Assembly: GCF_000413435.1 (NCBI RefSeq)
Contig: NZ_KE340327.1
Coordinates: 1-64,000, forward strand
DNA length: 64,000 nucleotides
Direction: 5' to 3'
DNA from: Campylobacter ureolyticus ACS-301-V-Sch3b
Lineage (GTDB): Bacteria > Campylobacterota > Campylobacteria > Campylobacterales > Campylobacteraceae
A program made the translations under genes and the position numbers. A model generated the notes under the pieces. That model worked only from the letters and a program-made list of their open reading frames with translations, was not told the origin of the DNA and did not search any database. Positions 1 through 64,000 of the stretch are shown piece after piece. Within the stretch, counting starts at the first letter, position 1; every line of letters starts with the position of its first letter.

Positions 1-123
1 AAGCCAACTCCAAGATTAATCTTCTTTTAAGAGCTCTTATAGACTATAAGTTTGATAGGCTGGGTGTGTAAGTGATGTAAGTCATTTAGCTGACCAGTAC
101 TAATAGCTCGTTTGCTTATCTTA
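1..123 (+). rRNA. 23S ribosomal RNA, 3' end only
   Basis: The first 120 or so bases match the conserved 3' end of large-subunit rRNA: the stretch around 90-115 reads GCTGACCAGTACTAATAGC, a hallmark of the last 23S helix in Campylobacter. The gene begins before the window. A 5S gene follows after an AT-rich spacer with no tRNA in it. The exact 3' end was estimated, not computed. Confidence 0.93.
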
Positions 124-265
124 TTTTTATAAGCATCACTTCCTTGTTAAGGATAAATTATCCTTTAAACAAGTTTTATAGTTTTAAATATTAAAACTTA
201 GACTTTTAACAATTTAACTAACAGTGTTTAATAAGAGTATTTATTTAAATATTTTTATTTAACAC

Positions 266-386
266 TGTCCGTGGTTATACAGATGTGGAAACGCCTTGCT
301 CCATCCCGAACCAAGAAGCTAAGCACATCGTGGCTGATGATACTCTCCCTTACTGGGATGTTGGGAAAGTAGGTCACTGCGGACTT
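266..386 (+). rRNA. 5S ribosomal RNA
   Basis: This is a typical 5S sequence: the 5' arm TGTCCGTGG pairs with the 3' arm CTGCGGAC, and the internal CATCCCGAACCAAGAAGCTAA region is the conserved loop B/helix III segment. It closes the rRNA operon about 145 bp after the 23S end. The following 220 bp (387-606) are AT-rich with no recognisable gene. Confidence 0.95.
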
Positions 387-606
387 TGTTTTTATAATAT
401 CTATATATTTTTAATTATTTACTTATCCGATATTTATTACAATGTTTATTTTAAACATATCTAATCAAATTTAATTTTAAATGCTTTTTATTTGCTTGTT
501 TGTTTATTTTATCTTTTATCTTGTTTATGTGTTTATTTAGATAATGGTGGTTAGTTTAAAATTTTATTGCAAAAAAGATTTATGATGTAAATATAGATTT
601 TATTAG

Positions 607-2421
607 ATATGTAGTGTTTTTATAAAAATAATAAAGGGCGAAGAAAAAGACCTAGCAAGAATAAATTTAGAAAAAGAACTAAATATCACTCCTATAAAAG
701 AGTTTGGCAAAAACTATGCTGAGTTTTACCACAACCCACACGGAGCAATTAACAAGCTTTTAGCTGAAAAACAAGGGCAAGTTGCAGGGGCGTTTTATAA
801 AAAAGATTTAGGCGATATTGACTTAGTTTGGGGCGATACAAGGTTAGGGCTTAGAAAAATACTAGATAAACATATTGATGATTTTAGTGAGTTTGGTAGT
901 GATGTAAATGCAGTTGGCAAGGCGTTAAATGAGATAATAAGTAAAGGCAAATTAGTCAATAAAAATGGCGTTGAAACTATTTGGCTTAAAAAAGGCGATA
1001 ACTTCTATCTAGTAGGTCTTGCAAAAGGATATGATAAAGTTGGAGATAATAAGTGGGTAATAACTTCATATAAGAAAATAAAAGGAGATATTCCAGATGA
1101 GGTTAAGGGCAATACCGCGAACCTGCCAGCTTATAGCGGTAAATTTAAGGGAGAACTGACTTCTTCTCATCCACCCTTAACCTCTAATACAGATAATATA
1201 CCTAAAAACACCTTAAACAATGATAAAATGAAAGGTGGTTTTACCACTCAAGCTATGGCTAAAAACATAGTTGCTGGTGGTGTAGGTGGTGGCATAGGAG
1301 CTTATTCAGCGCCTGAAGATAAAAAACTAGAGGGCTTTATAATTGGAGCTTTAGGGGGAATGGGGGCATCGAACTTTGGTGGCATCTCTCACTCAGCCGT
1401 TAATCTAGTAAAAAATATGATAAAAACTCCAAAAGGAATAGATAAAGCAATTGAAAAAGGAGTGGATAAAGGCTTAGTTGGTGTTGCTAATAAGTTTTTA
1501 AGCAAAGAGGCATCTAAAACTTGGAGCGATATCGGTGGCAATGTTGGAAATATAAAATATCTATTTGCTAATACCTTAGATAAAAGTTATGAAAAAGTAA
1601 GAGATAGTGTAACTGGTGAATTAAATGCTATGTTTAATAAGTATGTAAATTTAAGTGGTGTTTTAAATCAGTTATCAAAGAAAGATAACAAAGCTTTTTA
1701 TGACTTTTTAGCAAATAATGGAAGTATTGAAAGCCTTAGCCCTGAAATTAGAAAGTTTGCAAATGATGTTAAAAATCAAATAATAAAAGAGTTTGAATAT
1801 CAAGTAGGAGCTAAGCTAGTAGATGAAAATACTGCAAAAGAGTTTAGCGGAAACTTTTTAAGCCGTATCTATGAAAACGAGGGATTAAAGTCAAAGTTTA
1901 AAGACTGGATAAGTAGTAGTTCATCAGCTTTTGGGATAGACCCAATTTATAAAAGAGGACTTGAAAAAACCATTGGTATAGGAGAGTATCAAAGACTAAA
2001 AGCACTTAATAAAATAGCTGTTAAAGGGGATAAGGGCTTTTCTACAGGTGGAAAATGGATACTAAATGAGCCTTATGATGAAAAAACACTTTTAAAAATG
2101 GCTAATGAAAATACAAAAATAAAAATAAGGCGTGATTATACAGCAGATGAAAGAGCTAAAATGGGAGAAGTAACAGATATCGCAAGGGTGCTTCCTCAAA
2201 CTCTTTATAAAATGGCTAGTAGGAGGATAAATAACGAGTTTTTAAGTAAAACGCTAGATTTAGCTAAAAAAACAGATAAGATTTTAGCCCCTGATGAGTT
2301 GTTACCACATCTAAAAGAGTTGCAAAAAGCAGGTAATAAAAGAGAAATAATGCGTTTAGGGTATATGCAAATACCTGATAATGACAGATTTGGAGTGCTA
2401 AAAGGTAAGTTTTTAAGATAA
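607..2421 (+). pseudogene. Phage-type polyvalent protein fragment with barnase/colicin E5-like domain, broken at both ends
   Basis: One frame is open from just after a stop at 604 to the stop at 2419-2421, but the first in-frame ATG is at 1228, inside the conserved sequence. Before that ATG the translation includes YAEFYHNPHGAINKLL and GDIDLVWGD, which resemble the barnase/colicin E5-type (DUF3519-like) ribonuclease domain of large prophage polyvalent proteins. A glycine-rich hydrophobic stretch (about 1250-1390) and a long helical region follow. The end, DRFGVLKGKF, looks like the middle of a motif that normally continues, so the 3' end also seems lost. I read it as a prophage remnant beside the rRNA operon. 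If a non-AUG start were used, a shorter protein could still be made. Confidence 0.6.
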
Positions 2422-2533
2422 GTAATACTGTTTAACACTTTTCTATGAAGTTGTTATAATTATATGTGTAATTTTAAAAAATAAATAATTTTATTTAGTA
2501 TTTTTTTTAAGTAAAAATAAAAGAAAAATAGTA

Positions 2534-2539
2534 TATAAT
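2534..2539 (+). promoter_or_regulatory. Probable -10 box
   Basis: TATAAT lies about 37 bp before the ATG at 2576, with AAGGA just before that ATG. Campylobacter sigma-70 promoters often show only a strong -10 box. It fits transcription of the small secreted protein. Confidence 0.5.
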
Positions 2540-2575
2540 GAAAGTCATTTATGCCAAAATTTTTTAAGGATTTAT

Positions 2576-2896
2576 ATGAAAAAATTACTTTTTATCTTGT
2601 TAGCCTGTTTTGTTTCATTTGCCTTTGCTGATATCTCTGATGAGTGCAGAAATAAAACTAAAGATGAGTGCTTAAGCTACTTATCACAAAAGTGTGATGA
2701 AAACAATTGTGAATATTGTCAAAAGCTTATAACTTCCTTAAATGTAAGTTTTGTTGCAACTCAAAATTTAACTGTAAATTTTGACACAAAACAAGAAAAA
2801 GAGATAAAACTTGAAAAATTAAAAACTAAAATTAAAACTGTTTATAGTCAAAAGAAAGAAATTTGCCCACAATTGACAAATTTTATTGATTTTTAA
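2576..2896 (+). CDS. Small cysteine-containing exported protein, unknown function
   Basis: The 106-residue product begins with a clear signal peptide (MKKLLFILLACFVSFAFA, cleavage expected before DIS). The mature part has six cysteines, five of them crowded between residues 24 and 48 (CRNKTKDEC, KCDENNC, EYC) and one near the C-terminus, which suggests disulfides in the periplasm. A lysine-rich helical segment follows. A good Shine-Dalgarno (AAGGA) supports the start. I do not recognise the family. It stands alone between the phage remnant and a HAD phosphatase gene that has its own leader. Confidence 0.7.
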   Translation: MKKLLFILLACFVSFAFADISDECRNKTKDECLSYLSQKCDENNCEYCQKLITSLNVSFVATQNLTVNFDTKQEKEIKLEKLKTKIKTVYSQKKEICPQLTNFIDF

Positions 2897-2956
2897 AATA
2901 TTTATTTAACCATATCAAAAGCAAAATTTGTATACTATACTCAAAAAAGGAGATGT

Positions 2957-3598
2957 ATGAATTTAGTTATTTTTGATATGGATGGAACTTTAGTTGATAG
3001 TAGCAAAGCGATAACTAGCACTATAAATACTACTAGAAAAGAGCTAGATTTAAAACCGAATTTAGAAAGTGATTTTATAGTAAAAATTATAAATGATCCA
3101 ACTAAAAATTATATAAAAGAGTTTTACCCAGGCATCACACCATCGCAAAAGCTCATGGATAGATTTGAGGTTTTGTTTAGGCAAAATTATGAAAAGTATG
3201 CTACGATTTATGGTGGCATAAAACATCTTTTAGAGAAATTAAAAAAAGAAAATATTGCCATAGCTCTTGCTTCAAATGCACCTAATAAATCACTTGAAAA
3301 AATACTAAAAAAACTTGAAATTTTTGAATATTTTGACTACATAATTGGTTTTGATGAAGAAAATCCTAAAAAACCAGATCCAACAATGCTTATAAAAATA
3401 ATAAATCATCACTCTAAAAACAATAAATCTTTTAAAACTATTTTTATTGGCGATAGCTTAAAAGATAAAGCTGCATCTTCAAACGCTAAAATACAATATC
3501 TACATGCTAATTGGGGTTTTGGCAAAGGACTTATGCAAGGAGTTGATACACCAAATGAAGCGTTAAATTCTATTTTAAATTATTTTTATCAAAATTAA
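2957..3598 (+). CDS. HAD-family phosphatase, phosphoglycolate phosphatase-like
   Basis: The haloacid-dehalogenase motifs are in order: FDMDGTLVD (residues 6-14, nucleophile D7 and acid D9), LASN (104-107, motif II), KKPDP (138-142, motif III lysine) and IGDSLKD (164-170, motif IV). An alpha-helical cap lies between about 15 and 85, as in subfamily IA. At 213 residues it has the usual length of Gph/YjjG-type enzymes, which remove phosphate from small cytosolic phosphoesters such as 2-phosphoglycolate. The substrate cannot be told from sequence. AAGGAG precedes the ATG. The gene sits just upstream of the DUF2018-hemA cluster. Confidence 0.85.
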   Translation: MNLVIFDMDGTLVDSSKAITSTINTTRKELDLKPNLESDFIVKIINDPTKNYIKEFYPGITPSQKLMDRFEVLFRQNYEKYATIYGGIKHLLEKLKKENIAIALASNAPNKSLEKILKKLEIFEYFDYIIGFDEENPKKPDPTMLIKIINHHSKNNKSFKTIFIGDSLKDKAASSNAKIQYLHANWGFGKGLMQGVDTPNEALNSILNYFYQN

Positions 3599-3646
3599 AA
3601 CTTTCTTTTGATATAATGAGATAATTATTTTTTAAGGATGTAAAAT

Positions 3647-3880
3647 TTGGATATTTTTGAAAGCTCACCTAGGCAGAAGTTTTTCGATATCATTTTTAAC
3701 GCAAATCAAAATATAGTTGAAACTGAGATTGAAAATTTGCTTATTGAATTTGTGCATTTAAAAAAAACTTTAAAAGATAAAGAATTAACTATTTCAAACC
3801 TAGACAATGAAGCAATACAAGATGAATTAAATGATATCTTTATACAGCTAAGTTCAAACATATTATCAAATAGCGAGTGA
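3647..3880 (+). CDS. DUF2018 family protein, HP0242-like
   Basis: A 77-residue product starting at TTG, with AAGGAT eight bases upstream. The N-terminus DIFESSPRQKFFDIIFNAN and the C-terminus QLSSNILSNSE line up with what I recall of Helicobacter pylori HP0242 (IFEGNPLDKWNDIIF and MANILSGNE). HP0242 is a small all-helical protein whose dimer is intertwined in a knotted form; its cellular role is unknown. Context agrees: in H. pylori and C. jejuni the same small gene precedes polyprenyl synthase, hemA and proS. The stop overlaps a possible GTG start of the next gene, so translation may be coupled. Confidence 0.8.
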   Translation: MDIFESSPRQKFFDIIFNANQNIVETEIENLLIEFVHLKKTLKDKELTISNLDNEAIQDELNDIFIQLSSNILSNSE

Positions 3881-3882
3881 AA

Positions 3883-4785
3883 ATGGAAAATTTAAATAAA
3901 ATCGATGAAATTATGAAAGGTTTTGTAGAAGAATTTTGCTATGAGAAAGCTAATTCAATGTTTTTAAACATCAGTTCTGGAAAAAAACTTCGTTCAAAAC
4001 TTATCTTAAAAATAGCTGGAGTAAGCGATGAAAGCTTAAAGCTTTGTGCAGTTATTGAGATGATTCATGCAGCAAGTTTGCTTCATGATGATGTTATTGA
4101 TGAAAGTGACACAAGGCGTGGAAAAAGCTCTATAAATGCAACATATGGCTCTAAAAATGCTATTATGCTTGGAGATATTTTATATTCAAAAGGGTATTTT
4201 GAGCTTAGTTTATTTGATAAATTTATTGCTCGTAATGTATCAGCAGCTGTTTCATTGCTAAGTATTGGTGAGTTAATGGATATTGAGCTTAGTAAAAAAT
4301 TTAATAGTAATAAATCTCTTTATTTTGAGATGATTTATAAAAAAACAGCCGTTTTAATAGAAGCAAGTGCAAAATGTGCGGCTTTTTTAAAAGGTTATGA
4401 CGCTGATAAATTTGCAAAATATGGTAGAAATTTAGGTATTGCTTTTCAAATAGTTGATGATATTTTAGATATTGTAAGCGACGATGAAACTCTTGGAAAG
4501 CCAGCTTTAAGTGATTATAAAGATGGAAAAACAACTCTTCCATATATTTATCTTTATGAAAATTTAAATGATAAAGATAAAAAAACATTATTAAGTTATT
4601 TTAAAAAAGAACTTAGTAGCGATGAAATTTTATGGGTAAAAGATAAATTTAATGAGTTTAAAATAATTGAAAAATGCGTAAATGAGGCAAAATTTATAGC
4701 AAATGAGGGCATAGAAGCTATAGAAAAATATAAAAATAACGAACTTATAGATATAATGAAAAATATGGTTGATAGGAAGTTTTAG
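3883..4785 (+). CDS. ispB: Polyprenyl diphosphate synthase, octaprenyl type
   Basis: This trans-prenyltransferase extends farnesyl or geranyl diphosphate with isopentenyl diphosphate, giving the side chain for menaquinone. The first aspartate-rich motif LLHDDVID lies near residue 70, followed by DTRRG. The second, FQIVDDILD, lies near 192, followed by the usual LGKPALSDYKDGKTTLP stretch. The roughly 300-residue length is normal. I chose ATG 3883 over GTG 3877, which would overlap the preceding stop. Its stop overlaps the hemA start by one base, so the genes are one operon. Chain length cannot be assigned securely from sequence. Confidence 0.9.
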   Translation: MENLNKIDEIMKGFVEEFCYEKANSMFLNISSGKKLRSKLILKIAGVSDESLKLCAVIEMIHAASLLHDDVIDESDTRRGKSSINATYGSKNAIMLGDILYSKGYFELSLFDKFIARNVSAAVSLLSIGELMDIELSKKFNSNKSLYFEMIYKKTAVLIEASAKCAAFLKGYDADKFAKYGRNLGIAFQIVDDILDIVSDDETLGKPALSDYKDGKTTLPYIYLYENLNDKDKKTLLSYFKKELSSDEILWVKDKFNEFKIIEKCVNEAKFIANEGIEAIEKYKNNELIDIMKNMVDRKF

Positions 4786-6095
4786 TGAATTTTTTAAGTA
4801 TAAGTTTTACACATAAAAACACAGATATTGATATAAGAGAAAAACTATCTTTTTCTAGTAATGAGAAAAAAGAAGAGGTTTTAAGGCTTATTTTATCAAA
4901 TCAAAGTATATCAGAGTGCATGTTGCTTAGTACTTGCAATAGAGTTGAAGTTATGGCTTTTGTAAATGATTTAGAAATTTCTCAAAGTTATATTTTAAAA
5001 GTTATGTCTATAACAAGTGGTGTGGCTTTAAATGAGCTTGAAAATAGAGCCGATATATATTATGCTAGTGGAGCACTTCATCATCTTTTTTTGGTAGCAA
5101 GTTCTTTAGATAGTTTAGTTATTGGAGAAACTCAGATAGTAGGACAGTTAAAAGATGCTTTAAAATTTGCAATTGATGGCAAATATGCTGATTTAAACTT
5201 AAAAAGGGCAGTTGATTATTCTTTTAAATGCGCTGCTGAAGTTAGAAATAAAACTGAAATTTCTAAAAATCCAGTATCTGTTTCAAGTGTAGCTGTATCA
5301 AAAGCAAAAGAAATTTTTAAGAGTTTAGAAGGCATAACAGCAGTTGTTGTTGGTGCTGGAAAGATGAGTGAGCTAGCTTGTAAGCATTTATTAAGCAGTG
5401 GTGCCAAAATAATTTTAGTAAATAGAAGCAAAGAAAGAGCCTTAAATTTGATAAATGAGTTAAATGCAGATATTAAATATGAGCCTTTTTCAAATTTAAA
5501 AGATGTTATTAACTCTCATCAGCTTATTTTTAGTGCCACAGCTTCCCCAAAAATTGTCATTGATGATACTTTTATAGAAGAGTGTGAGTTTGATAGATAT
5601 TTTTTTGATATCGCTGTTCCAAGAGATATTGAAATTACAGAATCATTAAATTTAAAAGTTTATAGCGTTGATGATTTACAAGAAATTGTAAAATTAAATT
5701 TAGCGATGCGTGAAGAACAGGCTCAAATAGCTTTTGCTATTGTTGGCAGATATACAAATGAGTTTTTCAAATGGCTTCAAACTTTAGCAACAACTCCAAT
5801 TATTAAAGCTTTAAGATTAAATGCCAAAAAAATAGCTGAAAATGAAATACAAAAAGCTATTGAAAAAGGTTATTTAAAGCATTCAGATCAAGAGGAAGCA
5901 AGAAAATTAATTCATCAAGTTTTTAAAGCATATCTTCACAAGCCTACCATTAATTTAAAAAATTTAGAAAGTGATGATGCTTGTGCTGTGGATTTAATTT
6001 TAGATATTTTTGATATAAAAGATGAATTTGAAAAATATACTTCACAATACTCAGATATAAATTTATTAGCAAAAGGCAACACCGATGAAATTTAG
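4785..6095 (+). CDS. hemA: Glutamyl-tRNA reductase
   Basis: First committed enzyme of the C5 haem pathway: it reduces glutamyl-tRNA(Glu) with NADPH to glutamate-1-semialdehyde. The catalytic cysteine is in LLSTCNRVE (C51). The active-site stretch LFLVASSLDSLVIGETQIVGQ follows near 104-124. The nucleotide-binding VVVGAGKMSELA lies near 186. A C-terminal helical dimerisation domain completes the 436 residues. It starts at GTG 4785, one base inside the previous stop, and overlaps proS by 11 bp, so translation is probably coupled. hemC lies three genes downstream in the same direction. Confidence 0.95.
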   Translation: MNFLSISFTHKNTDIDIREKLSFSSNEKKEEVLRLILSNQSISECMLLSTCNRVEVMAFVNDLEISQSYILKVMSITSGVALNELENRADIYYASGALHHLFLVASSLDSLVIGETQIVGQLKDALKFAIDGKYADLNLKRAVDYSFKCAAEVRNKTEISKNPVSVSSVAVSKAKEIFKSLEGITAVVVGAGKMSELACKHLLSSGAKIILVNRSKERALNLINELNADIKYEPFSNLKDVINSHQLIFSATASPKIVIDDTFIEECEFDRYFFDIAVPRDIEITESLNLKVYSVDDLQEIVKLNLAMREEQAQIAFAIVGRYTNEFFKWLQTLATTPIIKALRLNAKKIAENEIQKAIEKGYLKHSDQEEARKLIHQVFKAYLHKPTINLKNLESDDACAVDLILDIFDIKDEFEKYTSQYSDINLLAKGNTDEI

Positions 6096-7797
6096 CAAAT
6101 TTTTCATACCAACAACAAAAGAAGCACCAAAAGATGCAGTTTTACAAAGTCACATCTATCTAATAAGAGCTGGTTTTATAAATCAAAATGGAAGTGGACT
6201 TTATGATTTATTGCCATTAGGAAAAATGGTTTATGATAATATTTATAATGTTATAAAAGAAGAAATGGATAAAAGTGGAGCAATACAAGTAAATTTTAGC
6301 GTTGTAACTCCGGCTGATTTTTGGAAGGAAAGTGGAAGATTTAATGTTTATGGAAAAGAACTTTTAAGATTTAAGGATAGAAAAGAAAATGATTTTGTAA
6401 TAAGTCCTACAAATGAAGAAAGTGCTGTAAATATGGTAAAAAATAAAATTACCAGCTATAAACAGCTCCCATTAAATATTTATCAGATAAATACTAAATT
6501 TAGAGATGAGGCAAGACCTAGATTTGGACTTTTAAGAGGGCGTGAGTTTGTTATGAAAGATGGATATAGTTTTCATTCAAGCACAGAGGACTTAGATAAA
6601 GAATTTGATAATATGTATAAAACTTACACTTCCATTTTTACAAAATTAGGACTTAATTTTAGAGCTGTTGAGGCAGATAGTGGAGCAATTGGCGGAAGTG
6701 GAAGTAAGGAATTTATGGTTTTGGCTGATAGCGGTGAAGATGATATTTTGGTTTGTGAGAGCTGTAAATATGCTGCTAATATCGAAGCTGCCAAAAGAAA
6801 GCCTAAAACTTGCAATAATTTGCCACCGCAAAGTAGTATGATGAGTAAATTTCATACACCAAATTTAAAAACAATTGATGAAATTGCTAATTTATTTAAA
6901 GTTGATAAATTTTATACTATAAAAGCAATTATTAAAAAAGCAAAATTTGAAGATGACAGCTTTAAAATAGTGGTATTTTTCATAAGAGGTTGCGATGAAC
7001 TTCAAGAAGTAAAAGCTTTAAATGCGACTTCTGCGCTTGAACTTATGGATGCAAGTCAAGAAGAGATAGAAGAAGCTGGGCTTGTAGCTGGATTTTGTGG
7101 ACCAGCTAAACTTCCAAAAGATATTTTGTTTTTTATAGACAATGAGTTAAAAGACCAAAAAGAGATGATAGTTGGAGCAAATGAAAAAGATTATCATATA
7201 ATTGGCTTTAGTGTTTCAAGCTTTAAAGATGAGAGATTTAAAGATTTGGTAGCTGTAAATGAGGGTGATTGTTGTCCAAAATGTGGTGCTATTTTGAAAA
7301 AAACAAAAGGCATTGAGGCAGGGCATATATTTAAACTAGGACAAAAATACTCAAAACCTATGAATGCTACTTTTTTAGATAAAAATGGCAAAACGGTACC
7401 ATTTTTTATGGGTTGTTATGGCATTGGAGTTACAAGACTTATCGCAATTGCCGTTCAAAGTAGTCACGATGAAAAGGGAATAATTTGGAATGAAAAAATA
7501 GCTCCTTTTAAACTTCAAATAATAATTTCAAATATAAAAGATGAGAATCAAATTAATTTTGCAAATGAAATTTATGAAAAATGTGAAAATTTAGGAATAA
7601 AAACTATTCTTGATGATAGAGATGAAAGATTTGGCGTTAAAATGAATGATTATGAATTAATTGGATTTCCATACGCCTTAATTGTAGGTAAAAATTTAGC
7701 AAACGGTGAAGTTGAGTTTATAAAAAGAGCTGGTCTAATAAAAGAAAAAATTTCAAAAGATGAAGCACTAAATAAGATAAAAGAGATTTTATTATGA
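6085..7797 (+). CDS. proS: Proline--tRNA ligase (bacterial type with editing domain)
   Basis: Class II aminoacyl-tRNA synthetase charging tRNA(Pro). Motif 2 is visible as KFRDEARPRFGLLRGREFVMKD (about 138-160). A YbaK-like editing insertion occupies roughly residues 225-400. Motif 3 appears as GCYGIGVTRL near 445, followed by an anticodon-binding domain. The 570 residues match the long bacterial ProS type. A cysteine pair (CCPKCG) near 395 may be structural. The ATG lies inside hemA and the gene overlaps the next by 4 bp, in the same conserved operon as in other Campylobacterota. Confidence 0.95.
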   Translation: MKFSKFFIPTTKEAPKDAVLQSHIYLIRAGFINQNGSGLYDLLPLGKMVYDNIYNVIKEEMDKSGAIQVNFSVVTPADFWKESGRFNVYGKELLRFKDRKENDFVISPTNEESAVNMVKNKITSYKQLPLNIYQINTKFRDEARPRFGLLRGREFVMKDGYSFHSSTEDLDKEFDNMYKTYTSIFTKLGLNFRAVEADSGAIGGSGSKEFMVLADSGEDDILVCESCKYAANIEAAKRKPKTCNNLPPQSSMMSKFHTPNLKTIDEIANLFKVDKFYTIKAIIKKAKFEDDSFKIVVFFIRGCDELQEVKALNATSALELMDASQEEIEEAGLVAGFCGPAKLPKDILFFIDNELKDQKEMIVGANEKDYHIIGFSVSSFKDERFKDLVAVNEGDCCPKCGAILKKTKGIEAGHIFKLGQKYSKPMNATFLDKNGKTVPFFMGCYGIGVTRLIAIAVQSSHDEKGIIWNEKIAPFKLQIIISNIKDENQINFANEIYEKCENLGIKTILDDRDERFGVKMNDYELIGFPYALIVGKNLANGEVEFIKRAGLIKEKISKDEALNKIKEILL

Positions 7798-8198
7798 GAA
7801 AATATTTACTTCCATACGCCATTTTAGAGACTTTATTTGTAATGATGTTTATTTACAAGTATGGTTTTTTTGCTCTTTTATTAGAAGTTATTTTAAGTAT
7901 TGGCGTTGGATTTATTTTAATATCAAAATTTGGAATGTTAGATTTATTAAGAGATTTTAGAACCATTTCACCAAAAGATATTTCAGGAAATTTTGGCATT
8001 GCATTAGGAGGATTTTTTTTACTTATTCCTGGTATTTTATCAGATACAATAGGTTTTTTAATAATTATTTCAAGTATTGTAATGCGTTTTTTATCAAAAG
8101 ATTATATCGATTTAAAATCTAGAAATAAAAAACACTCAAAAACAAGCTATGATGATGATATTATAGATGTTGAAATTATAGATGAAAGAGATAAATAA
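7794..8198 (+). CDS. fxsA: FxsA-family membrane protein
   Basis: A 134-residue inner-membrane protein with about three hydrophobic segments (residues 8-27, 29-46, 65-98) and the FxsA-like sequence GGFFLLIPGILSDTIG. E. coli FxsA is known for suppressing exclusion of phage T7 by the F plasmid; its normal function is unclear. The acidic and basic tail after residue 105 should be cytoplasmic. The start overlaps the proS stop (ATGA) and hemC starts 12 bp later. The C. jejuni cluster has an integral membrane protein at the same place. Confidence 0.8.
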   Translation: MRKYLLPYAILETLFVMMFIYKYGFFALLLEVILSIGVGFILISKFGMLDLLRDFRTISPKDISGNFGIALGGFFLLIPGILSDTIGFLIIISSIVMRFLSKDYIDLKSRNKKHSKTSYDDDIIDVEIIDERDK

Positions 8199-8209
8199 AA
8201 AGGAAAAAT

Positions 8210-9145
8210 ATGAAAAAATTGATAATTGCTTCAAGAAAAAGTGCTTTAGCTATGTGGCAAAGTGAGTTTATAAAAAGTGAGATTGAAAAAGAACATAAAC
8301 TTGAAGTAGAAATAAAAAGTATGAAAACAAAAGGTGATGTAATTCTTGATAGTCCATTATCAAAAATAGGTGGAAAGGGACTTTTTACAAAAGAGCTTGA
8401 AGTTAGTATGCTAAATGGTGAGAGTCATTTAGCTGTTCATAGCTTAAAAGATGTTCCTATGGAATTTCCAGATGGACTAATTTTGGGTGCAGTAAGCAAA
8501 CGAGAAGATGAAAGAGATGCATTAGTAAGTGAAAAATTTGCTTCAATAAAAGATCTTCCAAATGGTGCAAGAGTTGGAACTACTAGCCTTAGAAGACAGA
8601 TGCAAATTAAAATGCTTAGACCAGATATTAAAATTTTACCACTTCGTGGAAATGTAAATACTAGGATTAAAAAACTAAAAGATGGTGAGTTTGATGCAAT
8701 TATTTTAGCTGTTGCAGGAATTAGAAGAATAGGGCTTGATAAAGAAGTTAAACATATTTATAAATTTAGTAAAGATGAGATGATTCCAGCAATGGGACAG
8801 GGTGTTTTAGGAATTGAATGCCCTAATAGTAGTGAAATTTTAAGTCTTATCTCTTTTATAAATGATAAAAAAGCTTTTATGGAAATAACAATAGAAAGAG
8901 CATTTGTTGGAGCATTAGAGGGTGGATGTCAAGTGCCAATTGGTGTAAATGCTGAAGTTATAGATGATAATATAAAAATAAATGCTGTCGTTGGACTTCC
9001 CGATGGAAGTAAATTCATTAAAAAAAGCATTATTATAGATAAAGATGAGTTTAAAACAGCTGGTAAAAATTTAGCTGATGAGTTTATAAAAGAAGGTGCA
9101 AAAGAGCTTTTAAAAGAAGCTGAAAAAATGGCAAATAATAGTTAG
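8210..9145 (+). CDS. hemC: Porphobilinogen deaminase (hydroxymethylbilane synthase)
   Basis: Joins four porphobilinogen molecules into hydroxymethylbilane in haem synthesis. The N-terminal IASRKSALAMWQ and the domain-1 stretch HSLKDVP are typical. The arginine-rich substrate-binding region GTTSLRRQ lies near 125 and GNVNTR near 147. The dipyrromethane cofactor cysteine is C240 in EGGCQVPIG. Length 311 is normal. A strong AAAAGGAA ribosome-binding site precedes the ATG. With hemA upstream this makes a haem cluster interleaved with translation and quinone genes. Confidence 0.95.
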   Translation: MKKLIIASRKSALAMWQSEFIKSEIEKEHKLEVEIKSMKTKGDVILDSPLSKIGGKGLFTKELEVSMLNGESHLAVHSLKDVPMEFPDGLILGAVSKREDERDALVSEKFASIKDLPNGARVGTTSLRRQMQIKMLRPDIKILPLRGNVNTRIKKLKDGEFDAIILAVAGIRRIGLDKEVKHIYKFSKDEMIPAMGQGVLGIECPNSSEILSLISFINDKKAFMEITIERAFVGALEGGCQVPIGVNAEVIDDNIKINAVVGLPDGSKFIKKSIIIDKDEFKTAGKNLADEFIKEGAKELLKEAEKMANNS

Positions 9146-9178
9146 TTGATTTTAAAAAAACTTTAAAAAGGATAAATT

Positions 9179-10987
9179 ATGCAAGAGTGGGTAGAAAAAT
9201 TTAAAGAAGCTGGACTTTTAAAGATCATTGATGAGCCAGTTGATATAGATAGAGAAATTGGACATATCAGCTACATTGAGGTTAAAAAAAAGGATTCTAA
9301 GGCACTACTTTTTACTCGCCCTATTAGTAAAGATGGGCGAATTTATCCTCCTGTTTTAACAAATACATTTGGAAGCTTTGAAGCTTTAAATTTAATTTTA
9401 GGAAAAACTCCAGATGAAATAGCAGATGAGATAACCTCACTTTTAAAACCAAAAAAACCTACAAATTTAGCTGATAAATTTGATTTTTTAAAATATCTTT
9501 ATTCACTAAAAAATATTTTTATTAAAAAATTAAAAGGCGAGGGTGTTTGCCAAGAAAATAAAATCTTAGGTGAGAATGTTGATTTGTATGACTTACCGCA
9601 TCTTACAACATGGGAAAAAGATGGTGGACCTTTTATAACTATGGGGCAAGTTTACACCAAAGATTTAAATGGAGAAACTCAAAATTTAGGAATGTATCGT
9701 TTGCAGGTTTATTCTAAAAATAGACTTGGTATGCATTGGCAAATTCATAAAGATGGAGCAAATTTCTTTAACGAATATAAAAAAGCTGGTATTAAAATGC
9801 CAGTTTCTGTGGCAATTGGCGGAGATCCGCTTTATATTTGGTGCGGTCAAGCACCTCTTCCACATGGTATTTTTGAATTGCTTCTTTATGGTTTTATTAG
9901 AAAAAGTCCTGCAAAACTTGTAAAAAGTTTGACAAATGATATTTATATTCCACATGATAGTGATTTTGTTATTGAGGGGTTTGTAGATCCAGATGAGCTT
10001 GAAGATGAGGGTCCATTTGGTGATCACACAGGTTTTTATACACCTATTTTGCCATTTCCTGTTATGAATGTAACTGCTATAACTCATAAAAATGCTCCTA
10101 TTTATCACGCAACAGTTGTTGGAAAGCCGCCTTTGGAGGATAAATATATGGGGTATGCAACAGAGAGGGTATTTTTACCTCTTTTTAAAGTTACAGCTCC
10201 AGATTTAGTTGATTATAATATGCCTGAAAATGGTGTTTTTCACAATTTAATACTAGCTAAAATAAATGCTTGGTATCCAGCTCATGCAAAACAAATGATG
10301 CATGCTTTTTGGGGAGTTGGTCAGATGAGTTTTGTAAAACATGCTATTTTCGTTGATAGTGACGCTCCAAATTTAAATGATTTTAATGAACTTGGAAAAT
10401 ATGTTTTAAACCGTATAACTTCAAAAAGTTTATTTTTTAGCGAAGGTGTTTGTGATCAGCTTGATCACGCAAGCCCAAATTCTTGCTTTGGTGGAAAACT
10501 TGGCATTGATGCTACTATAGACTTAGAGCCAAAAGAGGCTGAAATGTTAAGCAATGAAGAGCTTTTAAAGGAATTTAAAAAAATAGACAAAAATATTATA
10601 AATTTAAAACAATATTTTTGCGATACAAAAAATCCAGTAGTTTTGATAAATTACGATAAAAAAGATATTGTTAGAAAATGTTTTAATGAGCTTTTAAAAC
10701 TTAGAAAATATTTTAAAATCTTAATATTCTTAGATACAAAAAATGATGTAAATAACCCATATATTAGTGTTTGGAGAATTACAAATAATATTGATGCACT
10801 TCGAGATATTTATACAAACAGAGATCAAATTTGCATAGATGCAACAGAAAAAAGCCAAATTGATGGATATGAAAGAGAGTGGCCAAAAGAGGTTAATTGT
10901 TCAAAAGATGTTATTGAAAGCTTAATAAAAAGAGGACTAGTAGAAAAAGATGAGGAGTTTTTTAAGAAATTTGAGATAATGGGATAA
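9179..10987 (+). CDS. UbiD-family decarboxylase, menaquinone pathway type
   Basis: A 602-residue UbiD-family enzyme, probably the long form used in the futalosine menaquinone route of Campylobacterota (SCO4490-like). UbiD enzymes use prenylated FMN to decarboxylate aromatic acids. Visible family features include the E-D-E-G-PFGDHTGFY stretch near residues 275-287, which carries the acidic residues needed for catalysis, and SVAIGGDPLYIW near 210. It follows hemC with a 33-bp gap and a good AAAGGA site. The polyprenyl synthase upstream supplies the quinone side chain, which fits. The name ubiD is often used, but these bacteria make menaquinone rather than ubiquinone. Confidence 0.88.
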   Translation: MQEWVEKFKEAGLLKIIDEPVDIDREIGHISYIEVKKKDSKALLFTRPISKDGRIYPPVLTNTFGSFEALNLILGKTPDEIADEITSLLKPKKPTNLADKFDFLKYLYSLKNIFIKKLKGEGVCQENKILGENVDLYDLPHLTTWEKDGGPFITMGQVYTKDLNGETQNLGMYRLQVYSKNRLGMHWQIHKDGANFFNEYKKAGIKMPVSVAIGGDPLYIWCGQAPLPHGIFELLLYGFIRKSPAKLVKSLTNDIYIPHDSDFVIEGFVDPDELEDEGPFGDHTGFYTPILPFPVMNVTAITHKNAPIYHATVVGKPPLEDKYMGYATERVFLPLFKVTAPDLVDYNMPENGVFHNLILAKINAWYPAHAKQMMHAFWGVGQMSFVKHAIFVDSDAPNLNDFNELGKYVLNRITSKSLFFSEGVCDQLDHASPNSCFGGKLGIDATIDLEPKEAEMLSNEELLKEFKKIDKNIINLKQYFCDTKNPVVLINYDKKDIVRKCFNELLKLRKYFKILIFLDTKNDVNNPYISVWRITNNIDALRDIYTNRDQICIDATEKSQIDGYEREWPKEVNCSKDVIESLIKRGLVEKDEEFFKKFEIMG

Positions 10988-10991
10988 AATT

Positions 10992-11882
10992 TTGAATCTT
11001 TTAGAACTGGAAAGATATAGAAAAGATACCCTTAAAAATCTGAAAAACCGTGATATTAAAGCGGTTTTTCATGTGTTTTTGATTTTATTAACTCCTTTTG
11101 TAGTTTGTGCTTTAATGGGTTATGGGTCATATTTAGAGTTTGATTTAAGTACCATTGCAATAATTATATTAGCTTTTATCATATATTATTACGCTTGTTA
11201 TTATCAAAACAGAGAGATTTATATTTTTGAAGAAATAAAAAAGTATAAAATCTCTTTCAAAACTATTTATGTTAAAAATTTCATTGAAAAACAAGGATTT
11301 AAATATCTAGGTCATAAAATGTCAAATAAATTTGATAGAATTTTGTTACAAAGTAGTGGTTTTTTTAACTCATCAGAAGTTGATTATTTAGATGATGTCA
11401 TAGAAGGTGAAAAATTTGGCACTAAATTTAAGTTTTTTGAAGTTTTTATTAATTCTAGTGATTCTAATTTTGGTGGAGTCTTTTTTGTGGCTGATTTTTC
11501 AAAAGAGATAAACTCACAAACTACTATAATTTCTAAAAAAATTATCAATTTTAAATCGCATAATATTTTGATGGATAATGCTCTTTTTAACGATAAATTT
11601 AAGGTTTTTAGTGATAATCCTATAAATACAATGTATATTTTAACGCCTTTATTTTTAGAAAAAATAGCAAATTTAACTAAAAATTTTGGTGATGATATTA
11701 AAATAAATTTTAAAAATTCTAAAATTTACATTCACATTGAGGGAAAATACGACCATTTTGAACCAGATATTTATAAAAGTGCAATTACAAATAATCCGGC
11801 TAAAAATATCTTAGATGAGATTAACGCTTTGCTTGATATTGTTGAAATTTTAGTTTTAAATTCTAAAATTTATAAAGTATAA
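10992..11882 (+). CDS. DUF3137-type membrane protein
   Basis: A 296-residue product from a TTG start four bases after the previous stop. Two transmembrane helices (about 27-47 and 53-68) form an N-terminal anchor, followed by a soluble domain with GTKFKFFEVFI, which I take as DUF3137, a family often found beside LemA-type genes. Function is unknown. The last 60 codons and the next 20 bp recur, diverged, at 15494-15669 on the other side of fbpABC. That makes this the intact member of a partly duplicated family. Confidence 0.7.
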   Translation: MNLLELERYRKDTLKNLKNRDIKAVFHVFLILLTPFVVCALMGYGSYLEFDLSTIAIIILAFIIYYYACYYQNREIYIFEEIKKYKISFKTIYVKNFIEKQGFKYLGHKMSNKFDRILLQSSGFFNSSEVDYLDDVIEGEKFGTKFKFFEVFINSSDSNFGGVFFVADFSKEINSQTTIISKKIINFKSHNILMDNALFNDKFKVFSDNPINTMYILTPLFLEKIANLTKNFGDDIKINFKNSKIYIHIEGKYDHFEPDIYKSAITNNPAKNILDEINALLDIVEILVLNSKIYKV

Positions 11883-11902
11883 AAATAAGGATTTTGTTTT
11901 GA
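11721..11902 (+). repeat. Direct repeat, copy A (tail of DUF3137 gene)
   Basis: This segment covers the end of the DUF3137 gene, its stop, AAGGATTTTGTTTTG and the next start. It aligns over its whole length with 15494-15669. The copies differ at scattered positions and by one 6-bp deletion in copy B. Between them lies fbpABC. The divergence shows an old event. Confidence 0.85.
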
Positions 11903-11958
11903 TAAGAACAGTAATATCATCAAGCGATATAAAAATAATAAATCACCATCTATTTTAG
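11899..11958 (+). pseudogene. Broken start of a following gene
   Basis: After AAGGATTTTGTTT a TTG opens a frame of only 19 codons before a stop at 11956. In copy B the same ribosome-binding site and TTG lead into the intact 251-residue membrane protein at 15666. The two starts diverge straight after the TTG, so this is the severed front of a lost gene or the point where the fbp segment joined. Confidence 0.5.
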
Positions 11959-12215
11959 TATATTTATCAAACTAAAATTTATTGTTTTTATAATAAATTT
12001 TTTATATTTTTATATTTTAAAGTTTCTAGTATAAATTATTTTTTATTCATAATGCCTTTTGTTTTTTATTTTTATGTAAATTTTATATGTTTTGCAAATA
12101 TCAAAACTATTTTTTAATAGTGAATTTCTTACAGATATTTATTATGTTTATTATATCTATAGTAAAAAAGATAAACCACCAAATTCTATTTATAAATTAC
12201 TATTTGTTTACTATT
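11959..12215. other. AT-rich non-coding stretch upstream of fbpA
   Basis: About 260 bp with stops in all frames and no RNA gene or recognisable domain. It is poor in G and C compared with fbpA. It probably holds decayed sequence from the former neighbour plus the far-upstream part of the fbp promoter. Confidence 0.5.
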
Positions 12216-12220
12216 GTAAA

Positions 12221-12241
12221 TTATAATAATTAATATCATTA
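12221..12241 (+). promoter_or_regulatory. Probable -10 box overlapping a Fur-like site, fbpA promoter
   Basis: TATAAT sits at 12222-12227, about 30 bp before the fbpA ATG. The stretch TATAATAATTAATATCATTA resembles the AT-rich Fur consensus built from NAT(A/T)AT repeats. Iron repression of ferric transporters is established in Campylobacter. The base match here is partial and AT-rich DNA gives chance hits, so the Fur call is inference. Confidence 0.4.
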
Positions 12242-12255
12242 TATAAAGGAAAAAG

Positions 12256-13260
12256 ATGAGAAAGATTATTTTTTCGGCTTTGATTGTTGCAAGCTCTTTG
12301 TTTGCAGACTCTGTTGTAAATGTTTATTCTTCAAGACATTATGACTCAGATAAGATGGTTTTTGATGCTTTTACTAAAGAGACAGGCATCAAAGTAAATG
12401 TCATACAAGACAAGATAGAGGCGATTACTCAAAAACTTGAGCTTGAGGGCAAGGATACAATAGCTGATGTTTTTATGACAGTTGGTGTTGGCGATCTTTA
12501 CAATGTAAAGCAAAAAGGGCTTTTACAGCCAATAAACTCAAAAATTGTAGATGAAAATATACCGCTAGATTTGATGGACAAAGATAAAAACTGGGTAGGT
12601 ATCACATACCGTGCTAGAGTTTTGGTTTATGATCCAAAGAAGATAGACAAAAAAGAGCTCTCAACCTATGAGGCGTTAAGCGGTGATAAATTTAAAGGCA
12701 AAATTTTAACTCGCTCATCAACATCATCATATAACAAACACCTAATAGCCTTTTTGATAGCAAAAGATGGCGAGGCAAAGACAAAAGAGTGGGCAAAAGG
12801 CTTGGTTGCAAATTTTGCAAGAGCTCCAAAGGGAAATGACAGAGATCAGGCAAAAGCCATAGTTTCAGGTGTTGGAAGTGTGGCCATAATGAATAGTTAC
12901 TATATGGGTAGAATGTCTGTTTCAAAAGATCCAGTAGAGCAAGAGGTTGCTAGAGATTTAAAGGTATTTTTTCCAAACCAAAACGATGGAGGAACTCACA
13001 TCAATTTAAGCGGTGCTGGTGTTACAAAATATGCTAAAAACAAAGATAACGCAGTTAAGTTTATAGAGTTTTTAACAACTCCAAAAGCACAAGAAATTTT
13101 TGCCAAGACAAATTTTGAGTTTCCAGCCAACCCAAAAGCAGAGCCTGCTGATATCGTAAAATCATGGGGAGAGTTTAAGAAAAGCAAGATTGATTTTGAT
13201 GAAATAGGCAAAAACCTCACAAAAGCTCAAATGATAGCTGATGAGGTAATGTGGAAATAG
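12256..13260 (+). CDS. fbpA: Iron(III) ABC transporter, periplasmic binding protein
   Basis: Binds ferric iron in the periplasm and hands it to the FbpBC transporter. A signal peptide (residues 1-17, ending SLFA) precedes a FutA/Idi/FbpA-type binding protein. Likely iron ligands are the tyrosines of VYSSRHY near residue 27 and the tyrosine pair in IMNSYYMGRM near 216. Length 334 is normal. It overlaps the permease gene by 10 bp. Codon choice is visibly richer in G and C than the flanking DUF3137 and membrane-protein genes, which with the flanking repeats suggests acquisition. C. jejuni has a homologous cfbpABC. Confidence 0.92.
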   Translation: MRKIIFSALIVASSLFADSVVNVYSSRHYDSDKMVFDAFTKETGIKVNVIQDKIEAITQKLELEGKDTIADVFMTVGVGDLYNVKQKGLLQPINSKIVDENIPLDLMDKDKNWVGITYRARVLVYDPKKIDKKELSTYEALSGDKFKGKILTRSSTSSYNKHLIAFLIAKDGEAKTKEWAKGLVANFARAPKGNDRDQAKAIVSGVGSVAIMNSYYMGRMSVSKDPVEQEVARDLKVFFPNQNDGGTHINLSGAGVTKYAKNKDNAVKFIEFLTTPKAQEIFAKTNFEFPANPKAEPADIVKSWGEFKKSKIDFDEIGKNLTKAQMIADEVMWK

Positions 13261-14870
13261 TGCGAATGATAAGGCGCTTTAAGAGGTGCGATGCACCTCT
13301 TATTTTTACTTTCGTCTGTTTGGCTCTTGTAATATTTCCAATTATCTATATATTTTTTGGGATCTTTAACCAAACAAACGAATCGACTGAATTTTTGTTT
13401 AAAACACAGCTTAAGTTTTACATAAAAAACAGCTTTATAATACTTTTTTTTACAGGAATTTTTACAGGCATTATAGGAACTTTTTTAGCCTATTTTGAGA
13501 CATTTTATGAGTATAAATTTAAAAATTTCTTCAAATTTACCCTTATTTTGCCATTTGCAATCCCTAGCTATCTTTTTGGGTATATTTATGTTGATTTTTT
13601 CAGCTATTCTGGCTGGTTAGTAACTTTTTTAAGGCAAAATTTTGATATAAGAGTCCATTTTGACATTATGAATATTTATGGTGCTATTTTTGTGCTAACA
13701 CTGGCTTTTTATCCGTATGTCTATATCATCTTAAGAGGATTTTTAAAAAGGTTTCCGCAAAACTATATAGAAGCATCGCAAAATTTAGGTTGCACTCAAG
13801 TTAAAACCTTTTTTAAAGTCATCTTGCCTCTTAGCAAACCTGCAATTATAAGCGGTATGACGCTTTGTTTGATGGAGTGCCTGAATGCTTATGGAGTGCC
13901 AAACTATTTTGGACTTCATGTATTTAGCACAGGAATTTATAAGGCTTGGGTTGGGTATGGCGACTTAAATGCAGCTATAAAACTTGCTTCGATTTTGCTT
14001 TTTTTAGTCTTTTTTATCATAATAGTTCAAAAGTTACTGCAAAAACCATATGCTATAACTGTTACAAAAAGACAAAAGATAAGAGCCAAAAAATTAAGTA
14101 AAAAGAGCGAAATTGCTGTTGTTTGTCTAATTTTTTTACTTTTATTGGTAGCTTTGTTTTTGCCACTTCTTCACATTTTTATCTGGCTTTATCAAAGCTA
14201 TAGTGATATAAATTTAATTTCGCTTTTCAATCTAAGCAAAAATACAATTTTACTTACAACATTTTCAGCCATGCTGATAGTAGTTTTTTCTCTGTTTATC
14301 AACGAGTCTTTGAGGCTAAAAGAGGGCAAGATCAAGGAAATAGCAACTTCATTTGCAAATATTGGCTATAGCATTCCAGGTTCAGTTGTAGGTATCTCGA
14401 TGCTTGCGATATTTATAAATATCGACAAGTCAATGCAGTGGTTATATCGGCTTTTAGAGGTGAAAGCAACTCTTTTTTTAACATTAAGTCCGTTGGTTTT
14501 GGTCTTTGCTTATATGATCAGGTTTTTGTCTTTAGGATATATGGGAGTCCAAAATAGTCTCAACCAACAAGGAAAAAAATACTATGAAGCCTCTTTAAGT
14601 CTTGGAAAAGGAAAACTAAAAACATTTTTTTTGGTAGATCTGCCAATGATAAAACCAGCTATTTTAAGCTCATTTATACTTGTTTTTATTGAGATAATCA
14701 AAGAGCTTCCATTAAGTTCGCTTTTGACTCCGCCAAATTTAAAAACTCTAGCTTTTGAAATGGATAGATATGCAAGTGATGAGCAGCTAGCTTTAAGTGC
14801 GGCTCCTGCTATTGTGGTTGTTGGCATAAGTTTAGCTTTGCTGGTAATTTTAAATAAACTAAAAGGATAA
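13251..14870 (+). CDS. fbpB: Iron(III) ABC transporter, fused permease
   Basis: A 539-residue inner-membrane permease with two homologous halves, as in FbpB/SfuB. Each half carries an EAA coupling loop: EASQNLGCTQVKTFFKVILP near 176 and EASLSLGKGKLKTFFLVDLP near 446. About twelve hydrophobic helices are visible. The annotated ATG lies inside fbpA; GTG 13260 or ATG 13266 are also possible, and the overlap implies translational coupling. Partner ATPase and binding protein are adjacent. Confidence 0.92.
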   Translation: MEIVRMIRRFKRCDAPLIFTFVCLALVIFPIIYIFFGIFNQTNESTEFLFKTQLKFYIKNSFIILFFTGIFTGIIGTFLAYFETFYEYKFKNFFKFTLILPFAIPSYLFGYIYVDFFSYSGWLVTFLRQNFDIRVHFDIMNIYGAIFVLTLAFYPYVYIILRGFLKRFPQNYIEASQNLGCTQVKTFFKVILPLSKPAIISGMTLCLMECLNAYGVPNYFGLHVFSTGIYKAWVGYGDLNAAIKLASILLFLVFFIIIVQKLLQKPYAITVTKRQKIRAKKLSKKSEIAVVCLIFLLLLVALFLPLLHIFIWLYQSYSDINLISLFNLSKNTILLTTFSAMLIVVFSLFINESLRLKEGKIKEIATSFANIGYSIPGSVVGISMLAIFINIDKSMQWLYRLLEVKATLFLTLSPLVLVFAYMIRFLSLGYMGVQNSLNQQGKKYYEASLSLGKGKLKTFFLVDLPMIKPAILSSFILVFIEIIKELPLSSLLTPPNLKTLAFEMDRYASDEQLALSAAPAIVVVGISLALLVILNKLKG

Positions 14871-14873
14871 ATA

Positions 14874-15479
14874 GTGTTTTTAGAGCTAAAAAATGTCTCT
14901 TTTTCATATAAAAAAGATCAAAATTTAATCTCAAATTTAAACTTTTCTTTGCAAAAAGGAAAACGTCTAGCAATACTTGGCGAAAGTGGAAGTGGCAAAA
15001 GCACGATTTTAAGACTAATTAGTGGCTTTGAGAATTTAGATAGTGGAGAGATCTGGCTAGATGGTCAAAATATCACTTTTTTACCACCAAACAAAAGAAA
15101 TATAGGCTATCTTTTTCAAGACTATGCGCTTTTTCCACATCTTAAGGTTTGGCAAAATATAGGCTTTGGCATAAAAAATGATAAAAAAAGAGTTGATGAG
15201 ATGCTTGAGCTGATTAGAATGAGTGAGTATAGAGATCTCTATCCTCATGCTTTAAGTGGTGGTCAGCAACAAAGAGTAGCACTTGCAAGGGCGTTAGCAA
15301 TAAAGCCTAAACTTTTACTTCTTGATGAGCCATTTAGTGCTCTTGATGCAGGTTTAAGGACAAAAATAAGAACCGATATAAAAGAAATTTTAGATAGCCT
15401 TGAGATAACTTCGATTTTAGTTACTCACGACCTAGATGATGTTAAAAACTTTGCAGATGAAAGCTTTATGCTTAAATAG
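14874..15479 (+). CDS. fbpC: Iron(III) ABC transporter, short ATP-binding subunit
   Basis: ABC ATPase driving ferric uptake. Walker A GESGSGKS (about 37-44), Q-loop in LFQDYALFPH, signature LSGGQQQRVALARAL, Walker B LLLLDEPFSALD and the switch histidine in VTHDLDDV are all present. It ends at residue 201, straight after the ATPase core, so it lacks the C-terminal TOBE/regulatory domain of typical FbpC proteins (around 350 residues). Start is GTG, four bases after the permease stop. The shortness may be natural or may mark the breakpoint with the DUF3137 repeat 14 bp downstream. Confidence 0.9.
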   Translation: MFLELKNVSFSYKKDQNLISNLNFSLQKGKRLAILGESGSGKSTILRLISGFENLDSGEIWLDGQNITFLPPNKRNIGYLFQDYALFPHLKVWQNIGFGIKNDKKRVDEMLELIRMSEYRDLYPHALSGGQQQRVALARALAIKPKLLLLDEPFSALDAGLRTKIRTDIKEILDSLEITSILVTHDLDDVKNFADESFMLK

Positions 15480-15493
15480 AGGCAGTAGCTCTT

Positions 15494-15649
15494 AAAATTT
15501 ACATTCACATTGGGGAAAAATACAACCATTTAAAACTAGATATTTATAAAAGCACAGTTGCAAATAATCCAGCTAAAAATATCTTAGATGAGATTAAGGC
15601 TTTGTTTGATATTATCGAAGTTTTAAATTCTAAAATTTATAAAGTATAA
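15494..15649 (+). pseudogene. DUF3137 C-terminal remnant
   Basis: An in-frame piece of 51 codons ending TAA at 15647-15649 reads KIYIHIGEKYNHLKLDIYKS and onward, clearly homologous to the last 53 residues of the DUF3137 protein ending at 11882. It has no start of its own and begins 14 bp after fbpC. It is the tail of a second DUF3137 gene whose front was lost or replaced by fbpABC. Confidence 0.85.
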
Positions 15650-15669
15650 AAACAAGGATTTTGTTTTGA
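15494..15669 (+). repeat. Direct repeat, copy B
   Basis: Counterpart of 11721-11902 in the same orientation, with many scattered substitutions and a 6-bp deletion near 15623. It includes the ribosome-binding site and TTG start of the downstream gene. Copies A and B bracket a 3.6-kb segment holding fbpABC. Confidence 0.85.
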
Positions 15670-16421
15670 AAACGGCATTTAACACTTTTTCAAATAAACG
15701 CGATTATGATAAAGAACCGATAGTTATTAAAGATTATAGTTATTTTTTTGGTGTTTCGTTGAAGTATTTTTCAGTAACTATTGGTACAACTATTATGTTT
15801 TATATTCTTTGTTTGGTAATGGATGAAAAAATAGAAATTTGGCTTTTATTTGTTCCTTTAATAGTGCCTTTTGTATTTGTTTTTTACGATTATTATGCCC
15901 ATGTTATAAGAGATAATTACAGGCTTTATTTTACAAATAATTCTATTAATTATATGCTAAATGGCAAATTAAAACGAAAAATTAATATAAACGAAGTGCC
16001 AAATTGTTTACTAAAACCTTTTTGGAAAAATAAGCTTGATATCGAATCTATTTTATTTATTTTGGTTCTTGTGGTTTTTATAATTTTTCTTTGGATAGTT
16101 TATGCAACAAAACCTTTGCCAAGGGAAATTTATTATATTATTATATCTTGGTTTTTGTCTAAAATGTTTGCAAATATAATATTTAAAGTACTTTTATATT
16201 TATGGATAAATAAAACTTTAAGTGGATTTAGAATTTTTCCTATTTTAATTGTAGCTAAGCCTATTATAGATCCAAAATCAGGAACTGGCATATGGCTATC
16301 AAATCAAAAATATTATTTTATATATTTTTATAATGAACAAATTTATGATGAAATTAGAGAGTATTTTTTGCAAAATTTGGGTATTGATATTGATAAAACT
16401 AAAAAATTAATTACATTTTAA
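15666..16421 (+). CDS. Multi-pass membrane protein with NKRDYDKEP motif, unknown
   Basis: A 251-residue product from TTG, with AAGGA spaced correctly upstream. Residues 9-20 read SNKRDYDKEPIV; helices follow near 32-51, 57-74, 128-146 and 158-180, then a soluble C-terminal part. The same N-terminal motif occurs in the protein at 16590-17420, so the two are paralogues with otherwise diverged sequence. No family is recognised. Position after a DUF3137 tail suggests DUF3137 and these proteins once formed a repeated two-gene unit. Confidence 0.6.
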   Translation: MKTAFNTFSNKRDYDKEPIVIKDYSYFFGVSLKYFSVTIGTTIMFYILCLVMDEKIEIWLLFVPLIVPFVFVFYDYYAHVIRDNYRLYFTNNSINYMLNGKLKRKININEVPNCLLKPFWKNKLDIESILFILVLVVFIIFLWIVYATKPLPREIYYIIISWFLSKMFANIIFKVLLYLWINKTLSGFRIFPILIVAKPIIDPKSGTGIWLSNQKYYFIYFYNEQIYDEIREYFLQNLGIDIDKTKKLITF

Positions 16422-16465
16422 TGGATAAATTACAAATAGAGAAAGCGTTGCAAAAAACAGCTTGA
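16421..16465 (+). other. Short open frame sharing a 14-mer with 17441-17488
   Basis: ATG at 16421 overlaps the last base of the preceding stop and gives 14 codons. It contains TAGAGAAAGCGTTG, which recurs exactly at 17446-17459 after the second membrane-protein gene. The two short frames look like decayed copies of one former gene at the same place in each repeated unit. Confidence 0.45.
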
Positions 16466-16589
16466 AATTTAGCTATAAAAATAACAATCTTTTAAAATAT
16501 TTAAGCTAAGATAAAATTTGAATAATATTTAAGATTTAAAATATTAAAATAAGCTAATTTTATAAAAACAACAAAAGGCTAAAATTTGA

Positions 16590-17420
16590 GTGATGATAAA
16601 AAAAGAAAAACTTAGAGAGTATTTAAGAAATAATAGACCTAAGAATAGAGTAAATTTAGGCAATAACCATTATGAAAATTCAAATAATGAATTAGATGGC
16701 TTAAATTCAGATGAAAATTTAAATTCAGACAATTCTCAAATTTCAAACAATAAAACAAATTCAAATAAACGAGATTACGATAAAGAGCCGATTATTATAA
16801 AAGATAATAATTTAAATTTATTTTTTATTTCATCCATAACTTGCATTTTTTTAGTTCTTTTAACATGGGGATATTTTGAACAATCACAATCTTTTTTATA
16901 TACAAGTATAATAGCAATGATTTCCGGTATTGCTTATTTTAGAGAATATTTTGAAAGTGCAAATACTAGATTTATTTGTTTTAATAATTCATCTATTATC
17001 TATTTAAATCCACGAAGAGAAATAAAATTAAAAAATATTAAAAAGGTAAGAAGAACATTTAGTATAAAATATGATAGATATGGTGGTATTTTATATAATA
17101 AAATAGCTGTTATTTTTATATTTTTATCTTTATTTATAATATTTTTTCATAGTTTATTGCTTAAAGGCTTAAAAGAGATGTTTTTTATTTTGTTTGGGTT
17201 TTGTTTTTGCATATTTATGCCTAAATTTTTACTTTATTTAAAAAACGGTGGTCTTATTTTTAAATATAAATTGTTTGATGCTGTTGTTATAAGTGATGAA
17301 AACACATTTATAAATATATTGCCAAATGACGAAAAGGAAAGAAATTTATTAAAGAGATATTTTTTAGATAAAAAGAAAATTAATATAGAAAATTCTAAAA
17401 TAACTTTTTTTATAATATGA
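16590..17420 (+). CDS. Membrane protein with NKRDYDKEP motif, paralogue of the 15666 product; start uncertain
   Basis: Up to 276 residues: an asparagine-rich hydrophilic head (about 20-65) ends in SNKRDYDKEPIIIKD, followed by helices near 78-95, 98-113, 170-190 and 195-215. GTG 16590 or ATG 16593 are usable, but the best-placed start is TTG 16586 (AAAGG seven bases upstream), which runs into a stop after nine codons. It would join this frame if the A7 run at 16598-16604 were one base shorter. So the gene may be frameshifted or read by slippage on A7. Function unknown. Confidence 0.55.
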   Translation: MMIKKEKLREYLRNNRPKNRVNLGNNHYENSNNELDGLNSDENLNSDNSQISNNKTNSNKRDYDKEPIIIKDNNLNLFFISSITCIFLVLLTWGYFEQSQSFLYTSIIAMISGIAYFREYFESANTRFICFNNSSIIYLNPRREIKLKNIKKVRRTFSIKYDRYGGILYNKIAVIFIFLSLFIIFFHSLLLKGLKEMFFILFGFCFCIFMPKFLLYLKNGGLIFKYKLFDAVVISDENTFINILPNDEKERNLLKRYFLDKKKINIENSKITFFII

Positions 17421-17440
17421 ATTAGGTTAAGGAGAAAAAA

Positions 17441-17488
17441 ATGAGTAGAGAAAGCGTTGAAAAAATAATACTTAGATATAAAATATAA
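17441..17488 (+). other. Short open frame with strong ribosome-binding site
   Basis: AAGGAG lies just before an ATG that opens only 15 codons. It shares TAGAGAAAGCGTTG with 16421-16465. It looks like the start of a decayed gene rather than a functional peptide. The following 170 bp (17489-17662) hold scattered coding-like phrases broken by stops and no recognisable gene. Confidence 0.4.
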
Positions 17489-17662
17489 TGAAATATTAAA
17501 GTTCTAACAAAAGAAAAGGTATATAGTTTTGGTTTTAACAACGCAAAAAAAAGTTTCGCAAAAAATGTCATTTATTAGACATAGCACATAATAAAGCATA
17601 TTGGTTCAAAAGAGCTATAAATAAAATATAAAGTTTATAAAAAGCCTAGACAAATAATTAAT

Positions 17663-18229
17663 TTATTTGCCATTTGTATTTTTTATACTATTTTTTATTT
17701 CTAGCATTATAATATTTAAAGCTTCTTTATAAATTTCATCACTAGAGTTTTCTTTTAAATTAACAATATTTGAAATTTCTTTTTCTTTAAACTCTTTTTT
17801 ATTTAAAGGGTTTGTAATTTTGTATTTTATTACAAATTCAAACTCTGTTTTAGAGCCTTTTTTTCTTACATTAAAGGCAAAAATTTCATAACTAAGTGAA
17901 TTTTCAAACTCTTTAAATTTGTCATTTTGAAACTCTTTTTTTAGAATTTCATTTAAATTATCTATAACTTTTTTAGAGTCTATAAATTTATTTAAAACTA
18001 AAAATTTATTTTTTACAGTATTTCCACCATGTATAAAAACCTCACCCTTTTTTAAGTCTGATTTTGTAATATTATGTTCTAACAGATTTTTATCTCTTTG
18101 ACAAAAATCCATTTGTGGATGTTTAAATTCACTATTTTCACCAAAAAACTCTTTAAAATTTGAGCTATTTGTCTCGTTAGAAAATAAAAAAGACAATACA
18201 AAACATGCTAAAACTAACTTTTTAATCAT
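17663..18229 (-). CDS. Exported protein of unknown function
   Basis: A 188-residue product with a signal peptide (MIKKLVLACFVLSFLFS). The mature region is highly charged and lysine-rich, with no motif I recognise; one cysteine sits near residue 43. It overlaps the end of the YigZ gene by one base, so both are probably on one transcript, although nothing links their functions. Final asparagine- and lysine-rich residues look like a disordered tail. Confidence 0.65.
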   Translation of the reverse strand: MIKKLVLACFVLSFLFSNETNSSNFKEFFGENSEFKHPQMDFCQRDKNLLEHNITKSDLKKGEVFIHGGNTVKNKFLVLNKFIDSKKVIDNLNEILKKEFQNDKFKEFENSLSYEIFAFNVRKKGSKTEFEFVIKYKITNPLNKKEFKEKEISNIVNLKENSSDEIYKEALNIIMLEIKNSIKNTNGK

Positions 18230-18852
18230 TAAAAATCCTTTAAAATATCTTTTGCAAAAAGCGGAATTGATAAAAATTTAAACTCATCTATCAAAAAAAC
18301 TTTACAAAAATCATAAAACTTTATAAACTCATCTTTATTTACTGAAATTTCAATACAAGCTCCAAAATTTCCAAATTCTTTTTGGCATTTTAAGCCCTCT
18401 TTATCTAGAAAATACTCAAATCTTGATATCAGGCTAAATGGGACAAAAAATGAGCAGCTATTTTTTATCTCAAAATCTATTAATTCAGCTTGGCTAATAG
18501 CTAGATTTACACTTGAACTATATGCTCTTACAAGTCCTCCAGTACCAAGCTTTATGCCGCCAAAATACCTTACTATAAAAACTCCAGCATTTATAATATC
18601 AGCACCTCTTAAAGAGTTTAGTGCAGGTGGTCCGCTTGTGCCTTTTGGCTCTCCATCATCACTTTGGTTTTCAACGATTTGAAGATATTTATTATAAAAC
18701 CTATAAGCCCAAACTATATGAACTGCTTTTGGATGCTCAGCCTTCAATCTCTCATGGGTTTTATCAAAAAGCTCATACGGAACTAAAAAAGACAAAAAAG
18801 TTGATTTTTTTATTTCTTGTTTTGCGTAATATTCGCTATTTACTGTTTGCAA
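18229..18852 (-). CDS. YigZ/IMPACT family protein
   Basis: A 207-residue protein of the YigZ (UPF0029/IMPACT) family. The conserved core H-I-V-WAYRF (about 45-52), DDGEPKGTSGPP (65-76) and VRYFGGIKLGTGGLVRAY (about 93-110) is intact. The C-terminal ferredoxin-like domain is present. Bacterial members are of uncertain function, possibly linked to translation. The start is TTG at 18852-18850 with AAGGG upstream. The gene is divergent from the hrcA operon. Confidence 0.88.
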   Translation of the reverse strand: MQTVNSEYYAKQEIKKSTFLSFLVPYELFDKTHERLKAEHPKAVHIVWAYRFYNKYLQIVENQSDDGEPKGTSGPPALNSLRGADIINAGVFIVRYFGGIKLGTGGLVRAYSSSVNLAISQAELIDFEIKNSCSFFVPFSLISRFEYFLDKEGLKCQKEFGNFGACIEISVNKDEFIKFYDFCKVFLIDEFKFLSIPLFAKDILKDF

Positions 18853-18980
18853 AAATTTCCCTTTATTGTTTTTTAATCTCTATTTTATCTAAAAAATATA
18901 AATTAAAAGTATTATTTAGTCTTTAAAAGTTGAGTGTTAGAGACTAAATAAAATTAAATTAATAAATTTATATAAAATAC

Positions 18981-19009
18981 TTGACATTGTAACGCTCACA
19001 TTGTATAAT
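18981..19009 (+). promoter_or_regulatory. Consensus sigma-70 promoter of hrcA-grpE-dnaK
   Basis: TTGACA at 18981-18986, then exactly 17 bp, then TATAAT at 19004-19009. A full -35 box is unusual in Campylobacter and suggests a strong promoter that depends on repression. The CIRCE element begins 6 bp after the -10 box, covering the likely transcription start. Confidence 0.85.
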
Positions 19010-19014
19010 ACCAC

Positions 19015-19041
19015 TTAGCAATTTAAAATATAGAGTGCTAA
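19015..19041 (+). promoter_or_regulatory. CIRCE operator for HrcA
   Basis: The arrangement is TTAGCAATT, nine bases, then GAGTGCTAA. The right arm matches the CIRCE consensus (TTAGCACTC-N9-GAGTGCTAA) perfectly; the left arm keeps TTAGCA but has ATT in place of CTC. The encoded repressor HrcA is the next gene, so autoregulation of the chaperone operon is expected. Confidence 0.85.
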
Positions 19042-19102
19042 CATTAAAAGCCAATTTAAAATGTATTTTTAGATTTGGCAAGTTTATTTGAGGTTTTATG
19101 GG

Positions 19103-19894
19103 ATGAAGATAAATAAAAGAGATTTAATACTTAATTACATAATAGAGGCTTATTTGGATGAAAATACTCCAATTGGCTCTGTTGATTTAGGTCTTAGAAT
19201 GGATGGTTTGATCCCAGCTTCAACCATTAGAGTTTATTTTAAAAAGCTAAGCGATGAGGGTGCTTTAAAGCAGCTTCACATAAGCGGCGGTAGAATGCCA
19301 ACTGTTTTGACTATGAAAAACTATTGGGAGAAAAAACTTAGCAATTTAGACAAAAAGTTTATTGTAAATGAGCAAGTTTTAGAGCAAGTTTTAGATAAAT
19401 TTAGTATTTATTGTATGATTTTTAGCTCAGATAATGAAATTTTAAATGAGGTGATAAATTATAGAGATAGGTTTATTATACTTTGTTTTTCAAGAAGTGA
19501 AATTGTTTTAAAATTTGATTATAGAGTTTATGATTTACTTTTAAATTTGGTTGGAACAGAGCTTAAAGACTTGGAGAGAATTTCTATTCAAGTTGGATTA
19601 AGTGATCTTAGAACTAAGCTAAAGGAGCTTAAAAGATCTGAAATTAAGTTTATGGCAAATGAAGTAATTGCATATAAAATATTTGAAGATGAAAGATTTA
19701 AAATGCTTTTTGAGCCAAGCATAACAACAAAATTTAGTAAAAATTTACTCTTTTATCCGATTTTTGAACAAGGATTTATGGGTATAAAAACAGATGTTGT
19801 TTATAAAAACAGTGATGCTACTATGCTTTGTGCAGGAAGTGTTTATGAAGATTATGAAAAATTTTTTAATATTATAGGAATGGAGGCAGCATGA
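19103..19894 (+). CDS. hrcA: Heat-inducible transcription repressor HrcA
   Basis: The product (about 263 residues) has an N-terminal winged helix (RDLILNYIIEAYLDENTPIG near 4-23, then STIRVYFKKLSDEG near 43-56) and an HrcA-type effector region. It represses class I heat-shock genes through CIRCE. I chose ATG 19103 over TTG 19088, which would add five residues without a convincing ribosome-binding site. Its stop overlaps the grpE start in ATGA, so the genes are coupled. The gene order hrcA-grpE-dnaK is standard for Campylobacterota. Confidence 0.9.
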   Translation: MKINKRDLILNYIIEAYLDENTPIGSVDLGLRMDGLIPASTIRVYFKKLSDEGALKQLHISGGRMPTVLTMKNYWEKKLSNLDKKFIVNEQVLEQVLDKFSIYCMIFSSDNEILNEVINYRDRFIILCFSRSEIVLKFDYRVYDLLLNLVGTELKDLERISIQVGLSDLRTKLKELKRSEIKFMANEVIAYKIFEDERFKMLFEPSITTKFSKNLLFYPIFEQGFMGIKTDVVYKNSDATMLCAGSVYEDYEKFFNIIGMEAA

Positions 19895-20466
19895 ATCAAG
19901 ATGAACTAAAAAATGGTTTTTGTGCTGATTATAAGTGTGAAAATATAAACAATCAAGCTGATTGTACAGATAACAAAGAGTGTGAGTGTGAAGAAAAATC
20001 AGATAAAAACTCACAAAATGATGAGGTTATAAAGCTTCAAAATGAACTTAGTGAACTAACTGATAAATTTTATAGAGCAAATGCAGATTTTGAAAACATC
20101 AAAAAGCGTCTTGAAAAAGAAAAGCTTACCGCAGTTGCTTATGCAAGCGAGAGTTTTGCAAAGGATATTTTACCAGTAATTGATGCTTTAGAAGAGGCTT
20201 TAAAGATACAAACACAAGGTGATGACTTGGCAAGCAAGATAAAAGATGGTGTAAAACAGTGTCTTGATATGATGCTAAGAAGTCTTGAAAAACAAGGTAT
20301 CAAGCAAATTGAAACTGATGGTAAATTTGATCATAATATCCACAATGCGATAAATCAAGTTGAAGATGAGTCAAAAGAAAGTGGAGATATCCATCAAGTT
20401 TATCAAAAAGGATATTTGTATAAAGATAGAGTTTTAAGACCAGCAATGGTTGTTGTAGTAAAATAA
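19891..20466 (+). CDS. grpE: Nucleotide exchange factor GrpE
   Basis: Releases ADP from DnaK. The 191 residues have an acidic, cysteine-bearing N-terminal tail, a long coiled-coil helix (about 45-100, ELSELTDKFYRANADFENIK) and the C-terminal beta domain with GVKQCLDMMLRSLEKQGI and the family ending LRPAMVVVVK. It lies between hrcA (4-bp overlap) and dnaK (27-bp gap). Four cysteines in the N-terminal tail (residues 9, 14, 22, 28-30 area) are unusual for GrpE. Confidence 0.95.
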   Translation: MNQDELKNGFCADYKCENINNQADCTDNKECECEEKSDKNSQNDEVIKLQNELSELTDKFYRANADFENIKKRLEKEKLTAVAYASESFAKDILPVIDALEEALKIQTQGDDLASKIKDGVKQCLDMMLRSLEKQGIKQIETDGKFDHNIHNAINQVEDESKESGDIHQVYQKGYLYKDRVLRPAMVVVVK

Positions 20467-20493
20467 AAATAAATTTAATAAAAAGGATAAAAA

Positions 20494-22383
20494 ATGAGTA
20501 AAGTTATAGGAATTGACTTAGGAACAACAAATTCAGCAGTTGCAATATTTGAAAGAGGCGAAAGTAAAATCATCCCAAATAAAGAGGGAAAAAACACAAC
20601 TCCTTCAATTGTTGCTTTTACAGATAAGGGTGAGGTTTTAGTAGGTGATACTGCAAAGCGTCAAGCTGTTACAAATCCATCAAAAACAATTTATTCTATA
20701 AAAAGAATAATGGGTTTGATGATGAATGAGAACAATGCTAAAGAAGCACAAAAAAGACTTCCTTATAAAATAGTTGATAGAAACGGTGCAGCAGCTGTTG
20801 AGATCGATGGTAAAGTTTATACACCACAAGAAATTTCAGCAAAAGTTTTGATGAAATTAAAAGAAGATGCTGAAAGTTATCTAGGTGGAAGCGTTGTAGA
20901 TGCTGTTATTACAGTTCCAGCATATTTTAACGATAGTCAAAGAAAAGCTACAAAAGAAGCCGGAACTATCGCAGGTTTAAATGTTTTAAGAATAGTAAAT
21001 GAGCCAACTGCGGCAGCTTTGGCTTATGGACTTGATAAAAAAGAGAGTGAGAAAATCGTAGTTTATGATTTAGGTGGTGGAACATTTGATGTCACAGTTC
21101 TAGAAACTGGAGATAATGTCGTTGAGGTTTTGGCAACTGGAGGGGACGCGTTTTTAGGTGGAGATGACTTTGATAATAAGCTAATTGATTGGCTTTTAGC
21201 AGAGTTTAAAAGTGAAAGTGGAATTGATTTAAAAAATGATGTTATGGCTATGCAAAGACTTAAAGAAGCTGCTGAAAATGCCAAAAAAGAGTTAAGCTCA
21301 GCAATGGAAACAACTGTAAATCTACCATTTATTACAGCCGATGCAACAGGACCAAAACACTTAACAAAAACCCTAACAAGAGCTAAATTTGAAAGTATGA
21401 TTGAGGATTTGGTAGCAAGTACAATTAAAACACTTAAAAATGTTATGAGTGATGCTGGAGTATCTAACTCAGATATCGCTGAAATCGTAATGGTAGGTGG
21501 CTCAACAAGAGTTCCTTTAGTTCAAGAAGAAGTTAAAAAAGCATTTGGTGGAAAAGAGTTAAATAAATCTGTTAATCCTGATGAGGTTGTAGCAATTGGT
21601 GCAGCTATCCAAGGTGCTGTTATAAAAGGTGATGTAAAAGATGTACTTTTACTTGATGTTACACCTCTTAGCCTTGGAATTGAAACACTTGGTGGCGTTA
21701 TGACAAAAGTTATTGAAAAGGGCACAACAATACCAACTAAAAAATCTCAAGTTTTCTCAACTGCAGAAGACAACCAAACTGCAGTTACTATAAATGTACT
21801 TCAAGGTGAGAGAGAGTTTGCAAAAGATAACAAAACTTTGGGTAATTTTAATCTTGAGGGCATTATGCCAGCTCAACGCGGTATCCCACAAATTGAAGTT
21901 CAATTTGATATCGACGCAAACGGTATTTTAACAGTTTCAGCTAAAGATAAAGCAACTGGAAAAGCAACTGATATAAGAATTACTGGATCAAGCGGACTAA
22001 GTGAGTCAGAGATTGATAAAATGGTAAAAGATGCCGAGCTTCACAAAGAAGAGGACTCAAAGAGAAAAGAGCTTATTGAAACAAGAAATCAAGCCGATGG
22101 TATAGCTCATCAAACTGAAAAAACTCTAAATGAAATGGGTGAAAAAATCCCTAGTGATGTTAGAGCAAAAATTGAAAGTGCCTTAAATGATCTTAAAGCT
22201 ACTTTAAAAGATGAGAGTGCTACAAAAGAGGCAATTGATAGCAAGGTTCAAGCTTTAAGTAAAGTTGCTGAAGATATGTATAAAGCAGCAGCAAGTCAAA
22301 ATGCTGGTGCAAATAACGCCGGTGCTGATAATAAAAGTGGCAAGAAAAATGACGATGATGTAATAGATGCTGAAGTTGAGTAA
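20494..22383 (+). CDS. dnaK: Chaperone DnaK (Hsp70)
   Basis: A full-length 629-residue Hsp70. The ATPase signatures [12 protein letters not shown] (6-17), [15 protein letters not shown] near 190 and [14 protein letters not shown] near 330 are intact, followed by the linker [19 protein letters not shown] near 385 and the substrate-binding domain. The C-terminus ends in the acidic [10 protein letters not shown], matching the EEVD-like tail that contacts co-chaperones. AAAAGGA precedes the ATG. dnaJ is not in this window. Confidence 0.98.
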
Positions 22384-22454
22384 AACTTATCTTCAAAGTG
22401 GCTTAAATTTAGTTTATGTCACTTAAACAGTTACTCAAAATTTATATAAATCAA

Positions 22455-22495
22455 TTAAGGTGCTAAATTTGGCACCTTAAATTTTATCTCTTTTT
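22455..22495 (+). terminator. Intrinsic terminator after dnaK
   Basis: TTAAGGTGC and GCACCTTAA form a 9-bp perfect stem around an 8-base loop (22455-22480), followed by a T-rich run ending in TTTTT. It lies 70 bp after the dnaK stop. Confidence 0.85.
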
Positions 22496-22605
22496 AAAAT
22501 ATTATCTATAATATATTTATTGTTATCATTAAAAATAAAACTTTTTGAAAATTGATTTTAAGCAACAAAGTTATATAATTTCTTCATTACATTTAAAGGT
22601 TAAAT

Positions 22606-23883
22606 TTGAAAAACAAATTTTTAAATTCATTTATAATTATAACTTTAGTTTTAGTTGCTTTTATAGTTTATAATAAATTTGAACTCTCTCAAAATTCTCA
22701 TTTTACAGTTACAGCTGATACCATTATAAAACCAGGTTCTGAAATTTCAAAGTATGTGACTCAAGAAGAAGTTGATAGCTTTAGTTTTAGGTATTGGGAT
22801 ATAGATTATAACTCAAAGCCAAATGTAGTTGAAGAGCCACTTAAAGATATAGAACTTAAAAAACTTCTTAAGTCAAAAAATACAAATAAAATCTTATCTT
22901 TTATGAAAGATAATAATATTAGTGTTGATTATATATTGTATGGCGGAGTTACACCTTTAATGTATGCTAGTTTTTGGGGAGATGAAAACACAACAAAAGA
23001 GTTAATTAATCTTGGTGCAGACATCAGAGCTAAAGATGAGCAAGGTTTAAACCCTTTTGCTTATGCTTTATCTATGAATAGTATAAAAGTAGTTAAAATT
23101 TTACTTAATAATGGGATTAAATTTGAAGAAGCAAAAGTTATACAATATTATTTAACTAACTTGCCAAATTACTACAACACAGAAAAACTAATTGTGGATG
23201 GAGATAATGTTAATATTATTTATAAAGATATAGAATTTAATCACGACCATTCAAAACCAGCAGTTTATGTTTTTGATTATTTAGTTTATAGCAACTCCTA
23301 TGAGCTTGCAAAAATGGCATTTAGAGATGGTTATAAACCATATACCTATAATCGTATAAATGAATACGACCAAGTAGAGGTTGGAAATTCCATAAATGAT
23401 TTTTTTACAAAAGAAGATATTGATAATCTTATAATTCTTGCAAAACAATCAAAAAGAGATATGTTTGACTATAATTTATCTATGGATGAATTAAAATATA
23501 ACCATAGTTTATATAAACCGCTAGAAGATATCCCAAACTTCGAACCAATGCTAGATTTACTACTTGAACATAATGTCTCAGGACAACCTTCAAAAGAACT
23601 TATGAAAAGAGAGTATGATATGTGTTATGAGGACTATATTTTTTTTTATAATGAAAGAAAAAAATCATTGATAAGTGGTGATAGAACAAAAGAGGACTTT
23701 AGGAATTTAAATATTACAATAAATTATTACGATAAACATTGCTCAGATAAAAATGGAACTTTTACTACTAAAGGAATGGTATCGTGGAGAAATGACTACC
23801 AAAAACATTATAATATGTTCAGTTTTTTAAGAGCAAATAAAGATGATAAGGAAAAGGTAATTTACATTGGCGACAACAAGTAA
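22606..23883 (+). CDS. Membrane-anchored or exported ankyrin-repeat protein
   Basis: A 425-residue product from TTG with AAAGG upstream. Residues 5-22 are a hydrophobic signal or anchor, and the rest is hydrophilic, so it should face the periplasm. Two ankyrin repeats are clear: GVTPLMYASFWGDENTTKEL (about 106) and LNPFAYALSMNSIKVVKILL (about 139), ending in NGIKF. The C-terminal half has no recognised domain. Function is unknown; such proteins usually bind a partner. It has no close operon partner. Confidence 0.7.
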   Translation: MKNKFLNSFIIITLVLVAFIVYNKFELSQNSHFTVTADTIIKPGSEISKYVTQEEVDSFSFRYWDIDYNSKPNVVEEPLKDIELKKLLKSKNTNKILSFMKDNNISVDYILYGGVTPLMYASFWGDENTTKELINLGADIRAKDEQGLNPFAYALSMNSIKVVKILLNNGIKFEEAKVIQYYLTNLPNYYNTEKLIVDGDNVNIIYKDIEFNHDHSKPAVYVFDYLVYSNSYELAKMAFRDGYKPYTYNRINEYDQVEVGNSINDFFTKEDIDNLIILAKQSKRDMFDYNLSMDELKYNHSLYKPLEDIPNFEPMLDLLLEHNVSGQPSKELMKREYDMCYEDYIFFYNERKKSLISGDRTKEDFRNLNITINYYDKHCSDKNGTFTTKGMVSWRNDYQKHYNMFSFLRANKDDKEKVIYIGDNK

Positions 23884-23956
23884 ATGAAAAATAGTAACTA
23901 AATTATTACTTAAAAGTAATAAAATTATAATAAATAAAATTTAAAAAGGATAAACA

Positions 23957-23995
23957 ATGGGCGAAGCAACATTTAAAAATAATAGTAGTCTATGA
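23957..23995 (+). other. Twelve-codon open frame with good ribosome-binding site
   Basis: AAAAAGGATAAACA leads to an ATG that stops after 12 codons, running 6 bp into the end of convergent ybeY. The site looks like the start of a deleted gene rather than a working peptide. I see no homology. Confidence 0.3.
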
Positions 23996-24391
23996 ATTTC
24001 TTACAATCAAGCTTTTTGGAAGATTAAATTTATTTATAATTTTTTCTTCCATTTTTCTCATTTCTCCATTGTCTATTTCGTGATCATATCCTAAAATATG
24101 AAGTAATCCATGTGTAAAAAGTAGGGCGATTTCATCATCTAAGTTGTGTTTAAGCTCCTTTGATTTTTCATCTGCAAGATCTAAATTTATAACAACTGAA
24201 CCAAGTGGAAAATTTGGTATTTTAGCATAAGGAAAGCTTAAAACATCAGTTGTTTTATCTATGTTTCTTTCTTTTTTATTAAGATCATGCATCTCGCTAG
24301 TGTTTAAAAAGATAAGCTCAATCTCAGCATCTGTTAATTCACTAGCAATTAAATCTAAAATTTTAGGATATTTCTCATCGCAACTTATCAA
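23990..24391 (-). CDS. ybeY: Endoribonuclease YbeY (16S rRNA maturation)
   Basis: Metal-dependent RNase that helps mature the 16S rRNA 3' end and in ribosome quality control. The zinc motif [11 protein letters not shown] (near 94-104) has the three histidines, and the central TDVLSFPY and GSVVINLD stretches are typical. At 133 residues it is slightly short but complete. The start is TTG at 24391-24389, preceded by AAGG on the minus strand. It is divergent from queC. Confidence 0.93.
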
Positions 24392-24459
24392 ATTTAAAAT
24401 CCTTTTTTAGTTAAATTTGGCTAAGATTATACCAAAATTTATAATATAAAAGGGTGAAA

Positions 24460-25125
24460 ATGAAAAAAGCACTTTGTATAATAAGTGGTGGAATGGATAG
24501 TGTAACATCAGCATATATAGCAAAAAACGAAGGCTATGAGATAGTTGCGCTTCATTTTGATTATAATCAAAGAACTATGAATAAGGAAAAAGAGTGTTTT
24601 AATAAAATTTGTGATGAGTTAAAGGTTGTTAAAAAAGAGATTTTAGATGTTAGTTTTATTTCTCAAATTGGGGCTAATGCTTTAACTGATAGGAGTTTAG
24701 AAATTCCAAAAGATGGACTAAGCAATGAGGTGCCAATAACTTATGTTCCTTTTAGAAATGGTATATTTTTAAGCATTGCAGCAGCTTTAGCCGAGCGTGA
24801 AAAGTGTGAGGCGATATTTATAGGAGTAGTTGAAGAAGATAGTAGTGGATATCCTGATTGCTCCCAAGAGTTTATAAAAAGCATGGAAAAATCAATTAAC
24901 TTAGGGCGAGAAACAAGCATTAAAACAAAAATCCTAACTCCATTAGTTCATTTAAGTAAAGCTCAGATTGTTCAAAAAGCATTTAGTTTAAAAGTCCCTT
25001 TGCAATATACTTGGAGTTGCTATGAAAGAGAAGATTTGGCGTGTGGAGTTTGTGATAGTTGCAGACTTAGACTAAAAGGTTTTAAAGAAGCAGGTAAAAA
25101 AGATCTAATAAAATACGCTAATTAA
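24460..25125 (+). CDS. queC: 7-cyano-7-deazaguanine synthase
   Basis: Makes preQ0, the precursor of queuosine, from carboxy-deazaguanine, ammonia and ATP. The N-terminal PP-loop SGGMDS (about 7-12) binds ATP. The zinc-binding cysteines appear as [19 protein letters not shown] near 188-206. Length 221 is normal. ATG 24460 is chosen because AGGG lies at proper spacing; GTG 24454 would abut it. preQ0 can also feed 7-deazaguanine DNA modification, but no such genes are seen here. Confidence 0.95.
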
Positions 25126-25128
25126 AGT

Positions 25129-26964
25129 TTAGCTAAAAAATATTGCATCCATATCAACTTCAACAAAAGGAATTTTTTCAAGCACATGAGAAAGCATTAC
25201 TAAATTTTTGTAAGTGTGTGAGCGAAGTAGTATTTCATATCTAAATTTTGAAGCAATGTATTCAATTACGGCTTTTCCATGTCCAATAACTTCGATATCT
25301 TTAAATTTAGGTATGATTTCTAGGCATTTTTGTGTAATTTCATTTGCAGTTTTTTCATCTTTATGTGATATTAAAACTCTTAAAATTTTAGTAAAAGGTG
25401 GATATAAATCTTCTCTAAACTCAGTTTCATCTTCTAAAAACTCATCATATTTGTCTAGATAACTTTTAAAAAAATCAGCTTGTTTTGTTTGTATTAATAC
25501 TTTTGCATTGCCGACTCTTCCAGCTCTTCCAGCTATTTGCATACATAAAGCCAAGGTTTTTTCTCTTGCTCTAAAATCAGCATACGCTAGTCCAGTATCA
25601 ATACCCATTATCACAGCTAGTTTTACATTGTGATAATCATGCCCTTTACTAAGCATTTGAGTGCCTACTAAAATATCTATTTTTTTATCATTAAAGTCTT
25701 TTAATAAATTTGTAAGTTTTCTTTGTGTTGTTATTTCATCTTTATCAAATTTAGCAATTTTTGCTTCTTTAAAGACATTTTGAAGAGTTTCTAAAACCTC
25801 ACTTGTTCCCATTCTTTTGGCTTCAAAAGTATCTCCGCCACATTTTTGGCAAGTTGTATTTTTATGAGTTGTATATCCACAATAGTGGCAAATCAAGGCA
25901 TTTTTATTTTTGTGAATGCTCATTCCAACACTACAGAATGGGCATTTTATTATTTCACCACATTTTGTGCATTGTTTATATTTAAAATTTGCTCTTGTGG
26001 GTAAAAAAACAATAGCTTGATTTTTGTTTTCAAGACAAGTTTTTATCTCTCTTAAAATTTTTGGTGAAATTTCAGTTTCGTTTTCATCATAAATTATTTC
26101 CTTACTGCTTTTAAAAAATGTTCCTTTTAGCCTAAAAAAAGGTTGTTTTTTATAAGTTGTAAGTGAAGGCGTAGCTGAGCCAAGTACTACTTTTATATCA
26201 AATTTACTAGCTAAAAAAATAGCTAAATCTCTTGCATTATATCGTGGTTTTGTGGCTGATTTATAACTATCATCATGCTCTTCATCAACAACTATAAGGC
26301 TTAAATTTGTAAATGGTAAAAAAAGAGCCGATCTAGCTCCTGCAATTAATTTTATCTTTCCATCTTCAAAATTTTTAAGTAAAATCTCTTTTTTTTTAGG
26401 TGTTATTTTAGAGTGCCAAACACCTACAAAATCGCCAAAATACTCTTTTAATCTTTTTTCCATTTGTGGAGTTAAGGAAATTTCAGGCATTAAAAAAAGT
26501 ACTTGTTTTCCTAAGTTTAACTCTTTTACTATTAGTGAAATATAAATTTCACTTTTCCCGCTTCCAGTATCACCAAATATAAGGCTTGTTTTATGTTCTG
26601 TTGTAAAATTTAAAGCTTTGCTTTGAAGTGGGCTTAATGTTGGAGTTTTATCAAAATTATGATTTATAAAATTTGAACTTTTAAATGGAGTAAAAATTTT
26701 AAAAACCATGCCTAAATTACAAGCATAATAGTAGTTTATAAACTTAGCCAAAGTTTTTTGAATATCACTAAATTTCTCATCACAAATACTTAAAATCTCT
26801 AAAGTTTGAAATTTTGGCTTTTTGACTTCTTTTAAAACTACAGCTTGTTTTGTATTTTTTGAAAGAGAAACTAAAACTAAGCTATAAATTCCGAGCTTAG
26901 TTTTAGAATGATATGCTAGAGGTCTTAAATTTAGACCTAAAATAAAGACTTCGTAGTAAAACAT
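25129..26964 (-). CDS. priA: Primosomal protein N' (replication restart helicase)
   Basis: Superfamily 2 helicase that reloads replisomes at stalled forks. Walker A GDTGSGKSE lies near residue 130, DEEHDDSYK near 227, and the double zinc region runs CTKCGEIIKCPFCSVG through CHYCG to CQKCGGD near 335-380. QIAGRAGRVG (motif VI) is near 480. At 611 residues it is shorter than E. coli PriA (732), as usual for Campylobacterota. Its ATG directly follows the stop of an upstream prepilin gene, so the two are co-transcribed. Confidence 0.94.
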   Translation of the reverse strand: MFYYEVFILGLNLRPLAYHSKTKLGIYSLVLVSLSKNTKQAVVLKEVKKPKFQTLEILSICDEKFSDIQKTLAKFINYYYACNLGMVFKIFTPFKSSNFINHNFDKTPTLSPLQSKALNFTTEHKTSLIFGDTGSGKSEIYISLIVKELNLGKQVLFLMPEISLTPQMEKRLKEYFGDFVGVWHSKITPKKKEILLKNFEDGKIKLIAGARSALFLPFTNLSLIVVDEEHDDSYKSATKPRYNARDLAIFLASKFDIKVVLGSATPSLTTYKKQPFFRLKGTFFKSSKEIIYDENETEISPKILREIKTCLENKNQAIVFLPTRANFKYKQCTKCGEIIKCPFCSVGMSIHKNKNALICHYCGYTTHKNTTCQKCGGDTFEAKRMGTSEVLETLQNVFKEAKIAKFDKDEITTQRKLTNLLKDFNDKKIDILVGTQMLSKGHDYHNVKLAVIMGIDTGLAYADFRAREKTLALCMQIAGRAGRVGNAKVLIQTKQADFFKSYLDKYDEFLEDETEFREDLYPPFTKILRVLISHKDEKTANEITQKCLEIIPKFKDIEVIGHGKAVIEYIASKFRYEILLRSHTYKNLVMLSHVLEKIPFVEVDMDAIFFS

Positions 26965-27396
26965 TTATTCAAAAAGATTACAGTAATCCTTTATACAAAT
27001 AAAATCACCAGCTTGTCCAGAAGCATTTTTATCTCCTACTAATGCAAAAGTGGCGCATTTTCCTGCTACGCAAGCAGTTGCGGTTGTCTTACTAAAAGTC
27101 CAACCATTTCTTGCATTTCCTTCTTTTATACCACCTTGAACCACACTTTTAAAGCCATCATTGGCAAGAGCTTCTATATTAGCATCTTTTTTCCATTCAC
27201 TTAATCTTCCTTCCATCATTGCCTTGCTTTTATCGAGTGCTATACCACTTCTTATAGAGGCTAAATCAGCCCTGACTTTAGCCATCGTAGCATCATCTCT
27301 TGTAACTGAAAGTTTTGGAAGTGCAACTCCTGCTAAAATTCCTAAAATAACAATAACAAAAACTAGCTCAATCATAGTAAAAGCTTTTTTATTCAT
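26965..27396 (-). CDS. Type IV/II prepilin-like protein
   Basis: A 143-residue class III signal protein: KKAFTMIELVFVIVILGILA at residues 3-22 has the prepilin-peptidase site (A4|F5, with E9) and the hydrophobic helix that packs in the pilus core. The globular part has three cysteines near 108-140 (ACVAGKC and DYC), typical of minor pilins. It probably takes part in the DNA-uptake or type II secretion machine; a prepilin peptidase is encoded at 43971-44747. AAGGAG precedes the ATG. It abuts priA. Confidence 0.88.
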   Translation of the reverse strand: MNKKAFTMIELVFVIVILGILAGVALPKLSVTRDDATMAKVRADLASIRSGIALDKSKAMMEGRLSEWKKDANIEALANDGFKSVVQGGIKEGNARNGWTFSKTTATACVAGKCATFALVGDKNASGQAGDFICIKDYCNLFE

Positions 27397-27454
27397 ATTT
27401 TCTCCTTTTTTTCATACATATATGAAATTTAAACAATTATATCAAAAAAACCCA

Positions 27455-27919
27455 TTAAAAACTAGGTTTTTCACCTAAAAATATTTTGCTTCTACTTTGC
27501 AAATATGATTTTATAGCAGGCAATTCAAGTGCTCTTTTGCAGAGCTTTTCATTGTTATTTACTGTTTTTATCTCAAACATTCCAGCTCTTATATTGTTTG
27601 CACTATCATCATCGTTATAAGCAATTATTTCAATACAAGGTTTATTTCTTATATCAAGCGTTGCTTTATAATCTTGATTGTCTTTAACATCTACATAGGT
27701 CATATTAGATATTTTTTTATCATAATTTGCCTGAGATGTTTGATAAGCTGCAATATCAGTTATCAAAGTCGATAAATTTTGAGCAAATTTCGCAATTTCA
27801 GCATCATCTCTTGTAGCAGCCATTCTTGGCAGTGCAAAAGCAGCTAAAATTCCTAAAATAACAATGACAAAAATTAGCTCTACCATTGTAAAACCTTTTT
27901 TCATATTACTTTTTCTCAT
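27455..27919 (-). CDS. Second type IV/II prepilin-like protein
   Basis: A 154-residue prepilin with KKGFTMVELIFVIVILGILA (cleavage G|F). The front halves of the two pilins are near-identical in pattern, both reading AxRDDA-x-x-AK near residue 35-42, so they arose by duplication, while the C-terminal parts differ. The start may be ATG 27919 or the internal ATG 27904; AAGGAGAAGG lies upstream. Likely a component of the transformation/secretion pseudopilus. Confidence 0.87.
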   Translation of the reverse strand: MRKSNMKKGFTMVELIFVIVILGILAAFALPRMAATRDDAEIAKFAQNLSTLITDIAAYQTSQANYDKKISNMTYVDVKDNQDYKATLDIRNKPCIEIIAYNDDDSANNIRAGMFEIKTVNNNEKLCKRALELPAIKSYLQSRSKIFLGEKPSF

Positions 27920-27988
27920 AAAACGGCCTTCTCCTTTCTTTAAATTTAATATTATTTTATTAAAAAATATCTTTAAAGATAGTTAAAT

Positions 27989-28645
27989 TTAGAATTTAAA
28001 ATATTTTAAAAGCTCTTTTTTGTTAAAATCTACAATTTTTCCATTTTCATCTGTTTTTAAAAGATCAAGTTTTTTAAATTTTGTAATTACTCTTGAAAAT
28101 GTTTCAGGAGATATATTTAAAATTTTAGCTATATTTGAATATTTTAGTGTTTGAAAAGCTTCGAAATTCTCACATATAAAATTTGCAACTTTTCCCTCAC
28201 TATCCCAAATAATTTCTTTAATTATGACTTTATTCATAGCTTTTATTTTGGCGGAAAATGACTTTAATAAAGCAAATGCAACTTGTGAGTTTTTTAAAAA
28301 CATCTCTTCAAATTTTAAATAATCTATCCTTAAAATTGTGCTATCTTCGCTAAAAGATGAGCTTGCTGGATAAGTTATGTTTTCAAAATTTGCTAGCTCA
28401 GCCACAAAATTTATAGGTAGTATCTCATGGATAAATATCTCTTTTCCTTTTGGAGAGGTTTTATAAATTTTTAATTTTCCATCCAAAAGTATGCTTAGAT
28501 AAAGTGGTTTTTCTCCCTCTAAAAAAAATATTTCACCTTTTTTATAGTGTTTTATAATGCTTATATTTTCTATTTTATCAAGCTCTTCATCGGATAAATC
28601 TTTAAAAATAGGAATTTCTCTTAACATTTTTTCTTCTTTTCTCAA
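27989..28645 (-). CDS. Crp/Fnr-family transcriptional regulator
   Basis: A 218-residue regulator with a cyclic-nucleotide-binding-type beta barrel (about 8-120, including EGEKPLYLSILLDGKLKIYK and GKEIFIHEI) and a C-terminal winged helix (SNIAKILNISPETFSRVITK near 175-194). It has no N-terminal cysteine cluster, so it is not an oxygen-sensing Fe-S FNR. The recognition helix ETFSR resembles that of Crp/Fnr proteins of the NssR or PrfA-like branch, but the signal is unknown. It stands alone upstream of the pilins on the same strand. Confidence 0.85.
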   Translation of the reverse strand: MRKEEKMLREIPIFKDLSDEELDKIENISIIKHYKKGEIFFLEGEKPLYLSILLDGKLKIYKTSPKGKEIFIHEILPINFVAELANFENITYPASSSFSEDSTILRIDYLKFEEMFLKNSQVAFALLKSFSAKIKAMNKVIIKEIIWDSEGKVANFICENFEAFQTLKYSNIAKILNISPETFSRVITKFKKLDLLKTDENGKIVDFNKKELLKYFKF

Positions 28646-28716
28646 ATTAAATTTATAAATATTATATCAAGGCTAAATTAACAAGCTCTTTTAAACTGAA
28701 ATTTTAAAAATTATTA

Positions 28717-28722
28717 TATAAT
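28717..28722 (+). promoter_or_regulatory. Probable -10 box of the gltX operon
   Basis: TATAAT lies 31 bp before the gltX ATG, which also has AAAGGAAG just upstream. No good -35 box is seen, as is common in Campylobacter. Confidence 0.5.
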
Positions 28723-28753
28723 CTTACAAAATATTTTAAAAAAGGAAGAATTT

Positions 28754-30055
28754 ATGTATCGTTTCGCACCATCACCGACTGGTGATATGCATATAGGAAA
28801 TTTAAGAGCCGCGATATTTAACTATATTGTTGCCAAACAGAAAAATGAAGGTTATATTTTGCGTATTGAAGATACGGATAAAGAAAGAAATATAGATGGA
28901 AAAGATGAAGATATAAAAGAAATTTTAATAAAATTTGGCATAAAGTGGGATAAGCTTTATTATCAAAGTAAGAATTTAAAATTTCATAGAGAATTTGCAA
29001 ATAAACTTTTGATTGATAAAAAAGCGTTTTGTTGTTTTTGCACAGAAGAAGAGCTTGCAGCAAAAAAGCAAAAAGCTAAAGATGAGGGCGTGGCTTATAG
29101 ATATGATGGAACTTGTGAAAAGCTTAGCGATATGGAAGTTTTAGATACAACAAAGCCTTTTGTTATAAGGATGAAAAAGCCATCTCATGCTATGAAATTT
29201 ACAGATGATATAAAAGGCGAGCTTGTTTTTGAGCCTGAAAATATAGATAATTTTGTGATAATGAGAAGAGATAAAACTCCAACTTATAACTTTGCTTGTA
29301 GTATTGATGATATGCTTATGGATGTAAGCTATGTAATAAGAGGTGAAGATCACGTAAGTAACACTCCAAAGCAAGACTTAATAAGACAAGCACTTGGATA
29401 TGATAAAAAAATAGGCTACGCACATCTTCCAATTATTTTAAATCAAGAGGGTAAAAAGATGAGTAAAAGAGAAAAAGACTCATCAGTTAAATTTTTACTT
29501 GATAGTGGATATTTGCCTGAAGCAATACTTAATTACCTAGTTCTTTTAGGAAATAAAACTCCATGTGAAATTTTTACTTTAGATGATGCAATTAAGTGGT
29601 TTGATATAAAAAATATCTCTAAAAGTCCTGCTAAATTTGATATAGAAAAGCTAACTCAAATAAACAGAGAGCATATTAAAATAGCAAGCAATAAAAGACT
29701 TAGCGAACTTTTTGAAATGGATATTAAATTTGGTGATTTGATACGATTTTATACTCAAGAAGGAAGTTTAATCCCTGAAATTAAAAATAAAATTTCTCAA
29801 ATTTATTCTAAAAAAACTATTCCAAGTGAATACAAGGAATATGTAGATTTGATAAAAAATGCAATTTCAAAAGTGGAAATTTATGAAAATTTCAATGAAT
29901 TTAAACAAAATTTAATGAAATTAACTAATCTTAAAGGAAAGAACTTTTTTATGAGCTTAAGGATATTGCTTACAAACCAAACTCACGGACCAGAACTTAG
30001 TGAGCTTTATCCACTTATAAAAGATGATATAAAGGAGATAGTAAGTAAATGTTAA
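28754..30055 (+). CDS. gltX: Glutamate--tRNA ligase
   Basis: Class I synthetase that charges tRNA with glutamate. [17 protein letters not shown] (4-20) holds the HIGH motif and GKKMSKRE near 234-241 the KMSKS motif. [12 protein letters not shown] and [11 protein letters not shown] are family-typical. At 433 residues it fits the shorter of the two GluRS types in Campylobacterota, which also have a misacylating enzyme for tRNA(Gln). Neighbours yggT and slt match the C. jejuni Cj0845c locus as I remember it. Which tRNA it prefers cannot be decided here. Confidence 0.93.
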
Positions 30056-30345
30056 TTTTAAAAACTTTTTTGCTAGCACTTGTTAATATTTTGCATATTT
30101 TGATTTTTGCCTACACGCTTGTTATCATAGTTGCCGCTGTTATAAGCTTTACAAATCCAGATCCATATAACAAACTAGTTCAAGTAGTTTTTAGACTAAC
30201 TGAGCCAGTTTATGGATATATAAGAAAGATTATCCCGACTTCATTTGGCGGGCTTGATTTTGCACCGATGATAGTTTTATTAGCCCTTACTTTTATAGAT
30301 AAATTCTTTATAAAATTGGTTGAAATTTATGCCTATAAGATGTAA
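30049..30345 (+). CDS. YggT-family membrane protein
   Basis: A 98-residue protein with two transmembrane helices (about 10-32 and 70-88) and the YggT-typical link [19 protein letters not shown] followed by R-K-I-IP. Overlaps gltX by 7 bp and the next gene by about 17-26 bp, so it is tightly coupled. YggT proteins are linked with cell division or osmotic adaptation in other bacteria, but the role is not settled. Confidence 0.88.
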
Positions 30346-31975
30346 GTTTATACTATTTTTGTTTTTAAGCCTTGTCTTTTTAAATGCAAATGTAAAAAGC
30401 TATGATGAGATTAAAAATGAGCCTAAATCTTTGGCAAAAGATTATTATATTTATCGTTATATTACAGAGACAAATTATAAAAAAGATGAGGTAAAAGCTT
30501 TAAGTAAGCAAATTTATAGAAATAGAGGAAAACTTAATAAAGAAATTTATAAAATCATCCCAAAGCCAAAACCTTACGATGAGTGTAAAAATTTTTGGGT
30601 TAAAAATATAAATGATGCAAACTTAACTTGTAAGCTTAAAAGATCAACTCCGACTTTTTTAAAAAAATTAAACAAACAAACATTAAAGTCCCTAGAAAAA
30701 GACTTTGCAAATTTTCCAGATAAATTAAGACTTTTAAAAGGCATGAGTTCTGAGAATCCAGCTGTTTATTTTGCTAAAAATTTAGATACAAAAAATTTTT
30801 TTAGTTATTATAACTCACTTTCTCAAAGTCAAAAAAATAGTGATTTTAACATTGCTTTAAGTAAGGAATTTGCAAACGAGCTAGGCAAAGAAAAAGCTTT
30901 TAACTCTTTTATATCAGATATTGTTATAAATAAAAGATATGCAAATTTAAGAAAGTCTTTTTTAGATGCAAATGCTTCAAAATTTAACTCTTTGGGGGCA
31001 TTTTACTTAGGGATTAATGCAGTTTTATATGATGATTTGAATAAAGCTTATGAGTTTTTTAAGGTTGCAAACTCAACATTTAAGTCTGTCATTGATAAAG
31101 ACAAAACAAATTTATGGGCGTATTTAGTAAGCAGTAATGAAGTTGATCTTTTAAATACGGCAAAAAGTGATAATATAAATATATATTCTTTGTATGCAAA
31201 AGAGCTTGCTGGATTTAATAAAACATTAAATTTGGTTATTCCAAATCCAACTAAAAATGAAGCTCCAAAAGGCTATGATCCAACTGATCCATTTAGCTGG
31301 GTAAGACTTAAAAATAAAATTTCTAAAATGGATAAAGCAAATCTAAAAAATGAAGCCAATAAATTTGACACTAAACAAACCCTTGGCGAGTATATTTATA
31401 TCTCAAATATTTTATCAGGCTATAAAGATAACTTTTATCCACTTCCTTTTTTGGATTATTTAAACGGGCAAAATTTACATAGAAAAGCTATGATTTTAGC
31501 TCTTGCAAGACAAGAAAGTAGATTCATTCAAAGTGCTGTTTCTATCTCTTATGCGCTTGGAATGATGCAATTTATGCCTTTTGTGGCAAATGACTGGGCG
31601 AAAAAAGGCGGTTTAAAAGACTTTGACCAAGATGATATGTTTAACCCAAAAATGGCTTATGATATGGCAAATGTTCATCTAGACTGGCTTGAAAAACTTG
31701 TTTATAGTCCTGTTTTTGTAGCTTATGCATATAATGGTGGCATTGGTTTTACTAAAAAAATGCTAACAAGAGGGGATTTATTTAATGCTGGTAAATTTGA
31801 GCCATTTTTATCAATGGAATTGGTTTATTATGAAGAAAGTAGAGAGTATGCAAAAAGAGTTTTATCAAATTATTTTATCTATTCTCAAATTTTAGAACCC
31901 AAAAAAAATATCTCTATTATTGAGCTTTTGAGTGATTTGTTAGTTCCAGCTAAAAGTGACAGCTTCCGAAATTAA
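30329..31975 (+). CDS. slt: Soluble lytic murein transglycosylase
   Basis: Cleaves peptidoglycan glycan strands to 1,6-anhydro ends. A signal peptide (about residues 1-20 after ATG 30329) sends it to the periplasm. A long helical superdomain precedes the SLT domain: LARQESRF has the catalytic glutamate near 396, followed by SYALGMMQFMPFVAND and YAYNGG. Length of about 550 is normal. TTG 30320 would add three residues; ATG 30329 is more likely. Its stop codon lies in the loop of a terminator hairpin. Confidence 0.92.
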   Translation: MPIRCKFILFLFLSLVFLNANVKSYDEIKNEPKSLAKDYYIYRYITETNYKKDEVKALSKQIYRNRGKLNKEIYKIIPKPKPYDECKNFWVKNINDANLTCKLKRSTPTFLKKLNKQTLKSLEKDFANFPDKLRLLKGMSSENPAVYFAKNLDTKNFFSYYNSLSQSQKNSDFNIALSKEFANELGKEKAFNSFISDIVINKRYANLRKSFLDANASKFNSLGAFYLGINAVLYDDLNKAYEFFKVANSTFKSVIDKDKTNLWAYLVSSNEVDLLNTAKSDNINIYSLYAKELAGFNKTLNLVIPNPTKNEAPKGYDPTDPFSWVRLKNKISKMDKANLKNEANKFDTKQTLGEYIYISNILSGYKDNFYPLPFLDYLNGQNLHRKAMILALARQESRFIQSAVSISYALGMMQFMPFVANDWAKKGGLKDFDQDDMFNPKMAYDMANVHLDWLEKLVYSPVFVAYAYNGGIGFTKKMLTRGDLFNAGKFEPFLSMELVYYEESREYAKRVLSNYFIYSQILEPKKNISIIELLSDLLVPAKSDSFRN

Positions 31976-31984
31976 GGAAGCTGT
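31959..31984. terminator. Hairpin between convergent slt and lipoprotein genes
   Basis: ACAGCTTCC (31959-31967) pairs with GGAAGCTGT (31976-31984) in a perfect 9-bp stem; the slt stop codon lies in the 8-base loop, and the lipoprotein stop starts one base after the stem. T-tracts on either side are weak, so termination may be partial. Confidence 0.6.
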
Positions 31985-32467
31985 TTAGTTATCAAGTTTA
32001 ATTTGTGGATTCCAATACATCGATTTTGAAACTTTTAGAAATTTCAAATTTGCATTTATCCCACTTTGAGTTTTATAATTTAATGTTAAATAATCGCTAT
32101 TTTTAACATTTGAAGTGATTTTATAGTGGTTACTCCAAGGAAGATTTATATTTGTCATTTTTAAAAGCTCATCATCTAAATCAAGTTTTGTGATATTTAA
32201 GTCAAAATCACTATTTATATTTATTGAATTTAGTAAAACAATCTCTTCTTTTGGGTAAGATGAGAGTATAAAAATTTCTTTATCGCTATTTTTTAAAACA
32301 GGATTTAAGTATGTTGAAACTGCCAAATATCGTTTTTTACCATTAATACTTTCAAATTTTTGTGTATAGGCTAAAAGCTCGTTTTTAACTGGGTCTAAAT
32401 CACTTTTTTTTTCAGCACAACCAGTTAAAAAAATAAGTACTAAAATAAATAAATTTAGTTTTTTCAT
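31985..32467 (-). CDS. Putative lipoprotein
   Basis: A 160-residue product with a lipoprotein signal: FILVLIFLTGCAEKK, with the lipobox LTGC placing the lipidated cysteine at residue 17. The mature part is hydrophilic with beta-strand character and no motif I recognise. C. jejuni has a lipoprotein gene at this place between slt and mobB, on the opposite strand to them, so it is an old resident. Confidence 0.8.
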   Translation of the reverse strand: MKKLNLFILVLIFLTGCAEKKSDLDPVKNELLAYTQKFESINGKKRYLAVSTYLNPVLKNSDKEIFILSSYPKEEIVLLNSININSDFDLNITKLDLDDELLKMTNINLPWSNHYKITSNVKNSDYLTLNYKTQSGINANLKFLKVSKSMYWNPQIKLDN

Positions 32468-32562
32468 GCAACGCCTTTAATAAATTTTTATATATTTTAT
32501 CAAATTTAGCCTTTTTATAGCCTAAAATAGATATAATTAAAAACTTTTTTTAAGGAAAATTA

Positions 32563-33042
32563 ATGAAAAGATTAGGCATTGCATTTTCAGGGCCTTCAAA
32601 TTCTGGAAAAACAACTCTGATTTTAAAGGTTGCAAAGCGCTTTTTGGAAAGTAATTTAAAAGTAGCTATTATAAAGCACGATCCAAGCGATAAGGCTAAA
32701 TTTGATGTCGAGGGAAAAGATAGTTATAAATTTTCAAGTCTTGGTGTGGACGTGGTTGTTACAAGCCCTACAAGAACAACTTATTTTAATAAGTCACAAA
32801 AAAATTTAAACGATATTGTAAAAATGATAGATAATTTTGATATTTTGATAGTTGAGGGTTTAAAAACGCTCCCACTTCCTAGAATTTCTATTTTTAGAGA
32901 TAGTATTGAAGAAAGTTATTTAAAATTTTCAAATGCTATTGCAACAAATAATCTCAAATATAGTGGAGAGTTAAAGCATTTTGATGTAAATGACGATTTA
33001 AATATTTCAAAATGGATTTTAGAAAATGCTAAAAAACTGTAA
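32563..33042 (+). CDS. mobB: Molybdopterin-guanine dinucleotide biosynthesis adapter MobB
   Basis: GTP-binding protein assisting the attachment of GMP to molybdopterin. Walker A GPSNSGKTT lies at residues 9-17, VAIIKHDPS near 34 and the DILIVEGLKTLP stretch near 91. Length 159 is normal. The gene starts a run mobB-fbp-small protein-metG on the plus strand with AAGGAA before the ATG. Molybdoenzymes such as nitrate and formate dehydrogenases are typical of these bacteria, though none is encoded here. Confidence 0.92.
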   Translation: MKRLGIAFSGPSNSGKTTLILKVAKRFLESNLKVAIIKHDPSDKAKFDVEGKDSYKFSSLGVDVVVTSPTRTTYFNKSQKNLNDIVKMIDNFDILIVEGLKTLPLPRISIFRDSIEESYLKFSNAIATNNLKYSGELKHFDVNDDLNISKWILENAKKL

Positions 33043-33065
33043 AATAAACTTTATAAAGGAATAAT

Positions 33066-33917
33066 ATGGATATTTTAATAAATTCAATAAAAGAAGCTGT
33101 TTTAGAAATTAGTAAAGCTTTAAAATACGCTGATTTATCATATAGCAATCATCAAAATAAAACCGGTGATACCCAACTAAAGCTTGATGTTTTAAGTGAT
33201 GAAATCATAACAAAAAAATTATCAAAATTAAGCTGTGTTAAAGCTTTAGTAAGTGAAGAAAAAGATGAGGCTTTAAATTTAAATGAAAATGGTGAGTTTA
33301 TCGTAGCTTACGATCCACTTGATGGATCAAGCTTAGTTGATGTGAATTTCGCTGTTGGAAGTATTTTTGGAATTTATAAAAATGAAATAAAACCTCAAAA
33401 TTTGATACTTTCACTTTATAGTCTTTATGGTCCAAGACTTGAAATGGTGATTTGTGATAAAACGCCTATTTTATATAGACTTGATGAAAACAGTGAGTTT
33501 AAAAAAGTTAGAGAATTAAAACTAAAAGAAAAAGGAAATCTAAATGCCACAGGTGCTAGTCAATGGGCATGGAGTAAGACTCACGCAAAATTTGTAAAAA
33601 GCCTTTTTGATGAAAAATATAGGCTTAGATATAGTGGTGCTATGGTTGCTGATTTACACCAAATTTTATTAAAAGGTGGTGGGCTTTTTAGCTATCCTGC
33701 AACAAGTGATCATATAAATGGCAAATTAAGAGTTGTTTTTGAAGTGCTTCCTTTTGCTAAAATTTATGAAAGCGCAGGTGGAAAAACAAGCGATGGATTT
33801 TCAAAATCTCTTTTTGAGATAAAGATAGATAAAATTCATCAAACAACACCTTGTTTTTTTGGATCATCTTATGAGATAGAAAAAATGCACACATTTTATG
33901 GAAAAAATAATGAATAA
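33066..33917 (+). CDS. fbp: Fructose-1,6-bisphosphatase, class I
   Basis: Hydrolyses fructose 1,6-bisphosphate to fructose 6-phosphate in gluconeogenesis. Metal-binding motifs are present: VSEEKDE near 60-66 and [13 protein letters not shown] near 83-95. [14 protein letters not shown] near 188 and [13 protein letters not shown] near 219 are also family-typical. Length 283 is short but usual for Campylobacterota. Most Campylobacter cannot use glucose by glycolysis, so this enzyme serves sugar synthesis for surface polysaccharides. It overlaps the next small gene. Confidence 0.94.
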
Positions 33918-34092
33918 CTATGAAGAAATTCAACAAGAAATGCTTAAAAAAGTGCAAACTTGCCAAAAAGATCATGATTTAAAAACTTGTTTTGATTGTA
34001 ATAAATTGTTAGATTGCAAGCTTAGAGATGAGTATGTAAAAGCTACATATGAGTATTTAAGCGAAGGCAAGCAGGGCGATTTTGATTTTTAA
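33910..34092 (+). CDS. Small cysteine-containing protein conserved between fbp and metG
   Basis: A 60-residue product if started at ATG 33910; ATG 33898 would add four residues inside fbp. Four cysteines lie at C-x8-C-x2-C-x5-C ([17 protein letters not shown] then LLDC), which could bind a metal or form disulfides. The gene holds the same place in C. jejuni, where a similar short protein starts MNYEEI as I recall; that favours ATG 33910. Function unknown. Confidence 0.72.
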
Positions 34093-34112
34093 ATTTAAGA
34101 TTAAGGACAACA

Positions 34113-35999
34113 ATGAAAAGATTTATAACAACACCAATTTATTATGTAAATGATATTCCACATATTGGACATGCTTATACAACAATTATAGCTGATACAA
34201 TTGCTAGATTTTATAGATTAAAAGGCGATGAAGTATTTTTTATGACCGGAACAGATGAACATGGTCAAAAAATAGAAGAAGCAGCTAAAAAAAGAGGTTT
34301 TAAACCACAAGAATATGCAGATGAAGTTAGTATGAAATTTAAAAATCTTTGGGATTATTTTGAAATAAGTTATGATAAATATTTTAGAACTACTGATAAA
34401 GATCACATTAAAACTGTTCAAAGTGCGTTTTCAAAAATGCTTGAAAAAGGTGATATTTATAAAGGTAAATATAAAGGGCATTACTGCGTAAGTTGTGAGA
34501 GTTTTTTCCCTGAAAATCAGCTTGTTGATGGTGAGTGCTGTCCAGATTGTGGGAAGCAAACTAGTATTTTAGAAGAAGAGAGTTATTTTTTCAAGCTCTC
34601 AAAATATGAAGATAAGCTTTTAAAATGGTATGAGCAAGACTGCATTTTGCCAAAATATAGAAAAAACGAAGTTATAAATTTTGTAAAAAGTGGCTTAAAA
34701 GATCTTTCCATTACAAGAACAAGTTTTGATTGGGGTATTAAATTACCTGCAAATTTAAATGAAGCAAAACATGTTATTTATGTTTGGCTTGATGCTCTTT
34801 TGATATATCCATCAGCTCTTGGATATTTAAGAGATGAAAAAAATATGGATTTTTGGCAAAACACTTTGCATTTGGTCGGTAAAGATATTTTAAGATTTCA
34901 TGCGATTTATTGGCCAGCTTTTTTAATGAGCCTTGATATGCCTTTGCCAAAAACTATTGCAGCTCATGGCTGGTGGACAAGAGATGGTAAAAAAATGAGC
35001 AAATCTCTTGGAAATGTAATAAATCCAAAAGAAGTAGCAGATGCATACGGGCTAGAGCAATTTAGATATTTTTTACTTAGAGAGGTTCCTTTTGGACAAG
35101 ATGGTGATTTTTCTCAAAAGGCATTAATCACAAGAATAAATAGTGAGCTTTGTAATGATTTGGGAAATTTATTAAATAGAATTGTTGGAATGAGTAAGAA
35201 ATATTCAAATTTTATTATTGATAGTAGCGATGTTTTAAAGTATTTTAAAGATGAAATTAATGAAAGTGAAATCTATATAAAAAATGCCTTAAAAGAAATT
35301 AGTGAAATTTCAACAAGTAGATATTTAGATGAAATTTGGAAAATTTTAAATTTAGCAAATTTAAGCATTGCAAAATATGAGCCATGGAATCTAATAAAAA
35401 ATGGTGAAGATAAAAAAGCTTTTGCTTTAGTTTCGATGGTTACAAATTTGCTTGCAAGAGCAACTATTTTACTAAGTCCAGCTATGCCAAAAACAGCTTT
35501 AAAAATTGCTTCGAATTTAAATTTTGAAATTTCAACAAAAACATATAATGAAGTAATTAATGAAAATAAACTTTTGGATTTTAAAGCAAGTGAGTGTGAG
35601 CCGTTATTTGCTAAGATTGAAGAGCCTTTGATGCAAACTCCTGTTGGTGTTGAGACAAAAGAAGATAAGACAATAAACTTAATAACTCTTGATGATTTTA
35701 AAAATATAGTTATAAAAGTTGGTGAAGTTTTAGAATGTGAAAACATAGAAGGTAGTGATAAGTTATTGAAATTTAAGATTGATTTAGGAGAAGAAAATCC
35801 TCGTCAAATAATTTCAGGCATAGCTAAATACTATAATCCTAAAGATTTGATAGGAAAACAAGTTTGTGTTTTGGCAAATTTAAAGCCTGCTAAAATTTTT
35901 AAACATTTAAGTGAGGGTATGATTTTAAGTGCTGAAGATGGTAAATTAACCTTGCTTTCAACTCTTTCCAAAGTTAAAAATGGAGCAATAGTTGGATGA
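34113..35999 (+). CDS. metG: Methionine--tRNA ligase with C-terminal tRNA-binding domain
   Basis: Class I synthetase. The HIGH motif appears in IPHIGHAYT (about 14-22) and KMSKSLGN near 295. The zinc-binding insert has CVSCESFFPENQ followed by CCPDCG near 127-150. A C-terminal EMAP/Trbp111 domain begins near 525 with FKNIVIKVGEVLECENIEGS, used for dimerisation and tRNA binding. Length 628 is usual. AAGGAC precedes the ATG and the gene overlaps the next by 4 bp. Confidence 0.95.
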   Translation: MKRFITTPIYYVNDIPHIGHAYTTIIADTIARFYRLKGDEVFFMTGTDEHGQKIEEAAKKRGFKPQEYADEVSMKFKNLWDYFEISYDKYFRTTDKDHIKTVQSAFSKMLEKGDIYKGKYKGHYCVSCESFFPENQLVDGECCPDCGKQTSILEEESYFFKLSKYEDKLLKWYEQDCILPKYRKNEVINFVKSGLKDLSITRTSFDWGIKLPANLNEAKHVIYVWLDALLIYPSALGYLRDEKNMDFWQNTLHLVGKDILRFHAIYWPAFLMSLDMPLPKTIAAHGWWTRDGKKMSKSLGNVINPKEVADAYGLEQFRYFLLREVPFGQDGDFSQKALITRINSELCNDLGNLLNRIVGMSKKYSNFIIDSSDVLKYFKDEINESEIYIKNALKEISEISTSRYLDEIWKILNLANLSIAKYEPWNLIKNGEDKKAFALVSMVTNLLARATILLSPAMPKTALKIASNLNFEISTKTYNEVINENKLLDFKASECEPLFAKIEEPLMQTPVGVETKEDKTINLITLDDFKNIVIKVGEVLECENIEGSDKLLKFKIDLGEENPRQIISGIAKYYNPKDLIGKQVCVLANLKPAKIFKHLSEGMILSAEDGKLTLLSTLSKVKNGAIVG

Positions 36000-36961
36000 G
36001 AATAGAAAATCTTGTAAGGTTAATAAATGCAAAGTTGGTTGCAAAACCACAAATTTCAAGTGTTGATAACTTTGCTATAAGCCTTAAAGATGTGAGTTTG
36101 GGAAGTGCGTTTTTAAGTAGTGATGAAAAAGAAATTTATCAAGCGATAGAAAATGGCGCTTACGCTGTTATTTTTGATAAAAAGTGTGAAGTTAAAAATA
36201 ACGAAATCGCATATATAAAAGTTGATAACTTAAACAAAGCAAAACTTAGAATAGCGCAGTTTTTTGCTGTCTCAAACTCTGTTAAAAATCTATTTTTAAG
36301 ACCAGTTGAAAAAGAAATTTTAAAAAATTCAACTCTTAGTAGAAATACAAAATTTTTAAGTAAAAATTTAGATGAAGTTTTTATTAATTTTATAAATTCA
36401 AAAAAAGGTGATGTTTTTTTATATGATGATTTAGAATTTTTAAAAGAAATCTCACCTGTTTATGAGACTTTGAATTTAAAAAACGATGCTAAAATTTTAA
36501 TCGATGGATCTTTATTTTTTCTAAACTTTGAATATAAGGATAGAATTTTTAATTTAAATTTGCCACAAATTTTTTTGCCTGAAGCTTACTCTATTTTAAA
36601 TTTTATGGATAAAAATAATGTTTTTATCAAATTTAAAGATTTAAGAAATATTGGGCATTTTGAAAGCATTTTTATAGATAAATTTTATAATATAAAAGCT
36701 TTTGGAGAAAGCTATAGAGCTTTTATAGTTGAGAGTGATACCAAGCTTTTTTTAAGAGAAGTTAAGTTTTTAAAAGATAAATTTGGTAAAGAGATAATTT
36801 CAATGTCACCAAAAAAACTAAATTTAAAAAGCGATATTGAATATGACAGCTTAGAAGAGATAAAGACAAGTTATGATTTTAAGTACGCAGTTGTTTTGGC
36901 AAATAAACAAGATGTCATAGATATGTTAAATAGCAAGAAAAAAGAGCTATCGCTTTTTTGA
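35996..36961 (+). CDS. Protein with a Mur-ligase-like N-terminal region
   Basis: A 321-residue product overlapping metG by 4 bp. Residues 25-90 (ISLKDVSLGSAFLS, then IENGAYAVIFDK and IAYIKVDNLNKAKLRIAQFF) follow the pattern of the UDP-binding N-domain of MurE and MurF. The ATPase motif GTNGKT is absent and the rest is unlike a Mur ligase. I therefore call it a resemblance only. C. jejuni has a hypothetical gene at this place after metG. A role in cell-wall precursor binding is inference. Confidence 0.6.
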   Translation: MRIENLVRLINAKLVAKPQISSVDNFAISLKDVSLGSAFLSSDEKEIYQAIENGAYAVIFDKKCEVKNNEIAYIKVDNLNKAKLRIAQFFAVSNSVKNLFLRPVEKEILKNSTLSRNTKFLSKNLDEVFINFINSKKGDVFLYDDLEFLKEISPVYETLNLKNDAKILIDGSLFFLNFEYKDRIFNLNLPQIFLPEAYSILNFMDKNNVFIKFKDLRNIGHFESIFIDKFYNIKAFGESYRAFIVESDTKLFLREVKFLKDKFGKEIISMSPKKLNLKSDIEYDSLEEIKTSYDFKYAVVLANKQDVIDMLNSKKKELSLF

Positions 36962-36981
36962 TTAAAAAACAAGGGTAAAAT

Positions 36982-37581
36982 TTGAGTGAAATAATCACAT
37001 TTATAGTAAATTTGGTTGAAAGTTGGGGATATTTAGGTATATTTTGTATGATGTTTTTAGAAAGCTCATTTTTCCCATTTCCAAGTGAAGTTGCGATGAT
37101 ACCAGCTGGATATCTTGTTTTTCAAGGCAAGATGAATATTTTTTTAGCTTTTTTTGCTGGGACATTTGGATCACTTATAGGCGCTATTTTTAATTACTAT
37201 TTATGTTATTTTTTTGGTAGAAGTTTGATTGAAAAATATGGCAAATATGTAGGCATTGATGATGATAAAATGCAAAAATTTGAAAGTTTTTTTAAACGCC
37301 ATGGTGAAATTTCAACTTTTAATTGCCGCTTAATTCCAGGAATTAGACAATATATAAGCCTTCCAGCAGGTTTAGCAAGGATGAATGTTTTTAAATTTTC
37401 TTTATTTACAACTTTGGGTGCTGGAATTTGGGTAGTTATTTTGCTTGGGCTTGGATATTTTTTAGGTCAAAATGAAACTATTTTAAAAGAAAAACTTCAT
37501 ATCATAACAATTCTACTTCTACTTTTTGTAATTTTAACTTTTATTGTATATTTTTATTTTTATAAGAAGCGAAAACAATAG
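36982..37581 (+). CDS. DedA-family membrane protein
   Basis: A 199-residue inner-membrane protein from TTG, with AAGGG upstream. DedA features are clear: FLESSFFPFPSEVAMIPAGY near 26-45 with the acidic residues, the reentrant-loop glycine pattern GTFGSLIGAIFNY near 60, and CRLIPGIRQYISLPAG near 112-127. Four to five helices. DedA proteins recycle undecaprenyl phosphate or other lipids across the membrane and support proton-motive force. It begins 20 bp after the preceding gene. Confidence 0.92.
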   Translation: MSEIITFIVNLVESWGYLGIFCMMFLESSFFPFPSEVAMIPAGYLVFQGKMNIFLAFFAGTFGSLIGAIFNYYLCYFFGRSLIEKYGKYVGIDDDKMQKFESFFKRHGEISTFNCRLIPGIRQYISLPAGLARMNVFKFSLFTTLGAGIWVVILLGLGYFLGQNETILKEKLHIITILLLLFVILTFIVYFYFYKKRKQ

Positions 37582-37658
37582 CTCCATTTTATGGGTGAAA
37601 TTTATAAATTATATAGATAAATCCTCAAAAATAAAGCTCTCATTAAGATATATTTAAT

Positions 37659-37664
37659 TATAAT
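37659..37664 (+). promoter_or_regulatory. Probable -10 box
   Basis: TATAAT lies 27 bp before the ATG at 37691, with AAAGGAG in between. It would start transcription of the orphan amino-acid-binding protein. Confidence 0.5.
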
Positions 37665-37690
37665 AGTGACTGTTTTTTAAAGGAGAAAAA

Positions 37691-38500
37691 ATGTTAAAAA
37701 AGATTTTATTATCTAGTGTTATATTTCTAGGTAGTTTATTTGCAAATTCTTTATCTGAAATAAAAGATAAAGGTATTTTAAGGGTTGGTGTTTTTACAGA
37801 ACAGCCCCCATTTGGTCAATTAGTTGATGGTACTTTTACTGGCTTTGAAGTTGATTTTGCTAATGCTATAGCCCAAAATCTTTTTAAAGATAAGGGTGGA
37901 AGAGTTGAGTTTGTTGCTACAAGAGCCGATCAAAGGCTTGATTTTGTAGAAAAAAATAAGGTTGATATTTTACTTGCTACTTTTACAATTACCGATGAGA
38001 GATTGAAAAAAATTGATTTTTCATTACCTTATTTTTCAGTAAATATCGGTGTTTTAACTAAAAAGAGTGATAACATAAAAAAAGAATCAGATCTTAGAGG
38101 TAAAAAGGTTTTAGTCGAAAATGGAACCACAGGTCAAGCTTACTTTGTTTCAAAAGGTTTTGATACTGTAGGTTGTCCTAACTCTAATGAGTGCTATAGA
38201 ATGCTAAGAGATGGAGCAGGTGACGCTTACGCAAACGATAATTTGATAGTTTTAGCTTATCCTGTTGTTGATAGAAACATGGAAGTTAATATTAAAAACT
38301 TAGGTGCATCTGATTTCTTAGGTGTTGGTGTTGCAAAAGGAAATAAAGATTTATTAAATTTTGTTAACGATACTTTGGTTAAATTAAGCAAAGAAGGCTT
38401 TTTTAGAAAAACTTTCAAAGATACAATCGATCCATTCTATAAAGGAACTGCTGAACAAAAATACTTCTTGCTAGAAGATATTTATAAAATTTTTGGCTAA
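37691..38500 (+). CDS. Periplasmic amino-acid-binding protein (SBP family 3)
   Basis: A 269-residue binding protein with signal peptide (ending SLFA near residue 17). The family-3 pattern is visible: GILRVGVFTEQPPFG near 28, GFEVDFANAIAQNLF near 49, DILLATFTITDERLKKIDFS near 89 and the DLRGKKVLVENGTTG stretch near 126. It is related to PEB1/CjaA-type proteins that capture aspartate, glutamate or cysteine. No permease or ATPase gene adjoins it, so its transporter is elsewhere. It ends at a bidirectional terminator facing metQ. Confidence 0.88.
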   Translation: MLKKILLSSVIFLGSLFANSLSEIKDKGILRVGVFTEQPPFGQLVDGTFTGFEVDFANAIAQNLFKDKGGRVEFVATRADQRLDFVEKNKVDILLATFTITDERLKKIDFSLPYFSVNIGVLTKKSDNIKKESDLRGKKVLVENGTTGQAYFVSKGFDTVGCPNSNECYRMLRDGAGDAYANDNLIVLAYPVVDRNMEVNIKNLGASDFLGVGVAKGNKDLLNFVNDTLVKLSKEGFFRKTFKDTIDPFYKGTAEQKYFLLEDIYKIFG

Positions 38501-38503
38501 GTT

Positions 38504-38532
38504 AAAAAAAGACGGAATTTTTCCGTCTTTTT
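38504..38532. terminator. Bidirectional intrinsic terminator
   Basis: AAAAAGACGGA and TCCGTCTTTTT form an 11-bp stem around a 5-base loop, with A- and T-runs on the two sides. It lies 4 bp after one gene's stop and 7 bp before the other's, and should serve both convergent genes. Confidence 0.9.
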
Positions 38533-38538
38533 AATTAT

Positions 38539-39312
38539 TTAAAATGCTGGTAAAATTGCCCCGTTATATTTCTTTTCAATAAAATCTTTTACTGTTTGGC
38601 TAGTGATAGCTTCATCTAAAGCTTTTATTTTTTCACTATTTTCATTGCCTTTTTTTACAACAACAACATTTGCATAAGGGCTATCTTTGCTTTCTAATTT
38701 TAAAGCATCTTTTAAAGGGTTAAATCCTGCATTTAAAGCAAAATTAGTATTAATAACAGCGATATCAACATCGTCTAAGGTTCTTGGAACACTTGCTGCA
38801 TCAATTTCAACAAAGTTTAAATTTTTAGGATTTTTTGTTATATCAAGTGGAGTTTTAAGCTCTACTTTACTATCAAGCTCTATAAGACCAGCATCAGCTA
38901 AAACATCCAAGGCTCTACTTTCATTTGTTGGATCATTTGGAATGGAAACTTTGGCTTTATCTTTAAGCTCATTTAAATCTTTTATTTTTTTACTATAAAT
39001 TCCCATTGGTTCTAAATGAACAGCCACTGTTTTTACTAAATTTGTACCTTTGTTTTTATTAAATTCTTCAAGGTATGGAATGTGTTGGAAGAAATTTGCA
39101 TCAATTTCACCATCATTTGTAGCTAAATTTGGAATGACATAATCATTAAATTCTTTTATCTCAAGATCAAATCCAGCTTTTTTAAGTTCAGGTTTTATGG
39201 CTTCTAGGATTTCAGCATGTGGAACAGGTGTAGCGCCAACTGTAATTTTCTCAGCAAATAAAGATGTAGCTAAGCTTACAGCCACCAAAGAACTAATTAA
39301 ACTTTTTTTCAT
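38539..39312 (-). CDS. metQ: MetQ/NlpA-family methionine-binding protein
   Basis: A 257-residue binding protein for a methionine ABC importer. The family core KITVGATPVPHAEILE (about 21-36) and GEIDANFFQHIPYLEEF near 73 are typical, as is AVINTNFALNAG near 187. The signal peptide ends SLFA|E with no lipobox cysteine, so it is a soluble periplasmic form and not a lipoprotein as in E. coli. metN and metI are not adjacent. AAGGAG precedes the ATG. Confidence 0.9.
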   Translation of the reverse strand: MKKSLISSLVAVSLATSLFAEKITVGATPVPHAEILEAIKPELKKAGFDLEIKEFNDYVIPNLATNDGEIDANFFQHIPYLEEFNKNKGTNLVKTVAVHLEPMGIYSKKIKDLNELKDKAKVSIPNDPTNESRALDVLADAGLIELDSKVELKTPLDITKNPKNLNFVEIDAASVPRTLDDVDIAVINTNFALNAGFNPLKDALKLESKDSPYANVVVVKKGNENSEKIKALDEAITSQTVKDFIEKKYNGAILPAF

Positions 39313-39489
39313 ATTTTCTCCTTAATTTCAAAATATATTAAAGATAATACAATAATTTTTATAAATATAAATATAATAAAGTAAAATTTATATTGTTTGG
39401 TTTAAGTTTGTTTAAACAATAAAATCAAAGAAGTTTTTAAAATTAGATATTAAAATATCAACTATGGCTATATATATTTTATAAATTAT
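39313..39489. other. AT-rich spacer upstream of metQ
   Basis: The stretch holds the metQ promoter region on the minus strand and runs into an integrase remnant. It is almost entirely A and T, with no gene, RNA or clear operator recognised. Confidence 0.4.
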
Positions 39490-39618
39490 TTAAGCTTGTC
39501 AGTAGGGCAGGTTAGTTTTACATTGGGTCATACAAATATAACAACAACTCAAAGATATATAACAACTGATATAAAAAACTCTAAAAAAACAATCGAAAGT
39601 TTAATAAATTCAGTATGA
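39490..39618 (+). pseudogene. C-terminal remnant of a tyrosine recombinase (integrase)
   Basis: About 42 codons read FTLGHTNITTTQRYITTD and onward to a stop at 39616. LGH-x5-TTxRY is the end of the phage/Xer integrase active site (histidine of box II and the catalytic tyrosine). No upstream part of the gene survives in frame. It lies 84 bp from the 3' end of tRNA-fMet, a usual neighbourhood for integrated elements. Confidence 0.75.
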
Positions 39619-39701
39619 ACTTAAACAAATATAAGAGTAGTTAAAATTTAAATATTAAGAATAATTTAAGTATGCTTTAAAACATCGATAAAATGGTGAT
39701 T

Positions 39702-39776
<75 letters not shown>

Positions 39777-39788
39777 ATAAAAGTAAGT

Positions 39789-39863
39789 GGATGGGGTAGG
39801 AGGATTCGAACCTCCGAATGATTGGACCAAAACCAATTGCCTTGCCGCTTGGCGATACCCCAT
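39789..39863 (-). tRNA. tRNA-Gln (TTG)
   Basis: On the minus strand TGGGGTA pairs with TACCCCA. The anticodon arm has stem ATTGG/CCAAT around the loop TTTTGGT, giving anticodon TTG for glutamine. TCCA at the 3' end means CCA is encoded. It lies 12 bp before tRNA-fMet. Confidence 0.95.
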
Positions 39864-39883
39864 TACTTAAAAATGAAATCAAA

Positions 39884-39912
39884 TTATAGTATAAAATAAG
39901 CTTATTGTCAAG
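39884..39912 (-). promoter_or_regulatory. Consensus sigma-70 promoter of the tRNA pair
   Basis: On the minus strand TTGACA (39912-39907) and TATAAT (39889-39884) are exactly 17 bp apart, about 20 bp before tRNA-Gln. As with the heat-shock operon, a full -35 box is rare in this genus and marks a strong promoter. Confidence 0.85.
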
Positions 39913-40019
39913 CTTTTTATAAAAAATATTTTAATTTATTTTTTTTCTTAAAAATAAAGATAAATTTACCCCTCTTTTATCCTTTATAAGTATAATTTAC
40001 AGTTTTTAAGGAGATAAAT

Positions 40020-42047
40020 TTGCCACTTTCAAAACTTAATAAAGATCAACTAGCAGCTGCTACTGCACCACTTGGAAGAAATTTAGTAATTGCAAGTGCA
40101 GGAACTGGAAAAACATCCACAATTGTTGCAAGAATTGCACATCTTTTAAATAACGGTGTAGATCCTAAAAAAATACTTCTTTTAACTTTTACAAATAAAG
40201 CTTCAAAAGAGATGATTGCAAGACTAGAGCGGTATTTTGATAAAAAAATAACCGCAGATATTACAGCTGGTACATTTCACTCAGTTTCTTACACGCTTTT
40301 AAGATCTCTTGGAAAAAATGTTGTTTTAAAACAACCAAGCGAGCTTAAAATTTTACTTAAATCATTGGTTGATAAACGTAAATTTAACAATATCAGTGAT
40401 GTTAAGCCTTATTCTGGAGCTTATCTATACGATATATATTCACTTTTTCAAAATAAAATAATAGATGGAAATTTTTATAATTGGTTTGTTGAAAATTATG
40501 GAGAACAAAGTGTTTATGTTGAAATTTATGAAGATATTTTAAATGAATTTGAAGAAGAAAAAGAAAAATTTGGATATGTTGATTTTAATGATTTGCTTTT
40601 AAAAATGAAACGTGAGCTTAAAAAAGGAGCTCCTTTAAATTTTAATGAAATATTAGTTGATGAATATCAAGATACAAATTCTCTTCAGGGAAGCTTAATA
40701 GATTCCTTTAACACGAAAAGTTTATTTTGTGTTGGAGATTACGATCAAAGTATTTATGCATTTAATGGGGCAAATATTGATATAATTGCTTCATTTAAGA
40801 CTCGTTATGAAAATGCTAAAATTTATGCTTTAAATATTAATTATCGCTCTACGAAAGGCATTTTAGCACTCGCAAATAAGGTAATTGAAAATAATCCAAG
40901 ACTTTACGAAAAACATTTAAGCGTAAATAGAAATGGAGAGTTTAAAAATCCTAGACTTTTAATATTTGATGAAATTTATGCTCAATACTCAAAAATTGCT
41001 GATATAATAAAATCTTCTAAATTTGAAAAAACAAATATTGCTGTTATTTTTAGAAATAATTCAAGTGCCGATGGTATTGAAGCTAGCTTAAGAGAAAGAG
41101 GCATTGCTTCAAAAAGAAAAGGAGGTGTTAGTTTTTTTGAGAACAGGGAAATAAAGTCTTTAATAAATTTTATAGGAATTTTAATAAATCCAAAAGATAT
41201 TATGGCTTTTATGCAGATTTTTGAATATGCAAAGGGTGTTGGCGCAGCCGTTTCAAAGGAAGTTTATGATGCACTAAATTCTCTTGGAGGGGGAAATATA
41301 ATAAGAGGGTTTTTAAATCCAGATAAGGAAGCAAAAATTTATGAAACTAAAAAGAAAAACTATCAACTTGGACTTTTTGATGATTTAGATATTTTTGATG
41401 AAGTTTCAAGGTTTGATGAAGTAAAAATAAATCAAAATTTTATAAAAAATCCAGTACTTAAATATGCAAAATTAAGTAATAGTGCAGCTTATATGTTAAG
41501 TGAAATTTATAATCTCTTGTTAAAAACAACAAATATAAACTCATCAAGAGAAATTCTAAAAGATATAGTTTATTCTAATGCTTTTGCCATAATTGTAGAT
41601 GATATTGCTACAAAAAGAGCAACCTTAAAAAGTGGCAAGGTTGATGAAGAGTTAAAAAAAGAAAATATTCAAAAAATTTATCAAAAATGTGAAATTTTAG
41701 TAAGTTTAACTAGAAATTATAAAGACATAGAGAGTTTTTATAGTTTTTTAACACTTGGGGCTGGAGAGATGAGTGAAGGTGAGGGTGTAAATTTGCTAAG
41801 TATTCACGCAAGTAAGGGCTTGGAATTTGCTCAAGTTTTTGTAGTAGATCTTGCACAAAACCGTTTTCCAAATTTAAAGCTTATGGCAAGTGGTGGCAGT
41901 CTAGAAGAAGAAAGAAGGCTTTTTTATGTAGCTGTTACAAGAGCTAGAGATGAGCTTATTTTAAGCTATGCAAAATATGATAAAATAAGAAAAATTGAGT
42001 ATAAACCAAGCCAATTCTTAATAGAGGCTGGAATGATAAAAGAATAA
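40020..42047 (+). CDS. UvrD/Rep-type ATP-dependent DNA helicase
   Basis: Superfamily 1A helicase of 675 residues. Motif I is ASAGTGKTSTI near 28-38, motif Ia LLTFTNKAS near 58, motif II LVDEYQDTN near 216, motif III CVGDYDQSIYAFNGA near 241 and motif VI VAVTRARDEL near 640. It unwinds 3'-to-5' in repair or replication restart. The start is TTG with AAGGAG five bases before. UvrD, PcrA and Rep cannot be separated from sequence alone. It is a single-gene unit. Confidence 0.9.
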   Translation: MPLSKLNKDQLAAATAPLGRNLVIASAGTGKTSTIVARIAHLLNNGVDPKKILLLTFTNKASKEMIARLERYFDKKITADITAGTFHSVSYTLLRSLGKNVVLKQPSELKILLKSLVDKRKFNNISDVKPYSGAYLYDIYSLFQNKIIDGNFYNWFVENYGEQSVYVEIYEDILNEFEEEKEKFGYVDFNDLLLKMKRELKKGAPLNFNEILVDEYQDTNSLQGSLIDSFNTKSLFCVGDYDQSIYAFNGANIDIIASFKTRYENAKIYALNINYRSTKGILALANKVIENNPRLYEKHLSVNRNGEFKNPRLLIFDEIYAQYSKIADIIKSSKFEKTNIAVIFRNNSSADGIEASLRERGIASKRKGGVSFFENREIKSLINFIGILINPKDIMAFMQIFEYAKGVGAAVSKEVYDALNSLGGGNIIRGFLNPDKEAKIYETKKKNYQLGLFDDLDIFDEVSRFDEVKINQNFIKNPVLKYAKLSNSAAYMLSEIYNLLLKTTNINSSREILKDIVYSNAFAIIVDDIATKRATLKSGKVDEELKKENIQKIYQKCEILVSLTRNYKDIESFYSFLTLGAGEMSEGEGVNLLSIHASKGLEFAQVFVVDLAQNRFPNLKLMASGGSLEEERRLFYVAVTRARDELILSYAKYDKIRKIEYKPSQFLIEAGMIKE

Positions 42048-42223
42048 ATTATATAAAATAAAGAAAATTAACAAAGACTATCTTGAAAAAAACAAGTAAA
42101 AGATAGTTATTTGTAAAAATAGCAAATTAAAAAATTATACAACTCATTATATTTTAAAAGTGAAATAAATGTTTATCTAAATTTATAAAATACCAATAAC
42201 AAAAGTAGTAAATATATAAATTT
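42048..42223. other. AT-rich spacer between convergent helicase and truA
   Basis: Contains a weak inverted repeat ACTATCTT/AAGATAGT (around 42077-42107) with a 15-base loop that may end the helicase transcript. Nothing else is recognised. Confidence 0.35.
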
Positions 42224-42922
42224 TTAATAAAAAATTCTTTCTAAATAAAGAGCGTTTGGCGAGGCTGGAATTCGTGTAATTGGCTTTTCTAAGCTAAATT
42301 TTTGGTTTGAAATTTGCTCTTTTAGGGCATTTGCTACCATTAAGCGAACTTGTGATCTTAAAAAGCCATTTGCTTGAAATTTGATAATCGTAAGATTTTT
42401 ATATGAAAACGCATAAGCTTTATAAATCTCTCTAATGCTATCTTTTATATCACTTCCTGTTTTCATAAACTCTTTAAAATCATGTTTTCCAATAAATTTA
42501 CTAAGACTTAAATTAAGTTTTTCTACATCAATTTCATCATAAAAAAGGCATAAATTTTCTAAAAAAGGACTAAAATTTGAGTGATTTAAAATATACTTAT
42601 AACTTCTTTTCTTAGCGCTAAATCTTGGGTGAAACTCACTAGATACTTTTTCAATTTTTTTTATATTTATAAGAGGTCTTGCGTGGCGATTTAGCTGCTC
42701 TTTTAGTTTGTTTAAATCCCAAAATTCCCCACAATTTGTAGTGCTTACTTGATTTAGTGCGTGAACTCCTTTATCTGTTCTTGAAGCAGTTGTAAGTTTT
42801 TCAAATATTCCTACCCTAAAAAGTGCCATTTTTAATCTATCCTCAACTGAATTCTTATGTGGTTGAGATTGCGAGCCACTAAAATTTGAACCATTATAAG
42901 AGTATATTAATTTTATTTTCAT
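42224..42922 (-). CDS. truA: tRNA pseudouridine synthase A
   Basis: Forms pseudouridine at positions 38-40 of tRNA anticodon arms. The catalytic aspartate is D50 in TASRTDKGVHALNQ. FHPRFSAKKRSYKY near 97 and FQANGFLRSQVRLMV near 195 are conserved TruA stretches. Length 232 fits. Its start overlaps the stop of the LptF-type gene by one base, so it ends a minus-strand operon running from glmU or coaBC. Confidence 0.94.
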   Translation of the reverse strand: MKIKLIYSYNGSNFSGSQSQPHKNSVEDRLKMALFRVGIFEKLTTASRTDKGVHALNQVSTTNCGEFWDLNKLKEQLNRHARPLINIKKIEKVSSEFHPRFSAKKRSYKYILNHSNFSPFLENLCLFYDEIDVEKLNLSLSKFIGKHDFKEFMKTGSDIKDSIREIYKAYAFSYKNLTIIKFQANGFLRSQVRLMVANALKEQISNQKFSLEKPITRIPASPNALYLERIFY

Positions 42923-43950
42923 CAGTATTTTTTAGATATTTTTTGATAAAAAGCAAATAATGAGGTTATGAAAAATAGACTAAAAACAACAGGAATTGCA
43001 ATAAATGGCTTTTTTGCTAAAAGCATAATACTTGCAAAATAGCTAAATAAAACTCCAAAAACTCCAACATAGACAAACCCTTTTTCATATCTATAAGTAA
43101 CAATTCCAAGGCTTATCGCAAATAAAACACTAGCTAATGGAAATAGTGAAACAAGTGTGTAAATGCTTAAATCTTTTGCTCTTTTTTTATCGGTTTTTGC
43201 ACTCATCCAATAATTAATTATTGAGTTTGTATCTCTTATCTGGCCTGTTGGATTTGAGCGAATTATCATATTTTTAAATGAAGTTATATGAATATTTTTA
43301 TCAACTGTATAGATAAGTCCGTTGCTTAAAATCATTTTAAAAACACTATCTTCGCTTTTAAACTCGCCTTTTTTTGCTAAGATAATTTTTTCTTTTTCAT
43401 CATTTTTTTTTGGTGCATACATTATTAAATCATTATAAATTGTATTTTTATTAAGTTTTTCATCGCTTTGTATAAAAATAAGCCATTCACCAAATTTTTG
43501 TCCAAGTTCGCTTGATTTAAGGTTTAAAGTTGCTTGTGTTTTTTTATAATCGACAAAATTATCTTTTAAATTTTCTGCATAAGGCATCATTATAAGTGAA
43601 GTAAAAAGTAAAATTATGGATAAAATAGCCGAAAGAAACAAAAAAAATCTAGCTATTTTTTTAGATGGATAGCCAAAAGTAAATATAACAATACTCTCAT
43701 TTTCTCTTGAAAGCCTAAAAAGAGAAACCGCTAGAGCAACAAAAAAGGCAATTGGTGTTGTAAAAATTAAAATTCTAGGTAACATAAACAGATATAATTT
43801 AAAAAGTTCAGAGCTATTTATCTCTATAAAAGAAGTAATTTTTGCAATTTGTATAAAAAAAACAATCGACATTATTAAAAATAAAACACTAAAAAGTGAG
43901 GCAAAACTACTTATAAAACTTGATAGTAAATATCTATTTATTTTATTCAT
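42922..43950 (-). CDS. LptF/LptG-family LPS export permease
   Basis: A 342-residue inner-membrane protein of the YjgP/YjgQ family. Three helices in the N-terminal third (about 13-35, 52-72, 100-120) precede a periplasmic beta-jellyroll domain (about 130-255), and three more helices follow (about 265-335). With LptB it pulls LPS or LOS from the inner membrane. Only one such gene is here, so its LptF/G partner is elsewhere. It is one base from truA and 20 bp from the peptidase gene. Confidence 0.88.
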   Translation of the reverse strand: MNKINRYLLSSFISSFASLFSVLFLIMSIVFFIQIAKITSFIEINSSELFKLYLFMLPRILIFTTPIAFFVALAVSLFRLSRENESIVIFTFGYPSKKIARFFLFLSAILSIILLFTSLIMMPYAENLKDNFVDYKKTQATLNLKSSELGQKFGEWLIFIQSDEKLNKNTIYNDLIMYAPKKNDEKEKIILAKKGEFKSEDSVFKMILSNGLIYTVDKNIHITSFKNMIIRSNPTGQIRDTNSIINYWMSAKTDKKRAKDLSIYTLVSLFPLASVLFAISLGIVTYRYEKGFVYVGVFGVLFSYFASIMLLAKKPFIAIPVVFSLFFITSLFAFYQKISKKY

Positions 43951-43970
43951 ACTGGACTCATTTTATCTAT

Positions 43971-44747
43971 TTATGCATACATTACAAAATTTAAAAACTT
44001 TAAAGAGTAAGCATCAAAGCAATAAACCACAAAAAGTCCTATTGATAAAAATGGAAAAAATGGCATTTCATAGTCTTTTTGCCTTACTGCTGCATAAAAT
44101 GGCAAAGTTAAAATTGCACCTATAAATATAGCAAAAAATCCTAAATTTAGACCCAAAACAGCACCCATACAAGCAAACAGATAAATATCAGCTAGTCCCA
44201 TAGCTTCCATTTTTTTAAGCTTGCTTAAAATAAATCTTATTGCGTAAAATATTGCTGCAAATATTAAAGCATTTTTAACTCCATCAAAACTAAATGCATA
44301 AAGTAAGGAAATAACTACAGATGAGTTTAAAAGAGCATCAGGAACGGCAGTGTAACGGAAATCAACCACACTTGAAGCAAGTAAAATTATAAATAATAAT
44401 CCTATCATTAAGGCCTTAAAAAGCATAAGATACTCATTTTGTGAAAAATTAAAGCCATTAAATTCAAACTCTTTATATAGCGCAATTAGCATAAAAATTC
44501 CACCCATAAGCTCTACTAATGGATATTGAGGACTTATTTTACTTTTGCAAAATGCACATTTTCCACCTAAAAAAATCCAAGAAAAAAGTGGAATATTGTG
44601 GTACCATTTTAAAGGAGTTTTACAACTTTGGCAGTGTGATGCTGGAAAATTTATACTTTCATTTTTTGGAAGTCTATAAATTAACACATTGCTAAAAGAT
44701 GCTACACAAATGCCAATTATAAAATAAAAAATTGATAAAATTATCAT
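43971..44747 (-). CDS. Prepilin peptidase (A24 family)
   Basis: Inner-membrane aspartyl protease that cleaves and methylates prepilins. The N-terminal cytoplasmic domain has two CxxC pairs (CQSCKTPLKW near 38 and CAFCKSKI near 63). The catalytic aspartates are in VDFRYTAVPDALL near 127 and MGLADIYLFA near 183. Length 258 is normal. Its substrates may be the two prepilins at 26965-27919. It overlaps uppS by one base. Confidence 0.92.
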   Translation of the reverse strand: MIILSIFYFIIGICVASFSNVLIYRLPKNESINFPASHCQSCKTPLKWYHNIPLFSWIFLGGKCAFCKSKISPQYPLVELMGGIFMLIALYKEFEFNGFNFSQNEYLMLFKALMIGLLFIILLASSVVDFRYTAVPDALLNSSVVISLLYAFSFDGVKNALIFAAIFYAIRFILSKLKKMEAMGLADIYLFACMGAVLGLNLGFFAIFIGAILTLPFYAAVRQKDYEMPFFPFLSIGLFVVYCFDAYSLKFLNFVMYA

Positions 44748-45427
44748 TAGAGTCCTCCAAATTTTCTATGAATTTTTGTGTATTTTTCTACTATTTTTTC
44801 AAGTTCATTGTATGAAAAATCAGGCCACAAAGTAGGGGTAAAAAATAGCTCAGCATAGCTTGCTTGCCATAGTAAAAAATTTGATAGCCTTTGTTCTCCG
44901 CCTGTTCGAATTAGCAAATCAACATCGCCTATTTTTGCTGTGTCAAGGCTTTGACTAATTGTAGTTTCATTTATCTCATCACCTTTTGAGATTAACTTTT
45001 TAACCGCTCTTACTATCTCATCTTTTGAGCCATAATTTACAGCTAAGGTGAAAGTTAATTTATTAAAAATAGCCGTTTTTTCTTTTATTTTTGTGATTAA
45101 ATTTAAAAGCTCATCATCAAATTTGCTCAAATCTCCAATTGTTTCAAATTTAATCTCGTTTTTTATAAAAATTTCCTCTTTTTTTATTAAAAATTCTTTA
45201 AAAAGCTTAATTAAATACTCAACTTCACTTTTTGGTCTAGCCCAGTTTTCAGTGCTAAAAGCATATAAAGTTAGATTTTTTATATCTTTATCTATACAAA
45301 ATTTAGCTACATTTTCAACTACATTTGCGCCACTATCATGACCTTTTGTTCGAATAAATCCTCTTTTTTTTGCCCATCTACCATTCCCATCCATTATAAT
45401 GGCAAGGTGATTTAATTTATTCATCAA
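44747..45427 (-). CDS. uppS: Isoprenyl transferase (undecaprenyl diphosphate synthase)
   Basis: Cis-prenyltransferase making the C55 lipid carrier for peptidoglycan and polysaccharide synthesis. LAIIMDGNGRWAKKRG at 8-23 holds the catalytic aspartate D13. LTLYAFSTENWARP near 52 and LLIRTGGEQRLSNFLLWQ near 175 are conserved. Length 226 fits. It overlaps coaBC by 11 bp, with the ATG inside that gene. Confidence 0.95.
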   Translation of the reverse strand: MMNKLNHLAIIMDGNGRWAKKRGFIRTKGHDSGANVVENVAKFCIDKDIKNLTLYAFSTENWARPKSEVEYLIKLFKEFLIKKEEIFIKNEIKFETIGDLSKFDDELLNLITKIKEKTAIFNKLTFTLAVNYGSKDEIVRAVKKLISKGDEINETTISQSLDTAKIGDVDLLIRTGGEQRLSNFLLWQASYAELFFTPTLWPDFSYNELEKIVEKYTKIHRKFGGL

Positions 45428-46601
45428 AAAGGCTTTTTATAAGTTCGGCTAATTTAAATGCAACACTTTGTTTTGGACCCTCAATAGTTTCAATATCTTT
45501 ATTTTTTGATATAAAACTTATTTTTGTGTTCTCGCTACCAAAGGTCAAAACATCGTTTAAAACATTTAAGCAAATTGCATCAAGTCCTTTATCTTTTAAT
45601 GCTTTTTTTGCCAAATCAACTGATGAGCTTTGCTTTACTTCGAGTTTGAATCCTATTTTTTTAACCCCAGGAGTTGTGATTTTAGAGATGATATCTTCGT
45701 TTTTTCTAAAATTTAGAGTTAAAACACCATCGACATCATCTTTGCTTATTTTTCCCTTTACTTTATTTGGGATAAAATCACTCACCGCAGCTGCCATTAT
45801 AACGATATCTCCAGCATTCATTTTTTGCGTTAAAAGAGCACTTTGAAGTCCAAAAGAACTATCAAATTTAAGTAATTTGTATGGTACATTATATTCATAG
45901 CTACTTATAAAAATAACATTTGCCCCAAGCAAGTAAAAAGCATCAGCTAAAGCTTTGCTGGTTTTTCCACTTGAAAGATTTGTTATTACTCTTACATCAT
46001 CTATTTTTTCACTTGTTGATCCGCCTGTAATAATAACTGTTTTTCCAGTATAAAAATCATCTTTTAAAAACTCTTTTTTTACCGCGTTTATAATGCTTTC
46101 AATTTCTGCAAGAGCTCCTTTTCCAACATCTCCACAAGCTAAAGTTTTTGTAACTGGCTCAATAAATTTAACACCTTTTTCTTTTAATGTTTTTATAGAA
46201 TCTTTTGTTATTTCATTTTCAAGCATATTTGTATTTGCAGCTGGAGCTATGATAATAGGAGCTTTTGAAGCTATTAGTGTTTCGATGAAAATATTATCAC
46301 AAAAGCCATGAGCTAGTTTATTTATAGAATTTACACTAGCTGGTGCTAAAACTATAAGGTCCATTTTAGAATATTCAATGTGGTTAATTCCTTCTTGCCA
46401 ATTTTCAGTTTTAGTGCATAATACTTTATGATTGCTTAATGCTTCAAATGCCTCGTAATTTACAAATTTTAAAGCTCCATCGCTTAGCATTACATAAACA
46501 TCAGCACCAAGTTTTTTCAGACTTGATAAAATTTCAAAAGCCTTATAAAAACTTATGCTTCCACAAACTCCAAGAAGTATTTTTTTATCTTTTAATATCA
46601 T
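45417..46601 (-). CDS. coaBC: Bifunctional phosphopantothenoylcysteine decarboxylase / phosphopantothenate--cysteine ligase
   Basis: Two steps of coenzyme A synthesis in one protein. The N-terminal flavoprotein half has GVCGSISFYKAFE near 12, the NHIEYSKMD histidine near 73 and PAANTNMLEN near 120, with the active-site cysteine in LACGDVGKGAL near 153. The C-terminal ligase half starts VIITGGSTSEKIDDVRVITN near 190 and contains AAVSDFIP. Length 394 is normal. It overlaps glmU by 4 bp. Confidence 0.94.
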   Translation of the reverse strand: MILKDKKILLGVCGSISFYKAFEILSSLKKLGADVYVMLSDGALKFVNYEAFEALSNHKVLCTKTENWQEGINHIEYSKMDLIVLAPASVNSINKLAHGFCDNIFIETLIASKAPIIIAPAANTNMLENEITKDSIKTLKEKGVKFIEPVTKTLACGDVGKGALAEIESIINAVKKEFLKDDFYTGKTVIITGGSTSEKIDDVRVITNLSSGKTSKALADAFYLLGANVIFISSYEYNVPYKLLKFDSSFGLQSALLTQKMNAGDIVIMAAAVSDFIPNKVKGKISKDDVDGVLTLNFRKNEDIISKITTPGVKKIGFKLEVKQSSSVDLAKKALKDKGLDAICLNVLNDVLTFGSENTKISFISKNKDIETIEGPKQSVAFKLAELIKSLFDE

Positions 46602-47899
46602 TTTTTATCTCCAAAAAATTTATAGTAAAACCCACTTTTATTAGTTTGTTTTACTCGATTTATTACTAAATCCCCACTTTTAGCATCTTTTGTAACAGTT
46701 GAGCCAGCGGCGATTATAACATCATCAGCGATATTTACAGGTGCAACTAATTGCGTATCGCTTCCTACAAACACATTTTTTCCAATTATAGTTTTAAATT
46801 TATTTTTTCCATCATAATTGCAAGTTATAGTTCCACAGCCGATATTTGTGCCACTATCAATTTCACAATCACCTAAATAGCTTAAATGTCCAGCCTTTAT
46901 ATCATTTACTTTTGCATTTTTAAGCTCTACGAAATTTCCAATATGAGAGTTTTTTATATCACATTTTGGACGAATATGTGCAAGTGGTCCAATATCAGAG
47001 CTATCAATTTTAGAGCTTTCTATAACACTTCCACTTTTTATGATGCTGTCTTTTATCTCGCATTTTCCTATTATACTTACATTTTCTTCAAGCTCACATT
47101 CTCCTTGAAATTTTGCCTCACAATCTATATAAATAGTTTTTGGAAGTCTCATCTTAACACTATTTTTCATTAAATTTTCTTTTATGTTATCTTGCATTAT
47201 CTCTTCTGCAATACTTAAAGCAAATTTATCATTTATTCCCATAAAATTTTTTTCACTAACCTCAATAGCTTGGCAAGTTAAGCTCATACTTTTAGCTATT
47301 TCTATGCTGTCTGTTAGATAGTATTCATTTTGAGCGTTATTATTGTTTATAAGTGGTAAAATTTTAGCTAAAACTTCACTTTTAAAAGCATAGCATCCAG
47401 CATTTACTAAATTTATGCCTTTTTCATCCTCATTTGCATCTTTTTCTTCAACTATTTTTAAAATTTCATTATTATAGTTTGTTATAACTCGTCCATAGCC
47501 TTTTGGGTTTTTTGCCCTAAACACGCTTAGTGCAGCATCACTTTTAAAACTAGCAAGCTTTTTTATATCATCAGGTTTTATTAAAGGCATATCGCCACAT
47601 AAAATAATAGTTTTTTTTGAATTTAGCTTAACATCTTTTAGTGCTCCAGCAGTTCCAGGGAAATTTTCAACATCTTGTTTATAAATTTTTGTATTTGCAA
47701 AGCTATCTAAAACTATTTTTTTAACTTCATCAAATTGATAATTTAATATAACACTTACATCATCACTTAATTCATAAGCCTTTTGCAATATATGGCAAAT
47801 CATAGGCTTTCCGGATAGTTCAAAAAGTACTTTTGCCTTGTTTGATTTCATTCTAGTTCCAAAACCAGCAGCCAAAATCACAACTGAAATCTCACTCAT
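46598..47899 (-). CDS. glmU: Bifunctional GlmU (GlcN-1-P acetyltransferase / GlcNAc-1-P uridylyltransferase)
   Basis: Makes UDP-GlcNAc for peptidoglycan, LOS and glycans. The nucleotidyltransferase domain begins VVILAAGFGTRMKS (6-19), with LCGDMPLI near 98 for the metal-binding aspartate. The C-terminal left-handed beta-helix has hexapeptide repeats (about 255-420), including GNFVELKNAKVNDIKAGHLSY near 318. Length 433 is normal. It is the first gene of the minus-strand operon glmU-coaBC-uppS-peptidase-lptF-truA. Confidence 0.95.
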   Translation of the reverse strand: MSEISVVILAAGFGTRMKSNKAKVLFELSGKPMICHILQKAYELSDDVSVILNYQFDEVKKIVLDSFANTKIYKQDVENFPGTAGALKDVKLNSKKTIILCGDMPLIKPDDIKKLASFKSDAALSVFRAKNPKGYGRVITNYNNEILKIVEEKDANEDEKGINLVNAGCYAFKSEVLAKILPLINNNNAQNEYYLTDSIEIAKSMSLTCQAIEVSEKNFMGINDKFALSIAEEIMQDNIKENLMKNSVKMRLPKTIYIDCEAKFQGECELEENVSIIGKCEIKDSIIKSGSVIESSKIDSSDIGPLAHIRPKCDIKNSHIGNFVELKNAKVNDIKAGHLSYLGDCEIDSGTNIGCGTITCNYDGKNKFKTIIGKNVFVGSDTQLVAPVNIADDVIIAAGSTVTKDAKSGDLVINRVKQTNKSGFYYKFFGDKK

Positions 47900-47982
47900 T
47901 TATCAACCTTTTAAAATTATATAGTTTGGCTATTTTACCTTAATTTATATAAAAGATTAATTTAATAAGTTTTATTTTGGAT

Positions 47983-48861
47983 CTAAATTGACTTTAAATA
48001 CTCACTTAGTAAGTTTTTTAAATACTCATTAAGGTCATTTGGGGCAATGACTTTGATAAATGGGATAAATTGTAAGATAAATGGCACGATTTCATAGTAG
48101 TTTGAGACTTTTAAATGCATTTCGCTCTCATCTTGCTTGTGGATGATTGCTTGTGTTTTTAGTGGAATTCTTTCTAAAAATTTTAAAATAGAGTTATCAA
48201 CCAAAAGTTCAACTATAAAACCTTGGCTATCTATATCAAACCAGATTGAGTTGGCATTTTTAAGTTTTACCTCGATATCTTTTGTATTTATAAATTTTTC
48301 ATTTAAAATAGTTAAGTTTTTTATACTTTTTAGGTGAAACTTTTTAAATTTATCATCTTTATTTGCATCCAAACAAAGCAGATACCAAAAACCATCAAAA
48401 TTTGCAATTTTAAGCGGTTTGACTCTGAATTTATAGTCATTGTAAGTAAAGTTTATAATCTCTTTATTCTCAATTGCCAAAGCCAAACTTTTAAAAAACC
48501 CCAGGTCGTTGCTATCTAAATTTTCGTTTTTTAGCTGTATAAAAAAAGCATTTTTATACTCTTTATTGATCTCTTTAAATAGACCTTTTGATTTTTGATA
48601 AATTTCATACCCTTGATTTTGGGTGAAGTTTTTTACAAGGCTAAAAACAACATCATTTTCATCTTTTTTTAGATCTGTTATGCTATAAATTTTATTGTTT
48701 AGCCTTATATTTATTCCATCATCTTTTAAAATTTTTATATATCTTGCGATAGTTCTTTTATCTTTATTAAATATTTTGCATAAATAATCCTCGCTAACTG
48801 GCGATTTTGTAAGTAGCTCATAAATTTTTGCTACTTTTTCTAAAGTTTCTTGCGTTGCCAT
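47983..48861 (-). CDS. WYL-domain transcriptional regulator
   Basis: A 292-residue regulator. The N-terminal winged helix (ETLEKVAKIYELLTKSPVSE, then LCKIFNKDKRTIARYIKILK near 27-46) binds DNA. The WYL domain follows (NFTYNDYKFRVKPLKIANFD near 138-157, with FWYLLCLD), then a WCX-type C-terminal part. WYL regulators such as BrxR and CapW often control phage-defence genes and sense nucleic acids or nucleotides. It is divergent from the double-AAA+ gene with an 82-bp shared promoter region containing inverted repeats, its likely operator. Confidence 0.88.
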   Translation of the reverse strand: MATQETLEKVAKIYELLTKSPVSEDYLCKIFNKDKRTIARYIKILKDDGINIRLNNKIYSITDLKKDENDVVFSLVKNFTQNQGYEIYQKSKGLFKEINKEYKNAFFIQLKNENLDSNDLGFFKSLALAIENKEIINFTYNDYKFRVKPLKIANFDGFWYLLCLDANKDDKFKKFHLKSIKNLTILNEKFINTKDIEVKLKNANSIWFDIDSQGFIVELLVDNSILKFLERIPLKTQAIIHKQDESEMHLKVSNYYEIVPFILQFIPFIKVIAPNDLNEYLKNLLSEYLKSI

Positions 48862-48882
48862 TTTTATCCTTTTTAAGATGAT

Positions 48883-48914
48883 GACAAAAAAATGTCTTTG
48901 AAAGACTTTATAAT
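48883..48914. promoter_or_regulatory. Candidate WYL operator and promoter of the AAA+ gene
   Basis: GACA-AAAAAA-TGTC at 48883-48896 is followed by the overlapping perfect palindrome GTCTTT-G-AAAGAC (48894-48906) and then TATAAT at 48909-48914. The repeats fill the -35 to -10 space of the AAA+ promoter, where a bound repressor would block polymerase. A near-identical 14-mer lies in the macro-gene promoter at 55132-55145. AAGGAGGG precedes the ATG at 48944. Confidence 0.7.
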
Positions 48915-48943
48915 TTTATCATAAATTTATCAAGGAGGGCTTT

Positions 48944-50917
48944 ATGAGTTATTATCAAAAGATTATAAGATTAATGGAACTTAGAGTAGCTGTTCATTTG
49001 GATACTATTTTAAAACTCATGGATGGTAGAGTGGCTATTTTGTATGAGTATTTGGATAAAGATATAAAGCTTGAAAAAGATCAAATTCCTCTGATTTTAA
49101 ACAAACTAAAAGAAAAGCTTGATGTTTATGAAAAAGAGTTTAAGATAGACAAAGACGATATTTTGGAAAAAAATCTAAATTTCTTGCAAAATACCCTAAA
49201 CCTTACAAGCACGCAAGTAAATATCATTAGAATGGGCGCTGTTGTCTTAAATTATAGCTCTTATATATTGGATCAAATGACATCATCTTATAAAAGCGAG
49301 TTAGAAATTTACACCTTTATCTCCAGGATATTAAACGAGCCAATAGAAAAGATAAAAGAGGCATTTGAGTTAAAAAACTCTTTTAGATATATGGTAGAGC
49401 TTTGCGGCGGCTCCAGGTACCGTGCAAATATAATCGACACAAAGAATGATTTTTTAAAATATCTGCTTGTTGAAAACGGCATATATAAATTTATCAAATA
49501 CTACACTTATGAGTTATCTTCTAGTAATCTTAAATTTAATGATTTTGACCATATAAAGCAAGATTTAGCTGTTTTAATCCCATATTTAAAATACTCTATT
49601 GAAAATGAGCTTAAAGGGGTAAATATTTTGTTTTATGGAAAGCCAGGTGTTGGAAAAAGCGAAATTTGCTCACTAATAGCAAACAAATGCAATGTTTTGG
49701 GGCTTGGTATAAAATCATATTTCGATGATTATGACATTGTTAATTCTATGGCAAGGATAGCAAGTATAGATTTTATATCAAATTTCGTTAGCAAAGAGAC
49801 AATTTTTATCTACGATGAGGCTGAGGATATTTTCAATCTTAACTCCAACGACAAACAAGACAATAAAGCTTTTGTAAACTACGCTCTTGAAAACAATAAA
49901 AGAGTTGTTATTTATATCACAAATGATGTTGGATGTATCGATGAGGCGATTTTACGAAGATTTGACTTCATAATGGAGTTTAAAGATATCCCTAAAAACC
50001 AAAAACTCAAAATCATCAATAAATACTCCAAAAATATGGTAGATGATAAAACAAAAGAGCTTTTTAGCAGCTCACCCGATCTACAACCAGCTACTATTGC
50101 CAAAGTTAGCAAAGTCATAGAAACTCTAAATTTAAAAAATGCTTCAAATGAGTTTAAGCTTCTTACAAACAATACTCTCAATGCTTTTGGGTATGGCGGC
50201 GTGGAGTTTAAAAAAGAGATAAAATACGCTCCAAAAGAGTATGATATCTCACTTTTAAACTCTGATTATGATCTTGAAAACCTAGCCAATAAAGTAAAAA
50301 ATGATGTAAGAATTTGTCTTTATGGGCCAAGTGGAAGTGGTAAAAGTGCTTATGCTTTTTATTTGGCTGATAAGCTTAAAAAAGAGCTTATTATAAAGAC
50401 TGGAAGTGATCTGTTGTCACCTTATATCGGCGAGAATGAGAGAAATATAAAAAATGCTTTTTTACTGGCTAAGCAAAAAGATGCGATTTTGCTAATCGAT
50501 GAGATAGAGGGCTTTTTATTTAGTAGAAACAAAGCTGCTAGAAGTTGGGAGCTAACTATGGTAAATGAGTTTTTAACCTCAATGCAAAGTTTTGATGGCA
50601 TTTTTATATCAACTTCAAATTTATTTGAGCTAATAGACAGCGCGGTTTTAAGAAGATTTGATTTTATGGTGGAGTTAAAGCCTTTAAATTTCATGCAAGC
50701 TAAAGATATCTTTCAAAATAGATGTGAAAATTTAGGCTTTAAGCCAAAAGAGGAGCTTTTAAACTCATTTTTGGAGCTAAGCAATATAACAATTGGTGAT
50801 TTTGAATCAGTAAAAAGAAGTATGAAATTTTTAGATGTAAATAGCGCAGATGAGTATTTTGACCTCTTAAAACAGAGATGTTTATTAAAGACAAAAGCTA
50901 ACTTTCAAAATGTATAA
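48944..50917 (+). CDS. Double-AAA+ ATPase of unknown function
   Basis: A 657-residue cytosolic protein. A helical N-terminal region (1-220) precedes two AAA+ modules. The first has Walker A GKPGVGKSE near 231, Walker B TIFIYDEAED near 287 and RRFDFIMEF near 334. The second has GPSGSGKSA near 463, ILLIDEIEGF near 512, sensor-1 ISTSN and RRFDFMVEL near 567. The second is like CDC48/FtsH-type ATPases, suggesting remodelling of a protein partner. The N-terminal pattern belongs to a widespread unstudied family as far as I recall. Its G+C is visibly higher than that of the two DUF262 genes that follow after 33 bp. Target unknown. Confidence 0.82.
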   Translation: MSYYQKIIRLMELRVAVHLDTILKLMDGRVAILYEYLDKDIKLEKDQIPLILNKLKEKLDVYEKEFKIDKDDILEKNLNFLQNTLNLTSTQVNIIRMGAVVLNYSSYILDQMTSSYKSELEIYTFISRILNEPIEKIKEAFELKNSFRYMVELCGGSRYRANIIDTKNDFLKYLLVENGIYKFIKYYTYELSSSNLKFNDFDHIKQDLAVLIPYLKYSIENELKGVNILFYGKPGVGKSEICSLIANKCNVLGLGIKSYFDDYDIVNSMARIASIDFISNFVSKETIFIYDEAEDIFNLNSNDKQDNKAFVNYALENNKRVVIYITNDVGCIDEAILRRFDFIMEFKDIPKNQKLKIINKYSKNMVDDKTKELFSSSPDLQPATIAKVSKVIETLNLKNASNEFKLLTNNTLNAFGYGGVEFKKEIKYAPKEYDISLLNSDYDLENLANKVKNDVRICLYGPSGSGKSAYAFYLADKLKKELIIKTGSDLLSPYIGENERNIKNAFLLAKQKDAILLIDEIEGFLFSRNKAARSWELTMVNEFLTSMQSFDGIFISTSNLFELIDSAVLRRFDFMVELKPLNFMQAKDIFQNRCENLGFKPKEELLNSFLELSNITIGDFESVKRSMKFLDVNSADEYFDLLKQRCLLKTKANFQNV

Positions 50918-50950
50918 TTACAAATAAATTTTAAATTTAAGGAGAGTGGG

Positions 50951-52213
50951 ATGGATAATATCTTAAATAACATAGGCGAAATAAGCATGGAAGATATTTA
51001 TAGTAAAAATATAAAAATTCCATTTTATCAAAGACCATATAAATGGAAACTTGAAAATGTAAGATATCTTTGTGAAGATATAAAAGATGGTTTTTTGAAA
51101 AATAATAAATATCTTTTAGGAAATATAATTTTACATGAGGAAAATGATGAATTAAATATCGTTGATGGGCAGCAACGCCTTACTACAATAGCTTTGATAT
51201 TAAAAAGTTTGAAGAAAAAGATAAATTTACTAGAAAATATAAACATAAACTCAAACGAGGCTTTAAAAAGAAATTATAGTTTTATAGAAAGCTATTTTTC
51301 AAATTTTGAAAGAAAAGGTGATCTTATAGAATTTATCTTAAATAACCTAGTGGTGACCTATATAAAAACTAAAGACCTAGATGAGGCTTTTAAGTTTTTT
51401 GATACACAAAATTCTCGTGGTAAAAAGCTCGATGATGTTGATTTGCTAAAAAATCACCATTTTATGCATTTGGGTGATATGGATATTTCCATACAAAAGC
51501 AGATTGCAAAAGAGTGGAAAAAGTATGAAAATATGCGTGTAGATTCATATCATTGGAGTATGAGAGAATTATTAAAATGTGTTATAAATGATCTTTATAT
51601 TTTAAGACTAATGTTTTATGATAGGAATTTTACTTTTGGCACTTGGATAAATCGTCAGAATTTTGTTTTAGATGAGTTTAAAACCCAGATAAAGGGCAAA
51701 AATTTAAATTTACAAGATTTTAAATTTAGCTCAAACATAGTCGGCGGAATGATGTTTTTTGACTATACTTTCAAGTATGCCCGTATTTATGAAATATTAA
51801 AACAAAAAGCTGATTTTTCCACTAAATGGCTTTTAAATCAAGCAATGATGATGCTTTTACTAGTTTATGTGGATAAATTCGGCTTTGATGAAAATTTTGA
51901 AAAATTTTATGAAAATGTTTTTGTTAGGTTGTTTGTAGTGCTTGCTAGGTATGGCAGAATTGATGTTAATTCTATAGAGCTGGTCTATATTACAAAAGGT
52001 GTTTTTAATAAAATTTTAAGTAGTGATTATAGTTTTTATCTAATAGAAAGACTAGAGTATGATTTGAAATTTGATTTTTTCAAATTTTATGAGATAAACG
52101 AATATCAAGAAAATATAGATAATTTACTAAAAAATAAAACCTTTTTAAAAGATAAAGATTTTGCAATAAAAAATATTGAAAGAATTTCTTTTAATAACAT
52201 AAAAATTAAATAA
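50951..52213 (+). CDS. DUF262 protein (GmrSD N-domain type), no HNH motif
   Basis: A 420-residue protein with the DUF262 ParB/Srx-like fold motifs: IPFYQRPYKW (about 24-33), LLGNIIL near 56, NIVDGQQRLTTIALI near 70-84 and FKFFDTQNSRGKKLDDVDLL near 146-165. In GmrSD and related type IV restriction enzymes this domain binds and hydrolyses nucleotides and steers DNA cutting. The C-terminal part lacks the DUF1524 histidines. AAGGAGAGTGGG precedes the ATG. It sits between the AAA+ ATPase and a second DUF262 protein that does carry the nuclease motif. Confidence 0.85.
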   Translation: MDNILNNIGEISMEDIYSKNIKIPFYQRPYKWKLENVRYLCEDIKDGFLKNNKYLLGNIILHEENDELNIVDGQQRLTTIALILKSLKKKINLLENININSNEALKRNYSFIESYFSNFERKGDLIEFILNNLVVTYIKTKDLDEAFKFFDTQNSRGKKLDDVDLLKNHHFMHLGDMDISIQKQIAKEWKKYENMRVDSYHWSMRELLKCVINDLYILRLMFYDRNFTFGTWINRQNFVLDEFKTQIKGKNLNLQDFKFSSNIVGGMMFFDYTFKYARIYEILKQKADFSTKWLLNQAMMMLLLVYVDKFGFDENFEKFYENVFVRLFVVLARYGRIDVNSIELVYITKGVFNKILSSDYSFYLIERLEYDLKFDFFKFYEINEYQENIDNLLKNKTFLKDKDFAIKNIERISFNNIKIK

Positions 52214-52223
52214 AGGATAAAAA

Positions 52224-53879
52224 ATGAGTGAATTAATAAAAAAATATAATTTAGACAATTTAGCAGAAAAAAAATTTAACTTTAAAATACCATTTTTTCA
52301 AAGAGAGTATTCTTGGGATGATGGAGATGTTGAAAATTTGATAAATGATGCTTTAGGACACTCTTTAGATGAAAATGATGTTTCAAATTTAGACGATGAA
52401 AGTTCTTACTATATAGGAAATATTGTTGTTAAAGAGCAAAAAGATGGCACACTTATGCTAATAGATGGACAGCAACGTCTTATGACTCTGTATTTGCTAG
52501 CTAAATTTACTGACTCTGACTTGGAGTTTTATAAAATTGGATATTTGGTAGATGATGAGGATAATGAAAATTTAAAAAATATTGATTTTAAAAACCTAAA
52601 TTTCAAAATGCAAAGTTTAAACGAAATTTGCAAATTTATATTTAGACAATATAAACAAGATAGTGATAAAGCACAAATACAAAAAATGCTTAAAAAAGTT
52701 TATTTTACAATGACTACATTAGATGAAAATATGGATGAAAAACACTATTTTGAAGCTATAAATTTAAATAAAATACAACTTAGAAAAAGTGATATTTTAA
52801 AAGCCCTGTTTTTAAGTAAAGCCGATGAGTGCAAGAGAGAAAATTTAGCAAAAATTTGGGAAAAATGCGAGGATATGGAGCATTATTATGATGATGAAAA
52901 ATTAAATAATATTGGCTCAATTGAGCAAGCCTCAATAAATGATATTTTAGCTTCTACTGATGCAGATGAAAAAGAAAATCAAAAAAATAGCCCAGATAAT
53001 AGTGAGATTTTAGAAGTAAAAAGCATAGTTGATTTTGAAGAGTTTTTGGCAATTGTAGCTAAAATTTTAAATGAAAAAATGCCACTTGACCCTGAAAATC
53101 TTATAAAAAACTTTAAAGAATATATATTTAATGAAGAAAAATTAAATAAGAATTTTATTACCGAACTTGAAAAATATAGAAAACTTTTTGATAAGTATGT
53201 TTTTAAAAGAGATTTGGAAAACAAATATATCCAAAAATTTGGAGATAAAAAATTATTAATGATACAACTTTTATTTGAAGTTCAAAGCAGCAATGAGTGG
53301 CTAGTAAAATATCTAGAAAAGTGCGAAACTTTGGGTGATGTAGACAAACATATTGGTAAATTGGAAGAAATAGACAAAGAAAGAATGCAAGCTTTGATAA
53401 AAGATAAAAACTTAGAAGATTTATTAGATCAAGGAACTGACACGCCTCACTATTTTTTCTACAAGCTTGACTATCTTTTGTGGAAAAAATTAGGCGAAGA
53501 GATAGAAAATAAAAGCAAATCTAATTTTTGGGAAGATGTTAAAAACAGACAAAACATTTATGATAGATTTTACATAACAAAAACTGGTTCGGTTGAGCAT
53601 ATACAGCCACAAAGTAAAGAAAAAGAGCATTATTTTGATGATGAAAAAATAAACTATTTTGGAAATTTAGCTTTGATTACTAGTAGTAGAAATTCATCTT
53701 TGGGAAATAAAAGTGTTGGGATGAAAAAAGAAGCCATAAAAGAGTGGATATATAAAGGTGAATCTATCCAAAGCCTTAAAATGCTTTTAGCTTTAGAAAA
53801 ATATCCTGATTGGAATTGTAAAAATTCATTTGAACATAGAGAAAAAATGATTGAATTGCTAAAAGATAGCCTAAATTAG
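52224..53879 (+). CDS. DUF262-DUF1524 protein, GmrSD-like nuclease
   Basis: A 551-residue protein joining an N-terminal DUF262 domain (IPFFQREYSWDDGDV near 22-36, YIGNIVV near 70, LIDGQQRLMTLYLL near 85-98, FEAINLNKIQLRKSDILKA near 176-194) to a C-terminal DUF1524 His-Me/HNH region: SVEHIQPQSKE near 456-466 and YFGNLALITSSRNSSLGNKS near 477-496. This is the layout of modification-dependent or phosphorothioate-dependent restriction nucleases (GmrSD, SspE). A long acidic and helical middle region separates them. It begins 10 bp after the first DUF262 gene, so the two are co-transcribed. A paired function is likely; the substrate is unknown. Confidence 0.88.
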   Translation: MSELIKKYNLDNLAEKKFNFKIPFFQREYSWDDGDVENLINDALGHSLDENDVSNLDDESSYYIGNIVVKEQKDGTLMLIDGQQRLMTLYLLAKFTDSDLEFYKIGYLVDDEDNENLKNIDFKNLNFKMQSLNEICKFIFRQYKQDSDKAQIQKMLKKVYFTMTTLDENMDEKHYFEAINLNKIQLRKSDILKALFLSKADECKRENLAKIWEKCEDMEHYYDDEKLNNIGSIEQASINDILASTDADEKENQKNSPDNSEILEVKSIVDFEEFLAIVAKILNEKMPLDPENLIKNFKEYIFNEEKLNKNFITELEKYRKLFDKYVFKRDLENKYIQKFGDKKLLMIQLLFEVQSSNEWLVKYLEKCETLGDVDKHIGKLEEIDKERMQALIKDKNLEDLLDQGTDTPHYFFYKLDYLLWKKLGEEIENKSKSNFWEDVKNRQNIYDRFYITKTGSVEHIQPQSKEKEHYFDDEKINYFGNLALITSSRNSSLGNKSVGMKKEAIKEWIYKGESIQSLKMLLALEKYPDWNCKNSFEHREKMIELLKDSLN

Positions 53880-53892
53880 CTACAAATTGAAA

Positions 53893-53923
53893 TAGTCTAT
53901 CCTAGTTTTTCTAGGATAGACTA
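53893..53923. terminator. Strong bidirectional terminator
   Basis: TAGTCTATCCTAG and CTAGGATAGACTA form a perfect 13-bp stem with a TTTTT loop, between the convergent DUF262-DUF1524 gene (stop at 53879) and the 207-residue gene (stop at 53928). Confidence 0.85.
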
Positions 53924-53927
53924 AATT

Positions 53928-54551
53928 TCACCTCTCCAAATACTTTAAAAAATCAGACTCCAACCTTCTTTGTAAAATTTGTAAAGTTATATTAGAGCTC
54001 ATTTGGCACACTTGTGAGACTAAGTATCTACTTTCTTTTAGCATTTCAGCAAGAAGTCCTATCTCTTTTTGGCATAGCCAATGAAGATCTGTTTGATATT
54101 GCCTATGTTTTTTTGCAATATCTCTATTTCTAAAATCTTTTGGATTTTTAGGAACTCTAGGGGTTAAATTTATAAATTTATAAGACTCTTTTAAATCAAA
54201 ATAATCATCATATAGATCATTTGTATTGTAAAATCTTTTACGATTTTCATCATTCATCTCCTCTCTCCAGTTTTCATTATGTGCATATTCTATCTTTAGA
54301 TGAGCAAGTGTTATTGGTATAGAGATAGATAAAAACAAGATCATTTTAGGATTTATAAACTCCACCAACTTTTCATCATCAAAAAGCCCATCAAGACTTA
54401 CTAAATGACTTACATCATTTTTTACAATCTCATCATAAATTTTTATTTTTAACTCATAAATTTCTTTATAAGTTCTGAAATTTAGAGCATTATTTGCTTT
54501 TGCCCACTCATGCATATCTGAAATAGAACGAAATTTAGCTAAATTTTGCAT
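53928..54551 (-). CDS. Unrecognised 207-residue protein, partner of macro-domain gene
   Basis: A mostly helical cytosolic protein starting MQNLAKFRSISDMHEWAK. One hydrophobic stretch (MILFLSISIPITLAHLKIEY near 70-89) could be a buried helix or a weak membrane segment. A cluster of charged and tyrosine residues follows (NTNDLYDDYFDLKESYKFIN near 110-129), and three cysteines lie in the last third. I recognise no family; it does not show DarT or RyR motifs. It directly follows the macro-domain gene (overlap of one base), so the two must be co-expressed. A toxin-antitoxin or defence pair is possible but unproven. Confidence 0.6.
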   Translation of the reverse strand: MQNLAKFRSISDMHEWAKANNALNFRTYKEIYELKIKIYDEIVKNDVSHLVSLDGLFDDEKLVEFINPKMILFLSISIPITLAHLKIEYAHNENWREEMNDENRKRFYNTNDLYDDYFDLKESYKFINLTPRVPKNPKDFRNRDIAKKHRQYQTDLHWLCQKEIGLLAEMLKESRYLVSQVCQMSSNITLQILQRRLESDFLKYLER

Positions 54552-55093
54552 TATATATCCTTTTTAAAAATTTCATTTATTAGATCAAAATCCTCTTTTG
54601 TATATCCATATATCACAACTCTACACTTTATATTTGCACTATTGTTTTTAATAAAATGTTTTTTATACAAATTTATCACCTCTTTTTTACTAAGCCCACC
54701 AATACCGCACCCAATGAGAGGAATTCCAAGCCTAATGTCAAATTTGCCATATCTTAAAATTTCATTATCAATATTGTTTAGAATATTTTTAATAACATTT
54801 AAATTTGGATATTTTGGCAGATTTTTAAATGTATAGTTTAAAACAGCTGCGTGAAAAATATGAGTGAAATTTTCATTATTTGATATGGTTTTTATAACTT
54901 CACCTGGCTTTAAAGGGCTATTTTTAAGCTTTTCTTGCATCAAACATTCAAGCTCTCCACCGCCACATCTACAAAAAAATGCCCTTGAAACACCACTACC
55001 AAGTAGCATTAGAGTATTTGATGGATTTACTAAAATATCAGCTTTTTCATCAAGTAAATCACCTTGTTTTATGCTAACTTCATAAGAGATCAT
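54551..55093 (-). CDS. Macro-domain protein, copy 1 (full length)
   Basis: A 180-residue single macro domain. ADILVNPSNTLMLLGSGVSR (about 18-37) is the ADP-ribose-binding loop 1, GGGELECL near 44 follows, and IPLIGCGIGGLSKKEV near 124-139 is the phosphate loop. Such domains bind or remove ADP-ribose or related NAD metabolites and are common antitoxins and defence partners. AAAAAGGAGGG precedes the ATG. Its promoter carries the same inverted repeat as the AAA+ gene. The first 167 residues are repeated identically by the copy at 55890-56408. Confidence 0.85.
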   Translation of the reverse strand: MISYEVSIKQGDLLDEKADILVNPSNTLMLLGSGVSRAFFCRCGGGELECLMQEKLKNSPLKPGEVIKTISNNENFTHIFHAAVLNYTFKNLPKYPNLNVIKNILNNIDNEILRYGKFDIRLGIPLIGCGIGGLSKKEVINLYKKHFIKNNSANIKCRVVIYGYTKEDFDLINEIFKKDI

Positions 55094-55149
55094 TTAACCC
55101 TCCTTTTTGGTCTATGATAGATGATTTTTAAGACATTTTTATGTCTTTT
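54580..55149. repeat. 570-bp direct repeat, copy 1 (macro gene and promoter)
   Basis: Read by eye against 55895-56464, the two segments have no gaps and one mismatch, C54586 versus T55901. Identity ends just past the promoter palindrome, at a T versus G. The constant offset is 1,315 bp. Confidence 0.95.
55130..55147. promoter_or_regulatory. Inverted repeat in macro-gene promoter
   Basis: AAGACA-TTTTTA-TGTCTT. Read on the minus strand its core is GACA-TAAAAA-TGTC, one base different from the 14-mer before the AAA+ gene. TATCAT on the minus strand, about 15 bp further towards the macro gene, may be the -10 box. It is a probable site for the WYL regulator. Confidence 0.65.
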
Positions 55150-55251
55150 TGCAAGAGGGGTAAAAACAGCAGAATTTGAGTTTATACAACTATCATCTTT
55201 CATTTTAAAATTATCCTTTTATCTATCCGAATTTCAATAAAAAATTTAATT

Positions 55252-55276
55252 ATTATGTTATAATTTTCATTATCAT
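55252..55276 (+). promoter_or_regulatory. -10 box and Fur-like site before the PepSY gene
   Basis: TATAAT (55259-55264) is followed by TTTCATTATCAT, together resembling the Fur consensus half-sites. It lies 15-39 bp before the ATG at 55291, with AAAAGGAG between. The resemblance to the fbpA promoter (CATTAT near the ribosome-binding site) is suggestive only. Confidence 0.45.
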
Positions 55277-55290
55277 AAAAGGAGTGCATT

Positions 55291-55842
55291 ATGAACAGAT
55301 ATAAATTTTTTCGTCAGTTTCATATCTATTTGAGTCTATTTTTTCTACCAGTTGCTTTGCTTTATGCAGTTAGTGGGCTTGCTTATATCTTTGGCGCCAA
55401 TCAAGATTTTATGGCTACAAAAAACAGCTATAAAACAAATTTGGTTTTGCAAAAAGGAGCGGAACAAGAGGCGGTTTTGCAATTTTTAAAAGAGCAAAAT
55501 ATAAGAATTCCAAGCGATGTAGGGCTCAAAAAAGACAAAAAGCAAGGTGGGCTTACTATGGGAACTGCAAGTTATAGCATAAACGTCAAGCAGGCAAAAG
55601 ATGAGCTTGTTGTAACTACTACGAAAAGAAGTTTTTTGGGCAATATCATCATGCTTCACAAAGACAAAACTGGCTGGTATTTTAGGATTTTATCAATAAG
55701 TTTTGGCTTTTCTTTGATGCTTTTTTATCTCTCTGGTTTGATGATAACTTTCTTTGCCAATAAAAAAGAGCGAAAAGCACAGCTCTTAGTTATTGCTGCT
55801 GGAGTTTTTGCATGTGTGGTTTTGGGCTATATTAGTCTATAG
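55291..55842 (+). CDS. PepSY-associated membrane protein, possible iron-uptake accessory
   Basis: A 183-residue protein with an N-terminal helix (about 14-36, starting FRQFHIYLSLFFLPVALLYA), a periplasmic domain, and two C-terminal helices (about 131-150 and 160-181). The order RQ-HIYLS, LYAVSGL and LHKDKTGWYFRILSISFGF matches the PepSY-TM family, whose members often sit with siderophore or iron-uptake genes. Histidines near 11 and 123 could bind haem. It lies alone between the two copies of the macro repeat, and its base composition is richer in G and C than its flanks. Confidence 0.75.
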   Translation: MNRYKFFRQFHIYLSLFFLPVALLYAVSGLAYIFGANQDFMATKNSYKTNLVLQKGAEQEAVLQFLKEQNIRIPSDVGLKKDKKQGGLTMGTASYSINVKQAKDELVVTTTKRSFLGNIIMLHKDKTGWYFRILSISFGFSLMLFYLSGLMITFFANKKERKAQLLVIAAGVFACVVLGYISL

Positions 55843-55889
55843 TTTTTAAAATAAGTCATATTGCAATAGTGCAAAATAAAAAGTATCTT

Positions 55890-56408
55890 TTAAATTAGAT
55901 TAAAATCCTCTTTTGTATATCCATATATCACAACTCTACACTTTATATTTGCACTATTGTTTTTAATAAAATGTTTTTTATACAAATTTATCACCTCTTT
56001 TTTACTAAGCCCACCAATACCGCACCCAATGAGAGGAATTCCAAGCCTAATGTCAAATTTGCCATATCTTAAAATTTCATTATCAATATTGTTTAGAATA
56101 TTTTTAATAACATTTAAATTTGGATATTTTGGCAGATTTTTAAATGTATAGTTTAAAACAGCTGCGTGAAAAATATGAGTGAAATTTTCATTATTTGATA
56201 TGGTTTTTATAACTTCACCTGGCTTTAAAGGGCTATTTTTAAGCTTTTCTTGCATCAAACATTCAAGCTCTCCACCGCCACATCTACAAAAAAATGCCCT
56301 TGAAACACCACTACCAAGTAGCATTAGAGTATTTGATGGATTTACTAAAATATCAGCTTTTTCATCAAGTAAATCACCTTGTTTTATGCTAACTTCATAA
56401 GAGATCAT
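55890..56408 (-). CDS. Macro-domain protein, copy 2 (last residues lost)
   Basis: A 172-residue product identical to copy 1 up to residue 167, then D to N at the repeat edge and LI before a stop made by the junction; the last eight residues (NEIFKKDI in copy 1) are gone. The macro fold and both ligand loops remain. There is no 207-residue partner gene behind it. It keeps the full promoter and palindrome, so it may be expressed under the same control. It may be functional or a recent dead copy. Confidence 0.75.
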   Translation of the reverse strand: MISYEVSIKQGDLLDEKADILVNPSNTLMLLGSGVSRAFFCRCGGGELECLMQEKLKNSPLKPGEVIKTISNNENFTHIFHAAVLNYTFKNLPKYPNLNVIKNILNNIDNEILRYGKFDIRLGIPLIGCGIGGLSKKEVINLYKKHFIKNNSANIKCRVVIYGYTKEDFNLI

Positions 56409-56464
56409 TTAACCCTCCTTTTTGGTCTATGATAGATGATTTTTAAGACATTTTTATGTCTTTT
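55895..56464. repeat. 570-bp direct repeat, copy 2
   Basis: Same orientation as 54580-55149 and nearly identical. Left of it, sequence is unrelated to the 207-residue gene; right of it lies the promoter region of the EamA transporter. Confidence 0.95.
56445..56462. promoter_or_regulatory. Inverted repeat in second macro promoter
   Basis: An exact duplicate of the site at 55130-55147, giving the putative regulator a third binding site in the island. It lies 60 bp before the divergent EamA gene and might affect it too. Confidence 0.55.
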
Positions 56465-56521
56465 GTTTTTATTTAATTTAACTTTTTATAATTATGCGAA
56501 AATTTTAAATTTGGGAAAAAT

Positions 56522-57379
56522 ATGAATAAACTCATCTTTGTTACCATTATGTGGGCTTTTAGTTTTAGTTTGATTGGTGTTTGTTTAAAAGGTGTTGATA
56601 GCACATTTTTAGCACTTTTAAGAGTTGGTGTTGCATTAATTTGCTTTTTACCATTTATGCGGTTTAATAATCCTAAATTAGCTTTTACAACAGCATTTAT
56701 AGGAGCTTTTCAAATTGGTGTGATGTATCTGTTTTATTATGCAAGTTTTTCATATTTAAGCGTTGTTGAAGTTGCATTATTTACTATTTTTACTCCTTTT
56801 TATGTTACTATTTTTTATGATTTATTTAGTTTTAAATTTAGAAAACTTTATCTTTTAAGCGTCGGACTTGCAGTATTTGGAGCTTTTATAATTAAATTTG
56901 GAAATATAAATGAGGGGTTTTTAAAAGGTTTTTTACTTATTCAAGGAGCAAATATTTGTTTTGGTTTTGGTCAAAGTGCTTATAAATTTATACTTGAAAA
57001 AAAGGGACTTAAAGACCAAATGCATAATTTTGGATTTTTCTTTTTAGGAGCGATAATACCTTGTTTTGTAGCATTTTTGATTTTTGGAGATGGTTCAAAA
57101 ACAGCTCTTAACTTAACTCAAATTTTAGTTATTTTATGGCTTGGTGTAGGAGCTAGTGCAGTTGGATATTTCTTATGGAACAAAGGAGCTTGCGAAGTTG
57201 ATAGTGGTGTTTTGGCTATTATGAATAACGCTTTAATCCCAACTGCAATTTTAGTAAATTTAATATTTTTTGGAGCAAAAGCTGATATTTTAAAACTTAT
57301 AATTGGTGGTGGTATAATCTATCTTTCGCTACTCGTTCATAAAAAAATAATGAAATATTATGGGCTAAAAAACAGTTAA
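56522..57379 (+). CDS. DMT-superfamily (EamA) transporter
   Basis: A 285-residue inner-membrane protein with about ten hydrophobic helices in two EamA repeats. MWAFSFSLIGVCLKG (near 10-24) and FLALLRVGVALICFLPF near 30 are typical of the first repeat; WLGVGASAVGYFLWNKG near 205-221 of the second. Such proteins export amino acids, nucleotides or other metabolites; the substrate is unknown. It has its own leader, with GGGAAAAAT before the ATG, and no operon partner. Confidence 0.88.
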   Translation: MNKLIFVTIMWAFSFSLIGVCLKGVDSTFLALLRVGVALICFLPFMRFNNPKLAFTTAFIGAFQIGVMYLFYYASFSYLSVVEVALFTIFTPFYVTIFYDLFSFKFRKLYLLSVGLAVFGAFIIKFGNINEGFLKGFLLIQGANICFGFGQSAYKFILEKKGLKDQMHNFGFFFLGAIIPCFVAFLIFGDGSKTALNLTQILVILWLGVGASAVGYFLWNKGACEVDSGVLAIMNNALIPTAILVNLIFFGAKADILKLIIGGGIIYLSLLVHKKIMKYYGLKNS

Positions 57380-57453
57380 TTTTATATATTATTTACATTT
57401 TAGTAGTATCATCTTTTTAAAATAATGATAAAATAAAATATGAAAAGAGAGTT

Positions 57454-58623
57454 ATGAAAAAAAAGTGGATATTTTTTATAGTAATTTTACTTGTTGTTTT
57501 AGCCTGTTTTAAGTTTTTTAATAAAAAAGAAGAGGTTGATTATTTTACTATTAAACCAACAAAAGGGGATTTTGCAAATGTTGTGGTTGCAACTGGTGAA
57601 GTTAGTGCGCAAAATTTAATAGATGTTGGAGCTCAAGTTAGTGGACAAATTCAAAAACTTTTTGTAAAAACAGGTGATATGGTAAAAAAAGGTGAAATTA
57701 TTGCCAAAATTGATTCTGTTAAGCAAAGCAACGAAGTTGAAAAGTTAAAAGCAGAAAATGAAATTTTACTAGCTGATTTAAACGCAAGTGAAATTTCATT
57801 AAAAATCCTAAACTCAAAATATAAAAGACAAAAAACTCTTTATAAAAAAAATGCAACTTCAAAAGAAGCTTTGGATGATGCGTATGATTTAGTTGCTTTA
57901 AAAATAGCTCAAATTTCTCAAATAAAAGCTAGAGTTTTACAAAATCAAATTGCTCTTGATACAGCTATGACAAATTTAGGCTATACACAAATTTTATCTC
58001 CGCTTGATGGTGTTGTGATTTCAACAATTGTAAAAGAAGGACAAACTGTAAATGCAAATCAGACAACCCCTTTAATAGTTCAAATAGCCGATCTTTCAAA
58101 ACTTGAGATAAATATGCAAATATCTGAAGGTGATCTGCCTAGAGTAAAAACTGGAATGAAAGTAAGATATTCGATTTTAGCTGATCCAAATAAAAAATTT
58201 GATGGAATTATTTCAAGTATCGATCCTGCAATGACAACTTTAAGTGATGGTGTAAAAAACACACAAAACTTACAAAAAAATGAAGCTGTTTATTACTATG
58301 CAAAAATTTTAGTTGATAATAGCAATAATTTTTTAAAAATAGGCATGACTACCGAAAATGAAATAGTTATAGAAGAGGTAAAAGATGCAATTTATTTGCA
58401 AAAAAATGCAATTATAAAAGAGGGCGATAAGTTTTTTGTAAAAATTTTAAAAGATGAAAAGCCAATTAAAAAAGAGGTAAAAGTTGGAATTAGTGATGGA
58501 TTTTATAGTGAAATTAAAAGTGGTATTAGTCAAAACGATGATATTATTTTAAATAGCGAGGCCCATCAAACTGGAGAAAACAATGAAGTTTCACACCCTG
58601 GTGGAAGAAATACTAGGATATAG
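57454..58623 (+). CDS. macA: MacA-like periplasmic adaptor
   Basis: A 389-residue membrane-fusion protein. An N-terminal anchor helix (about 5-22) precedes a lipoyl half-motif (VVVATGEVSAQNLIDVGAQV near 43-62), a long coiled-coil hairpin (about 95-165), the second lipoyl half (ILSPLDGVVISTIVKEGQTV near 180-199) and beta-barrel regions. It links the MacB ATPase-permease to an outer-membrane TolC-type channel that is not in this window. macB starts 2 bp after its stop. Together they would export macrolides, peptides or other amphiphiles. Confidence 0.9.
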   Translation: MKKKWIFFIVILLVVLACFKFFNKKEEVDYFTIKPTKGDFANVVVATGEVSAQNLIDVGAQVSGQIQKLFVKTGDMVKKGEIIAKIDSVKQSNEVEKLKAENEILLADLNASEISLKILNSKYKRQKTLYKKNATSKEALDDAYDLVALKIAQISQIKARVLQNQIALDTAMTNLGYTQILSPLDGVVISTIVKEGQTVNANQTTPLIVQIADLSKLEINMQISEGDLPRVKTGMKVRYSILADPNKKFDGIISSIDPAMTTLSDGVKNTQNLQKNEAVYYYAKILVDNSNNFLKIGMTTENEIVIEEVKDAIYLQKNAIIKEGDKFFVKILKDEKPIKKEVKVGISDGFYSEIKSGISQNDDIILNSEAHQTGENNEVSHPGGRNTRI

Positions 58624-58625
58624 CT

Positions 58626-60536
58626 TTGCTAAAACTTGAAAATATTAATAAAAATTTTAATCTTGGTAAAGTCCAAGTTCTAAATGATATAAATTTAGAG
58701 ATTAAAAAGGGTGAATTTGTAGCTATAATCGGACAAAGTGGAAGTGGAAAATCAACTTTAATGAATATAATTGGCTGCTTAGATACACAAAGTAGTGGAA
58801 AATACTATGTTGATGATAAAGACGTAAGCAAGTTTTCAAGCGATGAAAAAGCAAGTCTTAGAAGAAAAAAATTTGGTTTTGTGTTTCAAAGATATAATTT
58901 AATTTCAAATTTAACAGCACTTGAAAATGTTTGTTTGCCAGGTATTTACGAAGGTTTAGAAGATAGAAAAACAAAAGGCTTAAACTTGCTTGATAAGCTT
59001 GATATAAAAGAAAAAGCTTATAGCAAACCAAACCAATTAAGTGGAGGACAGCAACAAAGAGTTAGTATAGCAAGAGCTTTAATAAATGGCGGAGAAGTTA
59101 TTTTAGCTGATGAGCCAACTGGAGCTTTGGATAGTAAAAGTGGCATTATGGTTATGGAAATTTTGTCAAATTTGCATAAAAATGGACATACAATAATTTT
59201 AGTAACACATGATAAAAATGTTGCAAATTACGCAAATAGGATAATTGAGATAAAAGATGGAAAAATCATAAATGACGAAACTAAGAAAAATGAAAAATTT
59301 ATTACACAAAATTTAGATAAAAATAAAAACAAATCATCTTTTGGATACAAATTTCTAGAAGCTTTAAAAATGGCTATAAGCTCAATTTTTTCTCATAAAC
59401 TAAGATCTTTTTTAACAATGCTTGGAATTATTATAGGAATTGCATCTGTTATTTGTGTAGTGGCTCTTGGTGAGGGTTCGCAAGAAAAAATTTTATCATC
59501 AATTAGAGCAATTGGAACAAATACGATAAATATCTATCCTGGAAAAAATTTTGGTGATTTAAGAGCTGGAAAGGTAAAAAGCTTAAGCGTAGATGACTCA
59601 AGAATTTTAGGAATGCAAAATTATTTAGATTATTCTACACCAAATACTTCAACAAGTGGTGTGATAACTTATAAAAATTTAAGTTTAAATGCAAATTTAA
59701 GAGGTGGTGGGGTAAATTCTCTAGCAGTTAATGGTATAGAAATTCAAACTGGAAGAAGCTTTGAAGTAAGTGATATAGCAAACTCAAGCTCAGTTGTTAT
59801 TATAGATCAAAATACAAAAAATTCATTTTTTAAAGATGGAGATCCACTTGGAAAAAATATATTTTTTAATCAAAAACCACTTAAAATAATAGGTATTGCA
59901 AAAGAAGATGAAAATGCATTTGGCGGAAGTGATAACTTAAGACTTTACGCACCTTTTTCAACTGTTATTAATAAAATCACAGGTGATAGGCATATTCATA
60001 GTATTACGGTCAAAGTAAAAGATGATACAAATGCCCAACTTGCAGAAGAGGCTATAGTTTCTATCTTAACTCAAAAGCATGGGAAAAAAGATTTTTTTAC
60101 AAGAAATTCAGATACTATCAAAAAAACAGTTGAAAGCACAATGGCTACGATGAGGCTTTTAATTTCATCAATTGCTTTGATTTCATTGATAGTTGGGGGA
60201 ATTGGCGTTATGAATATAATGCTAGTAAGTGTTAGTGAAAGAACAAAAGAAATTGGCATAAGAATGGCAATTGGAGCAAAAGAAAGCGATATTTTAATAC
60301 AGTTTTTAATAGAGGCTATAATTTTATGCATTATTGGAGGCATTATAGGATTATTAACAGCTTACTCTTTTGGTTATTTATTTAACTCAATAAGCGGAAA
60401 TTTTTATATGAAATTTAGTACAATGCCAGCAATTATTGCTTTAATGTCATCATGCTTAGTAGGGACTATTTTTGGATATTTACCTGCAAAAAATGCTAGT
60501 AAATTAAATCCTATTGATGCACTTTTACAAGAGTAG
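58626..60536 (+). CDS. macB: MacB-like ABC transporter (fused ATPase and permease)
   Basis: A 636-residue protein with an N-terminal ABC domain: GQSGSGKST Walker A near 37-45, LSGGQQQRVSIARAL near 138 and ILADEPTGALDS near 158. A membrane part follows, with helix 1 near 262-284 (LTMLGIIIGIASVICVVALG), a large periplasmic domain (about 290-500) and three C-terminal helices containing GIGVMNIMLVSVSERTKEIG near 520. This is the mechanotransmitting MacB type. The start is TTG 58626, and no ribosome-binding site is obvious because the site lies inside macA. Confidence 0.92.
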   Translation: MLKLENINKNFNLGKVQVLNDINLEIKKGEFVAIIGQSGSGKSTLMNIIGCLDTQSSGKYYVDDKDVSKFSSDEKASLRRKKFGFVFQRYNLISNLTALENVCLPGIYEGLEDRKTKGLNLLDKLDIKEKAYSKPNQLSGGQQQRVSIARALINGGEVILADEPTGALDSKSGIMVMEILSNLHKNGHTIILVTHDKNVANYANRIIEIKDGKIINDETKKNEKFITQNLDKNKNKSSFGYKFLEALKMAISSIFSHKLRSFLTMLGIIIGIASVICVVALGEGSQEKILSSIRAIGTNTINIYPGKNFGDLRAGKVKSLSVDDSRILGMQNYLDYSTPNTSTSGVITYKNLSLNANLRGGGVNSLAVNGIEIQTGRSFEVSDIANSSSVVIIDQNTKNSFFKDGDPLGKNIFFNQKPLKIIGIAKEDENAFGGSDNLRLYAPFSTVINKITGDRHIHSITVKVKDDTNAQLAEEAIVSILTQKHGKKDFFTRNSDTIKKTVESTMATMRLLISSIALISLIVGGIGVMNIMLVSVSERTKEIGIRMAIGAKESDILIQFLIEAIILCIIGGIIGLLTAYSFGYLFNSISGNFYMKFSTMPAIIALMSSCLVGTIFGYLPAKNASKLNPIDALLQE

Positions 60537-60607
60537 AAATTTAAACTTTACCAAGTTTTAATTAATTTTATATATAATTTTCACTTCAAAAACAAAAAAG
60601 GAAATTT

Positions 60608-61969
60608 ATGATAGAAAATATTTTTAGAGAATATGACATAAGAGGTATTTTTGAAACTGAATTAAATGAAATTTCAGTTAAGGCTATTGGTTATGAACTC
60701 GGGCTTGAGATGAAAAATAGAGGGGTTAAAACTCTAAGTGTGGGATATGATGCAAGACTTAGTGCAAATAGCCTTTTTAATTGGCTCGTAAGTGGATTAA
60801 ATAAAGCTGAGATTAAAATTTTTGATATAGGAATGCTTCCAACTCCAGTTGGATATTTTAGTGTATTTAAAGATTTTTTTGATGCAAATATTATGATAAC
60901 AGGCTCACATAATCCTAAAAATTATAATGGATTTAAAGTGACAATTTTTAAAGATAGTTATTTTGGAAGAGATCTTCAAATTTTAAAAACAAAAGTTAAA
61001 AATGTAATAGATAATGATATTAAAATAGAGGATAATTTTAAAACCAATAAATTTGATGTTTTAACTCCATATATTGAGTATTTAACAAAAAGTTTTGAGC
61101 ATTTAAAAAACTTAAACTTAAAAATAGTAAGTGATGCAGGCAATGGAACAGCGGGAATTGTTTTAGAAAAATTAAAGGAAAACTTAAATTTAAATATGGA
61201 AATTTTATATCCTAAGCCTGATGGAAATTTTCCAAACCACCATCCAGATCCAAGCGTGGAAGAAAATTTAAAAGATTTAAAAGAAAAATTAAATGATGGT
61301 TTTGAGATAGGCTTTGGATTTGACGGTGATAGTGACAGAATAGCAGTTTTAACCAAAAATAAAAATATAAAAGGTGATGAATTAGCGTATCTTTTTGCTT
61401 TGAATTTAAAAGATCCTAAAATTGTTGGAGAGGTTAAGTTTTCACAAAGCATTTATGAAGAGATTAATAAATTTGGCACAACTTTCATGAGTAAAACTGG
61501 TCATAGTAATATTAAAAAAATACTAAAAGATGGTGATTTTGATCTTGGAGCTGAAGTTAGTGGGCATATTTTCTTTAAAAACAGATATTTTGGATTTGAT
61601 GATGCGATTTATGCGATGATGAGAGTTTTAGAGCTTATTAAAGATGGTATAAATTTAGAGGCCAAGCTTGATAAACTTCCTAAAATTTATAGCACTGATG
61701 AGATAAAAATAGAAGTAAATGAAGAAAATAAATTTAAAATAATTGAAGTTTTTAAAGAGCATTTAAATGAACTTGGTTTGCCTGAAATTTTAGAAGTCAT
61801 AGAAATAGATGGCGTTAGAGTGCATTTTAAAAATGCTTGGGCGTTACTTAGAGCTAGCAATACAACACCGGTTTTAGTAGCAAGATTTGAAAGCACAGAT
61901 GAGGGTTTAAAAAACGAGATAAAAGATAAATTTATAAAATTTGTAAATGAGATAAAAGATAATCTGTAA
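60608..61969 (+). CDS. Phosphomannomutase/phosphoglucomutase
   Basis: A 453-residue alpha-D-phosphohexomutase. IFREYDIRGIFETEL at 4-18, the phosphoserine loop ITGSHNPKNYNGFK near 97-110, the magnesium loop FGFDGDSDRIAVL near 236-248 and the sugar-binding GAEVSGHIFFKNRY near 317-330 are all intact. It interconverts sugar 1- and 6-phosphates for GDP-mannose or UDP-glucose. Its place before Wzz- and flippase-type genes points to surface polysaccharide synthesis. AAAAAGGAAA precedes the ATG. Confidence 0.93.
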   Translation: MIENIFREYDIRGIFETELNEISVKAIGYELGLEMKNRGVKTLSVGYDARLSANSLFNWLVSGLNKAEIKIFDIGMLPTPVGYFSVFKDFFDANIMITGSHNPKNYNGFKVTIFKDSYFGRDLQILKTKVKNVIDNDIKIEDNFKTNKFDVLTPYIEYLTKSFEHLKNLNLKIVSDAGNGTAGIVLEKLKENLNLNMEILYPKPDGNFPNHHPDPSVEENLKDLKEKLNDGFEIGFGFDGDSDRIAVLTKNKNIKGDELAYLFALNLKDPKIVGEVKFSQSIYEEINKFGTTFMSKTGHSNIKKILKDGDFDLGAEVSGHIFFKNRYFGFDDAIYAMMRVLELIKDGINLEAKLDKLPKIYSTDEIKIEVNEENKFKIIEVFKEHLNELGLPEILEVIEIDGVRVHFKNAWALLRASNTTPVLVARFESTDEGLKNEIKDKFIKFVNEIKDNL

Positions 61970-62032
61970 TTTTTAAATAGCTTTTAAGAGTAAATATTAT
62001 AGACTACTTAAATTTAATTTTAGGAAAATACT

Positions 62033-62938
62033 TTGAATAAAGAAGAAATTTTAATTAAAGATGATGAGATTGATTTATTAGAGCTTTTCAAAACACTTTG
62101 GGGTTATAAAATTATCATATTTTTAGTAACATTTTTATTTGTAGTGTTGGGCGCAATCTATGCTTTTGTTATTGCAACACCAAAGTATGAGATAAGCGCT
62201 ACATTTGAAAATGGATATTATAAAACATCTATAAGCAATAAAACACCCATAAATGATAAATCATCTATAATAAATACTTTAAATGTTAAATTTATAGATG
62301 AGCTAAAAAACAGATCCGATCTTGATTTTAAATTTAATAGCATAAAAGACATTGAAAAGTCAAATAATTTTAGAATAGTAATTTTAGCAAATAGCAATAA
62401 AATAGGCACTTCTAAAATGAATGAAGTTTTAAACTTTTTAGAGATAAATGATCAAAAAAATATAGATAATTATGTGAATAATATAAAAAAACAGATAGAA
62501 ATTTTAAAAAATCAAAATTTAAATTTAGAATCTAACAAAAATAATTTTGAAATACGAATTAATAGTTTAAAGCAAACAATAAAAGAATTTGACAATCAGC
62601 TTAACAGTTTATCTAAAAAAGATGACTTAAACTCTCAAACGCATTTTAATAAAACTATAGATTTAAAAAATGCATCAAATTTAGAGATATCGGCAATTGA
62701 AAAAAATATAATGGAGTTGGATTCTAATTATTTTAAAAATCAATCTGATATATTGGAGTTAGAGAAGAAAATAGAACCAGAAAGTATCCAAAAAGCACAT
62801 ATTCTATCAAACATAGTAACTTATGAAAACCCAGTAAAGCCTAAAAAAGCCTTAATTTTACTTATATCTTGTTTTGTTGGACTTTTTGTTAGTATTTTTG
62901 GTGTGCTTGTGTGGAATGCTGTAAAAAATAGAAACTAA
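62033..62938 (+). CDS. Wzz-like polysaccharide chain-length protein
   Basis: A 301-residue inner-membrane protein from TTG, with AGGAAAA upstream. Helices near 29-52 and 276-297 flank a periplasmic coiled-coil region (about 140-260) rich in asparagine and lysine. The N-terminal DEIDLLELFKTLWGYK (about 11-26) and the proline-rich ENPVKPKKALILLISC before the last helix are typical of Wzz/PCP proteins, which set O-antigen or capsule length. It follows the phosphohexomutase by 63 bp and precedes a flippase. Confidence 0.85.
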   Translation: MNKEEILIKDDEIDLLELFKTLWGYKIIIFLVTFLFVVLGAIYAFVIATPKYEISATFENGYYKTSISNKTPINDKSSIINTLNVKFIDELKNRSDLDFKFNSIKDIEKSNNFRIVILANSNKIGTSKMNEVLNFLEINDQKNIDNYVNNIKKQIEILKNQNLNLESNKNNFEIRINSLKQTIKEFDNQLNSLSKKDDLNSQTHFNKTIDLKNASNLEISAIEKNIMELDSNYFKNQSDILELEKKIEPESIQKAHILSNIVTYENPVKPKKALILLISCFVGLFVSIFGVLVWNAVKNRN

Positions 62939-62954
62939 TACTAAAGTCTAAATT

Positions 62955-64000
62955 TTGAGTGATTTAAAAAAATTTGTAAAATCTAGTGGGATATATTTTT
63001 TAGGAAGTATATTAAGCAAACTTATAGCATTTTTTATGCTTCCAATTTATACAAGGTATTTAAGTCCAGCTGAGTTTGGAGAGTATGACTTAAATCTAGC
63101 CTATATGCAGTTTTTTACTTCATTTTTCTTTTTGGATATTTATATTGGTATGATGAAATTTTTGCTTGATTCAAATTTAAAAGAAATTGAAAATTATAAA
63201 GAAAAAGTTCTTTTTTCAGGTTTTTTTATCTTTTTTATATCTACTTTAGTTTATTTTTTATTTTTTCATCTTTTTATGCAAATTTATGATATTAAATTTA
63301 AATATATAATTTTATGTCTTGGTCTGTCTTTAATTTTACAAAGTATTTATGGCTATATATGCAGATCTTATCGTAAAAATTCAGTATTTGTTATAAGTGG
63401 CGTTGTTAATAGTATTTTATATGCCATAACTTCATTTATATTGCTGTATAAATTTAATTTTGGATATGAAGCTCTGTTTTTAGGTGCATTGTTTGGAAAT
63501 TTAGTAGCTATTTTTATTATGGAGTGCAGTGTAAAAGTTATAAAAAAGATTAAATTCGCTCTTTTTGACTTTATATTTTTTAAAAGGCTTTTGTATTACT
63601 CGCTTCCACTTTGTTTAAACTCGCTTTCATTCTGGTTTGCGGCTGTTTATGGCAGATCCGTTATAGCTAATAAGTTAAGTTATGCCGATAATGGATACTA
63701 TACCATTGCTTTAAAATTTGCTTTAATTATTTCTCTTGTTGCTATGTGTTTTAAACTAGGCTGGCAAGAAGTGAGCTTTTCAAAAGATCTTAAAAAACAG
63801 AATAACTCTATTTTTTACTCAAGAGCTTGCAATGAATATCTTAAATTTATGCTTTTATCGGTAGCTGTTTTATTGCCTATAATTAAGATAATTTTTCCAT
63901 TTTTTATAAATAGTGCTTTTAATGAAGCTTTGATTTATATCCCACTTACGCTTTTAGGAGCTATAGTTTTTGGATTTAGTGAGTTTTTGATGAGTATCAT
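62955..64000 (+). CDS. Polysaccharide flippase (MOP/Wzx-type), cut by window end
   Basis: A frame opens at TTG 62955 (context TAAATTTTGAGT, as in other TTG starts here) and stays open to the window end, giving at least 348 residues. The start SSGIYFLGSILSKLIAFFML (about 11-30) with LPIYTRYLSPAEFGEYDL after it is the classic Wzx/MATE-like opening, followed by many hydrophobic helices. It flips lipid-linked glycans across the inner membrane. The C-terminus is outside the window. Confidence 0.88.
   Translation, partial: MSDLKKFVKSSGIYFLGSILSKLIAFFMLPIYTRYLSPAEFGEYDLNLAYMQFFTSFFFLDIYIGMMKFLLDSNLKEIENYKEKVLFSGFFIFFISTLVYFLFFHLFMQIYDIKFKYIILCLGLSLILQSIYGYICRSYRKNSVFVISGVVNSILYAITSFILLYKFNFGYEALFLGALFGNLVAIFIMECSVKVIKKIKFALFDFIFFKRLLYYSLPLCLNSLSFWFAAVYGRSVIANKLSYADNGYYTIALKFALIISLVAMCFKLGWQEVSFSKDLKKQNNSIFYSRACNEYLKFMLLSVAVLLPIIKIIFPFFINSAFNEALIYIPLTLLGAIVFGFSEFLMSI

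Follow-up and report, generated by a model that had tools for sequence, protein, structure and literature searches.

TgvAB, described in 2024, is a two-protein type IV restriction system of the GmrSD family from VPI-2 of Vibrio cholerae (PMC11411939). It requires both proteins and restricts phages with hypermodified DNA. In that report, its two genes protected E. coli without an ATPase of the kind treated below, and they reside in a larger defense operon, a type I restriction-modification (RM) system. The embedding of genes in larger defense operons is a recent idea, for which the same report names type I RM and Hma as hosts and mentions RloF, encoded by a DUF262 gene that Campylobacter jejuni carries between hsdR and hsdS (PMC11411939). 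GmrSD, BrxU, SspE and HEC-06 combine the GmrSD_N (DUF262) and GmrSD_C (HNH) domains in a single chain. Regulators of the BrxR family, with HTH and WYL domains, are encoded next to restriction genes, including type IV ones, and use inverted-repeat operators, of which two can occur in one island (PMC9122601).

A six-gene insert between glmU and an EamA gene

The window (the whole stretch of 64,000 nucleotides analyzed) was compared with a sister genome (G454) and with empty sites, which delimits an insert of six genes (47983-55093; Table 1) between glmU and the gene for an EamA transporter. G454 contains all six genes at the same site and in unchanged order, with protein identities of 82-94% (94% for the WYL regulator); conserved as a whole, the block thus behaves as a fixed unit between these two genomes. 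Among eight other relatives examined, glmU directly adjoins EamA, i.e., the site is empty, in three (L178, L179 and L182). In the others, a second EamA gene separates the two (L181), glmU adjoins the following gene of the window (L180) or has different neighbors (L184), or a contig ends close to glmU (L183 and L185). Because the same block occupies the same site in G454 and the site is empty in three relatives, the grouping of the WYL, ATPase and DUF262 genes is not due to chance. Neither an integrase domain nor a tRNA was found in the insert, and the window contains no DUF2779 gene.

Table 1. Features of the insert and its surroundings (positions in the window).
Feature	Position	Strand	Remarks
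WYL-domain regulator, 292 aa	47983..48861	-	HTH_11 + WYL + WCX; PF13280 E 9e-8
Palindrome GACAAAAAAATGTC	48883..48896		Candidate WYL operator, inside the 82-bp divergent promoter region
Tandem AAA+ ATPase, 657 aa	48944..50917	+	Helical N domain + two AAA+ modules, intact motifs; Cdc48/Rix7-like
DUF262-a, 420 aa	50951..52213	+	GmrSD_N + DUF7834, TgvA-like layout; PF03235 E 7e-31, PF25202 E 7e-13
DUF262-b, 551 aa	52224..53879	+	GmrSD_N + GmrSD_C (DUF1524/HNH), TgvB-like layout; PF03235 E 2e-25, PF07510 E 2e-12
Terminator-like hairpin, 13 pairs	53893..53923	Called for -	Between two convergent operons
Orphan protein, 207 aa	53928..54551	-	No Pfam hit above cut-off
Macro-domain protein, 180 aa	54551..55093	-	One-base overlap with the orphan gene
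Palindrome, second copy	55132..55145		Candidate operator of the minus-strand operon, 38 bp ahead of the macro start
Further insertion in the window's strain	55291..56408		PepSY_TM gene + 3'-cut duplicate of the macro gene; outside the system

ORF calls and Pfam searches confirmed the four genes of the original prediction with their positions and domains: a WYL gene divergent from the ATPase gene (82 bp apart), an ATPase of two AAA+ modules with both Walker motifs intact, and an adjacent DUF262 pair of which the second member alone carries the HNH domain. The predicted limits of the island (47983..53879) were right at the start but too narrow at the end, where the orphan and macro genes had been missed. 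The gaps between the ATPase gene and DUF262-a (33 bp) and between DUF262-a and DUF262-b (10 bp) make these three genes compatible with one operon.

The domains of the WYL regulator (WCX scored 0.1 bit below the cut-off), its position beside defense genes and the inverted repeats in the promoter correspond to the architecture of BrxR-type regulators; this likeness is one of architecture, and the window differs in the operator, itself a candidate, and in that no BREX genes are present in the insert. The motif GACAN6TGTC, which was picked by eye and counted afterwards, occurs three times in 64 kb (0.26 expected), i.e., at both operon promoters and in one duplicate. Judged from one relative, G454, the first copy is kept and the second has one mismatch; sites with one mismatch are expected there by chance (2.25 per 19 kb), which weakens the case for the second copy. 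A dimer of the WYL protein would bind this motif at both promoters and might keep both operons repressed until a signal frees them.

The macro-domain protein and the orphan could be a toxin-antitoxin-like pair that protects the cassette or supplements it, with the macro protein neutralizing an ADP-ribosylating or other toxin. This is unlikely: although the macro domain matches the PADLOC model for DarG (E 1e-9) and the two genes overlap, the score for the DarG equivalog is 37 (cut-off 250) and no match to DarT or another toxin was found; although homologues of the macro protein adjoin the ATPase in L052 and lie 2 kb from it in L006, a macro gene in L142 has no relative of the orphan alongside. 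The palindrome is common to both operons, which would fit such a pair, but the orphan has only seven homologues found (the two named ones stem from Campylobacter ureolyticus and an uncultured Campylobacter) and its fold prediction was unusable (pLDDT 45). DarTG as such was rejected on the same score and because the neighboring 207-aa protein has no significant match.

The ATPase and the DUF262 pair compared with known systems

Both AAA+ modules of the ATPase were recognized (PF00004 in two stretches, E 7e-34), with Walker A motifs at residues 232 (GKPGVGKS) and 461 (GPSGSGKS). Both Walker lysines, both DE pairs and both RR pairs are invariant in an alignment of 17 ATPases, including that of the window. 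Cdc48/p97 and Rix7, the top fold matches, and VAT, found by sequence, share the two tandem modules but differ in the N domain and are 15-20% identical. Superposition of the whole chains was loose (TM-score ∼0.35, rmsd ∼12), which indicates that the likeness to Cdc48-type proteins concerns the modules and not the assembly. The best PADLOC match was IetA of IetAS (123 bits), which has an AAA+ module in common with the ATPase but not the tandem arrangement with a helical N domain. IetAS was rejected, because the ATPase scored 101 bits against an NCBIfam cut-off of 510 and the insert contains no protease gene. Little was found for a phage-borne origin: viral_contigs contained one related ATPase (L210) without any of the labelled partners, and 17 phage records had partial matches, none of which covered 80% of the query.

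DUF262-a, in which Pfam found neither GmrSD_C nor another nuclease domain, has a layout that recurs in L146, L147, L152 and L158. DUF262-b on its own carries both GmrSD domains, yet is paired with DUF262-a. The motif DGQQR is present in both (at residues 72 and 81, respectively), and H459, N481 and N490 of DUF262-b correspond to His-Me finger residues, the asparagines being assigned by analogy with PMC11411939. Two adjacent DUF262 genes with DUF1524 in the second alone, DGQQR in both, and the His-Me finger in the second are also what that paper gives for TgvAB; the likeness to VC1767/VC1766 is one of layout and motifs, and the pair of the window is embedded behind an ATPase instead of in type I RM. 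The original prediction knew of no named system with this exact gene set; the layout of the DUF262 pair is a described one, and no paper on DUF262, WYL and an AAA ATPase together was found in the open-access literature searched. The best PADLOC models for the pair were HEC-06, Orf5 and SspE. The single-chain enzymes differ from the two proteins of the window, one of which lacks the nuclease domain, and the modification genes (SspABCD) that accompany SspE are not among the six insert genes. Three further systems with DUF262 proteins (Dazbog, Menshen and PD-T4-2) were set aside as they lack DUF1524 according to a review (PMC10952713). By analogy with TgvAB, the pair may detect modified foreign DNA via its DUF262/NTPase domains, and the HNH domain of DUF262-b would then cut this DNA, with both proteins required.

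Association of the ATPase with DUF262 genes

In 398 Campylobacterales genomes, taken as one draw for both pairs and ATPase loci, 16 DUF262 pairs of the same gene order were found (the genomes were counted by eye). Separate HMMs for DUF262-a and DUF262-b merged on iteration, so that class was assigned by the Pfam nuclease domain. The ATPase is present in 8 of these 16 genomes, compared with 32 of all 398 (Fisher p 6e-6). At all 14 non-redundant ATPase loci with a DUF262 gene nearby, the nearest one (of several subtypes) is downstream on the same strand, against a baseline of 36%; other partners take this place less regularly (Sir2 7/18, FtsZ-like 5/12, WYL 22/57). Weak HMM matches (below 100 bits, without DGQQR; e.g., the upstream ones in L034/L193 and L189) were excluded, as were ATPase fragments below 500 aa, such as the 435-aa one of L143, which is followed by a DUF262 gene in the same orientation. 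Exceptions are confined to redundant or broken loci, with the DUF262 gene upstream on the same strand (L164), convergent to a broken ATPase (L154) or on the opposite strand behind a broken ATPase (L209); including them, the count is 14/17 (p 1.2e-4, loci taken as independent). An association beyond chance is thus supported. DUF2779 (22/28) and PcfJ (4/5) show the same bias, so that a leading position in operons is a general trait of the ATPase.

According to the original prediction, the WYL regulator, the ATPase and both DUF262 proteins make up a single obligate system, with the nuclease pair being loaded or remodeled by the AAA+ motor. The short intergenic gaps, the genome-level association and the order ATPase-a-b on one strand, shared by the window with G454, L147, L148, L152 and L158 (two further genes intervene in each of L147 and L148, and four do in L152), are in line with such a machine. 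Nevertheless, it is improbable. A full-length ATPase was found in the surrounding stretch of only four of the 16 pairs; of the remaining 12, three are separated by 14-21 kb from an ATPase on their contig, and one (L146) is at a contig edge. Conversely, 25 of 33 ATPase loci in Campylobacterales (35 places, L191 holding two and a fragment in G001 being left out) are not followed by a DUF262 gene in the same orientation and eight are, some contigs being short. On a FastTree phylogeny, in which a long branch makes the place of the window's ATPase unsure, DUF262-linked ATPases do not cluster (13 changes; mean of 13.3 after shuffling), so that a single origin of the link is unsupported, and TgvAB protects, as published, without such an ATPase. 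The co-occurrence expected by the prediction was seen at the level of genomes and of strand, but most pairs have no ATPase close by. In L155, L156 and L159, the pair lies inside or beside addAB-like genes, which fits an autonomous cargo. Plain clustering of independent systems at defense hotspots, with incidental gene order, is likewise improbable: G001 (C. concisus UNSWCS), G018 and G021 do carry pair and full-length ATPase 14-21 kb apart, with WYL and Sir2 genes in the same region, and downstream neighbors are diverse (see below), but the uniform strand placement, the operon spacing and the exchange of cargo between conserved flanks all argue against it.

Different cargo behind the ATPase

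The ATPase and a WYL gene, often with a DUF2779 nuclease, form a recurrent cluster. Reducing 119 ATPase entries at 90% identity yielded 101 non-redundant loci, part of which are the best 80 of 418 by similarity; L029 was added back by hand (the counts of 14, 23, 29 and 102 include it), and L038 and L054 were both kept despite 99.98% identical DNA. A WYL gene lies within 5 kb of the ATPase at 52 of the 101; in 76 of these loci, such a gene is seen or the sequence extends 5 kb to either side. ORFs were called longest-first, so that start positions in distant loci are rough. A Pfam tally of the downstream neighbors, with 149 upstream ones left out, gave WYL 24, DUF2779 14 and GmrSD_N 4, and 122 families altogether among 146 of 175 genes; the other 29, mostly third-rank or very long genes, were removed by hand.

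Related clusters (83-91% DNA identity) contain no cargo, a single GmrSD, a GmrSD pair, McrBC or helicase genes (what lies between ATPase and DUF2779 was tallied by eye). In L206, DUF2779 follows the ATPase after 164 bp; in L205 (90-91% DNA identity), a 565-aa GmrSD is located between them; L207 (ATPase 89-90%) has a GmrSD without a DNA match to that of L205; and L209 (ATPase 83%, broken) has McrBC-type genes ahead of DUF2779. L029 and L038 share an ATPase-DUF2779-WYL block (88% identity), followed by two DUF262 genes in the former; in the latter, a helicase-like gene and one with weak likeness to PLD take their place. L018 and L197 have ATPase-FtsZ-like (79%) and DUF2779 (86%) in common, the intervening genes being mostly unrelated.

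The insert is thus probably a WYL-linked defense cassette with a restriction effector in an exchangeable slot; for the window, which has no DUF2779 gene, the slot is carried over from these relatives, and the conservation of the whole block in G454 speaks against it. As judged from sequence, the original prediction is partly supported: its defense-type operon with a divergent WYL gene and a DUF262/HNH pair holds, but there is no support for four genes bound into one machine. What the comparison favors is an operon presumably controlled by WYL, whose restriction slot can be exchanged. The ATPase might be a protein-unfolding motor serving the host cluster, either as a defense layer of its own or as a general remodeler, rather than a dedicated loader of the nuclease pair.

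More tentatively, ATPase and WYL, often with DUF2779, may constitute a defense chassis that Campylobacterota and Proteobacteria share, its Cdc48-like motor working for interchangeable effectors of type IV (single GmrSD, GmrSD pairs of two classes, McrBC) inserted behind it. It would be undescribed in the sense that nothing was found in the open-access literature searched, where papers on DUF2779, judged by titles and abstract openings, revealed nothing on an ATPase-WYL-DUF2779 cluster. Were this so, specificity would be swapped while motor and regulator stay. Together with the related loci, the insert suggests a further host cluster for embedded genes, one with a motor of the protein-unfolding type and a WYL regulator, and raises the question of why a Cdc48-like motor accompanies modification-dependent nucleases. 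Natural pairs with and without cargo, at ∼90% DNA identity among the relatives, make the locus a testable case of restriction specificity being exchanged under a fixed regulator.

Terminator-like hairpins were called seven times in the region, where shuffled sequences lead one to expect 2.3. The further insertion listed in Table 1 is missing in G454 and is associated with a direct repeat of 1315-bp spacing.

The insert and its six genes

The original prediction, a defence island of four genes (WYL regulator, two-module AAA+ ATPase and two DUF262 proteins) at 47983-53879, was right as to the genes, whose coordinates and domains were both borne out by ORF calling and domain search, but too short in extent. 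Judged by comparison with relatives, the insert spans 47983-55093, with a macro gene and an orphan gene convergent to the other operon, because the sister genome G454 carries the six-gene block at the same site and in the same order, and because glmU adjoins the EamA transporter gene in three of the eight further relatives examined (L178, L179, L182). In the other five, a single gene, itself EamA-type, separates glmU and EamA (L181), EamA is missing beside glmU (L180), the neighbors differ (L184), or the contig stops near glmU (L183, L185). Protein identity to G454 was 94% for WYL and ATPase, 89% for DUF262-a, 82% for DUF262-b, 89% for the orphan and 92% for macro; the glmU DNA is 96% identical. 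Together with the best homologue of the orphan, which is named C. ureolyticus, this places the source of the window in a Campylobacter near that species. The insert is real, complete, and of defence type.

Both AAA+ modules of the ATPase contain a Walker lysine, a DE pair and an RR pair; at these positions, 17 aligned sequences, including that of the window, showed no variation. DUF262-a consists of GmrSD_N and DUF7834, no nuclease domain being found in it by domain search, and DUF262-b of GmrSD_N and GmrSD_C with H459. The gaps between ATPase and DUF262-a and between the DUF262 genes are only 33 and 10 bp, which suggests that the three form one operon; 82 bp separate the divergent WYL gene from the ATPase.

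Coordinates of the insert's genes and of related features
Feature	Sequence	Position	Remark
WYL	window	47983-48861	minus strand
ATPase	window	48944-50917	plus strand, 657 aa
DUF262-a	window	50951-52213	plus strand
DUF262-b	window	52224-53879	plus strand
Orphan	window	53928-54551	minus strand, 207 aa
Macro	window	54551-55093	minus strand
Terminator-like hairpin	window		between the two convergent operons
Direct repeat	window	54579-55157 and 55894-56472	spacing 1315 bp
GACA-N6-TGTC, first	window		WYL/ATPase promoter region
GACA-N6-TGTC, second	window		38 bp before macro
GACA-N6-TGTC, third	window		duplicate of macro site
Second-class DUF262 pair	L190	8823-12622	about 570-615 and 695-799 aa
Second-class DUF262 pair	L197	12529-16609	about 570-615 and 695-799 aa
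Second-class DUF262 pair (probable)	L029	14298-18522	about 570-615 and 695-799 aa
McrB-like and McrC genes	L209	4700-13046	opposite strand

Neighbors of the ATPase and their exchange

The ATPase is encoded in 32 of 398 Campylobacterales genomes (E 1e-40), in Proteobacteria (among the best 80 of 418 relatives), on some plasmids and, as to viral contigs, in one locus. In 52 of 101 non-redundant loci, a WYL gene is no more than 5 kb away. A DUF2779 protein, the N part of which is PD-(D/E)XK/Cas4-like, is encoded nearby in 29/102 loci (L029 included); by our count it is downstream on the same strand in 23, directly adjacent in 13 and with one to four genes between in 10. These intervening genes include the PADLOC candidate PDC-S26 (L012), a type II-like enzyme (L040; the L188 contig is equally long), and PcfJ, FtsZ-like and GmrSD genes. 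DUF262 genes occur within 10 kb in 13/101 loci (14 with L029), all downstream on the same strand, against a baseline of 274/762 (ORFs ≥200 aa within 6 kb). Three exceptions, all beyond the non-redundant set, bring the figure to 14/17: in L164 DUF262 is upstream on the same strand, in L154 it is convergent to a broken ATPase, and in L209, where the ATPase is again broken, it is on the opposite strand. The same placement is common to DUF2779 (22/28) and PcfJ (4/5), and no such rule was seen for Sir2 (7/18), FtsZ-like (5/12) or WYL genes (22/57).

Several close relatives differ between conserved flanks. In L206, 164 bp separate ATPase and DUF2779; in L205, where both genes are 90-91% identical to those of L206, a 565-aa GmrSD lies between them. 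L207 (ATPase 89-90% identical) has no adjacent DUF2779, and its GmrSD does not match that of L205 in DNA; in L209, the space between DUF2779 and a broken ATPase (83%) holds McrB-like and McrC genes on the opposite strand. L029 and L038 have in common a block, 88% identical, that takes in the ATPase, DUF2779 and all but a small part of WYL; past it L029 has two DUF262 genes, whereas L038 has three genes, one unknown, one weakly PLD-like and one helicase-like. L018 and L197 share ATPase-FtsZ-like and DUF2779 genes, with mostly unrelated genes between and one matching piece of 211 bp. On the ATPase tree, the DUF262 label requires 13 changes, the same as with shuffled labels, which does not support a one-clade origin of the link and points to DUF262 having been gained or lost repeatedly, as is directly visible in the relatives just described. 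Within the literature searched, host cluster and exchange slot look undescribed.

An FtsZ/tubulin-like GTPase gene recurs beside the ATPase (12/102 loci by a home-made HMM, including L018, L187, L197, L002, L041 and L068; only the L002 protein was separately put to Pfam), as do Sir2-family genes near WYL/ATPase genes (18/102, including L142, L150, L195 and L206; L150 has two much alike copies). Behind ATPase/WYL in L003, L038, L054 and L002 recurs a set of an unknown 411-475-aa protein, a weakly PLD-like protein and an SNF2/DEAD-type helicase, which may be a separate defence operon.

The nuclease pair and the role of the ATPase

The best PADLOC models for the DUF262 proteins are single-chain GmrSD relatives. 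In layout, a DUF262 gene without nuclease followed by one with DUF1524, the pair matches TgvAB of Vibrio cholerae and so belongs to the kind named in 2024. In TgvAB both proteins are required; the system restricts phages whose DNA is hypermodified, and 1,341 homologues have been counted (PMC11411939). A 2015 study notes that DUF262 genes tend to adjoin other GmrSD homologues (PMC4619093). By analogy, the pair would restrict modified DNA in a TgvAB-like way. In all five pairs tested by Pfam (window, L146, L147, L152, L158), DUF7834 was in the first protein and DUF1524 in the second. Genes that appear addAB-like from their PDDEXK_1 and UvrD domains enclose or adjoin the pair in L155, L156 and L159; in L159 it sits between the two. 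A second class of pair, with at most weak DUF1524 in those tested, lies behind the same ATPase family in L190 and L197, and probably also in L029.

The ATPase had been proposed to remodel or load the nuclease pair. We counted pairs of this layout in 16/398 Campylobacterales genomes, and the ATPase is in 8 of these 16 compared with 32/398 overall (p 6e-6), as that proposal expects; pair and full-length ATPase are within ~6 kb in G065, G175, G217 and G395 and 14-21 kb apart in G001, G018 and G021, and the ATPase is broken in G076. In a sample drawn by ATPase alone (several being short contigs), DUF262 was downstream on the same strand in 8/33 loci. A dedicated loader of the nuclease pair is possible, but not favored; rather, the ATPase would be an unfolding motor belonging to the host cluster. 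Among solved structures, VAT and p97-type enzymes come closest to it in sequence. In its predicted model (pLDDT 82, pTM 0.58) the N domain is mainly helical and spans ~200 residues; the best fold matches are Rix7, Cdc48 and VAT, the whole-chain superposition being loose (TM-score about 0.35).

Candidate operator and the macro region

The palindrome GACA-N6-TGTC, chosen by eye ahead of counting, has three matches in the 64-kb window, where 0.26 would be expected (1/100 shuffles reaches three). Since the third site duplicates the one upstream of macro, two are independent; G454 has an exact copy of the first and a one-mismatch version of the second. The palindrome is a candidate WYL operator that would link the two operons, which WYL would repress and then release. 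For the WYL repressor BrxR, two repeat boxes of this kind are described within a single island (PMC9122601).

The repeated stretch is a further insertion compared with G454, consisting of a PepSY_TM gene and a second, 3′-cut macro copy. PepSY_TM sits between the two macro copies, an arrangement absent from G454, and it is at the second copy that the EamA junction known from G454 is preserved; the duplication looks like a segment inserted by homology within macro. The orphan and macro genes overlap by one base. Only seven homologues of the orphan were found in the protein database, the best from C. ureolyticus (96% identical).
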